Shown: positions 1-64,000 of the stretch, piece by piece
Position numbering within the stretch: position 1 is the first letter of the stretch
Layout of the letters: the number at the start of each line of letters is the position of its first letter
Assembly (NCBI GenBank): GCA_029948255.1
Contig: JALIZF010001769.1
Coordinates: 62,001-126,000, forward strand
Source: Telmatactis stephensoni
Lineage: Eukaryota; Cnidaria; Anthozoa; Actiniaria; Isophelliidae
Reading direction: 5' to 3'
DNA: 64,000 nt
Program-made: the position numbers and the translations under genes
Notes under the pieces: model-generated
What the model saw: the letters and a program-made list of their open reading frames with translations, nothing else
Database searches by the model: none
What the model was told of the DNA's origin: nothing

Positions 1-724
1 CTGTGTTATATCGCGAACAACCAATCAATGGCAAGCGAAGCCCTACATGTAGGTAATTCCTGTTCGATAAATGCCAAGTTTCTTACAGTAGAAAACTAGT
101 AAACTTACTATAGTAGTCTAGTATGAAACGGCGATTGAAGAAGTCTACGGTCAACTCAACGATTTTAGGAACTGGCGGACGTAAGAACCGTAAAGTCACT
201 GTTCCTCTAACCGTTGAGAGAAACCTTGAAGCCGAGCCTTGGTCTTCCAGTAGTGGTACAGAAGCTGTAAGCGGTGTCGGCAATGACTTTCAAAAGCGAG
301 CAACGTCCACTTGTGCTTTAATTTGAAAGACGAACGCCTTTTTCAACTGGTCCAATCTTCGGCCAAAGCTGTTAAAAGTTCATTTTGCGAACCAGGCAAT
401 TCCAGAGGGGGCTGTATGCCTTCAATGCCAAGTAGCTGCAGCTTGTGTGAGATGCTCAGAGTGTGGTCCACACCAGTTATTTTGCCGAGAGTGTGCCTCT
501 ATTATCCATAAAAACAGGAATCAGTTTCACGTCCTAGAATTATGGCAGGTAAGTACCACTAATATTTAAGTTAATTTCGGCCTGAGTTTGAATTGCGTTT
601 CACGTACTGAGTGTCGATGTTTAAGCTTACATAAGTTATATCATGTGGATGGACTTCGGTCATAATTTCGCTGAAAAAAGAGAACTGGTAACACTTGATT
701 TGAGTGCTAAAGGTCCCGATAAAT

Positions 725-1255
725 CCGATAACCGATAAAAATTGATAATAATCATGATTAATCAATCGATTAATATCGGTTATCGATGAAAGTCGATAAC
801 TCAGAAATGTGTGAGTATTATTATTATCGATTAAGAATCGAATTTTAGAATCGATATTAAGTAAACCCCGTTGAGGGAAGTGCAGGCAAAGTACAGGGAT
901 TTGATCAAGAGCTGAAATTTTTAGTCAAAATCTCGAGGGTGGGGAAACAAACACAGATCAAATAAGCTTAATATTTATTAATATTTATGGGTTTCAGGAC
1001 CCAGAAAATGATCAAATGCCCGACCGGGGGGACTGCAAACGCTTTCAAATCCTTGTACTTTCCCCGCACTCCCCCACCCCCCACAGGGTTTACTTTGATA
1101 GGTGCATAATAATTGATTCTAATCGATATGGTTAGAGTAACTTGGGTTGTAAGTATCGATTATCATTGATTTCTGATATTAAGCAATCGTAATCAAGTGA
1201 TTAATATTGATTAATTCTATTAGTTTCCAGTGATCAATTTTTATCGATTGGTATG
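725..1255. repeat. Foldback with a nested short TIR element (859-1095)
   Basis: The inner unit starts AAGTAAACCCC at 859 and ends GGGTTTACTT at 1095. About 45 bp at each end are complementary, including AGTGC, GG and AAAGTACA blocks, so it is a 237 bp MITE-like element. Around it, the AT-rich stretch near 735 (CGATAAAAATTGAT) is complementary to that near 1235 (ATCAATTTTTATCG), giving a second, outer inverted repeat. No clear target duplication could be fixed. It lies in the intron of the KDZ-like fragment. Confidence -1.
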
Positions 1256-1912
1256 GCCGGGTATTAGCATTTTTTGGTAAAATTGGTTGTCCATGGGGAT
1301 AGTAGGTACTGCAGACAAATTTTATGTGCATGAAGTAATAGTGTTTAGTGCTGCTAATTTTCACTGCAGATAGTAGTTACTGTTACTGTTACTAACTTAA
1401 AGATTGCAGGCAAAAAAATGTAAGCTTTGTGACCAGCTTCAATCAATTAAGTGTGTAGACACTTTTTTTATGGTACATTTTTTTTGAGTACTATTTCTCA
1501 GCTTTCCATTTTAATACCATTTCACTAGTCTAGTTTCAGTCACTAAATGTTTTTATTTATAGTGGTCCACACCATTTAATAGCACTGGCTAGGTTACAGT
1601 GTGTCAATTTAAGACAGTAATGTCACTAGATTTTATTCTTAATTCTAGATCTAGTGATCCACACTTACTAATATTTATTACCTATGTACTAGATTGAATA
1701 GTCAGAGTGTCTGAGTTATTTTGAGGCATGCTAATTTTGAGACAGCATGTACTTATTTTGTTATTAGTTTTTAGTCAGTCACTTAATATTGTAGCACCTT
1801 AATTTAATATTGTGCTAATACTTTTTCATCAGCATGAACATTACTTATTTCTAGTGGTTGACACCAATTGTTAGTGCTTGCATGCACTTAAATCATTGTT
1901 TTACTTTTTTTA
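1256..1912. other. Intronic stretch without recognisable gene
   Basis: AT-rich sequence between the foldback and the SAP-cargo element. It has several scattered CTAGT/TAGTGxTCCACAC-like words but no regular array and no coding frame that I can support. Confidence -1.
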
Positions 1913-3601
1913 GGCTGCGTTCATAATGTATGCCAGAGGGGGGGGCAGGTGAAATTGAGGGGGGATCGGAAATTTTTTTATCCATTAATGGGGTGGATTT
2001 GAAAATTTCTATCAGAAAATTTGGGGGGATGGAAAATTTTTGGAAGAAGGATAACAAAGGGATAACAAAGTCAGACTTAGAAAGCTATTGTATTTCTAAC
2101 AGCATTATTACAGCTGGTTTCATGGAATTCAGATTACCGCATTAGGCTGCACAGATCTAGAAACGATAGCCATATGAATGAAGCAGAAAGAACAAATTCC
2201 GCCATTGGTGATGCACTAGCAGATGGGGGGACAATAGAGTGGCAAAAACACAAGTTGTTTGACGGTTTGACTGAGGAACAGATTTCAAACTTAACATTAA
2301 ATCTATTTGAGGAACACCAGCAGGATATCATGAGAAGAAATGCATTAGATGTGACAGAAGAAGTTGTCTTTCGATTGGATGGCGCTCCAGCACTTGGAGA
2401 ATTCATTGATGCTTATAGGTCACCTCTTGATAAAGAATACATACAGAATCGAGATGCCGATACTCCTGACACTGCCTATTTTCAGAAAGTATGTGACTTT
2501 TATGATAATCACTATACGAGAGGTGAACTGTACATGGAATATGTAAAGGATCGCTGCGAGATGAGGACAGGACATCGGTGCCCATTTTGTAAGAGAAATC
2601 CCTGGACAAGCTCCAAATTTAAGGGGATTCCTGCCACTCACCCAGATTACACCAAGCTCCCAAAGTTCAAATACAAAGATGTCTTCGAAACGACCCTAAC
2701 CCAAGATGAAAACAATACCATTTTGCGTGAGGTAGATGGCTTTCTGCCTCGAGCACAACTTAAGAAAGCATTTTCTCTTGAGAGCATTCATATAGAAGAC
2801 CCGGATAGCATAAAAAAATTCTCCGATACATATATCGTTGAAGAAGATCACATTAAATCCTACTTGAATCATCTTGTGTGTCTTCAAAGGTCCAAAGAAA
2901 TCCGCTCAAACCAACGGAAAAGAGATAAAGCTTATGCCGATAGCAAACTATATGAAGATTATGACTGGAAAGAGTTGGCATTATCTCGTGAATCCTTAAA
3001 GAAGCTTTCTGTTAAAGAGTTAGAAAAATACTTAAAGTACCACCAACTTTCCATAAAAGGAGTCAAGAATGACAAACTTTTGCGGATAATGGCACACATC
3101 AGTCTATCAAGTAATGACACTATTGACAAACCTTTGCAGTATAACTCTATTTCACAGAATGGAGTGGAGTATGAAGAAGAAAGTGAAGAAGATAGTGAAA
3201 ATGATGATGGTGAAGACGAAAACGAAATAGTTGCTGTTATTGAAAGCGAATCAGAAGAAGAGGACGATGCTGATATGGAAAGTCAAGATGAGTCTGAAGA
3301 GATGCCGTTGTTATATACTAAATCACTTGTAATGCACTCTCGATCCGGGAGACGATGTAGGCCCAGTACTTGGTATCAAGACTATCTTGCATAAGTAAAT
3401 ACCTTTGTTGTTCGGTAGTTTTATTCCAATGTAGATTCTAAATGGGAAGTGGTGTTGATAAGGGGGGAGTGCATAATTTTTTAGCCTTGCCTTGGGGGGA
3501 TCGCTATTTATTGGAGGACTTCAAGGGAGGTGTTAAGAATTATTTTGGCCATTTAAAATTTTCACCTGTCCCCCCCTCCGCCATACATTATGAACGCAGC
3601 C
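1913..3601 (+). mobile_element. Harbinger-like TIR element carrying a SAP-domain gene
   Basis: The left end GGCTGCGTTCATAATGTATG (1913) is repeated inverted at the right end (to 3601). The TIR extends about 45 bp through a G-rich tract and GCAGGTGAAA. The element is flanked on both sides by TTA (1910-1912 and 3602-3604). A 3 bp TWA duplication and a GG-starting TIR fit PIF/Harbinger targeting. The subterminal regions on both sides carry repeated G5-6 blocks next to ATTTT, which may be transposase binding sites. Length is 1,689 bp. The only gene inside lacks a DDE core, so mobilisation would need a transposase from elsewhere. Confidence -1.
2174..3394 (+). CDS. SAP-domain, zinc-knuckle-like acidic protein, 406 aa
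   Basis: A single uninterrupted exon inside the TIR element. The start at 2174 follows the left TIR region. Visible features are CPFCKRNPWTSSKFKG near residue 135 (a lone CxxC), a charged helical middle, and a SAP-like motif at about residues 275-312 (LKKLSVKELEKYLKYHQL followed by a GxKNDKLLRI helix). SAP motifs typically bind AT-rich DNA. There is then a long Asp/Glu-rich tract at about 325-375 and a basic C-terminus with RSGRRCRP. I know similar uncharacterised SAP proteins from corals but no assigned function. No DDE triad, YqaJ nuclease or Myb domain is visible. Either a captured host gene or an accessory protein; the intact frame argues for recent insertion or selection. Confidence -1.
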   Translation: MNEAERTNSAIGDALADGGTIEWQKHKLFDGLTEEQISNLTLNLFEEHQQDIMRRNALDVTEEVVFRLDGAPALGEFIDAYRSPLDKEYIQNRDADTPDTAYFQKVCDFYDNHYTRGELYMEYVKDRCEMRTGHRCPFCKRNPWTSSKFKGIPATHPDYTKLPKFKYKDVFETTLTQDENNTILREVDGFLPRAQLKKAFSLESIHIEDPDSIKKFSDTYIVEEDHIKSYLNHLVCLQRSKEIRSNQRKRDKAYADSKLYEDYDWKELALSRESLKKLSVKELEKYLKYHQLSIKGVKNDKLLRIMAHISLSSNDTIDKPLQYNSISQNGVEYEEESEEDSENDDGEDENEIVAVIESESEEEDDADMESQDESEEMPLLYTKSLVMHSRSGRRCRPSTWYQDYLA

Positions 3602-3771
3602 TTAGTGTTGTATTTATACATGTAATTGACTTGAAGTGATAGTTTTACATTTTAATGATTTCTCAGGACAGTAAGTTTATCCCCCTCTATCCTGATCATG
3701 GAGTTATAGGGTATGGCCACAATTGCCCAACTCAAATAAAAAAGCCAATGACTTTGATTTTCATTGTGAGT

Positions 3772-4865
3772 AAACTTGCAAGCTAATATTGTATATATTC
3801 TGAGGTATTATCAGTTTTAGTATTAAAATCATTTTGAGATTATTTCATTTCATTATTGCAGCCTAAAATAATTACTTAAATATTGAATCTTTAATTTCCT
3901 CGCAGCTGTAAGTTGTAGTTAAGCTTAGAATATTTATAATCGAATACTGTAAATAAGAATTATTCAAAAAGACAGTGCATTGTAAGCATTTATCAATACT
4001 AACAGTAAATTTGCTCCATAAAGTTTGGATCTTATCTGCCAACACTATTCACTATTGACTGGGCTTTGGAACATTTGTTAGTTTCTGTTGTGAGATTAAA
4101 CATTATTGACCCATACAGCATGCATATATGGCAAAAAAAACACAATTAGTACTTAAGAGCGAGATTCGCTAACTTTTTAAAATTCCTGGACAGAAGTGAA
4201 AATTCGAATTCAAGTTTATTTAACCAAAAAGATCCTTGTTGGCAACTATTTCCGAAAAGCACCTTTAAAAACCCCAGCGATTTTTTTATTTTCTGAAAAA
4301 AAATTTTTTTTTCGAAAATACACCCTGGTGCCTTCCGGGCGCCGGCTGGAAATAGTCAAAATTGTGCATCTTTATGGCGCTGTAACGTACTAGCAAAAGC
4401 TCCACAATTTATTGTTTTAACCGTGCATAAACAATCCCTTTCTCTTTGTTTAGCTGTAAAAATAATTTCAGAAAGTTTACTTTTCCTAGTTCTTATGGTT
4501 CTCTGAATTCACCTCACTCGATCGATCTAAAATTAGACGAAATTTTTAGCATTTTTTGGACTTTATATCTCAAAGAGTATTTCTTTCCAGATTCAAATCT
4601 CTGACCCAAAGTAAGGTCCATCACTCTAGTATCACTGCATTAAATGTCATTTTTGGCCCGTTAAATCCCACTTAGCAAGAGCGGAGAAAGTGAGAGCTAT
4701 TTTTAGCAAAGTCAATAATTTGTCACGCAATGCACGATTCGCGTGACAATCCAGAAAATACTTGAAACATTGAAAACACTGTACTTTTTGCTTCAGCAGC
4801 CTATTTCTAAGCATTTATTATCGCTTGCATGACTGTTGGTGCCCTAATCGCAAGAGCAAAGCTAA
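3772..4865. other. Stretch without recognisable gene
   Basis: AT-rich, unique-looking sequence after the second KDZ-like exon. I see no continuation exon, no TIR pair and no tandem array. Confidence -1.
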
Positions 4866-4915
4866 GCCAGATAAGGGAAGTCCACAAGAAAACAATCACC
4901 AAATCACACTAGACA

Positions 4916-7300
4916 GTGCGGTTTATTATGTTTATTACTAGTGAACGAGTCACTCAAGACAACGAAGGGGAATGGGTGTTGGAGACCAGCCAAGCAGTAG
5001 GTGAGCTAAAAAAAAAGAAGAACTGGAGTGCCCCCGGGCCAGATAAAATTGCCAACTTTTGGTGGAAACATGTGAAAATCGTACATGATGGTGTGGTGAA
5101 AGCCATTAAATCTATAGGCATGCACACTGAAGCATATCCATTATGGATTGCAGAAGGGAAGACCACCTTGATACCAAAGCCGGGGGCTTTCTCTAGTGAG
5201 AACCAAAGACCAATTACATGCTTGAACACAATCTATAAATGATTCACTTCATGCCTGCTGCAGCCGATGGATCAACACCTGTGTACCCATGGCCTAATGG
5301 AGGAGCAACAGAGGGGTGCAAAGCCTGGATGCAGTGGTACTGTGGATAATCTCCTAATTGATCAAATGGTTACTAAAGATTGCCACAGAAATAAGAGAAA
5401 TCTGAGTATGGCATGGGTCGACGTAAAAAAGGCCTATGATAGTGTCGATCACAGTTGGTTGGTGGAGATGATGCATATGCACAAGTTTCCCAAATGGTTA
5501 TGTAAAGCGATACACAACCTGTGTATGTGCTGGAATACAAGGATAGTGGCTAAAACGGCTCAAGGCTTTGAGAAGTCAAGCTCAATTCGCTTCATTAGAG
5601 GGCTACCCCAGGGTGATAGTCTTTGTCCAAGGTTGTTTACGTTGTGCATCAACCCAGTTGCGTGGAAACTCAGAGCTACGGAGGGATATCGCCTTTCCAA
5701 GCCCATTAGTACGAGCATTACACACTTGTTGTATATCGATGATTTGAAAGTATTTGCAGCTTCTGAGAGTAAGCTTAGTAGTATCTTAAAGTCAATAAGA
5801 TCAGCGATGTGTGACATTGGATTAGAATGGAATTCTAAGAAGTGTGCTGTCATCCACGTCAAAAGGGGAGAATGCCTAAATAGTGAAGGAGTGAAGCTAG
5901 ATGAGTCATCTTTGATAGCGTCCCTGAAAGATGGTGAAGAGTACAAGTTTCTAGGTCTTTCTAAGTCTTATCTACAAAGACTGGCAGTAATTTGGTCTAG
6001 TCCATTATCAGATCATAATAAAGTCACAGCATCAAATCAATATACTTTCCCTGTGATGGAATATCTGATGTGGACTTTAAAGTGGCCGATAAATGATTTG
6101 AAGAGCATTGACGGACAAGCAAGACAAATAATTGTTAATGGTGGTGGGAAGCACCCTGCTGGCTCCACAGCTCTGCTGTATTTGTCAAGGGACAGAGGAG
6201 GAAGAGGTCTGCGATCAGTGGAGCAAGAATATAAGAATATAAAGATCAAGGTGGCCTTAAAGTTATGCAATAATCCCGATGCAAGCATCCAACTCGTCAA
6301 ATAGTTTGAGGAACGATCAGTTAATCTTAAATACCAGTCTATTCTTAAAGATTCTGTCAAGTTTGCCACAGAGATAGGTCTCAACCTTTCTCTTGACTGC
6401 CCTGTTGCAAGATGTTACTCAGAAAATGGCGAGGAGATCCCCGAGAAGAAAATCAAATCAGTAATCAGGGAGGCATGCGAAGATAAGTTGCTGGAGACTG
6501 TGAGAGATGATAAATGGCAAGGAAAGTTCCTGAGCGCAAGACACGAGGATCAGGAACTAAAAGTTAAGAGTTGTTTTGCTTGGCTTAATGAGTGGCCAGC
6601 TTGTCCAACGTATACAGCAGCGGGAATGTTTGAGTTGTATGAACAACTCTTGCCCACCAAGATTTACTCTAAACACAAGACTCGTGTTACCCTGGAAGAG
6701 GATGTGATGTGCAGGTTATGTAATAAAGTACCGGAGACAATTGCACACATGTTAGCAGGTTGCTCAGCACTTGCTCAAAATAAATACCTAGAGAGGCACA
6801 ACGCTGCTCTGAAAGTTCTATTCTATGAAGTGTTACATGACCTAAAGTTACTCGAAGATGTTCCACCGTGGTACTCTCCATTGCCACCAAAGCCACACTA
6901 TGAATCGAGCAAGGCAGAGGCGTTTTGGGACATCCCTGTGTACGCCGAACATCACGAAGTGAGATCAAATAGAGTCGATGCCCGGATTGTTGATCATGTA
7001 AAGAAGAAGGTTTTGCTGATAGAAATTAGCTGCCCATGGATCCACAATAGAGGAAAGAAGGACGAAGAGAAGACGTTAAAGTATGGCCCGTTGCGGTGGG
7101 AGTTAAAACAAAGGTATCCAGAATACAAGATTGAACAGAATAATGTCATCACTGATGTGCTTGGAGGATGGAGCGAGGCAGTCGAGAGAGATAACATTGG
7201 TATCGTTGGGGAGAAAGCATCAAAGGTCCTAAAGAAGATGCAGAGGAGTATCATTTCCAGCTCACTGAACATTGCCAGAACATTTAAAGTATTGACTTGA
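4916..7300 (+). pseudogene. Reverse transcriptase-endonuclease polyprotein, two in-frame stops
   Basis: One reading frame spans the whole stretch, interrupted only by TGA at 5240-5242 and TAG at 6302-6304. RT motifs in order: NWSAPGPDKI, ENQRPITCL, MAWVDVKKAYDSVDHSW (motif A Asp), RGLPQGDSLCP, LLYIDDLKVF (catalytic pair), and YKFLG. Downstream is a CCHC-type knuckle, CRLCNKVPETIAHMLAGC. A restriction-like endonuclease follows: NRVDARIVDH and LLIEISCPW supply the acidic residues. The first stop (YK-stop-FTSC) could be a TGG to TGA change; the second (LVK-stop-FEE) fits CAG to TAG. Otherwise the frame is clean, so inactivation looks recent. Confidence -1.
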
Positions 7301-7377
7301 TGAACTATGAATGCATCTAATGTAGTTGTAATAATATTATTTCTGAGAACATTTAAAACATTGACTTAATGGAATTA

Positions 7378-8325
7378 CCCTGGGTACCAGAGGCCCGAGA
7401 GGGATTGGGGAGGAGAAAGAGAGGGGGAGGGGGCCTCTGGTCACACGAGCCGTTAACCTCACTTTCATGAAAGATTATGCAAATGAGGAGTTACAAACCG
7501 GTTTTGACAAGGTCAAATCAAAATGTCAAATGAGTAATCTAAAATCTCTGCTAAGAACTCACGTAAAAACTCCCTCAAATTAGTTTTAATTTTTCCTTCA
7601 TCTCTCTCATCTCTATATGATTTACACTTTGTAAATCCATGATATTTCTTTGCTGATTATTCTCGCGACTTCTGTGGACTGTGCATAAACACAAGAGAGG
7701 CCCTAAACTTGACGCTTATGGCCAACCGCTAATGACAAACGGCAATTTGATCTTATATTTTACCCTTACCCTTAAAACAATCCAACAAGCAAATAAAGAA
7801 CAAATCTCTTAATAACTGAAAAGACGAATGTCTTTACTCAAGTGTACCAACGGCTGAGGACAGATGACTAAAGGTCGACTAAAGTTTACCGTTCGTTGTT
7901 AGCCGTTTTCTCTTCCAGGGATCGAAATCAGTGAATGACTAACACATCTCTTCTCTGAGTAAAACTCAGCAAGGCTTGTTCTTGAACTGACTTAACTGAT
8001 TCCGAATCAATTCCGAACTATTCGTATGGAAACTTTTCTAGTGACGCTTCTACGGCTTTCCTTCTTTCAAGAAGAAAGACAAGCTTGTCGTCGCTCGTGT
8101 CAGATGCCATCTTTGTTTTGCCAGGCTTGTAAAACCGGTTACGATACCAGTCATCCTGATCAACCAATCACTTTGCTGTTTCTTTCACAGAAATCTTGTC
8201 AACCAATGAAATTCCGAGTTCAGATTTTGAACTCATGAAAGTGAGGTTAACGGCTCGTGTGACCAGAGGCCCCCTCCCCCTCTCTTTCTCCTCCCCAATC
8301 CCTCTCGGGCCTCTGGTACCCAGGG
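7378..8325. mobile_element. 948 bp TIR element, TA-flanked, non-autonomous
   Basis: Terminal inverted repeats of about 93 bp (7378-7470 and 8233-8325) start CCCTGGGTACCAGAGGCC and are nearly identical. TA flanks each end (7376-7377 and 8326-8327), consistent with a 2 bp duplication. It sits in the 3' UTR of RLE-LINE element 1. No coding frame inside is convincing. The interior at about 7690-7910 resembles the interior of the Harbinger MITE at 45452-45708 (shared CTTATATTTTACxCT and CAAATCTCTTAATAAC), so it may carry an older insertion. Confidence -1.
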
Positions 8326-8525
8326 TATGATGGAATATGAATGAATTTAAATGTAGTTGCAATAATATTATTTTATATTTCGAAGCATTATTTTATTTCC
8401 CAGCTCATTGAACATTGCCAGAACATTTAAAGTATAGGCCTTTATCAGCATATTTTTATTGGAATATTTCTTAACCTTTATTTATTTATTTATTTTCTTT
8501 CATTGAAGTTTCTTTGTATCTCTAA

Positions 8526-8558
8526 GACACATAGGTTACGCTTCGCGTCCTATGTGTC
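8526..8558 (+). other. Perfect-stem hairpin in LINE 3' UTR
   Basis: GACACATAGG and CCTATGTGTC form a 10 bp perfect stem around a 13-base loop, about 35 bases before the (TAA)n tail. A structured 3' end recognised by the element's own reverse transcriptase is known for R2-type LINEs. That role here is inference. Confidence -1.
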
Positions 8559-8593
8559 ATTGTAATTAGTGCATATAGACGTTAATAAACTGC

Positions 8594-8632
<39 letters not shown>
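8594..8632 (+). repeat. (TAA)n microsatellite at LINE 3' end
   Basis: About 13 uninterrupted TAA/ATA units directly follow the LINE 3' UTR. This is either the insertion target or the tail of the element. Confidence -1.
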
Positions 8633-9941
8633 TGTACAAAAATACACCAGTTTATCTAAGCTTGTCTTTCACTGGGCCTTCTATAATCAAATAAAAATTA
8701 AAATATAATATTTTAATCTATAAAATAATACTTGATGAAATATATAGGTCTAGGCTAGCTGTGTAATGTTGGTGAACATTAATACACATACTACAGGCTA
8801 GGAGGTCAATTTTCTCATTGTTTAAGATTTTTCAAAACAAAAGCAATAGTAATACAATAATAACAATAGATTGATGATGATGATGATAACTAACCTTCTC
8901 TTTCAGCTTTTCAATAGTGTTTTCAGCTTTTTTTTACTTTGTTGCTTATATCTTGCAGTGCATTGTTCGTTCTCACTAGTTCTTCGCTCTCCAATTTCCT
9001 TGCCCTCGACCAAGACCCAATATCAAAACGTCCTTTGCCACATATTGTAAACCTCAATAGTCAAGTATCACTTCCATAAGGAAGATCTCTTGAAGACAGA
9101 TAGTCTCTTTTTAATCTCAGTGATAGCAAGATGTACGCCAGTTCCTCTTCTTGACACACTTATGCCATAGTTATTTATGCTCAAATATTACTTGTGGAAG
9201 AACCCTGTTGAACTTGCAGATCCATGGACTTGAGTGAGAGGGTGGGTTAGCTAGGGTTAGCTAGTTTGCATGCAGTACTTTATCTTCTTGAATGCGTCTC
9301 TTGTCGCCTCTCTCTTAAAATCCTCTTGGTAATTTTTTCTCGAAAAAGGAAAAAATAAGGTCAAATGAGCAAAAACATAAACTAGAGCATATTTATGAAA
9401 ATTCTATCGTTTCATATTTTATCTGTTGGGCCTCACTTTTTTACAATAACTTCGTAAACATGATGCTATCTGAATTAAAAAGGCCTCTCATACATCAAAT
9501 GATGAACAATAGCAAACTTTGCAATTTTCGAAATCTTATTTTATGCAATAAAAAGTAGAGTAAAATACATACCTTTGGAAAGGCCATTCAAAGTGGAAAA
9601 AACGTAGCAGCTATCTTTGTCAGCCTCGTTCCAGTTTGACGAAAAAACGTCATTTCAACATAACCAATAGGGCCCCCACGAGAAACGGAAATCCAAGATG
9701 GCGGCACATTGGTCGCGCTAAAGTTTTGAAATAAGGGACACTGGTGACAATGTTGCAAAGCATGTGCGGAAATCCCCAGGGTGAAATGTGAGCAATATAA
9801 ACAGTACCAAAATCATACTATTCATATTTTCATTATTTCAATTTGTACTCTTAAGTAGTAAATGCTTCAATATTGTATACTAGTGTTTTCACACTAAAGT
9901 GTTGACATACTAACATTAATATGTACACCATTATCTTTCAG
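8633..9941. other. Stretch without recognisable gene
   Basis: Mostly AT-rich. A short (GATGAT)n patch lies near 8874-8888 and a CG-containing patch near 9650-9720 (CCAATAGGGCCCCC). It may be the regulatory or intronic space of the gene whose last exon follows, but nothing proves it. Confidence -1.
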
Positions 9942-10110
9942 ACTGTTAAGAGCTACTGCTTACAGATGGCTAATTAGGTGGATGTGTGGCTATAAAGGAT
10001 GGGACAACACAAGGCCACTGCCCACATGTATATATCATAGTCTAAGAAAAAAAATTATCTCCAGTTGCAACACTGGGTACTCCACTACTGGAGAAAGAGA
10101 AAAAAATTGA
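9942..10110 (+). CDS. Isolated terminal exon, P2X7-like C-terminal domain
   Basis: An acceptor TTATCTTTCAG is followed by a frame (one base, then CTG) that reads LLRATAYRWLIRWMCGYKGW, then DNTRPLPTCIYHSLRKK, then NTGYSTTGE, and stops at TGA 10108-10110. The pattern YR-x-x-I-RW-x-x-G, then LP-x-C, then a terminal aromatic Gly motif resembles the cytoplasmic P2X7-type domain found in many stand-alone cnidarian proteins. The upstream cysteine-rich exons that normally precede it are not visible. It may be an orphan exon of a gene fragment. Moderate to low confidence. Confidence -1.
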
Positions 10111-10275
10111 AATTAACATTTCTTTGTATTGTTCTCATCATGTCAATGTTTCTTCAAGTGATACAAAAATACTCTTTGTCAAAGTATAACTTTTATTTTG
10201 ACTGTAAACAAACCAATGGCAAACTGTGTGAGTGTATTGATGGATGAAGATCCACTACCACGAATAATCCAATTC

Positions 10276-10580
10276 CTATTTTAACCGATTTTCACCATTC
10301 CCCTTTAAAATAGCTTCACTCTTACCTATCCAATCCCCCTCTGAAACTACATAAAGTCTGGATCGATTATAGGTCTTTTGGGTCAGGTTGGCAAACCCTT
10401 CAGGGGTAAAGTTTTCGTTCGATTTTGAAAGGTATTTCACCTCTGTCACTAAATCCGGGTATATCAATCAGAATTTCTTGATGCTTTCCAGTGTGGAATC
10501 CATTCTTATGAAAGCAGCAACTGCCATGTCTAAAATATTTTCTGGACACTGTTTTTTGAACTTCAAGATTAATTAGCATG
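10276..10580 (-). pseudogene. Decayed coding exon of unknown family
   Basis: Read on the minus strand, about 85 codons flow well apart from one stop: LKFKKQCPENILDMAVAAFI, then stop, then IYPDLVTEVKYLSKSNENF and ANLTQKTYNRSRLYVVSEGD, followed by a GTAAGA donor-like site. I do not recognise the family. Composition and flow look protein-coding rather than random, but it could be another transposon remnant. Confidence -1.
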
Positions 10581-10707
10581 GTTTGTCCAACTTTTTTTTG
10601 GTACTAGCTTCCTGACTGGGACCTTTTTCTTGGTATGTTTTAAATTCCACAAAGCCTATTGGAATCTGTGAAAGATAGAGCATTTAAAATGTTTATCTTT
10701 ATATAAA

Positions 10708-10768
10708 AATTAATTAATTAATTAATTTATTTATTTATTTATTAATTAATTAATAATAACAATAACAA
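10708..10768. repeat. (TTAA)n / (TTTA)n tetranucleotide tract
   Basis: A run of TTAATTAATTAA changes to TTTATTTATTTA and back to TTAATTAAT, then to imperfect AATAAC. Simple repeat. Confidence -1.
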
Positions 10769-10831
10769 TTCATTATAAATAACATATAACAAGATTTTTT
10801 TTTTAGTAGTACCGTTAACATCAAAAGTTGG

Positions 10832-11571
10832 CTACATTAAAAAGATCCTCATTCTCTGCACCTCTGAATACATCCAAAACTCTTCCATCATGCATTCTTC
10901 CCAGGTAACCAGTAGATACAGATAGGTGGAGTTTAGAAGAATCCACAACTCCTTGCACAACATTACTGTGGAATTTTTTTGTTTGAAATAGTCATCTGCA
11001 TTCGACACTAATCTTGTCATGCGCGGGATGTTTATAGAGCTCTGAACTAGATTATTGGTAGACACGTACGTAGGTAGTGTGAACAATGATTTGTGACGTC
11101 ATCAATATATGCTTGGAATGATCGCTGACCATGCGATTGGAGTCTTTGTTATCTAGCTAAGTTGTCGTTGTTATTCAGATTTATCATACCCCGGGAATCC
11201 ACTGAATCCTGCTTTGTATTCGTGGAAGTGTTCCAGCAAGGCCATGAACTGTTTAGTGATATTTCTCAGGAAAGACAATTTCCTTTTATGAGTTTTTCAT
11301 CGCCGTTGTGCGCTCGATCGAAGCAAGACGATATAAAGTTGCATTCCAATGTTCTCCTCGTCAAAGAGGTAAAATCTCTTTAGAAAGCCACACGATATCG
11401 CTAAAATTTCTGGTGAATCGAAATTTTGCTTTCTTTACGCAGGCTATTCTCAGTAGTTCTGTTAAATCCACATATATTTATGCATTCTCTATACATTTAA
11501 TACAAGGCAAATTATGTGTCAGATATTTATCAAGACTCTTTTAGCTGCCAGGGAGCGATACATAAACTCTA
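10832..11571. other. Stretch without recognisable gene
   Basis: Several short open frames exist on both strands, but none shows a known motif or supported splice structure. Confidence -1.
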
Positions 11572-11738
11572 ATCAGTTAGTTTTATAATCATTGCTAACA
11601 CTGTTTGTGATTGTTTGAAAAAGCAATATATTTCAGTGAATAAAATGTACTTGTACATTTCTAAAACTTGTGTTGTCGTAGTCAGTTAGTTTTATAATCA
11701 TTGCCAACGCTATCCGTTTGTGATTGTTTGAAAAATTG
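11572..11738 (+). repeat. Two direct copies of a ~55 bp unit
   Basis: The unit beginning TCAGTTAGTTTTATAATCAT at 11573 recurs at 11682. Both copies continue through CACTGTTTGTGATTG-like sequence and GTTTGAAAAA. The second copy has a small internal insertion. The spacing is about 109 bp. Confidence -1.
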
Positions 11739-11979
11739 CTTTAATTTACTCAAGGTGCTAAATATTTTGAACTGTGTGTGTCCGACACTGAACCTGGAGA
11801 ATTATGTTCTGTAGTTCAATATTGAAGGTCAACTAGCAGTGTTCGTCACACAACGCACAGGAGATAGACAAGAAACATTTGCCAATATATCAGACAAAGC
11901 GGTGTACTTTCGTGAGTTTTAGGGGAACAGTTCTGCTAATGTGGATACACCAGCTATTTTCTGCTCGCAGCATTTCACT

Positions 11980-12305
11980 TTCTATTAGAAACGGCTAGTC
12001 CCTAGGTGCTTTGATTGGAATGTGGCTCCCATCAGTTGCTGCTACAATGTTAGGAATGCCACTTTTGTGTGAAAACCCCTCTATCTTAGTTTGAATGTAA
12101 TCTCTAGAGATTTAACAAAATTGTTCTTTAAGCGACATAGCTCATGAACAAACTCATTGGTGCAATACAATGCTGATGGCTTTGAGAGTCCTATCATAAG
12201 GCCACACGGACAATAGCACTCTCCAGAGGCTAGCCTCCATAAACTAACCGCCACTCTCTTCTCTACTGGGATTGCTTCTCTCAGCCTTGTGTTCTGTCGT
12301 TGCAT
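11980..12305 (-). pseudogene. Harbinger (HARBI1-type) transposase remnant
   Basis: The minus strand from about 12305 reads TRLREAIPVEKRVAVSLWRL, ASGECY, GLMIGLSKPSALY and EFVHELCRLKN. After a frameshift near 12100 it continues IEGFSHKSGIPNIVAATDGS and HIPIKAPRD. The last block is the first catalytic Asp region of Harbinger DDE transposases (usually AIDGTHIPIKAP). The frame then hits a stop. The second Asp and the Glu are absent. No TIR pair was found, so this is an isolated fragment of a subfamily different from the Harbinger copies at 24-28 kb and 59-61 kb. Confidence -1.
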
Positions 12306-12590
12306 TTTAATGAAAAATGCAAATTTGCCAAAAAATGCAAATTTGACTTTTTGCAAGATTTTACACAAGTACATATATTTTTGACCTTATTTTCAAGTAC
12401 AAAACCCGATTTTCATCAAAAATTGCACGTTGGTTTTGATAAATAGCATTTTAACGAAAAATGCAAATTTGCCAAATAATGCAAAATTTGACTTTTTGTG
12501 AGATTTTCTAATTTTTCTCATAAAAAGGCCTTTTTGACCTTATTTTCAAGTGCAAAACGCGATTTTCATCAACAATTGAATATCATCAAT
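12303..12590 (+). repeat. Two tandem copies of a ~145 bp AT-rich unit
   Basis: ATTTTAAxGAAAAATGCAAA at about 12305 recurs near 12449, and both copies proceed to TTTGACCTTATTTTCAAG and GATTTTCATCAA. The unit also contains the internal doublet AAATTTGCCAAA/TAATGCAAA. Confidence -1.
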
Positions 12591-12837
12591 CATACTTAAA
12601 AGAATAATAATATAAATTATAAATACATAGTAACCATAATAACTTTCAATGTGGTTGAAAAATTCCAAAAATACAACTTTATATTAGTATTTCCTTACTA
12701 ACACAAAACTTTTTCTGCATAAGTTCAGGATGAGCTCGGGCCACACATTTGCACGTCGAAAAGTGCTATCCCATGTTTCCTTTTATTAGACTCCAGTTTT
12801 CCCTTTTCCGACAGGTCGTTTCCAATAACTAGTACCC

Positions 12838-12965
12838 GACAACTCATTTCAAGTCTTCTTTGTTCTTAACAACTCATTTCTAACAACTCATTTCCGACAA
12901 CTCGTTCCCGAAACTTGTTTCCGACAACATATTTCCAACAACTTGTTCCCGACAAACTCATGACC
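12838..12965 (+). repeat. Degenerate 14 bp minisatellite
   Basis: Seven to eight diverged copies of ACAACTCATTTCCG and variants (ACAACTCGTTCCCG, ACAACATATTTCCA, ACAACTTGTTCCCG) follow each other. No coding frame is conserved through it. Confidence -1.
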
Positions 12966-13613
12966 CCCATTTGATTCTGTAGTAGTTTCATGTTTTTTGT
13001 TATATTTTTGCACGTAATAGTATTTTGGACTAGTGACAAACTTCTTGCAAGAATCTAATTCATGAGGTTTGAGTGACTAAGGCTTTTTCAGTCGATCAGC
13101 AGTACCTTTTGTTGGACAAAGATGAAGAAAAAAATGCTGATCCTCTGCTTCCCTACCATACCATACCAGTTTCAAATAAGAGGTCGGATGTGGACATTTT
13201 GGAATTTCCATTGTTGGAAAGTATGGTTGGAGAGACGTCGTCCTCAAGAAACAAAAGACAACGTAAATGACAGAGAAGATTTTTTAGAAGAAACCCACCT
13301 ACTAAACAAAGTGCGTCCATCATCCTAATATAATACAACTGGTAGGCATTTATCAGGATGTCATTGTACCTCATTTTGATATTGTAAATGGAAGCCATTC
13401 TCACTTTCAAGTGAGTTTCCTGAAGAAAAAGTTACATGGTGCAAACTATTCCATGGTCCAGTAAATGGAAACATTATCTACATGAAGATGTCAAAATGTC
13501 AACGATATATAATCTGATGTTGTACTTCAAGGAAGTTGGAATGAGTGCCAAAATCAGTGCCATGCTGATAGATTTTGGAAAGGCCAGAGATATATAAAAG
13601 TGTACACAAACAC
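12966..13613. other. Stretch without supported gene
   Basis: A 65-codon plus-strand frame at 13073-13270 (LLLDKDEEKNADPLLPYH, NKRQRK at the end) is moderately protein-like, but it has no known motif and no convincing splice context. Confidence -1.
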
Positions 13614-14030
13614 TTAGAGCTTAGGCTTTATTAAAGGATCTTCACAACCCTGTTTCAGTGCAAGAAAGGTTGCGTACACTTTGATAGCCCCTTGACAATA
13701 TGCCTGAACAGAGTGAAGGACATTAATTGATCCACTTGCCACAAGTGCATTTTCAACCCAACAGCAGACACAAGACTTAAGAGCCATAGTGGTTGAGCCT
13801 AAAAACCTTGTATAATCATATCGCCTTCCTAGGGAATCTTTGAGTTTGTATACACATTTAAGAAAATCATCTAATTTCCATTTAAATTGAACTACACCGT
13901 ATTTTAAGGCACCATGAAGTATACAACTTGATATAAGCATCCATTTGTTTTGATTGAGAAAGAATACCAAACGATTCCGAAAGAAAAGCAAACGGTCCAG
14001 TGGTGTCCTTGATAAGCTGTGACTGAAAGA
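13614..14030 (-). CDS. Unrecognised protein fragment, ~135 codons
   Basis: A minus-strand open frame extends from about 14030 through an internal Met (13991) to a stop at 13614. It has normal amino-acid composition: KWKLDDFLKCVYKLKDSLGR, RYDYTRFLGSTTMALKSC, CCWVENALVASGSINVLHSV. I do not recognise the family. There is no clear start or splice site. It may be a piece of a transposon gene or of a host gene whose other exons are not visible. Confidence -1.
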   Translation of the reverse strand, partial: SFSHSLSRTPLDRLLFFRNRLVFFLNQNKWMLISSCILHGALKYGVVQFKWKLDDFLKCVYKLKDSLGRRYDYTRFLGSTTMALKSCVCCWVENALVASGSINVLHSVQAYCQGAIKVYATFLALKQGCEDPLIKPKL

Positions 14031-14762
14031 ATGGTACGAGTCTAAAACAACATAAGCTCTTTTCTTTTCATCACATCAAAACTTTTTTTGCAATGTCAGG
14101 AGTCTGGAAACATCTTACAGAAAAAAATAAAGGGGCAAATGTTAATTCCCTAACCTGAGTTTCCTGTGGTACTAAGAAGAGCAGGGCACAAAATATATTT
14201 TTTCAATAATACTTTATTGAAAAAATAAGAAAACACAATATGAATTAACTGACTTGATGTAAGAGTTGTAACGATGCATAACAGTTCTTTACTTTCTCCA
14301 CTACAACGGCCAACTGCCTTCAATCTGTCCAAGAAACATACTTGCAACTGATATTTTCTATTTTTTCTATTTTGTTGTTGTTGTTGTTTTCTGAATTAAG
14401 TCAATAGAAACGTTTGGTGGTCCATTCGACACAAAGGCAGAGCAATTAAATATGGCATCCAATAACATAGCACTTCTGTCTTGCTTCTTTTCCATTAATG
14501 GTTTCACCATCTCTGGATTTTTTGACAGCTGATAAAGCCCAATGTAGTACCGTCTTCGCCATCAAGGTTGAATTCTTTCAATTTCAATGCTACAATAGCC
14601 ACAAAAATCAAAAATAACAATGCTAAGTTACAGAATTTATCACGTTTTGTGCTTCCTTTAGCTTCAAGAAAAGCCTATAGATGGCCCAATGGAAGATTAG
14701 CCAGGCTAAATTGGCTCCATCTTTAAATAAAGTTTATTATTATTATTATTATTAAGCCAGAT
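14031..14762. other. Stretch without recognisable gene
   Basis: Contains (TTG)n near 14377-14390 and a short (ATT)n at about 14733-14754. No coding support. Confidence -1.
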
Positions 14763-15257
14763 TTAAAAGAATCTACCTTTGAATATTCCCCTCTTGAGAT
14801 TTTGCTGTACCATATGAATGTCTTCCCTTTCTGCTTTGAATTCAGTGGTGATCATTTGAATGGCTGACTTGATGATGTAAATCTTTCCCTCGATGTTAGG
14901 AACAAGTACAAGCAGATTTGGCAAAATATATATTAAGGATATAGTTTCTTCCAAGAGATTAACTAGGACTCCAAGGTGTTCCAGCTTTTCCACAGTTTTA
15001 TCGAGTATTTCAAGAAGCAGTTTTAGCTTGTCTTTTTCATCAATGACACAATCAGCCATCTTTGCAAGAACTCTGTACCACTCTTCTACTCTTCCCATAG
15101 TAACTATACCAAGTGGCAAACCACCCCAAGGGGACTTGGGTGCAGCTATGAAAATTTTCAAATTCCAGGAGCAGTAGGAACTCTGTACTACAGAAAGGGA
15201 TAATGTGCACCTATGATTGCTTGTGATAATGAAGGATGCCAACATAAATGTTTTCAT
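14763..15257 (-). CDS. Unrecognised helical protein fragment
   Basis: A minus-strand frame of 164 codons. The part after the internal Met (MGRVEEWYRVLAKMADCVID onward) is rich in Leu, Glu and Lys and would form amphipathic helices (KLKLLLEILDKTVEKLEHLG, FKAEREDIHMVQQNLKRG). The first 50 residues look random. No domain is recognised, and nothing in the flanks marks a promoter or splice site. It could be chance; low confidence. Confidence -1.
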   Translation of the reverse strand: MKTFMLASFIITSNHRCTLSLSVVQSSYCSWNLKIFIAAPKSPWGGLPLGIVTMGRVEEWYRVLAKMADCVIDEKDKLKLLLEILDKTVEKLEHLGVLVNLLEETISLIYILPNLLVLVPNIEGKIYIIKSAIQMITTEFKAEREDIHMVQQNLKRGIFKGRFF

Positions 15258-15844
15258 TTTAAACTCATGAAATGAACTTGAATATTATTCAAGGTGTAAT
15301 AGCCAATACATAAAAATGAGAACAATGGAATTAGAGCCTATTAGGGTGTATTAGTCTAATATCTATTTCACGGGTTTAATAGATGACTTTCAAAAATGGC
15401 AGCCTAGTACATGAGAACAAGGCCACAAAGTCCTTGTTACGAAAAAATAAGCGTGGCGACATTTCTATTGCTATCAAAGACGATGTTTTCTTCTTCCTTT
15501 TGAAATAACTATTTTCTGTGCATTTTACAGGATATACTTAGTCTCATTTGATGCCATGATGATTTTGGAGGCCTTTCTGGCCTCGTTCTCGTTAACAATG
15601 AGCCCACCATTTTTGAAAGTCGTCTATGGACTCACTCTAATAGAGATTAAAATGTACATTCTTTCTTCTAATTTTGCGAAAGACTTTGCACATTGATGGA
15701 GGAACAGAAACAGATGACCTTGCTTCTATTCACTGTTTCCTTAGAGACAAACAAGGTGATCTGGAGAAGCCCTCTGATGCAATACTTTATGGACCCTCAA
15801 CGCAGAACAAGATTGAGCGTACAGTACTTTAACGAACAGTTAAA
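15258..15844. other. Stretch without recognisable gene
   Basis: No gene, TIR or array identified. A short complementary pair (GACTTTCAAAAATGG near 15384, CATTTTTGAAAGTC near 15610) brackets about 230 bp and may mark a small inverted-repeat element. Confidence -1.
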
Positions 15845-16290
15845 ATCATTATTATAACATATGGTCAGGTCAGGCTGGAACCTGCTACTGGTAACATGTA
15901 ACTACCTGCCACATGGACGGGTTGTCGGCATCTAAACCGGCTCCCCCACCAGGTTCTTTCTGGTGAGGAGGGTGGCATGACACCCAGCAGGAATAAAAAC
16001 AAGACCTGTCAAAGGGCGGATGAGCCTGACTGAGCCAACGGCCATCATGCATCAGTGAACTTTTATTTTATTGTGTTTTGATTGTAATTTGTAATATAGT
16101 AATTTGTAGTATAGTAATTTGTAGTGCAGTAATTTATAGTGACTATTTTAAAATTAATTTTCATGGTACGGACTGTGTAGCAGCAGCCCAAGGCGCCATC
16201 CTATGCTCAGTCTACCATGCATGTTCAGTATATGTTTTTGTAAAGCTCCTAGAGCAGATTTTGGATAGGCGCTATATAAATGATCATTAT
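15845..16290 (+). mobile_element. LINE/SINE 3'-end-like fragment
   Basis: The stretch ends in TTTGTAAAGCTCCTAGAGCA, TTTTGGATAGGCGCTATATA and AATGATCATTAT. This closely resembles the conserved 3' tail of L2-type LINEs and of SINEs that borrow it (GTAAAGCGC ... GGCGCTATATAAAT). Inside is a small array of four TAATTTGTAGTATAG-like units at about 16083-16140. The 5' boundary is uncertain and no coding sequence remains. Confidence -1.
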
Positions 16291-16436
16291 AATTATGGTC
16301 GGTTTTATTGGTACTTTTTCATATACAGGTTTTTTTGAAACTAGTTGCGGACATTGTCTAGGCAACAGTTCCTGATGAACTATAAAGATAGTGTGTGTGT
16401 TTTAGTGCCTCAAACTATAAAACTTCTTGAACACTT

Positions 16437-16601
16437 ATTATTATTATTATTATTATTATTATTCTCAAGTTTATGTAAATGTTGAATGTATCTAGTTTAT
16501 GATAATATTGTTAATCAAGTAGCCAATTGTATTTCACCTATAAGTAGAGAGATTTACAATTGCACGTACATGTAACAAAACATAAAAATAAAGTTTTCAT
16601 T

Positions 16602-16652
<51 letters not shown>
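16437..16652 (+). repeat. Two ATT microsatellite tracts with AT-rich spacer
   Basis: (ATT)n lies at about 16437-16462 and 16600-16652. The second directly abuts the 5' truncation point of RLE-LINE copy A. The spacer ends in ATAAAAATAAAGTTTTCATT, which looks like a polyadenylated 3' end of another element. Confidence -1.
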
Positions 16653-18135
16653 GTTTGGAAAGGACCATCGGGTGATGAATCATCTGCTGTTCATGGATGA
16701 CTTGAAGTTGTATAGTAGATCGGAGGAGGAGTTGGAGAGGTTGATTGAGGTGGTTCAGGTATATTCGAGGGATATTGGGATGGAGTTTGGTTTGGACAAG
16801 TGTGCAGTGTTGGTATTAAAGCAGGGAACTAAAGAACGTTGTGAAGGGATTGTTTTGCCTGATGGTCAGGTAATGAGTGAGATGGACGAGAATGGGTATA
16901 AGTACTTGGGTGTGTTAGAAGGGGCAGATATCATGCAGAAGGAAATGAAGAAGAAAGTAAGAGATGAGTACTTGAGAAGGGTGAAGCTTGTGGCAAAGTC
17001 GAAGTTGTATGGTGGTAATTTGATCAAGGCGATCAATGCTTGGGCTGTCAGTGTGGTAAGGTATAGTGCTGGGATTTTGGACTGGAGTGATCGGGAGTTG
17101 AAGGAGATGGATGTAAAAACGAGAAAGAGGTTGACAATGTTTGGGGTCTTTCACAAGAAGGGGAGTGTTCCGAGGTTGTACATGAAAAGGAAGCATGGTG
17201 GTAGGGGGCTGATCAGTATTGTTGACTGTGTGAGGGCAGAAGAGCTGGGTTTGTTTGGGTATGTTAAGAGAGTGACGAGTGGATGCTAAAGGTGGTTGGT
17301 GAGTCGTTGCAGGTTGGTGAGACAAAGAAGGAGTATAAGAAGAGGGTGCAGAAGGAGAGGAAAGAAAATTTCCTAGAGAAGAGGTTGCATGGGAAATTCA
17401 TGAGGGATGTGAGCGAGGTTGCTGATGAGCGGTCTTGGCAGTGGTTAAGGGCCGGGTATTTGGGTAAGGGCACTGAGGGGTTTGTTTTTGCAGCACAGGA
17501 GCAAGCTCTGAGGACAAGGTTTTTCCGGGCAACCATTCAGAAAGAGAATGTGGATCCAAAGTGTAGGGTTTGTGGGAAGGAGGTGGAGTCTGTTGGCCAT
17601 TTGGCAAGTGGTTGTAGCGTTTTGGCCCAGAAGCAATATAAGAAGAGACATGATCGGATGGGGTTGCGGGTGTATTGGGAGTTTGTGTCGGAAGTATGGG
17701 GTGAAGTGTGCTGATGTGTGGTATAAGGAGGTTCCAGATGAAGTTAGGATTTCGGATGATGGAGAAGTAGAGATTTGGTGGGACAGGAGCGTCGAGACAA
17801 CACAGAAGATGGAACATAATCGCCCAGATGTTACTGTGTTGAATCGGGCGGCTCATAAGTGGACCTTTGTTGATTTCTCGGTGCCTTGGGATCGCAATGT
17901 GATGGTGAAGGAAGAGGAGAAAATTGCCAAATATTCTCCTCTTGCAAAGGAGATACGAAAGTTGCACCGGGTATCAACAAAGGTGATTCCATTGGTCGTT
18001 GGCACTTTAGGGGTCGTGTCAAGCAATCTTGAGGGGTACTTGAAAGATCTCGGTATTCCAGATGTGCTGGGTGGCATGCAGACATCTGCAATCATTGGCA
18101 CCACCCTCATTCTGCAGAGAGTGCTTAGTCTCTAA
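16653..18135 (+). pseudogene. RT C-terminus and restriction-like endonuclease, copy A
   Basis: The first frame (to 17289) starts at the catalytic block LLFMDDLKLYSRS and passes YKYLGVLEGADI. A frame change near 17264, where copy C has one extra A (GTTAAAGAGAG versus GTTAAGAGAG), leads to the second frame (17283-17714), which has the knuckle CRVCGKEVESVGHLASGCSV. A further one-base shift near 17680 leads to the third frame (to 18135), with the endonuclease core: RPDVTVLNRAAHKWTFVDFS and PWD. PD and VD supply the acidic residues of the PD-(D/E)xK fold. The protein then ends normally. Two single-base indels are the only lesions. Confidence -1.
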
Positions 18136-18229
18136 GCCCCAGGTCATGGGGTTGAGGCTAAGTGGTATTTTACACCTGTAGTGTGAAATTGAATCTCCAC
18201 TCAGGTTGTCTATTTATAGAAAGTCCTTC
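16653..18229 (+). mobile_element. RLE-LINE family 2, copy A, 5'-truncated
   Basis: The element begins abruptly in the middle of the RT domain right after (ATT)n and ends with the family 3' UTR (GCCCCAGGTCATGGGGTTGA ... CTCAGGTTGTCTATTTATAG) followed by (TTA)n. It is highly similar by eye to the longer copy at 18848-22712. 5' truncation with an intact 3' end is the signature of target-primed reverse transcription. Confidence -1.
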
Positions 18230-18256
18230 TTATTATTATTATTATTATTATTATTA

Positions 18257-18323
<67 letters not shown>

Positions 18324-18735
18324 GATTATGATTATGATTATGATTATGATTATGATTATGATTATGATTATGATTATGATTATGATTATGATTATGATTA
18401 TATTATGATTATGATTATGATTATGATTATGATTATGATTATGATTATGATTATGATTATGATTATGATTATGATTATGATTATGATTATGATTATGATT
18501 ATGATTATGATTATGATTATGATTATGATTATGATTATGATTATGATTATGATTATGATTATGATTATGATTATGATTATGATTATGATTATGATTATGA
18601 TTATGATTATGATTATGATTATGATTATGATTATGATTATGATTATGATTATGATTATGATTATGATTATGATTATGATTATGATTATGATTATGATTAT
18701 GATTATGATTATTATTATTATTATTATTATTATTA
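18230..18735 (+). repeat. ATT microsatellite with long (GATTAT)n hexanucleotide array
   Basis: About 90 bp of (ATT)n give way near 18323 to roughly 390 bp of GATTAT units with one phase slip near 18400, then return to (ATT)n. An apparent 228-codon frame across it is only repeated Tyr/Asp and Ile/Met and is not a gene. Confidence -1.
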
Positions 18736-18778
18736 TGAAATTAAATCTCCACTCAGGTTGTCTATTTATAGAAAGTCC

Positions 18779-18780
<2 letters not shown>
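18736..18780 (+). mobile_element. RLE-LINE family 2, 45 bp tail fragment (copy B)
   Basis: TGAAATTAAATCTCCACTCA and GGTTGTCTATTTATAGAAAG match the last 45 bases of the family 3' UTR exactly or nearly so. The fragment is embedded on both sides in (ATT)n, so it is an extremely 5'-truncated insertion. Confidence -1.

Positions 18781-18847
<67 letters not shown>
18781..18847 (+). repeat. (ATT)n microsatellite between LINE copies
   Basis: About 22 uninterrupted ATT units separate the 45 bp tail fragment from the start of the near-full-length copy. Confidence -1.
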
Positions 18848-18957
18848 GGCGGTGATCGTATTCCTCCTAGTGGTGCCGCTGGATATTCCTTCAGAGGGAG
18901 AACCGAACGTACGACCCAGAGATTTTAACACTGAGTGTTACTGGAGATTTTATTAGC

Positions 18958-19851
18958 ATGTTGCATTGCTGTGATGACAGGCTAGGTTCCGGTGGGGCGG
19001 ATGAGCCTGGGGTTGATTTTTCCAACCCCTGTGATCTTGAAAGAGCTTCTTTGGAAGCTACTGAGGGGCGTCAAGCCAGACATTTTGAAAGGCCTCTTGT
19101 AGAGGCTAATAAGGGGCAGGCCATTGATTTTGTGACAAGAGGTTCAGCTGTTGGACTTCGCAAGAGTGGAAAAAGAGGAAAGTGCAAAGATTGGTGGACG
19201 CATGAGGAGAGGAAGTTTTTGTGGGAATGTTTTGTTAGAAGTGGTGGGAAGAGGTCAGGTGGATACATAAAGAAGGTGAAGGCTTTGTGGGACGAAAGAG
19301 GATTGAGTGTGAGAGAAGTGCCAAGTTTGTTGTCGCAACTGAAGAGTGTTGAGAAGGGGTTGCTGACAATGATGGAGAAGGATGAGATTGAGAAGATGGT
19401 CAAAGATGAGATCAGAATGATGGACAGTGAGGGACAGGAGTTGACAGATGCTAGAAAGGCAGAATGGAGTGCTTTGTTTGGTGAAAGTGACGATGAGGAT
19501 GAGTTCCTTGGATTTCAGATTGAGAGTGGTGACCAAAGTACGTCTGGAGTGGGAGTAGGTGGCTATGAAGGTGAGGTAGATTGGGCGAATGGTGGTGTTG
19601 ACACAAGGGGAAGAGAAAGGATGGTTGAAGTCAATGAAGTTGGGTTAAGAGGAGTTAATGTGGTAATGGAGAGACTGGTTACTTTTCGTGAAGATAATGG
19701 TCTCAGGATAGCAAGTGACGAGGAGAAGGAGGTACTTGAGAAGATGAAAATAGTATTTGAAGGGAAAGAGTGGACAGAAGTGCCGGGGTTGAAGGCTTTG
19801 GATAGGAGGAAGGTTAACAGGGAGGTGCAGATTGTGATGGTTGATGCATAA
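18958..19851 (+). pseudogene. N-terminal Myb-like DNA-binding region of RLE-LINE
   Basis: A 297-codon open frame starting at the first ATG of the element. Around residues 78-140 it has a tryptophan-spaced helical motif (CKDWWTHEERKFLWECF, GGYIKKVKALWDERG, LLSQLKSVEKGLL) that resembles a Myb/SANT-type DNA-binding fold, as seen in R2-type LINEs next to their zinc fingers. I see no clear C2H2 finger. An acidic segment (DSEGQEL, ESDDEDEF) follows. The frame ends at 19849-19851 through an indel; coding continues in other frames (KPRWQRRIEKSIVEWRKDLS), so it was once joined to the RT. Confidence -1.
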
Positions 19852-22625
19852 TCTTGTGAAAGATAAGATGTCTGTATCAGAGATCAATAGGCTGTTGTAC
19901 ACAGGATCATTTGTTGTTGCTGATAGGTTGGGTTTGATTGGAAGAAGAAAGGGAAGAAGTTTGACATGAAGAAACCTAGGTGGCAAAGAAGGATTGAAAA
20001 GAGCATTGTTGAGTGGCGAAAGGATTTGTCTAGAGTAGAGGAGTTGAGAAAAGGTAATGTGCTGAGTAAGAAGATAATGGACCGGTTGATCAGAAAGTAT
20101 GAGGTTGTTGCAAAAGGGACAGTAGCTGTGGTTACTTTGCTCAAAGAAAAATTAAATCGGGAAGCTTGAAGATACAGTGGTATCTGGACAGTTTGCACAA
20201 AGACTAGACAGAACAATTTGTTCAAAAATAATCAGAGTCAGCTGTACAAGGAATTGGATGGAAAGGCAACCTTGGGGTCAACTGAAGCACCTGATGCTAG
20301 GGAGGCAACAGAATTCTGGAGTGGGATTTGGTCGGTGGAGAAGAGGCATAATGATGAGGCTAGTTGGTTTAGAGAAGTGAGAGATAAGACGAGTGAGGTG
20401 ACAAAGCAAGGTGAAGTTTGTATCAGTGGTTAAGGATGTCCAAGGTGGAATCCGGAAGATGGCTAATTGGAAGGCTCCAGGTCCAGATGGTGTGAGGGGA
20501 TTTTGGTTTTAAGAGGTTCAGGTCTTTGCATGGGATGATTGCAAAGAGTTTACATGGTTGTTTGACTAGAGGGCAGGTGCCAGACTGGATGGTGAAGGGT
20601 AGGACTGTGCTGATTCAGAAGGATCGTGCCAAAGGAACAGAGGCAAGCAATTACAGACCGATAACATGTTTACCGTTGATGTGGAAGCTTCTCACTGGGA
20701 TTTTGGCTGAGAAGCTGTATCAGCATTTGGACGTGAATGGGTTGTTGCAGGATGAGCAGAAGGGATGTCGGAAGATGTCGAGAGGGACAAAGGATCAGTT
20801 GTTAATTGACAAGGCTGTTTTGAGGGAAGCGCGGGTGAGGAAGAGATGTCTAGCGATGGGGTGGATTGATTACAGGAAGGCATATGACATGGTGCCACAT
20901 TCCTGGCTTGTGGAGATGTTGGAGATGGTGAAGGTGGCTGATAATGTGATGGGACTGTTGTGTGGTAGTATGAAGGATTGGAGGACTGTGTTGACATCGA
21001 ATGGGGAAGTGTTGGGAGAAGTGGGGATTAAGCGTGGAATATTCCAGGGGATTCACTGTCCCCTCTGCTGTTTGTTCTTGCTATGATCCCCCTCACCATG
21101 TTGTTGAGAAGGGAGACCATCGGGTACAAGTTTGGAAAGGAGCATCGGGTGATGAATCATCTGCTGTTCATGGATGACTTGAAGTTGTATAGTAGATCGG
21201 AGGAGGAGTTGGAGAGGTTGATTGAGGTGGTTCAGGTATATTCGAGGGATATTGGATGGAGTTTGGGTTGGACAAGTGTGCAGTGTTGGTATTAAAGCAG
21301 GGAACTAAAGAACGTTGTGAAGGGATTGTTTTGCCTGATGGTCAGGTAATGAGTGAGATGGACGAGAATGGGTATAAGTACTTGGGTGTGTTAGAAGGGG
21401 CAGATATCATGCAGAAGGAAATGAAGAAGAAGTAAGAGATGAGTACTTGAGAAGGGTGAAGCTTGTGGCAAAGTCGAAGTTGTATGGTGGTAATTTGATC
21501 AAGGCGATCAATACTTGGGCTGTCAGTGTGGTAAGGTATAGTGCTGGGATTTTGGACTGGAGTGATCGGGAGTTGAAGGAGATGGATGTAAAAACGAGAA
21601 AGAGGTTGACAATGTTTGGGGTCTTTCACAAGAAGGGGAGTGTTCCGAGGTTGTACATGAAAAGGAAGCATGGTGGTAGGGGGCTGATCAGTATTGTTTG
21701 ACTGTGTGAGGCAGAAGAGCTGGGTTTGTTTGGGTATGTTAAAGAGAGTGACAAGTGGATGCTAAAGGTGGTTGGGTGAGTCGTTGCAGGTTTGGTGAGA
21801 CAAAGAAAGGAGTAATAAGAAGAGGGTGCAGAAGGAGAGGAAAGAAAATTTCCTAGAGAAAAGGTTGCATGGAAAATTTACTGAGGGATGTGAGCGATGT
21901 TGCTGATGAGCGGTCTTGGCCAGTGGGTTAAGGGCAGGATATTTGGGTAAGGGCACTGAGGGGTTTGTTTTTGCAGCACAGGAGCAAGCTCTGAGGACAA
22001 GGTTTTTCCGGGCAACCATTCAGAAAGAGAATGTGGACCCAAAGTGTAGGGTTTGTGGGAAGGAGGTGGAGTCTGTTGGCCATTGGCGAGTGGTTGTAGT
22101 GTTTTGGCCCAGAAGCAATATAAGAAGAGACATGATCGGATGGGGTTGAGGGTGTATTGGGAGCTGTGTCGGAAGTATGGAGTGAAATGTGCCTGATGTT
22201 TGGTATAAGGAGGTTCCAGATGAGGTTAGGATTTCGGATGATGGAGAAGTAGAGATTTGGTGGGGACAGGAGCGTCGAGACAACACACAGAAGATGGAAC
22301 ATAATCGTCCAGATGTTACTGTGTTGACCGAGCGGCTCGTAAGTGGACCTTTGTTGATTTCTCGGTGCCTTGGGATCGTAATGTGGTGGTGAAGGAAGAG
22401 GAGAAAATTGCTAAATATTCTCCTCTTGCAAAGGAGATACGAAAGTTGCACCGGGTGTCAACAAAGGTGGTTCCGTTGGTTGTTGGTTCTCTAGGGGTCG
22501 TGTCTAGTAATCTTGAGGGGTACCTGGAAAGATCTAGGTATTCCAGACGTTCTGGGTGGTATGCAGACGTCTGCGGTCATAGGGGACCACCCTCATTCTG
22601 CAGAGTGTGCTTAGTCTCTAAGCCC
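19852..22625 (+). pseudogene. RT and endonuclease of copy C, many frameshifts
   Basis: The reading frame shifts repeatedly but the order of motifs is complete: MANWKAPGPDGVRGFW (20459 on), SNYRPITCLPLMWKL, MGWIDYRKAYDMVPHSW (motif A Asp), RGIFQG at 21030, NHLLFMDDLKLYSRS (catalytic pair), YKYLGV, CRVCGKEVESVGHW, and the endonuclease IWW ... PDVTV ... FVDFSVPWDR in separated frames. At least eight single-base indels are visible compared with copy A. Many lie in G or A runs (for example GGTTGGGTGAG, CAAAGAAAGGAG). The element was autonomous-type; this copy cannot make the protein as read. Confidence -1.
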
Positions 22626-22712
22626 CAGGTCTTGGGGTCGAGGCTAAGCAGTATCTTACACCTGTAGTGTGAATAAAACCTCCACTCAGGTTGTCTATCT
22701 ATAGAAATTCCT

Positions 22713-22780
22713 TATTATTATTATTATTATTTTAATATTTGTGAATTATTTAGAATTATTTATGCATTATTATTATTATT
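22713..22780 (+). repeat. Interrupted ATT tract between LINE copies
   Basis: (TTA)n, then degenerate AT-rich sequence, then (ATT)n again before the next truncated copy. Confidence -1.
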
Positions 22781-22998
22781 AGGGGTTGTGTCAAGTAATC
22801 TTGAGGGGTACCTGAAAGATCTCGGTATTCCAGACGTACTGGGTGGTATGCAGACGTCTGTGGTCATAGGGACCACCCTCATTCTTCAGAGTGTGCTTAG
22901 TCTCTAAGCCCCAGGTCTTGGGGTCGAGGCTAAGCAGTATCTTACACCTGTAGTGTGAATTAAATCTCCACTCAGGTTGTCTATTTATAGAAATTCTG
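22781..22998 (+). mobile_element. RLE-LINE family 2, copy D (last ~218 bp)
   Basis: It starts at AGGGGTTGTGTCAAGTAATC within the last coding codons of the endonuclease protein and runs to the family tail, followed by a short (ATT)n. It is the third truncated copy in the same microsatellite. It encodes only the C-terminal residues ending LQSVLSL. Confidence -1.
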
Positions 22999-24256
22999 TA
23001 TTATTATTATTATTATATAACGCGCGCTCCGATTGGATGATAAGAACGTGTGAGCAACTCGATGGACAGCATACTGACATGAATGTTTCCTTTTCTTGCC
23101 TTTTTGTTTTCGTAAAATGGACGAAAATTTCGATTTATTTTCAAACAATTTGTTTGTTGACTTAAACTACGATGAAGAAAGCTTTCCAAACTTTAGTGTG
23201 GGTAAAGCGACATTTTGCGACTTATCTGAAAATGATCTGCAAAAGATCCTCGAAGAAAAGACATATGACAGTTTCTACGTTTAAAGGTATGAATTTTGCA
23301 GGGTTCCCACTCACTTTGAAAAACAAAATTCTCTGACTTTTCCCTGACTTTTCCATGACCTATACCCATTTTTCACTGACCACTCCACACACTTGTCTTT
23401 GGTCACTTTAATAAAATTTTACCATGAAACTACAACAAACATGGGCAAGTCTTTTTTATACTGTTTTCAATGTCTTTGCTACACGATCAATGTTGTGTTG
23501 TTCCTTGTCAATTTCTTTTCTCTTTTCTTTTCCCTTTGTCCTCAATGCATTTGACTTAACAAGAACGCCTAGGTCATTCTTCTTTTTAGCTTTTGCAGCA
23601 AGTTCATCTGCTTCTTTGACAAGGTTGTTAGCCACTATTTCAAGCTTCTGCTTTTTCTTCTTGGCTTAACGAATCTCTTCCTCAATCTCTTTCTTCTGGG
23701 GCGTTCTTTTTTAGTGACTGTTGCTGATAATTTCTTTTCTGACAATGAGGCATTGTATCTGGCACGAGCATGCTTGCAGGAAGTGAGAAGCTCTTATGTG
23801 ATGCTTTCTTCAATGGGACAGTCAAGACTTTTGATGCCACTATAAGCTCTATGGTAACCAACTAATGTATCTTGATGCAAATTATTGCTCACTATCATGT
23901 CTTTATTGTGAGAACTGAATCCTCTTTCTATACAGGACTGACCATGAGACAGATCAGATAATAGAGACCTTAAGATTGACGTTTTCCAAATTTACCGCAA
24001 ACGGCAAACCGCGGTTTGAGGTTTGACGTTTGACGTTCGCGGTATTCCTGTGTGTTCGTTTAAGATTCACGAATTTCTTAGCGCGAAGTACCATGGGAGT
24101 TTTTAAAAATCAAGATTGCGGCAGCTAGAAGGTAAAAGTGTTTTTATCTACTCTACTTCATTCTTTGCCCATATTTTTTTGTTTTATCTCATCTGTAGTA
24201 TGCTAAATTTGTTTTTGTGTGATTACAGAAGAGAACTGAGAGATGTCCTCTTTGTT

Positions 24257-25661
24257 ATGTCGCATGAAAATAGCAGTTCAAATTCAGACTCAAGTGATGA
24301 TGACGATCTTGATGTGTTGTTCCTCGAAACAGCGTTCGGAGAAAAGCGTAACCTTGGGGAAAAACTAAACCTGGCGGACATAAGCGAAGTCGAATGTGAA
24401 GAATTGTTTAGCTAACATTTAATGTTTTGTATGCACAAAATGTAGAATGTTTTATTGGCATTTCTATTAATGAATGACTCATGACCACCTTCCAGATTTG
24501 AAAAACACGATATGGCTCGCCTTCTTGAAGCATTAGAAATACCTCCAGTTTACATATGTCATCAGGGCTCAAGCTTCACGGAAATGGAAGCTTTAATGAT
24601 AATGCTACGGAGACTAACTTACCCAAACAGATGGTGTGACCTGGTTAACATTTTTGGCAGGTCTGAGCCTGAATTAAGCATGGTTTTTAATATGGTAAAC
24701 ATTTTTATACTTTTTTGTTTTAATAATGATACATAATAATTTGTACTCAGACAGTGTTTTAACTTTTGTAGATTGTGGATGACATATATACTCGTTTCAA
24801 TCACCTCCTAAGTGATCTGAACTTAATATGGCTAGATCCAGCACATTTTGCTCACATCATACATCAGAAGGGAGCCCCACTGAACCAGTGTTGGGGTTTT
24901 ATAGATGGGACTACTCGAAGGATCAGCAGACCTGTGCGTAATCAGAGAATTATGTTTAGTGGACACAAGAGAGTTCATTGTATTAAATTTCAGGTGTGTA
25001 ACATTTAACTATTGGATAATTGCACTTCTTTCTGCAATCATAAATGCAATCTGTAATGTATACGATCATTCAAATTGTTATTTGTTTCTGATTGTTTGGA
25101 ATGCAGCACATAAATAGTTCTATTTAAAATGCAGTGTTCAAATAATTGCACACTAGTGAAATGTGATTTTTCTACAATTTTTTTTTCCATTAATAGTGTG
25201 TGAATGCTCCTAATGGGCTTATAGCTCATCTCTATGGACCAATCGAGGGGAGGCGGCATGATGCCTTTATGCTTGGTGTCAGCAACTTACTACCACAGCT
25301 TGAGAGGATTACAAAGCCTAATGGTGATCCATATGTTGTTTATGGCGATCCAGCATATGGAGTATCACGACATATCATATCTCCATTTGGCGGAGCACAA
25401 CTAACTCCAATGGAACACCAATTCAACAGCGATATGAGTAAAGTGCGCATAAGTGTGGAATGGGCATTTGGCAAAATTTCTCAGTATTTTGCTTTCTTAG
25501 ATTTTCACAGAAACCAAAAAATTCTTTTGCAGCCAGTGGGAAAGTATTATGTAGTTGGAGCAATTTTGACTAACTGCCACACTTGCCTATATAGTTCACT
25601 TACAAGTTCCTATTTTGGATTGGAACCTCCATCACTAGAGTCGTACCTATCTAACACATAA
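24257..25661 (+). CDS. Harbinger (HARBI1-type) DDE transposase, 4 exons
   Basis: Exons: 24257-24411, 24496-24694, 24772-24993, 25197-25661. Exon 1 encodes an acidic N-terminus ending CEELF; exon 2 continues RFEKHDMARLLEALEIPPVY and MLRRLTYPNRWCDLVNIFGR. Exon 3 has the first Asp (QCWGFIDGTTRRISRP) and FSGHKRVHCIKFQ. Exon 4 has HLYGPIEGRRHDAF, the second Asp (VVYGDPAYGVSR) and the Glu (VRISVEWAFGKIS). All three catalytic acids are present. Phases agree across the three introns. Intron 1 begins CT instead of GT at 24412, while introns 2 and 3 are GT-AG. The start at 24257 is the best Met in the exon, but an upstream exon is possible. The protein should excise and insert the element with its Myb partner. 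Confidence -1.
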
Positions 25662-26360
25662 GTATATTTTTAAGTTGTCAACAGTTATGTATTTGACTGT
25701 GAAGTGCATTTGAAAACTTTTTTTTAACAACAAATGCATACAAACCAAAACAACATAACTGGTTCCAAATATCATAAATAAATAAATCTGTGCAGTTGTT
25801 ACAACTTTTCCTTCATGAACTTCAAACTGGTTCCAAATATGACAAATGAATTAAATATGCAAGTTGTTACAACTTTTCTTTCATGAACTTCAAGAGTGCA
25901 TGCACTTAATCTGTGAAACATAAATATTATATAATAGTAGTAAATTATGGTCTGCATTCCTTTGTTTCCTATTGTCTAATCAACACTATTTAGTAGTTAT
26001 TAGTAGTATTTGTTACACGGATTAAGTGCATGCACTCTACTGGGTAGACAAAACAATTGGACACATAACTTCAATAATAAATAATAAATATCAATAATAG
26101 ATATCAATAATAAATATCTTATGAGACAGTTTGCTACATTTTGGTGTCAACCTTAAACTACACAACTCAAAATATCCTGTCATCATTCAAAATATATATT
26201 TCAATTAAAATTTGTTAAGCTTATTTCCTCAGAGCAAATGATAATATTTCCATTATAAAGATAGAATGAACCAGGAAAAATTAAACTGTAACTGCTTAAA
26301 CTGTAAGAACTCATAGAACACATTGCAATTTAACTATGAGTGTCTCTATGCATGGTACTT

Positions 26361-27977
26361 TCAAGGCAAACACTTATTTTTTAGAAGATAAAGAAATGCC
26401 CTTCTCTCCTCCATCTCTATTTTCAGTTTTTCCTTTCTCTCAGCTGCTTCATCTTCATATTTCTGCTTTTGTAGCTCTAACTCTTTTGATCTGATCTCTA
26501 GTTCCTGTTCTTTAAGGTCTGCCTTTCTCTCGTATTTTTTCTCAAGAAGTTGAACTGCACTAAGTCTTGTTGCCCTCTTTCTAGTGGCCTTGCCTTTTGT
26601 TACTGATATGTAAAAAAGCAGATATTTAGAGTGTTGCATGACAAAAACAAAACATTGCTAATTAGCTCAAATGCAATAGATATACACTAGATTTGCTCCT
26701 TTTTTTTGAATTTTGGGGTTTGTAATGTGTTGGTTTTAGAGATGTGAATGACTTAGTCCGAGTGAGTAAAGCACCTTGCTTTCCTTGTAAAATGGCTTTA
26801 CACAGGCTATGCAAGGCTGTTATAGACACCTTGCACCACGTCGGAATGCAGCTCCATCTGGAGGACAAAACATATTGATTCTCTCAAGAGAGCAAAAGTC
26901 CTTTGTTTTGTTCCCCAGATTGAGCTGCTGTGACATCATGTGCAAGGGGTCTATAGTTGTTTATGTGTGCGTGGTCAGTAAGTGTTACACTAGTTTTACA
27001 AATATTTTTGAGTGATTCAGTTTATCTGGGGAAAAAAGTTCACAATAGTTGGTACTTAGTAGACTCTTAAACCCATTGTTTTCTATTGTTCATTATCTAC
27101 TAGTACTCAGTAGTCAGTCAACTTTCTTTCATCGATTAAATATAATCACTCTAGCTATCATGGCTACTCTTTGAAAACACTTACTAGTACATATAACTCA
27201 CCTGTTGATGGGGTGCTAGAACTATCATCACTATCAGATTCAGATCCTGCACTCTCATCACTCTCTTGTTTTCTCTCTGAAACAGCATTATTCATATAAT
27301 TAAAACACTGAATTAGAATCAAAGACAAATCTTTAATCTGCAATTTACATAAATGCAGCCAATTACAAATATTAATCTTACTAGCTATTCCAGATAAAGC
27401 TGCCGCTCTCATCTCCAGCCCCTTTTCCTTGTCTTCCTTTTCTTTTTGCTTTTTTTCTCCCTTTCAAGAAGTTGTTTGTTTTTGAGCTCTTGCATATCTC
27501 GTTTATATGTAGATATATCATGCAGTAATTGCTCAAGTTCTGTGTATTCCTCTTCTGTTCCTGATCTGGAAACATCATACACTTTATTGAGACTCAAATA
27601 TAACAATAGTTCAGCTTTTAGATTACATGAAAATCTAAGAAGTTTCGAGTCATCCTCAGCAGGGCAATCCCACAGTCTTATAAAGACATATTTAAAAGTA
27701 CATACATAAGCTTAACAAATCAAAAGAACAAAGTTGACTCGAATTAAGCTTACTTTTTCAAAGTCCTTTTGTCTTCTTGTTTGTATTTATCCAGTAAACG
27801 ATCAAGTATTTCCCTACAACCTCTTCCCTTAATTACAACGACTTTATCTTTATCACTAAATTTAGTACTTAAAGTCTTGGCTATTTCTTCCCAATCTGAC
27901 GGGGAGCTAGGGGTTTTCCCTAGCACCTCTTTACAAAGACAGATATCTTGACAAGGTAATGGCCAACGGAAAGGCAT
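26361..27977 (-). CDS. Harbinger Myb-like accessory protein, 4 exons
   Basis: Exon 1 (27977-27755) has a Myb/SANT-like segment: SPSDWEEIAKTLSTKFSDKD and KGRGCREILDRLLDKYK, then a GTAAGC donor. Exon 2 (27565-27382) encodes a coiled coil (EEEYTELEQLLHDISTYKRD) and, after a one-base slip in a run of seven A (27450-27456), EKEDKEKGLEMRAAALSGIA. Exon 3 (about 27278-27202) is Ser/Asp-rich (SAGSESDSDDSSSTPSTG). Exon 4 (about 26605-26361) is a long charged helix (LKEQELEIRSKELELQKQKY). In Harbinger systems this partner binds the TIR region and carries the transposase into the nucleus. The homopolymer slip may be a sequencing error. Confidence -1.
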
Positions 27978-29181
27978 CTAAAAATTAAATAAATGAAAGG
28001 TTCAAGGTGAAGTAAAATGCAGATAGCCTCTGTTCGGTATCTACTGCGAAAAGAATCCCAGAAAAAGTTGTTTTCTGTTATTTTGAACACGTGCCACGAA
28101 GGCCGCCATGTTTGCTTTTTCATTCATTCTAAAAATTGCTAAAATTCGCAAGCTAATTGACTAAAAAATACAGAAAAATTATCAAATCAAATCGTCAAGA
28201 TATAGTAAAAACTTTCTGTGTGCCCTAAACGCGAGTTTACAACAATTAAAAGGCAAAAAAGTCTGCGGGAAACCACTTACCTCTAGAGAGTGCTCCTGAC
28301 GTAAAAACGTGAACGGCGAACGGCAAACCTGACGGCAAGCACAAGGTCACGTGACATCTTGACGTTTGAGGTTTGCGGGAAATGCCTAAAAACCTCAATC
28401 TTAATGTCCCTAATGAGCAACATTTTCACCGTTAACCATAGATTTTTATACTCTGCTTTGTTGTCAAAGTATTCAGCTAGAAAGACATCTAGGCCTTTGT
28501 CTTTTCGGCTATAGGAACTGAAATCATCTTTGTGATACCTTCCCACATCATCTATCAGTGAATATAACCATCTTGAAACTTGAGGGTCTTGAAGCCATAA
28601 CTGGTTAAATATTGTTCGCTTTGCATTACTATTCTTCCCCAACTTCTCTCTCAAGATGTCACCACAGGAAACCCATTTAAAGAATAATTTCAAGGGAACT
28701 TTTAGGTATCTTTCTTTCCAGAACAATACTTCTTTCCAGAACAATACAAAAATTCCCTGACTTTTCCCTGACATTTTAGAAAAAATGAAAAATTCCCTGA
28801 CCAAAATCGGAATTCCCTGACTTTTCCCTGACCTTGAAAAAAATAGGCGCACAAAATGCGCATGTAGCTACAGCCTTACAGCAATTTTCAGAATTATGCG
28901 AACTCATGCATTGAAAAAGTCCGTTAGAATATTTGGTTATTCACTTCTGTCAATCAATTTTAAAAATTAAAAATACGAACATTAACCTTATACCAAAATC
29001 ATATTTAGCTTTTACAGGTCGTTTAAAGATCATATTATGTCATTTGGTATGTTTTTAGAGATCTTTATGAGCAGTATTTTTTGGATTGTTTGTTTGAGCA
29101 TAGTTAATTAACTATGGTTTGAGTGAGCGGAAGCGAAAAACCAAATTCCAATGGACTGTTTGGATGTAGGTCAGAGTTCAC

Positions 29182-29535
29182 ATTATTTCGAAAATCGCTA
29201 TAATCTAGAGAGGAAATTACATTTTTTACAATAACAAATAATCGTTGGGATTGAAATTGGATTCCTCAAGGAACGTGTTTGATTGCACGCGTAATAAAAG
29301 TGAGCTACAAACTGTATTGAAAATGTCAATCTATTCAATCAATTTGAACTGAGTACCTATTATTTCGAAAATCGCTATAATCTAGAGAGGAAATTACATT
29401 TTTTACAATAACAAATAATCGTTGGGATTGAAATTGGATTCCTCAAGGAACGTGTTTGATTGCACGCGTAATAAAAGTGAGCTACAAACTGTATTGAAAA
29501 TGTCAATCTATTCAATCAATTTGAACTGAGTACCT
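29182..29535 (+). repeat. Perfect-looking 177 bp tandem duplication
   Basis: ATTATTTCGAAAATCGCTAT begins at 29182 and again at 29359. The two 177 bp units appear identical through GAACTGAGTACCT. It lies in the noncoding right part of the hAT-like element. Either a very young duplication or an assembly artefact. Confidence -1.
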
Positions 29536-30460
29536 ATTATAAAAAAGCCCTGTCTCAATCGTTCCTAAAGTAAATGTAAAAGAAACGTTGGGAATCAGGT
29601 ACTAAAATAACTAAGGAGAAATAAACTGTCAGGCGAGAAGTCGTGTATAAACACAGTACTTGAAGCGAAAATTCGTCTGTAGAAAATCGTAAGCAGGCTT
29701 CGCTAAAGTTGTGGCTGAAGTGTTCGTAAATTTCATGTGAGGACCCGACTTACTATTTTTTACGATTTAGCAGATACGAGGATCACTGTGAACCTTTTTT
29801 TTTGGCCGGCATCGTTTTTTCCTTCGCACAACTTCAAGTGCACAGTCGAAGCAACAGACGCAAAATCACATTCCGATAAAACTGCTGGAAATTTTCAAGC
29901 TAATGCTTGAAGCTGCAGTAAGGAGATAACCAAGGAGCAAATTATAATGTAGTTCATACAGGGTTAACATCCATTCACGTAAATTCTGATAGCTTGGAAG
30001 ATTAGATTCTACTTTGCTTTGTATTTCATCGTTTGTCAGATCAAACACTTGTACTTGCTTCTGATTGGTCAGTTTAGGACTTCTGGGCTTCCTGTGTAGG
30101 GTTACTTTCTTACTTTCTTACTTACTTACAACACGATGGCATAGTAGCTACGCCTCGAGACGAGGCTGTAGCTACAAAAATTCAAAATTCTCTGACTTTT
30201 CCCTGACTGTGGGAACCCTGTTTTGTAACATTGAATTTTGTAAGTTGTTCAGTTATTGTTTGAACGATTGCTGAGAAAACAATATTTGATTTTTATCTTC
30301 CAGCTTGGTGTAAAGAGAAAAAAATTCAAATGCAACTAGAAAACATGACAACTGGGCAGATTGACACTTATGTTAGAAGGTTTTACATGGAAGCAAGGAC
30401 AAAAACCAGCGAGATGTACAGCAAATCCACACTGCAATGTGCAATCCAAGGGCCCACTTG

Positions 30461-31065
30461 CTTACTAATTTTCATCCCATTCCTCAATGACCTATTGCAA
30501 CAGATGACTAACCGCTTTGATGGACTGTCCAAATCAGCAATATTTGCACTGCGTCTGATTCCTGCCAATCTCGACAAGCTTGGTAAGTCTTCCCTTGATA
30601 AATTGATTCAGCATTATTCTCCTGATTTGCCAGAAGTAGTGCGCCACAAGAACTGGAGCTATGGAAGCGCTTCTGCCAAAGTTTTTTTTATTTGATACAT
30701 CTATCTTTTCACAAGACTCAATGATTAGATTTAATTCATTATGAAAGTTGTATGAAACGTGCATATTTTGTTTTCAGGGCCACTAGCTCTACCAAACCTA
30801 ATATTTGCACGAGACCTTGAAGGCCTGCAAACAAAGCCATTACACCATTCTGTGTTTGATGATCACACCAGAGACAAGTGCTACAGTGGAATGTAGCAAC
30901 TACTCGCTATGCTTTGTAAAGAACCTCTATTGCAGCACAATGACAGAGGATCAATTAAAGGCACCACTTCTGCTCTTCATCCACAAGGATATATTACACT
31001 GCAGTTGTAGAAATTTCCGCATCTCGAAACCAACGAAGAATGACATTCATCAATCCCATGAGTGA
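30461..31065 (+). pseudogene. THAP/52-kDa-repressor-type hAT transposase remnant
   Basis: The exon 2 sequence from about 30460 changes to IFIPFLNDLLQQMTNRFDGL, FALRLIPANLDKL and QHYSPDLPEV, typical of hAT transposases related to the 52 kDa repressor of PKR inhibitor. After an intron-like gap (acceptor TTTTCAG at about 30778) it continues ETSATVECSNYSLCFVKNLY and CSTMTEDQLKAPLLLFIHKD. This is the C-terminal dimerisation segment (ATxERS-S-L-FVKxxxRSTMxxxRLxxLxLL-xHKDI). The Arg of ATVERS is Cys here. It stops at 31063-31065. The N-terminal THAP domain and first catalytic region are missing. Confidence -1.
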
Positions 31066-31265
31066 CCAATGATATAGATTATAAATCTGATTTTTTTATT
31101 AGTAAGATTCACTACAACAGGTTTATCAAAATGTACTATACAGCAAAACACTAGTATCCGTAATCACTTAGAATAGGTAGTGGCTCTTTGCTCTGGATGA
31201 ATAAAACTTAGGAAATAAGTGTAAAGATATTGCTTCGTGCCAGACTCATTCCAATGTGAAATTAA

Positions 31266-31995
31266 GAGATAGTCCATGGTTGAGACAGGCAGGGGCGGTA
31301 CATGCCATCTCACCAATTCGATTGAAACTTAGCCAGTTTAAAGGGGTCATCTTAAAACTACTTCAGCCAAAGTTGCTTCAGATTTGAAAAAAACGGGGGG
31401 GAGTTGACCACCCCCCCCCCCTTGGTTTCAGGGCCAAAATCAAGAAAAAATCACTAGAAAATAGCACTAAAAGGAGACAGCTCTCCTGTACACAGGATTT
31501 GATAAGTCTTCCTAGTATTTCATATCAACAATACTTATTTCTTAGATAGTTAGATGTCAGGTCCTCAGTGCTGTGTGTTGAAATGCTTGTCAATCAAAGC
31601 CTGTCAACCAATCCCCATTTTGCACTCATTTTTTGAAGGTCATAAAACATGGATATTTCAGTCGAAATATCTAAAAAAACCCAACTCATCTAACAAGAAA
31701 AAGCAAATCCCCTGAAAGCTAATACTTTCTACTAACATAAACCGCAATAAAATTTTTGGGCACTCCTAATATTTTTGCACAGCAGGTTAGTATACCCAAG
31801 GCTCACCACAGGGTACCCACATCGTGATTTAGGAACCAAACAATCTCTATTTGTCTTGAATGGCAACGTGAGGCTTCCAAATCGATAGTTATTATTCAGG
31901 TTAGCACTGAATAATGAAACCTGTTCTATAATAGGGGGGAGGGGGGAGAAACCCTGAAACTCCAAAGAAAAGAAGCCCACTCTAACACGTATGCA
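31266..31995 (+). repeat. Left TIR of the TTAA element
   Basis: Paired in inverted orientation with 38458-39182. It includes a poly-G/poly-C pair (near 31395 and 31421) and an A-rich middle. The inner limit is ACACGTATGCA, after which the two arms diverge. Confidence -1.
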
Positions 31996-32602
31996 GAACT
32001 GAAAAGTCCTTTTTTACTTACAACTAAAAGAAACTAGAGTGGTTCGATCCAGTAGATTGTAGCTGACAATAAATATGCTCACAAGCTTATCGTAGCAAGT
32101 AGCTGATCTCCCGGTGCCTTCGACGAAAAGAAATTCGATCCACAATATTAACTGTTGACATTGAGCCTTAACTTGTAACATATTTTTCGAGTTTGTCAAA
32201 AAATCAGACGTAGACATACGTACTTTAGTTTCTCTTTGCTGTTCGCGCGCAGTTCTAGAATTCCCAAGCAAGTCGAATATCTTGATTTTGGTTCATTTAA
32301 CTTCTCAATGCTTCGAGATTCGCAGGAAATTTATGAAATCACATTCCCAGCGGTGGTCAGCGGTTTACTTGACAAGGCGTGCCACAGGTAACCCAAAATC
32401 AGTATGTCAAAAGAAACACGTTTCAAATCAATGTATTGTGTTTTCTTCTTAATCGATATTTCATTTTTTCATATCAATACTTTTCTTTTGCGATGGAATA
32501 ATATTTTGTTCACAAAGCTAATTATCAAATTACACTGAGAATGATCTCGCAAATGGTGCGGTACAAAATAGCGCTACCCGCTATATGTAAACAAGGCCCA
32601 AC

Positions 32603-35600
32603 TTAAAGCTCTATTTGTCTTCTAATTTCACGACGCCTGGTGATCTCCTCTGCTTCGGTAACAAAGTCCTCTTCCTGCTCTTCCTCTTCTGTTGTGGATG
32701 CCCCAAGGCTGATTCTCCCACTGCGGTATAGGGAAGATAGCCTGCTGAAATACCTTGCTACCTGTTCGGGGGTTAGCCATTCGCTCTTGAGGAAAAGCTT
32801 TTTTCCGTCAGGGCCACGAGCAGATCTCATTTTGGTGGCAACATCGGCAGCATTTGCTTTATGGCCCGTTTCTTCGCCTCGTATAAAAATTTCCTGCAGG
32901 TGACTTCGTACAGCCTCGGGGAATCTTATGGCGCGCTTTGATCTCCTCAGGGCCCATCCACACTCAGTGGGCGCGTGTTCACCCGTGAATGAATGGGTTT
33001 CGGCAGTGGACGAGGACGAGGAGGCTCCAGCTTGGACGTAGCCTCTGGATACTTGCCGGCATGTCTCGGCCCATTTACGCCGGATATTGTCGAAGGCTGA
33101 TTCTCGCTCGGGCTCCCTTATGTGTTTACCAACATCCAGATGCCTCTGTAAAGCATTGAAGGACTGATAACGCTTAATACAGCCTTCCTCTGGGCAACAG
33201 AACGCTGAGGCCTTTGATTGATCTGTATTCGGCGAAGGAGCTGTAGAAATGCCAGGTTCTGAAGCTGGGGCCGGTGTGGGTAAAACTCTTGGGGCAGAAA
33301 AGACACCAGCCTCCACGGTAGGGATGCTGAAGGCATGGACGTTGAGGACATTGGTTGGGCCCTGTGGGTTACCATAGCCACGTAGCTGACTCTTTGTGTA
33401 CAGTTTCCCCGGACCCACTTTGTAAGCCTTCCACACACGTAGTGATCCATCAGATTGGAAGAAAAAGTTGTTTAAAGCCTGAATGCCTTTCAGTGAATGC
33501 TTTGCCATGGTCTGGCTGGCTGTGTTAATCTTCACCACGGCAACATAACACCCCATGTGACTCGATGGCTCGCTTCATGTCACTGGCATCATGGATGTCG
33601 TTGCCTTCATTAATAAATCGCCGCATGTGGCTCTTGAGTGCAGCGATTCGACAGTCACATATATCCTTCCCGGCCTGAGGTTCGCTGTAGTCGTAGCGCC
33701 TGATGTTAATGCCAACGCGAGTACCGAGGCAGGGCAAGGACAAGAGCAGGTATGCACAATGGTAGCATCCGGCATTATCTGATCTGAAATGTGCTTCTGT
33801 AACACTGGGTCGCAAGGCCTTCACTTCTCGGAGTGTGTGCTCAATGATTGATAGAACGGCAAACCAATTCTGGGTACAGTTGTCCACAGCATGCACGTAG
33901 CTTCTAGTCTAAAAATATAAGAAACCGTCGTTAAAGGAAAATGATCGCAAAGATTGGATGAAATAGTGCAGTAAATATATATTCTAGTGTGTTATGTTCA
34001 TTATATATCCACTATACAACTGCATAGTTAATCACCTCATTCTGTCCAACTTCGTTCTTCATGATCACAACGCTGACGTGCCAAGATTTGCCTTTCTTGC
34101 CAAACCAGTCCCGCTGTGTTTCGCGGAAACTGGCTGGCAAGAACTTCATGGCCCAGTCCATTACGATCAACACTTGTTGGTTGCTGAGTTCATCAATGAT
34201 ATCGCTTTTGGCAGCATCCTGATGCGCAGCGCGGACAATGTGAGATTTCCATTCCTCAATCTTGGGGATGGCTGTTTCTATATCATGCTGTATCTCTTCA
34301 CGCTGATCGTCTGAACTGAAAGATAATAATGCAAGATATAAGATAATAATGATGTAGTTCGATATTTTGGTCAAGTTTCTTAGCCTTTTACGTAAACGGG
34401 TTCAACTAGTTTGTAGCTGTTAAAAAGCGGCCAGGGGTTCCATGCAGGGGGTGGCTGCTTTATAGAGTTTTCATTGATCTTCCTATTTCGCACTATAACT
34501 ACTGCAAAAGATCTTTAAGGTGAGGTGACATTCTTAAGTTTTATGTTTTGTACTCACAAACGTGCTTCGACTGCATCGACTGTCTTCGTCAGTGTAAAGT
34601 ACAAAACATGACCAGGTTCTGTATATACCAGCGTAAATCAAGAGACCACAATACTAAGAGAGCGAAACTCAGCATTGATGTTTGTGCGATGTTCGTGGCG
34701 CCTAAGGCTATTTTTAGTAACTTCGCCATCGCGCGCGCAAGGCACTTAAACAATAGAATTCAAACGGTCCCTTCCGCGCGCACGTCAAAAATCAAATTTT
34801 ATTGGTTGAGGGCCTTGCGCGCGCGATGGCGAAGTTACTAAAAATAGCCTTAGGCGCCATGAACATCGCACAAACATCAATGCTGAGTTTCGCTCTCTTA
34901 GTATTATGGTCTCTTGCGTAAATAAAATCGTCTACAAATGTTGAAGACATTGACGAAGACCGTCGAAACATGAAAAAATATTCAAGACAGAAAAAAGAAA
35001 GAAAGAAAGAAAGAAAGAAAGAAGGAAGGAATTAAAATATAAAAAACTCAACATTGTCTCATCTTTAAGATCAGTACCTCCTATGCCTAAGTGCGTACCT
35101 GTATGCTATATCATCAGAAGACATTGCCACTTGGATATCGAGAAGCACATTCTTGCCTTCTTCACAGCGATCACATGCGATGTTATGGAGATGATCGCAC
35201 TTGCCACTGAACTCTGGTTCGGATGTACTCAGTGCATGCACACTGCAGTGGTCTGCACAGGGCTCGCAACTGCTGAGATGAATTCGGTAGTCCGTCTTCA
35301 GGTATTGTCTGTTGCTCTTCAGTTGGCGCTTCAGTTGCTGCGCTTTTTGTTCGTTTAAACCTAAAATGAACGTCCGAATAATGCAAAGTAAATAAGAGAA
35401 CCTTTCTTTAGAAGGAGACTGACATCAAAGACGAAGACACTCATATAGTCCACATTCTATGAGGAATATATTAAAATGTACTTCACTGGTAAAGATAGAA
35501 TGCATCCTTTGCTAAATATGTCCTCCAATAAATTATATTTTACAAACATGGATTCTTACCAAGTTTAGAAAGCTGAGTAACCGCTGCTTCTAAAGATGAG

Positions 35601-38086
35601 AAAGCCAACACCCCGTCAGTCTGTGTGGCATCTAAACCAGCGAGCGATTTCTTCTGCGATGCTGCACAAACCTGAAATTGATTCAAAAGCTGGAACAGTG
35701 AATAGAGCTGAAGCGAACTGATACAACTGTTTTATAGGAAAATAACACTGTTGACTGTCATCATTTATGGCGGTATATGGGGGCTGCAGTAAAGTCCAAA
35801 AGAAAACATTCAGCCCTTTGCGATTCTTGTTATCCTTCACACATTCCTTAAGTATTATTTTGCAAAATTACCTTAACAATGTTAAACAGTGTTGATCTTC
35901 CAAGGGGTGTAAAATTCATCTCTGCGCAGTACTGCTGATACAACTGGACCAGTCGAGAAGCAATCACCGTCCTTACAACGTTTGGGATCTCTATTTCCTC
36001 ACCAGTGGTCAACTTCAACTTCTTCGTGCCATAGGCCACATCTTGAAGAAAGGAAGGGCTGGCGATGAAATCCAGAAAGTGGTCTACTTTTATTGGGTCC
36101 AGCAAGCTTCGTTGTAATTTTGGTGCATCGATGGCACGACCAGGACTGTTTTCAAATGCATGACGGCGTGCTTCATCTATACTCCACTTGGAGAGCCCAG
36201 GAATCATGGCTTGTAATTCTGACTTTGAGTAATCTTTCGCAAATATGGAGAGGATCTGCCGTCTCGTAGTCCACGATGACGCTTCTTCGTACAGGCGAAT
36301 GAGAGTCGCAAGCAACTCGTTCTCAGGGAGGTTCTCAGCTGCGACACTGCAGTACCCGTCAACAACCTGCTGGAACAGCCATTTAGAGTTACCAGGTGCG
36401 ATGACATCCAACACGGTCTCTACTGCTTGGACAGCCTTACGCTTGTAATAGCGCGATGTACGGGAAGAAATCTCGGCGACATCAGATCCCAGCTGTGAGC
36501 GTAGAGGGCTGACATTCCCGTCCACTCGTCTGAGGAAGTTGTTCAAAAAATACAGCTGCTCTCTCATTTGGGGAGTCGGCTGCCACTCAAGAGAAGTTTC
36601 TACCACTGGGACCGAACTTTGACTTGAGAGCAAGGTATCAGTTGTGCTACTTTGACTGGATTCACTAGGCACTCTGTCGACAAATTGCAAACGGTGAACA
36701 GAAGGCATTGGCAGGTCCTGTTATTAAAAAAATAAAGTAAATGAATGAATGAATGAATGAATGAATGAATGAATGAATGAATGAATGAGTCAAAATGAAT
36801 TTCAATGACATGTTGGATTCATTAATTTTTGTCTGCCTTATGCAATTTTAGAGCTTCAGTACACCTAAATAAGAAGACATACCAAAGACTCATCTAAATC
36901 GCCTTTGGGTGACTGAAGTGCTGCAGCTGCACCCGAGTGTACAGATTCGGTACTGCTATTCTTTGTTTCCTCATTAATGCCACTAGAAGGGCCTTCATCG
37001 GGTAACAGAGCAGGTATATGGACTTCCTCCTGGGAAGCTGGCAGTTTGAACGCTGCCTGATGATCACTACGGCAAGCTCTACAGATACCTGTAATAACAA
37101 GAAACCATAAATACACTGGCTAATTAATTATATAAACTTGTTATCTGCTTTTTGTTTTTTAGCTTGTCAAGGGCTGGGGTGGGGGAGGGAGGAGGATGGA
37201 TAAGCTGGAGAAGGGAAAAGTGGGCGGAGAGCCTGTAGTAATGCTTTTAATTTCAGAACCTTTTTCTAGTATACCAGCTTCTTGTATACCATTTAATTGG
37301 TCAATTTAAAGAGTTGGTAATACTGTATGCCAAACATGCATTTGGGTGATTAAACCCAGACATCTAATTGTATCTATCAAAGAGAGATGTAGGGGAAGTT
37401 TCTTAACAAGTTTTATGGTGTTCAAGGAAGGTTTTTGAGAACCTAAAATGTGATAAACAAAAATGATAACTACAAACGACTGCTTACCTTTGACTTCAAT
37501 CAACTAGTCAATGAAAGATAGATTTGATGAGGAAAGTGCATTGGAAATCGAAAGCCGGGATGTATTTCAATCATAAGCTAATTGTTTGGTTTTACTGAGG
37601 TTCCTTTTTTTTTTTTGCTAGAGTGTTATTGCATGTCTGCTACTGTTTAACTGGTCGCCGCAATGTGAGGTAAATAAGTCACATACCTGCACCTACAGGA
37701 ACTAAAACATCCCATTTTTGTTTGATTTCTTTGCTGAGTTTCAGGTTAGCTCCCCTTTCTGGTTTCCTTTTGCTGTTCCCGTGCAAAGGATGCTTGCATT
37801 TGTTTTGCCTTTTCCAGTGCTTTCCAAGCTCATCTCTGTGCTTAGGGCATATTGTTAATGTACTGTCGTCTTCATCAAATAGTCCAGCTCTAGCAAGAAT
37901 GAGCTCTTTCTCTGAGGCAGCACACGACTGGGCAACGCTGAGTTGCCTCAAATGAGCCTTAACATTGCCGGTGCACGCACTCAAAGGAAGGATCCTAGTG
38001 TGGCTCGGGTTCTTGAGTGAGAGGCCACAACTGCTGTTTGTAACGAACGATGCCGCGAACGAACAAGACAACTCCGGTGAAGCCAT
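32603..38086 (-). CDS. Putative DDE-type transposase with C2H2 finger, 7 exons
   Basis: Minus-strand exons: 38086-37687, 37088-36883, 36717-35872, 35671-35560, 35360-35099, 34315-34036, 33908-32603. All introns are GT-AG and all phases agree, giving about 1,130 residues. Exon 1: cysteine/histidine motif CPKHRDELGKHW; exon 2: GICRACRSDH. Exon 3: KVDHFLDFIASPSFLQDVAY and RSTLFNIVK; exon 4: VCAASQKKSLAGLD. Exon 5: DHCSVHAL and CDHLHNIACDRC. Exon 6: VLIVMDWAMKFLP and WFGKKGKSWHVS. Exon 7: HFRSDNAGCYH, YSEPQAGKDICDCRIAALK, then a C2H2 finger CPEEGC-(12)-H-(4)-H. The MDW, SDN and EPQ/GKD acids could form an RNase-H-like triad; this is inference. One frameshift lies in GGGG near 33552. Homologues are numerous uncharacterised cnidarian proteins as far as I recall. 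Confidence -1.
34639..34916. mobile_element. 278 bp foldback MITE in intron of the TTAA gene
   Basis: Arms of about 107 bp (34639-34745 and 34810-34916) are inverted copies beginning CAAGAGACCACAATACTAAG, separated by a loop of about 65 bp. CGTAAAT flanks both ends (34632-34638 and 34917-34923), a 7 bp duplication (8 bp if the outer G is shared), as in hAT-type MITEs. It lies in intron 5 and does not touch splice sites. Confidence -1.
34995..35030 (+). repeat. (GAAA)n microsatellite
   Basis: About eight GAAA units ending GAAGGAAGG, in the same intron as the foldback MITE. Confidence -1.
36740..36789 (+). repeat. (AATG)n microsatellite
   Basis: Twelve uninterrupted AATG units in intron 2 of the TTAA-element gene, just upstream of exon 3. 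Confidence -1.
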
Positions 38087-38457
38087 GCATACGGTGGACG
38101 AGCTGGCTCACCAAAAGGTTGAAAAGATAACCTTACTGAATTCGAATTTAAAATTTCAAGCTAAAGGCAAATAAGAAATACAAAATATGACAATATTAAA
38201 AGCCAAAGTCCCAGTCAAAGTCAGACAAAAAGCTTGCAGGCGTTCCTAGTGAGGACAGAAAAAAGTCTGGTAACTAAGCGCGGATCCTATTGCGGTGATC
38301 ATAATTCTATAGCTTGGCCTTTCGCCCATTTTCAAATTGTAGATGATAAACTCTTCCTTTTCAACACAGAAATAATCTACAAATAATAACTTTTTTTAAC
38401 TGACAAAATACGTACCACTTTGCCGACAGACGCCGGCAGAGGATATTTTCATGAGCT

Positions 38458-39182
38458 TGCATACGTGTTAGAGTGGGCTTCTTTTCTTTGGAGTTTCAGG
38501 GTTCCTCCCCCCTCCCCCTATTATAGAACAGGTTTCATTATTCAGTGCTAACCTGAATAATAACTATCGATTTGGAAGCCTCACGTTGCCATTCAAGACA
38601 AATAGAGATTGTTTGGTTCCTAAATCACGATGTGGGTACCCTGTGGTGAGCTTTGGGTATACTAACCTGCTGTGCAAATATATTAGGAGTGCCCAAAAAT
38701 TTTATTGCGGTTTATGTTAGTAGAAAGTATCAGCTTTCAGGGGATTTGCTTTTTCTTGTTAGATGAGTTGGGTTTTTTTAGATATTTCGACTGAAATATC
38801 CATGTTTTATGACCTTCAAAAAATGAGTGCAAAATGGGGGTTGGTTGACAGGCTTTGATTGACAAGCATTTCAACACACAGCACTGAGGACCTGACATCT
38901 AACTATCTAAGAAATAAGTATTGTTGATATGAAATACTAGGAAGACTTATCAAATCCTGTGTACAGGAGAGCTGTCTCCTTTTAGTGCTATTTTCTAGTG
39001 ATTTTTTCTTGATTTTGGCCCTGAAACCAAGGGGGGGTGGTCAACTCCCCCCCGTTTTTTTCAAATCTGAAGCAACTTTGGCTGAAGTAGTTTTAAGATG
39101 ACCCCTTTAAACTGGCTAAGTTTCAATCGAATTGGTGAGATGGCATGTACCGCCCCTGCCTGTCTCAACCATGGACTATCTC
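38458..39182 (-). repeat. Right TIR of the TTAA element
   Basis: Inverted copy of 31266-31995. It lies about 370 bp upstream of the gene's start codon, so it probably contributes promoter sequence. The left arm lies past the stop codon. Confidence -1.
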
Positions 39183-39413
39183 TTAACTACAAGAACGTTT
39201 TATTGCTCTTTTCCTATTTTCCGAAACCTCATTTCTTAACAATAATCTTACTCTCTTTACTTTGCAAAACTTTCAAAAAATGGAATCACCATATTGAGAA
39301 ATTGTAAACGTTTACAATTAAAAGAAAAAAATCAGAGACAAAAACTTTAAAAACTTTGAATATTAAGAAATGTTTGGCTTTAATACAGACTGAATAGAAG
39401 GCCAGTTTTATCT

Positions 39414-40561
39414 CTACAAAATTTCCGGCCTCCCTTTTCTTTGATTTCTGGATCCGCCCCTGGTAATTATAAGGTTTCCACAGCAAAAATAGATATGTGT
39501 TTGGTTAGCATCCATAAGTGATGAAGTTGCTATTTCTGGGTCAAAAAGTTGGTGGCCAACTCCTTGGATGTCAAGGACCATGAGCTGTTTATTTGACTTT
39601 TCATATGTGTAGTGAGACAATGATTCAGCCTTTAAGGTTAGCATGGTGTTACTATCACCAGATATCTCTCCTGTGTTGTTTATGTTTCTTAAACTCCCGT
39701 TCTAAAAAGCTCTCAACAGTTATACATTCATCTTTCAACTTACCGAAGTATACTTTTGTATAGCAACGATGAGGGCCATACTCCTTTGGTTGGCTAACAT
39801 TATGGTGAAATTTCTTGCAAGTGCATTCATCTGTACACTTTTCCTAGTGTGCTCTTCAATGGATTTGAATAGCTTCTCAATTTCACTTACTTGATCAGCT
39901 TGGTATTTCTTTATTACATACTTGCCTGAGCTGATGCCTGACAGAGGGGTAGCCACGTATGCATCATCTTCTTTCTTTCATTTGAAAATGTAGCATCAAA
40001 TGGATGACTCCATGTCTTTTCTGTGATGTTAAACTCTTCTAAGTGAATTGTTTGTATATCCACAGAAGGCTCAACAAGTTTCCCCAGTTACAACATAGTG
40101 CTGAGAGGCACTGATGCTGCCACTTAAGTGGTCATGGAGGGCCTGGCTAACGTCTTGGAAACCTCTTGGGATTTACAGTGCAAACTTCTACTTTTTCGCT
40201 GTTAATGGTCTCCACATCATCGCTTATCTCGATAAAATGGACATGTATAAGCTTAAGGTTGGTGATTTGACTAGTTCCTATCCAGGAAGGACCACTCTCT
40301 CCTGCTAATATGTCACAGTTTATCCCCTCAGGCACATTGAAATGACGTTTGCATGCTTGTTTAACGTTCTCGATTGTCTGCTCACAATTTAGTGGTACAT
40401 TTGTTAAAGCACCTATTCTTGAGTACTTTTGGTATTTACCTTCTACGTGTGAAGAAAGTCTCTGGACTGTAATGTATTCCATGACTGTATCATTCAAGTT
40501 ATCATCTTTCCGTAATCGTTTTTTTCGCGATATTCTCCTTCATTTTCTTTCGTTTAGACAT
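39414..40561 (-). pseudogene. Alpha-kinase (MHCK/EF2K type) pseudogene
   Basis: The minus strand from Met 40561 reads MSKRKKMKENIAKK, slips by one base in a run of seven A (40519-40525), then continues NDTVMEYITVQRLSSHVEGK to about 40150. After noisy sequence, LVEPSVDIQTIHLEEFNITE and, in another frame, ATPLSGISSGKYVIKKYQ and EEHTRKSVQMNALARNF appear. A last piece (39644-39460) reads SHYTYEKSNKQLMVLDIQGV, QLFDPEIATSSLMD and FCCGNL. KYVIKKY (lysine), EHTRKxVQMxxLARN and VLDIQG-x-LxDPEI are alpha-kinase core motifs. The C-terminal zinc-binding segment is missing. Several frameshifts make it nonfunctional as read. Confidence -1.
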
Positions 40562-40827
40562 ATTTCACAGAACGACCTTGATCCGAACGTTTGAAAAACG
40601 TGAATAACAAATAGCATAGCAATGCCTGATGGGAATTTCCAACATGGCTTCCACTATGTCCCCATTGTATTATGGGCTATGGCACTCATAGGCCACGGAT
40701 TCAGTTTAGTTTCAGTTTTGTTTTGTTTTGAAACTAAACTGACACATCAACAAAGCAGAAGAAAATAAAAGTAAACTTTCTTTGAACTAAAAACAAAATG
40801 GAAACTAGACGCTGATCGCCAGCGTTA

Positions 40828-43623
40828 CTGGGCTACCTGTGGCTATTGGCATTGGGTGGTACAGATATGTGCATCTAATTATAGGCTGTTCAGCAGAAGT
40901 ATTAAGTGAACTGTGGAATTTTGTTCCATGTTCAATAGTTGACCTTAAAGTTTCTGAATTCCAATACCGGGTAGATTTTATCAGAGAAAAACAAAAAGAA
41001 TACAAAGATATAGCACAGCAGCATTCTAATTAAGGGCACAGGTTCCTTGAGGGTGAAGCATAGCAATTGCATTTCTAGCATGTGAATCAAATAGTTTTTA
41101 CCATGAGGTACAGTACATGGCCACAGTACTACAACCAATTGTTATTATGAATGAGATATAATTTTGTGTGATTAAAGACTGCATTATATTCACCAATGAT
41201 GTACAGTAATCAAAAATTTCTAGACAAGTATACAACAGTCATGAATATACCGAATATACCATTGTAGCTTGGACTGTACCTGTAGTGAATATGGAAATTA
41301 TTTCAGGTTCTTCTGTTTATAACATTAAAATGTTTGTCGGGATGGTCTAGATAAACTACCATACAGTTCATTACCAATGTTCATTATTTGAACTAAGTTA
41401 TTGATGATGAAATACCATTATTTCTGTGGGCAAATATTAGTGATGTAAGGGACATGGCTCAGTACACATGCACTTGGTACCTACAAGTACATTGAACCCA
41501 AACAACAACACTTTGTTTTGACTATAAGGTGCTTGGATAGTCTTAAAGGGATCAATAGGACCATGATTTGTTTCTATATCACTTGACAGAATAAAATTGG
41601 AATGATTCACTGCTCTGTGATAATTCAATTATTTTTAACAGATGACTTGTAGTTTTCCTGAATTTATTTATGATGCGTGTATTTCTCGAGACTGGTATTC
41701 TTTCTCGATCACGCACATGAAAATATCACTGTTCAAAACAAGACTTTGAAAAAAAACAAAAGCTTTATTTCCATGTATATTTCTTAAATTTATTATTGAC
41801 AATAAAAGTACTACGTCTAATGGAACTGTGTGTGGTTCCTGATAGATTCTAGAATGCTTTGGTTAGGTTTTGAGAAGACCGATTTGAAGTCCCCGCCGTC
41901 TTATTTCAAGTACGATCGATGAAGCTTTAAAATCTTCTATGAATCAGCAAAATATTCAACAAGACATCTCCTCTAGATTTGTAAACGGTAATTCTATCTG
42001 ACATATGAAAAGAACAACAATAATCACGAAGAAAAAGGCTAAAAACTTACTTCGAAATCTCATGTCTAATGGCGGAGCTTGGTCACTTGAAGCATGGTTG
42101 AAGCACCCAGTAATGCATTGCGCGTGTACAGTATTGCGCAAGAATGGCCATTTCGCGAGGCGACAGGAAACAAAAAAGAACTAGACCCTGTTGGCAGGGT
42201 AACTGGGCTACCTGTGGCTATTGGGTGATACAGATATCAATGTGCATTTAATTATAGGCTGTTCAGCAGAAGTATTAAGTGAACTGTGGAATTTTGTTCC
42301 ATGTTCTACAAATGAGCTTAAAGTCTCTGAATTCCAATACCAGATGGATTTTATCAGAGAAACAAAGAGAATACAAAGATATGGCACAGCAGTATTCTAA
42401 TTAAGAGCACAGGTTCCTTGAGGGTGAAGCATATATAGCAATTGCATTTCTAGCATGTGAATCAAATAGTTTTTACCATCTGAGATACAGTACATGGCCA
42501 CAGTACTACAACCAATTGTTATTATGAATGAGATATAATTTTGTGTGATTAAAGACTGCATTGTATTCACCAATTTTTAAAGTAATCAAAAGTTTCTAGT
42601 GTACAATTTATTGTCATGAATATACCACTGTATAGCTTGGACTGTAGTCAAGTTTATAGGTAGTATTGCATATGGAAAATATTTCAGGTACTTTTTGACG
42701 GGACAGTCTAGATGAACTACCATACACTGTTCATTACCAATGTTCATTATTTGAACTAAGTTCATTGATGATGAAATACCATTATTTCTGTGGGCAAATA
42801 TTAGTGATCAGTAAGGGACATAGCTTCACATTGCGGGGTACCTGCCTTCAACCCAAACAATAGCACATTGTCTTGACTATAAAGTGCTTGGATAGTCTTA
42901 TAATGGGATCAATAGGACCAGGATTTGTTTCCGTATATCACTTGACAGAATAAAATTGGAATGATTCACTGTGTGATTCAAATTCAGTTTTTTACTAGTA
43001 ACAGATGTAGTTTTCCTTATATGTATGGGAATCATGTACTGTAATCTTTATTTATGATGCGTGTAATTTTCTTGACTGGTATTCTTTCTCAATCACGCAC
43101 ATGAAAATATCACTGTTCAAAACAAAACTTTGAAAAAAAAAAACACAAAAGCTTTATTTCCATGTATATTTCTTAAATATATTATTGACAATAAAAGTAC
43201 TACATCTAATGATACTGTGTGTGGTTCCCGATAGATTCTAGAATGCTTTGGTTAGGTTTTCAGAAGACCGATTTGAAGTTTGATTTCCTTCGCTCCGCCG
43301 GGTCTCATATTTCAAGTACGATCGATGAAGCTTTAAAATCTTCTATGAATCAGCAAAATATTCAACATCAAATCTCCTCTAGATTTGTAAACGCTAATTC
43401 TATCTAAAATATGGAAAGAACAACAATAATACCGGAGAAAAAGGCTAAAAACTTACTTCGAAATCTCATCTGTAATGGCGGCCATTTTGTATCTAGTCAC
43501 TCCTTGAACCTCGCGCACGGAAAGCATTACGGGGAGGTGTATTGCGCAATTTTGGCATTTTGTCTGCACGCGAATCAGAAAAAACAAAGGTAATTTAAGA
43601 CTGGGCGACCACAGGTAGCCCAG
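40828..43623. mobile_element. Two tandem ~1.4 kb copies sharing one TIR pair
   Basis: The first copy starts CTGGGCTACCTGTGGCTATT at 40828, the second at 42203 with the same words. The second ends CCACAGGTAGCCCAG at 43623, the inverse of the start. TA lies outside both outer ends. The two copies align along their length (GGCTGTTCAGCAGAAGTATT, CATGAAAATATCACTGTTCA, AATCAGCAAAATATTCAACA) with indels. The first copy loses its right TIR near 42185. No transposase motif is visible; short frames near the right end are not convincing. Non-autonomous element duplicated in tandem, or one inserted next to another. Confidence -1.
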
Positions 43624-45451
43624 TAATAAAACCATTTTTTTTGAAAATAAAACAAAATAAAAGTAAAATAAATAAATAATAACGATAAAATTTAGAAAAA
43701 AATAACAAAACAAAACTTGTATAAATGATCAATTTTCCTATGGCACTGCTAGGCCACCATACTCCTGAGACTTTCAGTCCCATTGAAATGCTTCTTCATT
43801 TCATACATTACCACCAAAAAGATGAATCAGATAATTCAACCCCACCAGACATGGGCAATGAACTGAATTCTCAATCAGAAAAAGAACAAATGGGAGACAC
43901 AAATTATGTTGATGATGATAATGATTATATACATGATGAAGACGACTAGTGACCTACCAGGTATCACCTTTGATGGCAATACATACAGCCAGGACATACA
44001 AAAGACCTCAATCCTGATTGCAAGCTCATTAGTTAAAACATCAATCAGTCAACTATGTATGTACAAATACATAGCGTGATATATATAAATGTGAACTCCA
44101 AGGACATAGTCATTTATCTATAACTCCAATCATTTCCTTCAGCCAAGCAACCTGTCAATGACCCTGCACCTCCATATGACCTCAAATAAACAAGTAAAAC
44201 AGTGTCATGGTTTTTGTGGCTACAGCCTCGAGGAGGCAAAGCCACTGAGTCATTGGGTTGTAAGTAAGGGTGTCAACAGAGTAACACCACAAGAAGCCCA
44301 ATAAACTTTGGAATCACTCAATCATCGACTTTGAACAACTAGACAATGATTGATAATGACAAAAAATAGACACTTTGAAATAAAATAATTACAATTCAGT
44401 CTAAGAATTAACACACTGAAACAAAAATATTTTGTCTGTCAACAAATCAACAAAACTTTAGATGTTTTTAGGAGGCAAAAAATTCATCTTGGCATGAACT
44501 AAGCCATCCAGTATCCAGTGCATTTTTTAAACAAATCTTAAAAATACCAAGTTGTAAATTTACTATCATTTCTTCCTGTGATACATCTTATGAGCTGAAA
44601 TTTTGCAATGTTGTACTTTGTGACCTGTTAGAGTAAATGACCCATTCATATGTGTTTTAAATTCTTATCACACCTGGTAAACACATTTCCTTTTCAATCT
44701 TACACAAAAGGAATGTGTTCCAGAGACATACCACAAATGGTGAGACTGGGAAAACCCTTTCTAAGCAGATTGGAAATGAACTGAACAGGAGTGCATTGGG
44801 AGACATTGAAACATTTGTTGTTCCTGGAAACAAATCTCAAGTAAGTACAAAATGTCAAAATATAATAGGCTTGATTCTTGAAGCCTCAAATATCTTAACA
44901 AAGTAAGCACTAACAATTTGGTTAAGAAACTTATGGCTGATATACGGTTCAAATATCACTATATGAAGATAACATATTAAAAAATTCAAAAATCAAAAAA
45001 TTCCAACAGCTGTCAGCATCTAAATTGAAATTATTTTATAAATATAATACTTGAAAACAGAAATGAAATTGAATCGAAGCTGCACAAATCATATAACAAG
45101 AAAAGATCATTTCTACATCTTATGTAGTGGATTGACCACTTAGTCAAGCTATATTATATTCCTGTAAAGACCTACAATCTTGGACATAACAAAATAAATA
45201 TCTGGATAGATTTATTATTTTTCTACTGATTGCCTTTGCCTTTTACAAATTTAAAACAAAACCTTCAAAACCTTCTATCAAAATTTATGCAAAAACGTTT
45301 GCTCCAAAGGAAAATCTATCAGTCGACTGTTTTCTCCCTTTGTTGAGAAGTAGTCTGATATATGAGCAACATACTGACAGTTGAATAGTTGCCATGACAA
45401 GACATCTATTAGACTGTCCTCTTTTTCTGGTAAGGGCCTGATATTCGATAA
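43624..45451. other. Mostly unassigned stretch with one candidate exon
   Basis: A possible exon on plus (about 44725-44840) lies between TGTGTTCCAG and GTAAGTAC and encodes RHTTNGETGKTLSKQIGNEL and LGDIETFVVPGNKSQ. I do not recognise it. At 43725-43949 a 74-codon frame ends in an Asp-rich tail (YVDDDNDYIHDEDD). Near 44215 TGTGGCTACAGCCTCGAGGA resembles 30150-30175. None of these is enough to call a gene. Confidence -1.
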
Positions 45452-45708
45452 CAGAGACATTAAGATTGACATTTATGGTCAACTGCTAACAACAGACTAC
45501 AAAAATTGACTTTGATTGTGATCTTATATTTTACTCTAAACCTTAAAACAAATATAAAACAAATCTCTTAATAACAGAAGAAAATACAAATATCTTAATA
45601 TCTTAAATATTATCTTAACTTAACTGTATAAATGGCTGAGAACAGGCAACTAAATTTTGCCTTTTAGACAGTTTCCATTTGCCATACACGTCAATCTTAA
45701 GGTCCCTC
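45452..45708. mobile_element. 257 bp Harbinger-type MITE
   Basis: The ends CAGAGACATTAAGATTGACA and, inverted, GAGGGACCTTAAGATTGACG match the TIRs of the complete Harbinger at 23963-28411. TAA flanks both ends (45449-45451 and 45709-45711). The interior is AT-rich and noncoding. A miniature derivative that could be moved by that family's transposase. Confidence -1.
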
Positions 45709-46074
45709 TAAACTGATATTATCCGATGTTTATCTAACTACAATCTCTGACATAACTGTTAGGACTAATTTCTGCCTTTTACGATCTTCTATTTTTTTGT
45801 TGCTCAGGATACATCCCACCCTCCCCCTTCCCATACAATGTTGTAATGTTTGTGAATGTACTTGCAATCTGGGCAGCCACCATTCGGCTTCAACACTGGG
45901 AGGGGGAAGAGGGGGATTGTATGACAAATTATTTGAAAATCTTGAATTATTCCAGCAATTACATGAAATCATGTAAGAAACTAAAAAAGTCCTAATGGTT
46001 TTTTTTCCAAGATTGTAGATGTCTATTAAAAAACATATTACTTTAGATGTCTAGTATTAGTCTAGTAGACTGCT
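45709..46074. other. Stretch without recognisable gene
   Basis: A short stretch between the Harbinger MITE and the probable solo LTR. CCCACCCTCCCCCTTCCC near 45826 and GGGAGGGGGAAGAGGGGG near 45898 form an imperfect inverted pair. Confidence -1.
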
Positions 46075-47295
46075 TGTGAAGGTTATCATATATAGCCAGC
46101 CCCCATTAATGTTAAGCAATCTTAGTTATCTTATTTGATTTGTTTAGTAATTAGTTCAGTGTTTAATTGTAGATTAGTTGTAGCCCTTTTATTTGTTGTT
46201 TCTATGTACTTTGTAATCTGACAAGTAGCGTCCTTTTATGCACGAGAGTTTAGTTTAGTGTTCCATGGTAGTGTTCAAGTGTGTGTCACTTTGTGTTTTT
46301 TGGTGAAATCTTCCGAGTTACCCTTGGCTATTTTAGAGGCAAGCGGGACCGATATGTAAGTATACTTAGAATAGTTTTGTACGTTTTCAGTGTTCTTTCT
46401 ACGGAAATCTGTACACGTTTCTAGGTTTAACTTAGCACGTGGTTACGCGCTTAGTAGTTTTTGAGTTCCTTTGCTCATTGGGCAGTATATTCAAGCTTTA
46501 TATTCTCGTATTCTTGTAAATCAAGTTTGTATACTCTGTTATCCATATAAAGTGCCCTGTCTTGTATTGTAAATCCACGTTATTTTCGACTTTCACAAAT
46601 ATGTTTACGTAGCCACTTATATATGGGAATATTCTAGTGTTTCTAGGCGCTTGTCTTAGTGACGTTTACAACATGAGCGGCCGTGTTGTATCAGCATATA
46701 CAATCACGAGCCGAAGGCGAGTGATTGTATAGCCGATACAACATGGACGCGAATGTTGTAAATGACTTAAAATACTCCAACACATATTTGAGTTGTTCCC
46801 GGAAAGAAAATCAAAAATATCTTTATTTATCTTAGAGAAAATCGAGGTTAAAGTTGATGTAAATTAAGACGAATTTGTATGAGATATAAAACACTCGTCA
46901 CGGTTGCGATTTTCATTGTGTTTGCCTTATGAATTATTAATTAGTATTTTAATTGGTTTTACAATCATATTATAATCTCATCTTATCTTGTTAGTATACT
47001 TTATATTTAGAGTCTATTTTTCATATATTCCTTGAACACTATCGAATTGCTGCAAATGATTATAACATCAAAACTATGATCGGAATGCACATGTTAAGTG
47101 ATTCATATTTATAGCTTGTTTTATTGTATTGTATTTCAGTTTACGTTCAATTATTGTCAATAAACACCATCAACAGTGACCTGTGGCTTTCCGTGTTTGC
47201 GGCAATTTGACCAGTAAAATATGCTCGCTAGTGTTCACCGCGACAAAGTGTTTTGACCAAGGTCCCTCAGCAGTCGCTGTGAGCCATTCGTTACA
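46075..47295 (+). mobile_element. Probable solo LTR (Gypsy-like)
   Basis: Starts TGTGAAGGTTATCATATATA and ends GAGCCATTCGTTACA, the TG...CA pattern, with CTGCT before and CTGCC after (4 of 5 bases match). An AATAAACACC signal at about 47160, followed 130 bp later by the end, and a donor-like GTAAGTATAC at about 46355 fit an LTR with leader. No internal region with gag or pol is next to it. Orientation is inferred from the poly(A) signal. The boundaries are my best guess. Confidence -1.
46684..46743. repeat. Imperfect palindrome inside the LTR
   Basis: TGTTGTATC and ATACAATCAC are answered by GTGATTGTAT and GATACAACA around GAGCCGAAGGCGA. It could form a long hairpin; function unknown. Confidence -1.
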
Positions 47296-47503
47296 CTGCC
47301 ATTGAACAATATCAGAGATTATTGAATATCAAGCCCTAGCCAGAGTTATAAGAGAGTATTTCCACAAGATATCTAGTTATACTTTCATAAGACATTTATA
47401 GCACAAAGCTACACATGATTAATATATTATGATATTTTCCGATGGCATTTCCTACAATTATCAAATTTTATCATATTTGTATGATATTTAGACTAATGAT
47501 ATT

Positions 47504-49240
47504 ACATACATACATACATACACAAATACTTTATTCGTCCTCAAAAAGGCTTTTCAGAATAAAGGTTATAAAATACATAAATAAATAAGTAAATAGATAA
47601 ATAAATGGATAGATATAAATTAAGATAAAATTGACTGATAGAACTATATTGTTAAGTAGGAGACTTATTCTATTTTAAATCAACTTCTTAATTCAAAGTT
47701 GCTTAATTCATCTTCAGAGTTAACTAAAATACTTGGTTAAATCAAAATATCATTGATAATAACTTATAATTAGAGGATAGACTTATATCTACTATCAAAA
47801 ACTTATTATATAATGCATAATTTATGTTTCTACAAATTTTGAAACTAAAGTTTTCTTCAATAAAAGTTTGAAGTCTTTTAATGTTGGCATCAATTTCAGA
47901 GCAGGATCTAATGAGTTCCAAAGTTTAACTGTTCTGTAATAGAAGGATCTTTGTCCTGTGGCAGTTCTACATAGGGGTATCTGTAACATCTGTGAATTTC
48001 TTGTTGTACGTTTGGCAATGCTTGATCTTTGGATAAATCTGGAGCATAAGGAGTCTGGTGCTAGCCCAGTCATACATTTAAATGCCAAGATTGCGTTACG
48101 GTAGTAAAGCTGCTGCCTGACTGGCATCCATCGTAACTCTTTAAGAAGTGGTGTAACATGGTCATACTTTCTTTTATTACCAATGATACGGCATGCAAAG
48201 TTCTGCACAGTTTGGATCTTGTTCAGATTGGCTTCTGTAGTATTATTCCATACATTGGAACAATAAAAGAGCTTGCCTAAAATTAAAGCATTTATCACAA
48301 TGGTTAGGGTGCTTTTATCAAAAGCATGCTTCACTCGATTTATTTGACCTAAGCGTGACATGCAAGTCGAAACTGTCGATGCCACATGCTCATCATATGT
48401 TAGATTGGAGTCAAGAATAACTCCAAGATCCTTTGCAGATTTAACGGGTGAAAGTTCCTTGCCAAGTAAGGTTAAATGAAAGCCCTCCACCTTTGCGGTC
48501 ATAGCTCTGCTACCAAAAATGATGAGCTTAGTTTTTTCAGGATTTATGAGCTGATTTTCGAAAGTCCAATTGGAAATTCTACGTAGATCTTGGTTGAGTC
48601 TGGCCACAGCATTTGGCTGGTCTTGAAGATGAAAGTTTAGCATCAGTTTAGTATCGTCAACATAAAATTGCGTGGAGCAGTGCTCGGGAACACTTGGAAG
48701 GTCATTGATGTATATACTAAATAGAAACGGCCCCAGAATACTTCCCTGGGGCACACCGCAAGTTACAAGACGATCTGAAACAGCTGTTTGGATTCTCACC
48801 ACTTGGTAACGCGGGGAAAGATAGCTGCGAAACCAGTTAATGGCCAAAGATGACAGTCCCATATCCTTAAGTTTTGCGACGAGAACTTGGTCTATGCTGT
48901 CCAAAGGCTTTGCTCATGTCGAGTAGTACGGTAGCAGTGAGCTGTTTCTTGTCGATGGCCTGCAGAATGGTGTCAGTTGTTTGAATAATGGATGTCTCCA
49001 TGGAATTCCACTTTTTGTTTCCACATTGCTTTGATGTTAAATGTGTTTCCTATACTAAATAAGAAGTTAGTTGATCATGAGCAACCCCTCTCACAAACTT
49101 TTGAAAGCACAGGCAATAGTGAGATTGTCTGATAGCCTGTTGTTGTTAGGAATTTCGTGGTCACCATCTTTTAGAATAGGTACGATTTCAGCTATTTTCC
49201 AAGCGAGGTAGCGTTGACGACTGACGTGACTGCTGGCAGG
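47504..49240 (-). mobile_element. L2/CR1-type LINE, 5'-truncated
   Basis: Minus-strand element. RT coding is followed by a 3' UTR with AATAAAGTATTTG and a (TATG)n tail at 47504-47525, as in L2-group LINEs, which end in short tandem repeats rather than poly(A). Upstream coding can be traced in broken frames to about 49235 (WKIAEIVPILKDGDHEIPNN, SLLPVLSKVCER). The endonuclease domain is missing. Confidence -1.
47822..49025 (-). pseudogene. L2/CR1 reverse transcriptase, one-base insertion
   Basis: The main frame (48904-47822) reads GVPQGSILGPFLFSIYINDL, TQFYVDDTKLML (catalytic FYVDD, here in place of the usual YADD), SAKDLGVILDSNLTYDEHV and a normal C-terminus (LWNSLDP, FKLLLKKTLV). Just upstream the frame is shifted: LTATVLLDMSKAF is followed by GGACAGC where GACAGC is expected for KAFDSID, so a single extra G at about 48900 breaks motif A. 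Apart from that the RT is open for 360 codons. Confidence -1.
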
Positions 49241-49518
49241 ATATTATCCTATACTATCTGATAATCAATATTTTCCTTATATCACACCTAAATAGAACGT
49301 TTTCCAATAACTGAGTTTGATATGCAAATCAGGTGCGTAAAATGCAAATTGTTTGTACTTCCACTAGTTATTGATTTTCATGAACTAAACAAGTAATAAA
49401 ATCGTACAAAATTACTATCCACGAAGCTGTTTATTACAGAAACACTCAGCAAAACACTTTAAATCCAATTGCAATCCATATGACAAAATGAGACATGACT
49501 TAGCTAGTTGCGAAAGAA

Positions 49519-50628
49519 TTAAATTTGTCCGAACAATCGAACGTGCCTTTCTGCTAGGAAGGCCGCAAGCTCCACGCACACAGGTAGAAGCCATCTAGGG
49601 TGCCTCCATATGGAGCCTATAGCTTTGTAGCATTTCATTTCTTTAAACACGTGCTCTACTTTGACTCGTCTGCTGGAATGGCACCTGTTAAACTTTGCAG
49701 CACGTCGTCTTTGCCTTCTATTTAGTAAAGGCATTTGGTTCGCCCTGACCGGCGTCATTAGTGGTCCACGACCAGGATATCCTTTGTCAGCCAAAAGGCA
49801 AGCTGCCGGAGGGAGGTCAAGTGGTTGCCCGGGCCCAATGGGTGTCATCAGACCAAATGACCCCGCGTCATTCATGCTACCAAGAAAGCCAGCCTGAACG
49901 AACCTCAGATGTCCTAAGTTATCGATAATGAGCTGAGTGTTCATACTGTGGTAGTGTCGATGTCCACTGTAGAAGGCACGCTGTGGTTCTGTTATGGGTC
50001 TGTATATCTCGTGAGGGGATGCATCTATAGCCCCAACTGCGTTCGGAAACTCTGGCCAATTACCCATTAAATTAGCCCACTCGGCCAGTGAATCTGGTTT
50101 TGAAAATATCGCCAAAGTTCGGGTAGTATTTTATAGATAGTGCGGGTCACAGTGGATGGGTCAACGTCGAACCAAAGAGCCAGGTTTTCCACATGCATGT
50201 ATTTGCGCATCCAAAGCATTACAAGCAAAACCTGATTGGTGATGTTAAGTTGTGATAGTCGCAGTCGTTGACGCGGCAACCCATCTCTAGTTAAACGTTG
50301 AGAAAGGAGAAATATCGTTGACTAGTTGTAAAAACGATTGTGTTGTTTCCCCTGTGTTTCTCCAAAATAGCCACGGTTGTCCTGCGATGAGAGAGAAAAC
50401 ATCTCTACCGTTGAAACCACTACCCCTAAAGCCAGGTAACAACCTCTGATTTAAAGGAATACTTGTACTTCGCAAAGATGGCTGCAAAGCACTGAAAAAT
50501 ACCAAAAACTGTGCTACAATTAAAAGGATTACTTGAAGCTCATCAGCGTCCATCGCGCTAGTGATACAATGATCAATTAAACGCATACCACCTCGCGTCA
50601 TTTTTGCGTGCAATAACGTAATGCACAT
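49519..50628 (-). pseudogene. DDE_4-type transposase of the ISL2EU-like element
   Basis: N-terminal part (50628 on): FLVFFSALQPSLRSTSIPLN, GQPWLFWRNTGETTQSFL. A frameshift near 50310 leads to LPRQRLRLSQLNITNQVLLV and a helix-turn-helix-like MRKYMHVENLALWFDVDPST. A second shift near 50075 (HWPS to AEWANL) leads to the catalytic part: NAVGAIDASPHEIYRP (Asp 1), YSGHRHYHSMNTQL, ACLLADKGYPGRGP (Asp 2) and RRVKVEHVFKEMKCYK (Glu). The triad is complete and only two frameshifts break it. HTH plus DDE in this order is usual for IS5/ISL2EU-related eukaryotic transposases. Confidence -1.
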
Positions 50629-50949
50629 GCAAATTAATTAAAACTGCAACATCGTTCTAGGAGGCGAAACAGCGAAAGCCAAATTCTATCACGTCATCAG
50701 TCTACGTCACTACGGAGACACATGAGAAGCACGCGCTTGCTCTATTAGCCATTGCATTCCTTGCTTAAGGTCAGCAAACATCGTTTTACGAGCTCTCCGC
50801 ACACTTGTGTTAAATTGTTTTAAAAAACATCTCTACGCGAACACATTATCTGTACACTAGATTGCCAACCGTCTGTTCGTGAGTATATTTCAAAATAGCT
50901 TAACAGTTATTTTTTCTAGGCAGTTTCTTTTTCAGAACACCGGGACAAT

Positions 50950-52074
50950 ATGAGCGACCAACACATCGAACCTGCCGTTACCATCGTGTCAGCCACTGCA
51001 GAGAACGAGGAATTCCCACAGGGAACAAGCCAGCCACCGGCTACCCTAGATCGCACTCTAGCTGAGATGAACGCCAAAATGGGCAACATGACAGACCTTA
51101 TGGTAAGGCTTTGTCAAACGCTAGATGATCGCGATCGACAGGCCACCGGCCAACCGAGCCCACAGGGCGATAATGGCGGGAAAGCAGAAGCGAGTACCCG
51201 ACCTCGACCAAGAGAACCGAGTGAATCCTCGTCAGGCTCTGAGGAGACCGACGATGAAACTATGAGTGTACATGCCTTGGAGGACGATCTCGACCAGCTT
51301 GTAGGGAACGATGCTGGTTCAACGGGAGATAAATCGACCGGCGTAAGCGCTTCAGAAAGCCTTCTTAGCGAATTAGCGGCATCTATCGATGATGACGAAA
51401 AATTGGGGCCTAAAGTCGCCCAAAAGTTGGCCGACATAACCCTCAAAAGATGGGGGAAAAAGCTATCCCCCGAAAAATTAAAGAGCTTACTGGAGGCGCA
51501 TCAAGTCCCAGAGAACTGCTCTAAGATGGTTGTTCCGAAAGTAAATGGGGAAATTTGGAGCCAGCTTAACTCTCAACGCCGCACGCACGACCTACGGCTC
51601 AATAATCTGCAAAAAACAGTGCTGAAAGCGACCTCTGCAGTGCTCGCCATGTGCAACAAAGTGCTGACGCTCGACGTAAATAAGGACGAGCAAAAGCAGG
51701 TGATGGCTAACGGCATAGACACCATTGGTCTCTTAAGCCACATATTCTCTGACTTGTCGGGAATAAGAAAGGAGCAGATGAAACCCGCGCTCAAAAGCGA
51801 GTTTCACTCGCTCTGTTCTAAGGAAATCGAAGAACCGAACGTCCTCCTATTTGGTGACGACCTGGCAAAGCAAATCAGGGACGCAAAAGAGGCCACGAAA
51901 ATTGGCGCTACTGTGGGCCAATCAAAGAATGAACGGCACAGGGGGCAAAAAAGGCCACACTCGGACACTTATCGCTCCGCGGGCTCCTACAAGCGTCCTT
52001 TTTTATCGAAGAGCCACAAAAGCCAATACAGGAAAAAACCTCGACACCCGAGAAAGGCAGACGACTCGAAATAA
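50950..52074 (+). CDS. DIRS gag-like protein, 374 aa
   Basis: Intact frame from ATG 50950. Acidic/Ser-rich N-terminal third (EPSESSSGSEETDDETMSVH), a middle with KLADITLKRWGKKLSPEKLK and LNSQRRTHDLRLNNLQKTVL, and a basic C-terminus (KSHKSQYRKKPRHPRKADD). It corresponds in position and composition to ORF1 of DIRS elements, which probably packages the RNA. No zinc knuckle. The RT frame is open across the stop codon in another frame, so ORF2 overlaps or is reached by frameshift. Confidence -1.
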   Translation: MSDQHIEPAVTIVSATAENEEFPQGTSQPPATLDRTLAEMNAKMGNMTDLMVRLCQTLDDRDRQATGQPSPQGDNGGKAEASTRPRPREPSESSSGSEETDDETMSVHALEDDLDQLVGNDAGSTGDKSTGVSASESLLSELAASIDDDEKLGPKVAQKLADITLKRWGKKLSPEKLKSLLEAHQVPENCSKMVVPKVNGEIWSQLNSQRRTHDLRLNNLQKTVLKATSAVLAMCNKVLTLDVNKDEQKQVMANGIDTIGLLSHIFSDLSGIRKEQMKPALKSEFHSLCSKEIEEPNVLLFGDDLAKQIRDAKEATKIGATVGQSKNERHRGQKRPHSDTYRSAGSYKRPFLSKSHKSQYRKKPRHPRKADDSK

Positions 52075-53814
52075 TACAGGCTTTACAGACTCTAAAACAT
52101 CAGGTAAGAAACCCCTGTGAGATTTTAGATTATGATTTAGATTTTAACTCAGCCTTTTACAATCACATAGCTCGGCTGAGAAAGTATTTTGAAAAGAATT
52201 GTGAGACATTTGCTGCCGGAAACTTGTCCCATTATCTAAATAGCTGGAAAGATCTAACCTCGGATAGAGAGATCCTTAGGTGTGTCGCTGGACTTAAAAT
52301 AGTATTTGACGGGAAACCACAGCAACACCGAGTTTACCCGCCTAAATTTAGTAAAAAGGAACAATTAGCCATAGAAAATGAACTTGAAAAATTGGAGAAA
52401 AAACAGGTCATAGAGCCCACCGGGCATGACAATGGTGAGATTATCTCTCCCATTTTCGTTAGACCTAAAAAGGACGGAAGCCACAGGCTTATCCTTAATC
52501 TAAGGAACTTAACCAATTCTCGCCGAAAGTTCATTTCAAAATGGATACCTTGCATACCGTGCTAAAACTAGTTCAGCGCAATTGTTTTATGGCATCTATT
52601 GATCTGAAAGATGCATACTATTCTGTAAGAGTAGCCAAAACCGACAGGAAATACATTAGATTCATGTGGAAAGATAAGCTTTATCAGTACACATGCATGC
52701 CAAACGGATTATCGTGCGCCCCACGACAATTCACAAAGCTACTAAAACCTCCCCTTTCTAAACTGCATCGCATGGGGCATATTGTACTGGGCTACATTGA
52801 TGATTTCTATTTGCAAGGCAACACTTACAATGACTGTGTTAGTAATGTTATTGCTACCTGCGATGTTTTAAATTCGCTAGGGTTTTACATACACCCTGAT
52901 AAATCAGTTTTTGAGCCTAGTCAACAACTTCTGTTTTTGGGGTTCAATATTAATGCTGTTACCATGAAAGTAACCTTAACCGAGGAAAAGGCGGAAAACT
53001 TAAAATCCCCGTGCACATCGCTACGCAGCAATCCCAAACCAACTGTGAGAATAACGGCACAAGTGATAGAGACAATTATCTCCTCTTTCTCGGGATCAAA
53101 GTATGGACCCCTGTATTTTCATGCACTCGAAAGGGATAAAACGGAGGCGCTTAAGGTGCATAAAGGGAATTTTGACAGCGACATTACTCTGTCACCAGCC
53201 GCTTTACTTAAACTAGATTGGTGGATCAACAACATCCCCAGAAACTATGGTTTTATAACTCTGCCGGATCCTGACTGCACGCTAACAACAGATGCCAGTA
53301 ACGATGGTTGGGGGACAGTGTATGACAATAATTCCAGTGGCGGTCAATGGACGTCAGAAGAAAAAACACATCACATTAATTATCTTGAGCTTTTTCAGTT
53401 TTTTTGGGAATGCAAACATTCCTTACAAATCACAAAAATATATATGTGCAGCTTATGATTGATAATAGCACCTCCGTTGCGCATATCAACAATATGGGTA
53501 CAAGCCATTCTAGGAAGCTTAACTCGCTCTGTAAGGAGGTTTGGGAATGGGCTATATCACGAGACCTATGGCTTAGCTCAGCACACATTACAGGTAAACT
53601 AAACACGAGAGCAGACTTTGAGTCGCGAGACAACCGCGCAACACACGAGTGGAAACTAGATCCGGTTAAACTTAACAATGCACTTAGCGACCTCAAGGTT
53701 ATGCCAAAAATCGATTTGTTTGCCTCGCGCATAAACCAAGAGTTTACGACATACCTGTCATACCGACCGGACCCCAGTGCGTTTGCCATCGATCTATATC
53801 TTGGACTAATTTAG
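52075..53814 (+). pseudogene. DIRS reverse transcriptase and RNase H
   Basis: The frame begins ALQTLKHQVRNPCEILDYDL, before any ATG. RT: VYPPKFSKKEQLAIENELEK, ISPIFVRPKKDGSHRLILNL; a one-base shift near 52525; FKMDTLHTVLKLV, FMASIDLKDAYYSVRV (motif A), GLSCAPRQFTKLLKP, VLGYIDDFYLQG (YIDD catalytic pair), FLGF. RNase H: LTTDASNDGWGTVY, then NYLELF. A second shift near 53405 leads to VQLMIDNSTSVAHINNMGTS and SSAHITGKLNTRADFESRD. The catalytic residues of both domains are present; two frameshifts inactivate it as read. Confidence -1.
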
Positions 53815-53879
53815 ATATCTATGCATTTCCTCCCTTTAGTGTTATTCCGCACGTGTTGCAGAAAATCCAGGACGACAAG

Positions 53880-55006
53880 GCTTCAGGAGTATTGGTAGTC
53901 CCGGATTGGCTTGGTATCCGAAGGCAATGAATCTACTGACCAGACCACCAATGTCCCTGAAACCTCACAAGACACTGTTGTCCTTACCCCAGCAACCACG
54001 AAAAGTCCACCCACTGTGTCCAAAACTCAAGCTTCTAATTTGCCACTTATCAGGGAAAGTCTAAGTAAAATAGGTTTATCATCTGAGGCATGTGACATAG
54101 TCAGGCCTCATGGCGCACATCTACGTGCAAACAATACGACTCTTATCTTGCACGTTGGAAGTCTTATTGTAAAGAACGCGAACTAGTCCCTTTCCAATCA
54201 ACGGTCCATCACGGTATCGAGTTTATAGTTGACCTGTATAAACGTGGCCTAGGCTACAGTTCGATTAACACGGCTAGATCCGCGCTCTCTACCATAATAT
54301 CCACGTCGCAAGGCATGTTCGGAAATCATCCTCTAGTTATCAGATTCCTGAAGGGAATTTACGAAATGAAACCCGCATTACCTAGATGTACAGTTACTTG
54401 GGATGTGGGTACAGTCCTCACTTTTCTAGCGAATCTAGCTCCCAATCCTAGTCTAAAAGAAACTGACTATGAAATTAACCATGCTCTTAAGTCTTCTCAC
54501 CGGTCAAAGATGTCAAACCATGAGCAAACTTGACATGCGGTTTATGCAACGACAACAAGATAAATATATATTTACTATTCGTGAAACTCTTAAAACCTCT
54601 ATGCCTTGGAGGCACATAGCCCCTATTGAACTTCATGAATACGAAGCAGATGATCGTCTATGTGTTGTTAAACTACTAACAGTTTACATAGAAAAAAAAG
54701 CAGAATTACGGAAACCGGAAGTCACAAGCTGATTATCAGCTACACGAAACCACACAAGCCTGTCACAAGCGCCACCATAGGAAAGTGGGTGAAATCTACA
54801 CTGACAGAAGCAGGTATTGATACTACCATATTCACTGCACACAGTGGGCGATCGGCTTCAAGATCGTATGCTAAATCTGCTGGTATCCCTCTTAAGGACA
54901 TTCTGAAAGCCGGGGGATGAACTAATACCAAAACATTTGCAAAATATTATGACAAGCCACTGTCATGTAACTTTGGCACTAGTATTCTAGATCGTTACTC
55001 AAGATA
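53880..55006 (+). pseudogene. DIRS tyrosine recombinase
   Basis: Core-binding part: VPFQSTVHHGIEFIVDLYKR, GLGYSSINTARSALSTI, VIRFLKGIYEMKPALPR. Catalytic part in a shifted frame: LLSLLTGQRCQTMSKLDM (first Arg), a break near 54730, ISYTKPHKPVTSATIGKWVK, FTAHSGRSASRSYA (HxxR box), then an indel and stop where AGW-TNTKTFAKYYDKP is expected (nucleophile Tyr in YYDKP, about 54940). The R-HxxR-Y set is all visible, in at least three frames. Confidence -1.
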
Positions 55007-55193
55007 GTCTATCACTATGGAAACACTTATTAAGTTTATAGAGGAAATAAAATGTTCATATTACGTATCACGCAACCATATTTGTGATAAAAGATTGTAG
55101 AGCTCGAATATACCTTGCATATTCAGGACGTCAAAATCTCATGTGTCTCTGTAGTGACGTAGACTGATGACGTGATAAAATTTGAGAATTATA

Positions 55194-55447
55194 CGAGACT
55201 TACCTGTAAGTCGATGTTTGATTGGAATTCTATCACGGCATCAGTCAGAAACGAAAGAGTCACATGCCCTATCCTGTTTTTTTCCCACCCTGACTCTTTC
55301 GTTCCTGATATATATACTGTTCCTGAATATGCTGGCTTTGAAAAATGACTAATAGAGCAAGCGCGTGCTTCTCATGTGACTCCTACGTTCCTGACTGATG
55401 CCGTGATAGAATTCTAATCAAACATCGACTTACAGGTAAGTCTCGTT
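55194..55447. repeat. ~250 bp palindrome at the DIRS right end
   Basis: ACGAGACTTACCTGTAAGTC and TTCTATCACGGCATCAGTCA at the left are answered by the inverse at 55390-55447. A second inner pair is GAAAGAGTCA (55252) with TGACTCTTTC (55291). The arms contain the DIRS terminal words TTCTATCACG-CATCAGTC with a G where the ITR has T. It may be the end of a second, related DIRS copy or a foldback derived from it. Confidence -1.
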
Positions 55448-55533
55448 TAATTTTTAAATTATAAGACGCTTTCAATCTTTTATTATTGCATTGCCGGTTA
55501 GAGCTGAACAGCCACTGTTTTTACCTGTGGAAA

Positions 55534-56218
55534 ATGCACAGCATTCAAAAAGGGACTAATGTCGTGGGTGAGTATATTGTTGTGGGTACATTATGAAGAC
55601 TCTTGGTTATATTTTAGTTAAAACACGTGTTGTCGTTATTTGTCGTTTAAAGGTGAAAAGCAAAAGCGTGTCAGCACTGTTGGAGAGAAAGAGCGAGAAT
55701 TTGTTTTAAAATGCTACAATGAATGTGGGCATAACTCATGGCAAGACATTCTGAAATGTCGCAAAGAGAAGATTTTAGAAGGCCAACTACCGCATCACGT
55801 AGTACAGCTGTATCTCGAAGCTCAAGAACCGAGGCTTATCACAAGGCTAAAGAATATTGCCAAGGCAACTCTAAAGGAACTAGCCCCACAAACGTCCTCA
55901 AAACAAATTGAAGCAGACTTCACAAGGTACGCGCAGAAAAAGACGCCAAATGAGCGCAGAAAAGCAGCTACTACCGCAGCTATCACTAAAAAGCTCAACG
56001 AAGAATTTGTGTGCAGTGATCCTGATCAAAGCAGTTCTGATTCAGATGCAGAAGGCTGTAGTAGCAGCACATCAACTTCTAGAAAAAGAAAGGCTGACTA
56101 CGCAGTAGAGGCCAATAAAGCGCACAAAACAATGTGCAAGAAAGCGGTTGAAACAATGAGCAAAGTAAATGATATGTTAACCAAAGTGGACAAACTTTTG
56201 GACAAAAAATCATCTTAG
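55534..56218 (+). CDS. Accessory protein of the ISL2EU-like element, 2 exons
   Basis: Exon 1 55534-55567 (MHSIQKGTNVV, donor GTGAGT) joins exon 2 at 55653 (acceptor TTTAAAG, phase 1) to read VVGEKQKRVSTVGEKEREFV. Then LKCYNECGHNSWQDILKCRK, a helical segment to about residue 110, an acidic/Ser linker (DPDQSSSDSDAEGCSSSTST), a basic patch RKRKADY and a C-terminal coiled coil (TMSKVNDMLTKVDKLLDKK). About 200 residues, no frameshift. I do not recognise a YqaJ nuclease or a classical Myb domain. From its position and the coiled coil it could be the Myb-protein analogue of this element. Confidence -1.
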
Positions 56219-56427
56219 GTCGTCATAGAACAGCTTACTGTATGGTTTAAATATGTTTTGTTATAGATTTATTTAATAAACAGTTTTAAAACATTGAAAT
56301 TGTTTGAGATTTTGCTTAACTATTTACTTCACAAAATTTATTTTTAGTGTCGTAGTTGTCCTAACCAATTTGCATATTACGCACATATATTTGCATACCA
56401 AAGTCAGTTATTGGAAAACGTTCTAAT

Positions 56428-56986
56428 GTTTCATTTAATTGTTCTCTTTGCTAATTTAAATTTTACTTGTTTCAGGAACACCCTTTCTTGCTCTACCTGT
56501 CACTTCTGATGACAATAGAAAAAGTAATGAAAAATGACCTCCACTTGAAAAACTGCTCTTGCTTGCATGTGAGGTGAAACAGAAAAAAAGAATGTAATCA
56601 ACAAAGTGGACAGAGATAAGATGTTAATTGAGCTTAATTGGTTGATTGAAATTGTGAAAGACAAAAATATCAACACACCAAAGACAATCATTTTCTGAAA
56701 CACCCTCTATGACATTACCAGTGTTGTCAACTGCATGATGACTAAATTGGGAGCAAAGACGTTCTTCCCATAAACATCATATGTTCTGTTGGCATAACAC
56801 TCATGATAACTCAGGATCACAAAAAAAGGATTCGATTTATATAACTATTATGAATAATCTTTTCTATCTTTAATTGACATTCAGTTCTATAAAGAAGTAA
56901 AAGCAGCCATGCTGTTGTTCTTTTGATAACTAACAAATCAATCATCATAACTTATTCACGTTCCATAACTTTTTGTTCTTTTACAG
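56428..56986. other. Stretch without recognisable gene
   Basis: AT-rich sequence between the right TIR of the ISL2EU-like element and an exon-like block. No motif found. Confidence -1.
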
Positions 56987-57262
56987 TCATTGGCACTCAA
57001 TTGGTCAGTTCTGGCTGAAGACAGATGCCTGTGACATAAAGGCCGTTCTCCAACACTCTATGAGAGCAGAATGGAATGGGGACGGTGATCTTGGGGCGGA
57101 AAAACAAAAGTATTACGTGAGGACTTTCTTGCAAAAGTGCATGGTTTGGATATGTCAAAGATTACTCTTAACATAGATGCGCTGGAGCGTCACATTTCCT
57201 CAGCAATAGACAAGCATGATCAAGATTTTGAATTTCTAGAAGATGGATTAGATAAGGCTTAA
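56987..57262 (+). pseudogene. Orphan exon with FWLKTDACD motif, frameshifted
   Basis: After an acceptor CTTTTACAG the frame reads HWHSIGQFWLKTDACDIKAV, then LQHSMRAEWNGDGDLG. A one-base shift near 57105 leads to KVLREDFLAKVHGLDMSKIT, ALERHISSAIDKHDQDFEFL and EDGLDKA, then stop. FW-x-K-x-DACD-x-K then W-GD-DLG is a pattern I recall from abundant uncharacterised cnidarian proteins. Immediately after (57270-57360) a third piece reads KVYIDEPLLGNSRVQLCYRC. The function is unknown. Confidence -1.
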
Positions 57263-57499
57263 CATGCACCAAAGAAGTATGATTTCTAAAATTATCAAAG
57301 TCTACATTGATGAACCTTTGCTGGGAAACAGTCGAGTTCAACTCTGTTATAGATGTCACAAGCAATTCGTTTAAGAGTGGAAGAGTTGTTAGGTCATTTA
57401 GATCCTACTGGCCCTCAAGTCCAGGATGTTGCTCGTTGTCAGAGGAATTGAATGATTACCTATGGAACTTGTATGCCAGAAAAGACAACCAGCAGTAAC

Positions 57500-58264
57500 C
57501 CATGTTCTAGTATTCATGGTATCATATCAACAGCAACTAAAATAGCCATATGCACTCGCTGTCAAGTATGTGCTTACCACTCTTTATTTTTAGAGCAGAT
57601 TTCATCTGAGTGTGAATGAAACTGTGACCATGTCAGTGCCGGGATGTCTATGAAAACATTCGAAATTCTAACCATGCGGTGCTGTTTTCACAGTCATAGT
57701 CAAAGATAAGGAGCATCTAATTTTAATGCAAAAGGTGTAATTAAGGATAGTGATAAGGTAGAGCATGTTGAGTAATTTTTCATTGAGAGCCACGCCCCCC
57801 TAAATGCTACTTGGAGAACTATAGCTATAGAATACATTATAAATGTAATTGATACAAAAAGGCTTTTTCCTTTTGTGGTGTCCATGTGAAATCTTGCACA
57901 TTGTTAAAGGCCTAGACTCAACGTAATCTTAGATATGGAGTCACGCCTAAAAACAAGTACTTCCAGTTTTATAGCAATGGATTATATAATTTAAAAAATA
58001 GAGCAAATTAAACCTTTAATTTTTGTTTATAAGCAAGGTTATACAATTCAAAATGTAATAAGCATAAAGACCCACGCTCTAACAGAGTACTTACAGAATT
58101 TTAGTTGTGGTATAATGTATATTAACCAATGAACACTCCACATTTGATCACATGATGTATTTGAATATTTGCGGACACAGCAGCCATTTTCAATTCGAAA
58201 GATGAGGATGACTCGTTAGATGGAGAGTTTTGCTCAATAATTCATTTCTTTTATGCTATTACAG
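57500..58264. other. Stretch without recognisable gene
   Basis: No coding support, TIR or array. CGCAGC-rich words near 58170-58200 (GCAGCCATTTTCAATTCG) could be promoter-like. Confidence -1.
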
Positions 58265-58373
58265 CTCTGTAAGTGCAATGAACACAGTTCTTGAAGAAGA
58301 ACAGGATTTGAAATATCGAATACCGACTGACTGTGAATGTTTCTCAAAGCTTGTGGACTTGATTTTGAAATTG
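58265..58373 (+). CDS. Candidate orphan exon, unknown family
   Basis: A 109 bp block between ATGCTATTACAG and GTAAGTCA encodes (after one base) SVSAMNTVLEEEQDLKYRIP and TDCECFSKLVDLILKL. Good splice signals and normal composition, but no family recognised and no partner exon located. Confidence -1.
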
Positions 58374-58849
58374 GTAAGTCATATTTATTGTAGTTTTACG
58401 GTAGAAACAATACAGGAGTTTAATAATTTGCTCACTTTGAGATTTTGGTTTACCTAAAGATTATAAATTTAAGTTTTATGTGTTTATAGTCAGTAAAATT
58501 CAAATATCACACAGATCAAATTCCACGCTGAAAACTACATGTAGTGTCAGTCACAAATTAGAATAGTCTTTCTGGCTTGTTTCGGTTGTATTTAAGATTT
58601 TGTAGTTATTGCAAGAGTTTACATTATAAACTGCATTGATGAATTATATAATCAGCATTTTAATGTTTTTGTTTTCATGAATCTGGGGTGATTCTGTCAG
58701 GTATTGGCCGTTTATGAACGAAATTTCGGCCAAATATTGTACTTAGTATGAAGATTTGCTGACAAATTGGAATCTAAGAATTACAAAACCTGACATCACA
58801 GCAAAAAATTAAAGTTTAAGTGACCAGTACTGTGTGCTGGCGTGATAGT
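58374..58849. other. Stretch without recognisable gene
   Basis: AT-rich sequence up to the left TIR of the second Harbinger; nothing identified. Confidence -1.
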
Positions 58850-61046
58850 AGAGACTTTAAGATTGGGACTACGTTTGACATACAACGTGAGCAAGAACGA
58901 GTGCCGACTGGGTCGAGTGCGCCGTTCGCATTGCAGGAAATTCCGTTTAAGATGGACAACAAGTTGACGTAGAAGTTACAAAACACGATTCAATTACGGC
59001 TTCTTTAAAAAGAGCTCATAATGAGCTACTTCTTGCATATGACGATGGTCCAATCGATGACAAAGAGTTTCAATCAATCCAATAATCTTATCTTTGTGCA
59101 AGCTAATTACAAGAAGTTTGATTTGGACAAAAAAGCTGGTGTCGAGTGCATTTCTGATTTCTGTGTTCAAAAACAAGATATATCTCTGCTTGCTTTAGCC
59201 TTGAGACTTCCCCAAACCTTCAAGTGCAGTAAAGGGATGGTGTGTGATGGAATTCAAGGACTGTGTGTCATTTTATGCCGAGTTGCTTATCCCTGCCGAT
59301 ATTGCGAGCTCGTACCACTCTTTGGCTGCTCGGTTCCCGAACTGCGCATGATAATAACAAAGTTTTCACCTTTATATTTGAAATGGGCATTTAATTACAA
59401 CGTGGAATAACAGGATCCTATCTCCAGGATTACTGGAGATGTATGCTAATGCTGTGGTGTCGAAAGGAGCGGCCCTTACCAGTTGTTTTGCGTTTTTTGA
59501 TAGTACAGCGAGGTCTATTTGCCATCCTAGTGTCGATCAACGCATGGTTTTCAATGGCCATAAAAGGGTCCACACGATTACATTTTAGGCGTTGGCATTA
59601 CCCAATCAATTGGCCACCTTTATGGACCAGTCGGTAAGCATTTAATAGAACTTGATTGTTAATAATAATTGTGCTCATTTAAGCAAATTTATACATTTCA
59701 TTTTTCTTGCTAATTAATTTCTAATGAGCTGTTTGTCTGAAAATATCAATTTAGTTGATTCTTATTTGGACCAAAATTGACCTGGAAACAAAAGATTCTA
59801 AATATTTATGTTCAAGTACAAACACAAAAAGTGTCAAATAGTTTGCACTATTTAGCACTAAATAACATTAATTAAACAATCAAAAACAGTAGAATTAGCA
59901 TAAAATAGCAGTATATAGTGCTATTTATGTTGCACACTTTTAGTGTTTGTACTCTAATAATTGTATGATATAAATGAATGTATTTCTTTAATCTACAGAG
60001 GGAAAGAAGCATGACTCCAGAATGCTTGCTGTATGTATTATAACTCAACTTCAGAGTTTTTTCAATTAGAATCACCAACCACATTTGAATATTTTGCTCC
60101 TTAATTTTATCACATAATTATTCAGACAAAGAGATGCATGTTGTTTAAAATATTTCAACTTTCAAACCATTTAAAAGAATATAAATCACAGTATTTAAGT
60201 ATTGTATATAGAATGAGAGGGTGTTTTAATGGGATATAAAGATCCAAGCCTCCATTAAGTCAAATTAAAGAAAAGGATCTTTAGATCCAATAAAACACAG
60301 CCTCTAGTTTTTTTTTATAATTTATTATGAGTCCATGGCTCATGCAAATGTTTATGGACAAAAAAATTCCAGGACTTTCCATTCAGGTACTGAGAAACGA
60401 GTATAAAAAATTAAGGCTCATAAAATATAAGGACAATTTTGAAAAATAATAACAAATTTCCCAAATAGTCAAAGACTTTTTAAGTGTCAACCATACATGT
60501 TCTAGGACTTTTTCAGCCTTGTGTAAACCATCAGATGATTGCTTAAGTATTAACATCTTGTTGTAAAAATCAAAATTGACCAGAATTTCTCAAGCTAGAA
60601 TATTTTTGGCTTGGATAATCCTAGTTTCAGTGGAGCATTTTACTTCAGATGAAGATATTTATTTTTATACTGGATTTGTTTTTATATTGGATTCTCATAA
60701 TGCTGCACTTTTAGTGCTTGCACTCTAATTATACATTTAGAAAGAACATTAATTATACTCAATTAAAAACTTTATTTGAGGCACATTTCTTATACTTACT
60801 CCTTTGCATTTTCTGTCGTTTTTCGACCTGCCATGTTTTTTTCATTTCCAACTGTCAGGGATAAAATTTTTCAAAATACTAACGAAGATAAGCGTTCTTT
60901 ATCAATCCTATACATTAATTTTGCAAAAATACATCAAGCAAAGCCAAAACAAGGTGAAAAACAACAAACAACGTAGTGACAACAACACTAAAAGTTGGCT
61001 TAAGGTCACGTAGTACATCAAAAGTAGTGCCCAATCTTAAAGTCCC
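58850..61046 (+). mobile_element. Truncated Harbinger transposon, copy 2
   Basis: Left end AGAGACTTTAAGATTGGGAC, right end the inverse (CCAATCTTAAAGTCCCT), so the TIR core is the same as in the complete Harbinger at 24-28 kb. Inside the ends ACTACGTTTGACATAC and TCACGTAGTACATC also pair roughly. The flanks (AGT, AAT) do not give a perfect duplication. It contains a decayed transposase and no Myb-like gene; about 1 kb of AT-rich noncoding sequence fills the right half. Confidence -1.
58955..60031 (+). pseudogene. Harbinger transposase, N-terminal half
   Basis: Reads ASLKRAHNELLLAYDDGPID, then after a shift VQANYKKFDLDKKAGVECIS, LALRLPQTFKCSKGMVCDGI and LCRVAYPCRYCELVPLFGCS, PELRMI. Another frame (59404-59588) carries SPGLLEMYANAVVSKGAALT, CFAFFDSTARSICHP (first Asp) and FNGHKRVHTITF. 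That frame ends at TAG where CAG is expected. GHLYGPV then joins across an intron (donor GTAAGC, acceptor CTACAG at 60000) to EGKKHDSRMLA. The second Asp and the Glu are missing, so it cannot transpose on its own. Confidence -1.
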
Positions 61047-62438
61047 TAATAATACTTCATTTGTGAATAATCCTGGTGAATAATGAATACTAGAATAACA
61101 TAGATCATTATTTCGTTTCAGGTTGACAATACAGAAAGTAACTGTAGTAATCAAGAATGGAATGCTATAAACCCAACCAAATTATTCAGTAATTACCTTG
61201 TATTTGAAATTCTATTTTTTCATCAAAAAGACTTAACACTCTACAAGATTCCATACCCTTTATGGTGATGCACATACAAAATGGAGCTTTTTAAAAAAAA
61301 CTGCATTGATAAAATGGTTCACACCGGTAGAGGAGAAAAGATATGGCTTTGTACAATATTTGACACAATATGCACCAGACTTGGCAAAATGCTCTTTGGG
61401 AATGAGGTCTGTCTAATCAACCCAATGGGTAATGTAAGTCTTCAAGAGATTTCACAAAACTTTGGTGAAAAGCCCAAACTCAAAGCCTTATCTCAAAACT
61501 AGTAATGGAACAGATAGCAGATTCCAAGAGATCACTGTGCATGTGCATAACTGGTCATTCTTCTACACTTACACTCCACCATTACATGTGCGACAGGTCA
61601 AGCAAATCAAAATAAAAGAATATCTTCACCATTAGCTCTTCATTACAGAAAAACTCTAGTTCAGTCACCACCAAGTATGACCGCCAAATGGCAAAGTAGC
61701 GCAAAAAAAGCAAAACCAGAAAAAGTACAAAAAAGTTTAAAATGGCCTGATGATAGCGCAAACCCAAACACTGTCAAAACAATGCCATTGAGTCTCGAGA
61801 GGGCATGACCTACCAGTATTGGCCTAAACAAACAATGATACAGTACTGACTACTGCAACTTTGAATGACTTGAAGTCTTGTATAACGAAAGAAGACCACC
61901 AAAGATATGTTTCTGAAATAAACCACATAAAGGAAACTGACACAGATCATGCTAACATAGATAATACATTCATTCATTGTGTTTCACATCGAAACCAGAG
62001 GACTTGATTCTGAGATATTACAAATAGCTTGTACAACGAAATGTGGGAGCAGACAGCTCTGTAAATACCTCCTTCCTAACCAAAAGCCTATTGCTCAGCC
62101 ATTCACGGTATAACAGTGCAGTACAAGAAATGATTGGGGGTAAGTGATTATGAAGGGAGGAAAAGTGTTGGATGCTGTCAGTCAACAAATGGGATTAAAC
62201 GACATTGTACAGTTCATTTCAAATATTAAATGTCTGTGCGCTTATATTGGTCCAGCTTTTTTTTTCTTCTTTGTTGATAAAAAAAGTTTGGTATCAATGT
62301 TTTAAAAAGCGACTTCTTTTTGGCAACCAGCTGTTATTTCCTTTGACACAGCTTCAAGGCCTTTTTTTCGATTGGGGCCAATTTCAGTTTGATTACCATG
62401 GGTAAAATTGCAGGTTTCCCGATACGCCTCATTCTTAG
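61047..62438. other. Stretch without recognisable gene
   Basis: A frame at 61261-61430 starts LYGDAHTKWSF but lacks other transposase motifs. No TIR, tandem array or splice-supported exon found. Confidence -1.
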
Positions 62439-62570
62439 TGTGAAGATGTAGTGACCGAGCTGAAGATCGAGTATGATGTCGTAAACGTTCCTGGAGATAC
62501 GACTGAAAAACCCTTTGTTGTAGTTAAAAGATACCTGAATAGGGAAGAACATTCAGAGTTTAATGAATAA
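62439..62570 (+). CDS. Candidate terminal exon, unknown family
   Basis: After CTCATTCTTAG the frame reads CEDVVTELKIEYDVVNVPGD, TTEKPFVVVKRYLNREEHSE and FNE, then TAA. The flow is clearly protein-like and the acceptor is reasonable. AT-rich sequence that could be a 3' UTR follows. No family is recognised and the upstream exons are not identified. Confidence -1.
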   Translation, partial: CEDVVTELKIEYDVVNVPGDTTEKPFVVVKRYLNREEHSEFNE

Positions 62571-63607
62571 TGGAAACTTTATTTCATAATTTTTGTTTAC
62601 ATTTGTAAATCTCACTACGAATAGGCAATTTACAACTGGCTACTTGAATTGATGATATATATACAGATAAACACACACACACTCACACGCACAAAATACC
62701 AGTATATATACATATATTTCAGACTCAAGACTTAAAATTCATTAATTCAGAATTATCCCATGCTTTGTTTCTGCAACAAAAAATGTAATATGTAGATCTA
62801 ATGGCAATGTTCATTATTTTTCTGATTATATATTTTTGGTGTCTTTTGTCGAAACCTAGGTTTTCTATCATTTCTATAAAAGCTGAGCATTCTTTAGAAA
62901 ATACGCCAAGAGAACTAATAGATAAGTTTACAAATTTCACATCTTTAAAATCACTACTTAAACTTTTCACAGTGTTTTTGTATTTTTCTTTTTTGTGTTC
63001 TGTGTTATTTTCAAGATTTCACTCGAACCCGACAGTCAGCTCTAGAACATAGAGGCATCCAGATGATGTCAGCAGAAGTAGGTCAGGGCGATGCGTGTCA
63101 CCAGAGGGGCTGTCAATATTTGGGAACAGAGTGAACACGCTCTGTACATGTCTTCAGTTTTATCGTTCTTTTTATACTTGAGTTGATATCTTCATTAATT
63201 GATCTATGTCCAGCTGACTTTACAAGTTCTAAAGCATGGGTTTTCCAAGTTTGCAAAGAAAGAATTCACCGAATGGAACGTCCTGCTGATGGAGAGAAAC
63301 AAATGCCAAATGCTACTAGTCCTGTTGAAAATGTCCCTCGTATTTGCTATGCCAAGTAGTGCTGTGGTAAATTTGCAAGGGGAACAAAATCTTAAAAATG
63401 CATTAAAGAAGTTGAAGAGTTGTTTTGGGTTTGAATGATCAACTTCTTGCTGATCTTAATGATAACACTAGTCATGAGTCTAAAGCCGTCAATACTGGCA
63501 ATGCAAGTGTTCCTTTATTTAAACTCTGGTGTTCCTTTGATTCAACCTTAAGATTATAACTTTCCTGATATCAAAAAAGGAATAATCTACCTAAAACAGA
63601 AGATTAA
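62571..63607. other. Mostly unassigned stretch
   Basis: Includes a (CA)n-like patch near 62672-62694. At 63209 an acceptor-like CTATGTCCAG is followed by FTSSKAWVFQVCKERIHRME in one frame and LLVLLKMSLVFAM in another, neither convincing. Possible gene remnant. Confidence -1.
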
Positions 63608-64000
63608 TGGTTAACGGCCAACGAATATTTCAAATCCGTACTCCTCTTGAATCTTCCAATCCCAGCTCAGAATCTCGGCTCAAGTATCAAACTTGACACT
63701 ATCTACGAATATTTATCTACTCATTTTGGTCACGTTTCACGAGCTACTGATGAAAACATGATAAAAAAGTACAAGGATAAGTCTCAAAACGATCTAAAGA
63801 AATCTCTCAAAGCTTTAAAGCACTCTAACGCTGATATCATGGAAATTAAATACGTATCGCGCTTATTGCGTGACAACTTAAGAAAGAACAGCAACACTAC
63901 TCAAGATCCTCATAACCTCATTAATCATGACTCTCTAATTTCCAAAAATTTTTGGGGCTACGTGAAGAAATGTATTAAATCAGAGAATGCTATTCTTCCT
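63608..64000 (+). pseudogene. Retroelement polyprotein fragment, runs off the window
   Basis: An open frame with no start codon, from after TAA at 63605 to the window edge: YFKSVLLLNLPIPAQNLGSS, EYLSTHFGHVSRATDENMIK, IKYVSRLLRDNLRKNS, LINHDSLISKNFWGYVKKCI, SENAILP. The linker pattern (LxxHDxLISKNFWGYVKK then ILPS) resembles the segment just before the reverse transcriptase of non-LTR retroelements in cnidarian genomes. RT motifs would lie beyond 64000. The element type is therefore unproven. Confidence -1.

Follow-up and report, generated by a model that had tools for sequence, protein, structure and literature searches.

A young family of TTAA-inserting DNA transposons in a sea anemone, probably belonging to the Sola superfamily

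The window (the whole 64,000-nucleotide stretch of the sea anemone Telmatactis stephensoni that was analysed) carries a real, recently mobile animal transposon with TTAA as its insertion site. It is a class II DNA transposon of the cut-and-paste type, cut-and-paste rather than copying being the mode that we infer, and its gene belongs to an unannotated animal family whose members are read here as transposases, with exact insertion sites recovered in one genome. Judged by sequence, the enzyme appears unrelated to the two best-known TTAA movers. The reading that we favor, and consider likely, is that of a young family of the Sola superfamily, probably Sola3; Sola is itself a little-studied group.

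Anatomy and insertion sites of the element

The element comprises 7,917 bp between the two TTAAs, these excluded, and spans 31262..39186 of the window (Table 1). With the TTAAs counted in, its inverted arms occupy 31262-31995 (734 nt) and 38458-39186 (729 nt) and are 98.6% identical, differing by five mismatches and two length differences, the latter within C/G runs. The outer TTAA is exact on both sides, and base-by-base identity ends there. The ends of the window element read GAGATAG.., giving the terminal pattern 5'-GA..TC-3'.

A 729-base arm used as query returned 27 matches in the host genome; four other complete copies are among them, each matched in both arms, and TTAA stands at all 10 ends of the five complete copies. 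For five of seven junctions the empty site holds a single TTAA, empty sites having been read at C62 and C568; at C8 and C459 none turned up among the 40 of 517 candidates scored. The flanks of C129 are common to C459, so that it was not counted as an independent insertion, and C665, truncated at its right end, was excluded from the divergence table.

The gene lies on the minus strand as a single unit of seven exons, with GT-AG borders in 6/6 introns and phases that agree. In the window, exon 7 falls 11 nt short of its length in C74, C887 and C665, and the reading frame does not continue beyond about residue 820; a clean full frame was found in none of the six copies examined. The full protein is beyond the window copy's own capacity, and the copy could move only with protein supplied by another. 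An earlier note on this DNA, made from its letters, had described a young TTAA-targeting DNA transposon with arms and gene recurring together, exact TTAA at both outer ends, and a nearly intact gene with seven phase-matched, GT-AG-bounded exons. All of this agrees with the copies, splice check and empty sites above, and the genome search with one arm that it proposed did recover the same ends, TTAA duplications and empty sites; its inverted arms likewise stand, at lengths slightly greater than the 725-730 bp that it gave.

Table 1. Features of the window element, in window coordinates
Feature	Position	Strand	Basis
Left TTAA target-site duplication	31262..31265	.	exact; one TTAA at empty sites of C62 and C568
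Left terminal inverted repeat, starts GAGATAGTCC	31266..31995	+	98.6% identical to right arm; 27 genome matches
Exon 7: D2 (RSDNAGCYH), D3 (GKDICD), C2H2 finger, C-terminal part; frameshifted	32603..33908	-	splice check; copies; alignment
Exon 6: predicted first catalytic D in IVMDWAMKFLP	34036..34315	-	splice check; predicted model; alignment of relatives
MITE-like hairpin element of 278 bp nested in intron 5, CGTAAAT on flanks	34639..34916	.	copy comparison
Exon 5: Cys/His cluster CxDHC..CxHxH..CxxC	35099..35360	-	splice check; five copies compared
Exon 4	35560..35671	-	splice check; five copies compared
Exon 3: mostly helical in models of relatives	35872..36717	-	splice check; copies; colinear with intronless relatives
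Exon 2	36883..37088	-	splice check; five copies compared
Exon 1: ATG at 38086, N-terminal Cys/His-rich part	37687..38086	-	splice check; five copies compared
Right terminal inverted repeat	38458..39182	-	comparison with left arm
Right TTAA target-site duplication	39183..39186	.	exact; empty sites

Beyond the near-identical copies, the same genome harbors a 10.2-kb sister subfamily with TIRs of ~692 bp and further subfamilies with TIRs of ~783 and ~987 bp. The 10.2-kb sister starts with GA; the ends of three other subfamilies begin with GT or AC, and GTAA takes the place of TTAA at two of six ends examined across three other subfamilies. The motif GGCAG recurs at position 27-31 in four of the five subfamily ends compared. 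The other subfamilies include near-identical loci and many long open frames (150 of 396 candidates scored), and, if the Sola reading holds, would be a natural place to seek an active element of the superfamily. Duplicate contigs exist, and some near-identical sets among the long-frame loci may therefore be alleles rather than copies; L033 and L034, near-identical across 7.3 kb, were counted as one, as were L041 and L042.

The predicted transposase and its relatives

The protein has 352 relatives, of which 120 were listed; the named ones come from cnidarians, lancelets, a nemertean and a limpet, and among the matches listed they are annotated as uncharacterised, hypothetical or C2H2 proteins. 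Alignments A1 and A3 were built from 42 and 50, respectively, of the 120 listed. The three catalytic positions carry D in 42, 41 and 41 of 42 aligned relatives, and two predicted models of relatives display an RNase H fold. Triad and fold, both predicted, mark the enzyme as a DDD rather than a DDE transposase. Its predicted architecture, over about 1,140 residues, runs from an N-terminal Cys/His-rich region through a long helical part, a Cys/His cluster, the DDD core and a C2H2 finger to a C-terminal part.

Up to its frame break, the spliced protein of the window copy matched 0 Pfam families at E<=1 in the later of two Pfam scans; the first Pfam scan, like the NCBIfam scan, used seven stretches of the protein with exon 4 left out, and in NCBIfam these gave no match below 0.05. 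Nine Pfam families were matched in the 42 relatives at E<=0.01, with no transposase model among them. A 161-residue core piece found no match in PDB, and Foldseek gave none at E <= 0.001 against PDB and BFVD with either model. A second aligner, confined to Foldseek's top 1000 chains, supplied matches to the retroviral integrase core, which resembles the window family in predicted fold, strand order and placement of acidic residues, but with an identity of 6-17% in the listed rows and with D rather than E as the third residue in the window family. Known transposase structures, such as those of piggyBac, hAT and P, are missing from the listed structural rows, which excludes nothing.

Placement within Sola and competing readings

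At the profile level the family is linked to a second transposase-like family of the same genome (L037-L039) marked by the motif HGKG(P/A)(C/V)DG. A profile of the DDD core aligned to it with a Prob of 98% and an E of 2.8e-13, bringing the three catalytic positions into register, and shuffled controls scored near zero. This reference family, located by way of its motif, we presume to be Sola, a superfamily that was reportedly described by Bao and colleagues in 2009 with the groups Sola1, Sola2 and Sola3, of which Sola3 targets TTAA. Most probably, therefore, the element falls within a superfamily known since 2009 and does not represent a new one, because its DDD core is homologous to that of a presumed Sola family and the published description of Sola fits it. 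The earlier note's view that the lineage could not be placed is accordingly not supported.

According to PMC10741241, Sola elements have a DDD transposase, a 4-bp target-site duplication, TIRs of 11-1124 bp with very variable ends, and lengths mostly of 2-9 kb, with some over 15 kb; the window family falls within this description in its transposase, duplication, TIR length and size. The window family, with its seven exons and C2H2 finger, is likened to Sola through this description and the reference family, and to no individually named Sola protein. No statement of a TTAA target for Sola3 was found in the literature searched, which included parts of PMC5199201, PMC8634313, PMC10294476 and PMC4455052. 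Among the 120 listed of the reference family's 203 relatives, none carries a Sola label or Pfam domain, and none is among the slime-mould Sola2 relatives named in PMC3627910. Alignment A2 took 27 of these 120 plus one locus and alignment A4 39 plus three loci; L040 was left out because its longest frame is another protein. The reference family shares the DDD core at the profile level, but differs in its 26-bp TIR and non-TTAA duplication, both read in one locus (L041/L042), the duplication being 5 bp (ACTAG) or 4 bp (ACTA) with one unpaired end base.

A competing reading, which we judge unlikely, is a deep DDD superfamily of animal transposons in its own right, using TTAA and tied to Sola only as distantly as superfamilies are to each other; the earlier note's view of the placement would then hold. 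It would agree with the above lack of Pfam, NCBIfam and PDB matches at the thresholds and for the stretches given, with a link to the reference family at the profile level only, and with TIRs unlike the 26 bp of the one reference element read. The three aligned catalytic positions speak against it, as do the E of 2.8e-13, beside near-zero scores of the shuffled controls, and the range of Sola TIRs and ends (PMC10741241). Were it true, hundreds of its proteins would still be annotated as uncharacterised and many of its long open frames would lie in this genome, so that nature could yield an active transposon specific for TTAA yet unrelated to piggyBac.

Membership of Kolobok, of which the TTAA duplication and the agreement of 5'-GA..TC-3' with the 5'-RR..YY-3' rule are reminiscent, is very improbable. 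The transposase motifs differ: a C/DxxH motif lying between D2 and the final acidic residue occurs in 0/40 members, against 23 of 24 Kolobok controls (24 of 28 had the anchor motif). Comparison by hhalign with 28 PF20700-type proteins, the one Kolobok lineage type compared, yielded a Prob of only 0.2-0.3%; the ends of three other subfamilies start with GT or AC, and neither PF20700 nor THAP is present in the window protein or among the nine families of the 42 relatives. A divergent piggyBac, again with a TTAA duplication, is more improbable still: the terminal motif of piggyBac is CC[C/T]T (PMC2872659) and the window ends read GAGATAG.., and DDE_Tnp_1_7 (PF13843) is absent from the window protein to the frame break (E<=1) and from the 42 relatives (E<=0.01), whereas this model has 120 matches elsewhere in the same genome. 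The earlier note did not recognise the protein as piggyBac or as Kolobok, which is borne out by these end, motif, Pfam and profile tests, and the family comparisons that it had called for gave no match as far as they reach, namely to one Kolobok type and to PF13843. A host (domesticated) gene within a local inverted duplication, for which a single gene with introns might speak, has a negligible probability and is ruled out by five complete copies at unrelated places with exact empty sites.

Proposed mechanism and implications

In the proposed mechanism, the transposase would bind the long arms, with GGCAG as a candidate site, join both ends and cut at the TTAA border. The ends would then enter a fresh TTAA through cuts staggered by 4 bp, and gap repair would leave TTAA on either side. 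Should this reading hold, at least three transposase cores, seemingly unrelated in sequence (piggyBac, Kolobok and the window family), have arrived at TTAA targeting, and the basis of the TTAA choice becomes testable by comparison of these cores.

Using two to six peptide patterns per scan, searches of viral contigs and of genome contigs for a viral or bacterial carrier recovered no relative, a weak negative in view of so few patterns. The nested hairpin in intron 5 is missing from the same place in C665 and present in 5/5 near-identical copies.

Structure, copies and age of the element

The window element is real and young. Base-by-base identity between its inverted arms (98.6%) stops on both outer sides at TTAA, which the earlier note had seen exact at both ends, and between them lies one gene on the - strand, whose seven exons, matching phases and GT-AG introns had likewise been read correctly. 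The two inverted arms stand with their length of 725–730 bp refined; the description of the gene as nearly intact is made more precise, as exon 7 is 11 nt shorter than in the copies C74, C887 and C665 (C plus a number denotes a host contig and the copy or locus there) and the frame is broken past about residue 820.

Features of the element and of the surrounding window
Feature	Window position	Strand	Remark
Left arm	31262-31995		Inverted repeat; identity ends at TTAA
Right arm	38458-39186		Inverted repeat; identity ends at TTAA
278-bp MITE-like hairpin	34639-34916		122-bp arms; in intron 5; CGTAAAT on each side
Tetranucleotide repeat	~36740-36800		Intron 2; length varies among copies
DDE_Tnp_4 transposase piece	25197-25661		Presumably Harbinger-type
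DDE_Tnp_4 transposase piece	49519-50130		Presumably Harbinger-type
RVT_1 reverse-transcriptase stretch	5243-6304
RVT_1 reverse-transcriptase stretch	20496-21086
RVT_1 reverse-transcriptase stretch	47822-48913
RVT_1 reverse-transcriptase stretch	52499-53458
Long simple-repeat tract	18162-18928		Open in several frames

The arms recur: a 729-base arm query matched the host genome (483.5 Mb, 1,782 contigs) 27 times. The complete copies are the window element, C685, C74, C887 and C8, five in all, each in different flanking DNA, with TTAA at 10 of 10 ends, arm-to-arm identities of 98.2–100% and 36–53 pairwise substitutions per 7,908–8,220 aligned bases (0.46–0.67%). The family thus moved recently in evolutionary terms, in keeping with the youth first ascribed to it. 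A sixth, older copy (C665) survives as pieces 94–97% identical to the window, with its right end shortened; C866, C258 and C525 hold shorter pieces, and other places show weaker matches to the ends. The intron 5 hairpin is present in five copies and absent from C665, which has a single CGTAAAT there; thus, it probably entered the element during the history of the family and was then carried along.

When the copies were spliced by comparison with the window gene, none of the six examined in the assembly (the five complete ones and C665) had a clean full frame. C74 and C887 each have a coding sequence of 3,423 nt interrupted by a single stop; C685 is interrupted by one stop or more and has no counterpart to the opening 18 bases of exon 3; C8 has one extra base in exon 1 and a 2.3-kb insertion in exon 7; in C665, exon 1 is disrupted. 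Across the wider family in the genome, 37 of 150 scored matches lie within open frames of at least 900 residues (in two of the 37 the match itself contains a stop), and some near-identical sets among the 150 may be duplicate contigs.

Target site and integration

For seven insertions, the expected empty site was built by linking the two flanks through one TTAA, and the genome was searched with it (40 of 517 candidates were scored). In five of the seven, an unbroken alignment ran across the join: at 8 places for the window (92–97% identity), 8 for C685 (98–99%), 1 for C74 (99%), 4 for C887 (94–98%) and at least 12 for C330 (96–98%), a sister copy; C8 and C459 had no alignment across the joined flanks among the scored candidates. 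Six empty places read base by base contain one TTAA each; 54 of 54 bases at the join equal the joined flanks for the window (at C62), C685 and C74, with one difference for C887 and two for the window (at C568) and for C330 (over 52 aligned bases). The C330 element interrupts a reverse transcriptase gene, and its joined flanks give a 266-residue open frame with an RVT_1 match over the join. Thus, the TTAA duplications and empty sites anticipated for such a transposon are found, and together they show the result of integration.

As to the mechanism, the transposase would bind the long arms, bring the ends together and cut at the adjoining TTAA, whereupon the freed ends would attack the two strands of a new TTAA with a four-base offset; excision, the overhangs and the role of each part of the protein are what we infer. 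The window copy would depend on protein from elsewhere.

The window element is nested in repeated sequence, its joined flanks being matched at C62, C568, C411, C297, C1, C66, C1446 and C438; the four RVT_1 stretches mark the window as rich in retroelements.

A large protein family maintained by selection

Relatives of the window protein number 352 at E <= 0.001. Among the 120 listed, the majority are unnamed, and the named sources comprise anemones and corals (Actinostola, Exaiptasia, Oculina, Porites, Paramuricea), lancelets (Branchiostoma), the nemertean Lineus and the limpet Patella; none of these 120 has a precomputed Pfam domain. Spliced and taken as far as the frame break, the window protein matched no Pfam family at E <= 1; seven stretches of the window protein gave only sub-cut-off Pfam matches (best 0.012) and no NCBIfam match below 0.05, and a 161-residue core piece matched no PDB sequence. 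The Pfam scan itself works, since it names other mobile genes of the window. Nine Pfam families occur at E <= 0.01 among 42 relatives, foremost SAP (4 members) and C2H2 (2), with no transposase family among them; a profile of the 42 matched only C2H2 fingers among PDB chains (0.0032 and weaker).

Window exons 3–7 are colinear with intronless relatives of the same genome, at 40–44% identity before the frame break and 30–32% after it. Comparisons between subfamilies show saturation at synonymous sites (pS 0.81–0.85) and none at nonsynonymous ones (pN 0.29–0.43), so selection has maintained the protein; dN/dS inside two subfamilies, from few changes, is 0.27 and 0.35.

Among the sister subfamilies is a 10.2-kb family, present at loci L017–L022 on C459, on C129 (a duplicate of the C459 contig) and on C330. 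Its ends are TTAAGAATGAGTC, and its ~692-bp arms are 99.0–99.6% identical; its first 155 bases are 71–72% identical to those of the window element, and the frame with the second and third predicted catalytic aspartates is open over 438 residues in C459, C330 and C129. Intronless subfamilies (L029–L034) have frames of 817–971 residues counted from the first Met. Two pairs with ends TTAAGTGTCATTG, L029/L030 (arms ~987 bp) and L031/L032 (~783 bp), have near-identical arms within each pair. Of six ends read across these two and one further subfamily, four are bordered by TTAA and two by GTAA, and GGCAG stands at position 27–31 of the ends in four of five subfamilies compared.

Relationship to known superfamilies

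The earlier note considered a lineage that it could not place. This is not supported: the predicted DDD core is homologous to that of a second DDD transposase-like family in the same genome, which we take to be Sola, so that the element most likely represents a new family within an already known superfamily. This reference family (MDFAENY, HGKG..DG; L037–L039, L041–L042) was found with a short motif of Sola-like proteins, which has 24 matches in the host genome in frames of up to 1,039 residues; it comprises 203 proteins at E <= 0.001, with no Pfam domain among the 120 listed. Three reference loci matched the window-family profile with Prob 94% (E 1.3e-7), the whole-length comparison with 42 sequences gave Prob 96.6% (E 6.7e-10), and the cores alone gave Prob 98.0% (E 2.8e-13, 193 columns), against 0.1–0.6% for five column-shuffled versions and 0.2% for Kolobok versus the reference family. 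The three aspartates coincide: MDWAMKF/MDFAENY, SDNAG/TDSPT and GKDICD/GKGPCD. The sole reference element with ends read (L041/L042, one locus) is ~4.65 kb long; its TIR measures 26 bp, and its duplication reads ACTAG, or ACTA with one end base unpaired; these ends and duplication neither prove nor exclude Sola. Sola3 probably also targets TTAA, for which the texts searched gave no confirmation. In the available text of PMC10741241, Sola elements have a DDD transposase, 4-bp duplications, sizes mostly of 2–9 kb with some over 15 kb, very variable ends and TIRs of 11–1124 bp, and all these traits fit the window family; for slime-mould Sola2, that of PMC3627910 reports 4-bp duplications of the form AWWT.

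That the protein, which the note recognised as neither Kolobok nor piggyBac, belongs to neither is supported by the tests made. PF20700 proteins of the same genome (121 matches, extended to 164 proteins, 120 listed) served as the Kolobok-type control, being taken as such because they share features described for KolobokD in the available text of PMC9587614: a zinc cluster, the DxxH motif and, in part of the members, exonuclease domains. Profile comparison of the window family with them gave Prob 0.2–0.3%, and the C/DxxH signature occurs in 0 of 40 window-family members versus 23 of the 24 Kolobok-type proteins having the anchor motif (of 28), which speaks against Kolobok on the one lineage type compared. 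The CC[C/T]T ends of piggyBac (so given in the available text of PMC2872659) exclude that superfamily, as does PF13843, which has no match in the window protein up to the frame break or in the 42 relatives.

Most likely membership of a known superfamily lowers the novelty of the element; its remaining interest is that the wider family is large, has many open frames and is unannotated. One relative of the window protein (P0007, model m301e5b1347be), compared with viral protein predictions, matches Ostreid herpesvirus 1 ORF109 best (E 3.3e-3, probability 1.00, 148 columns), which is possibly an RNase H-fold relative.
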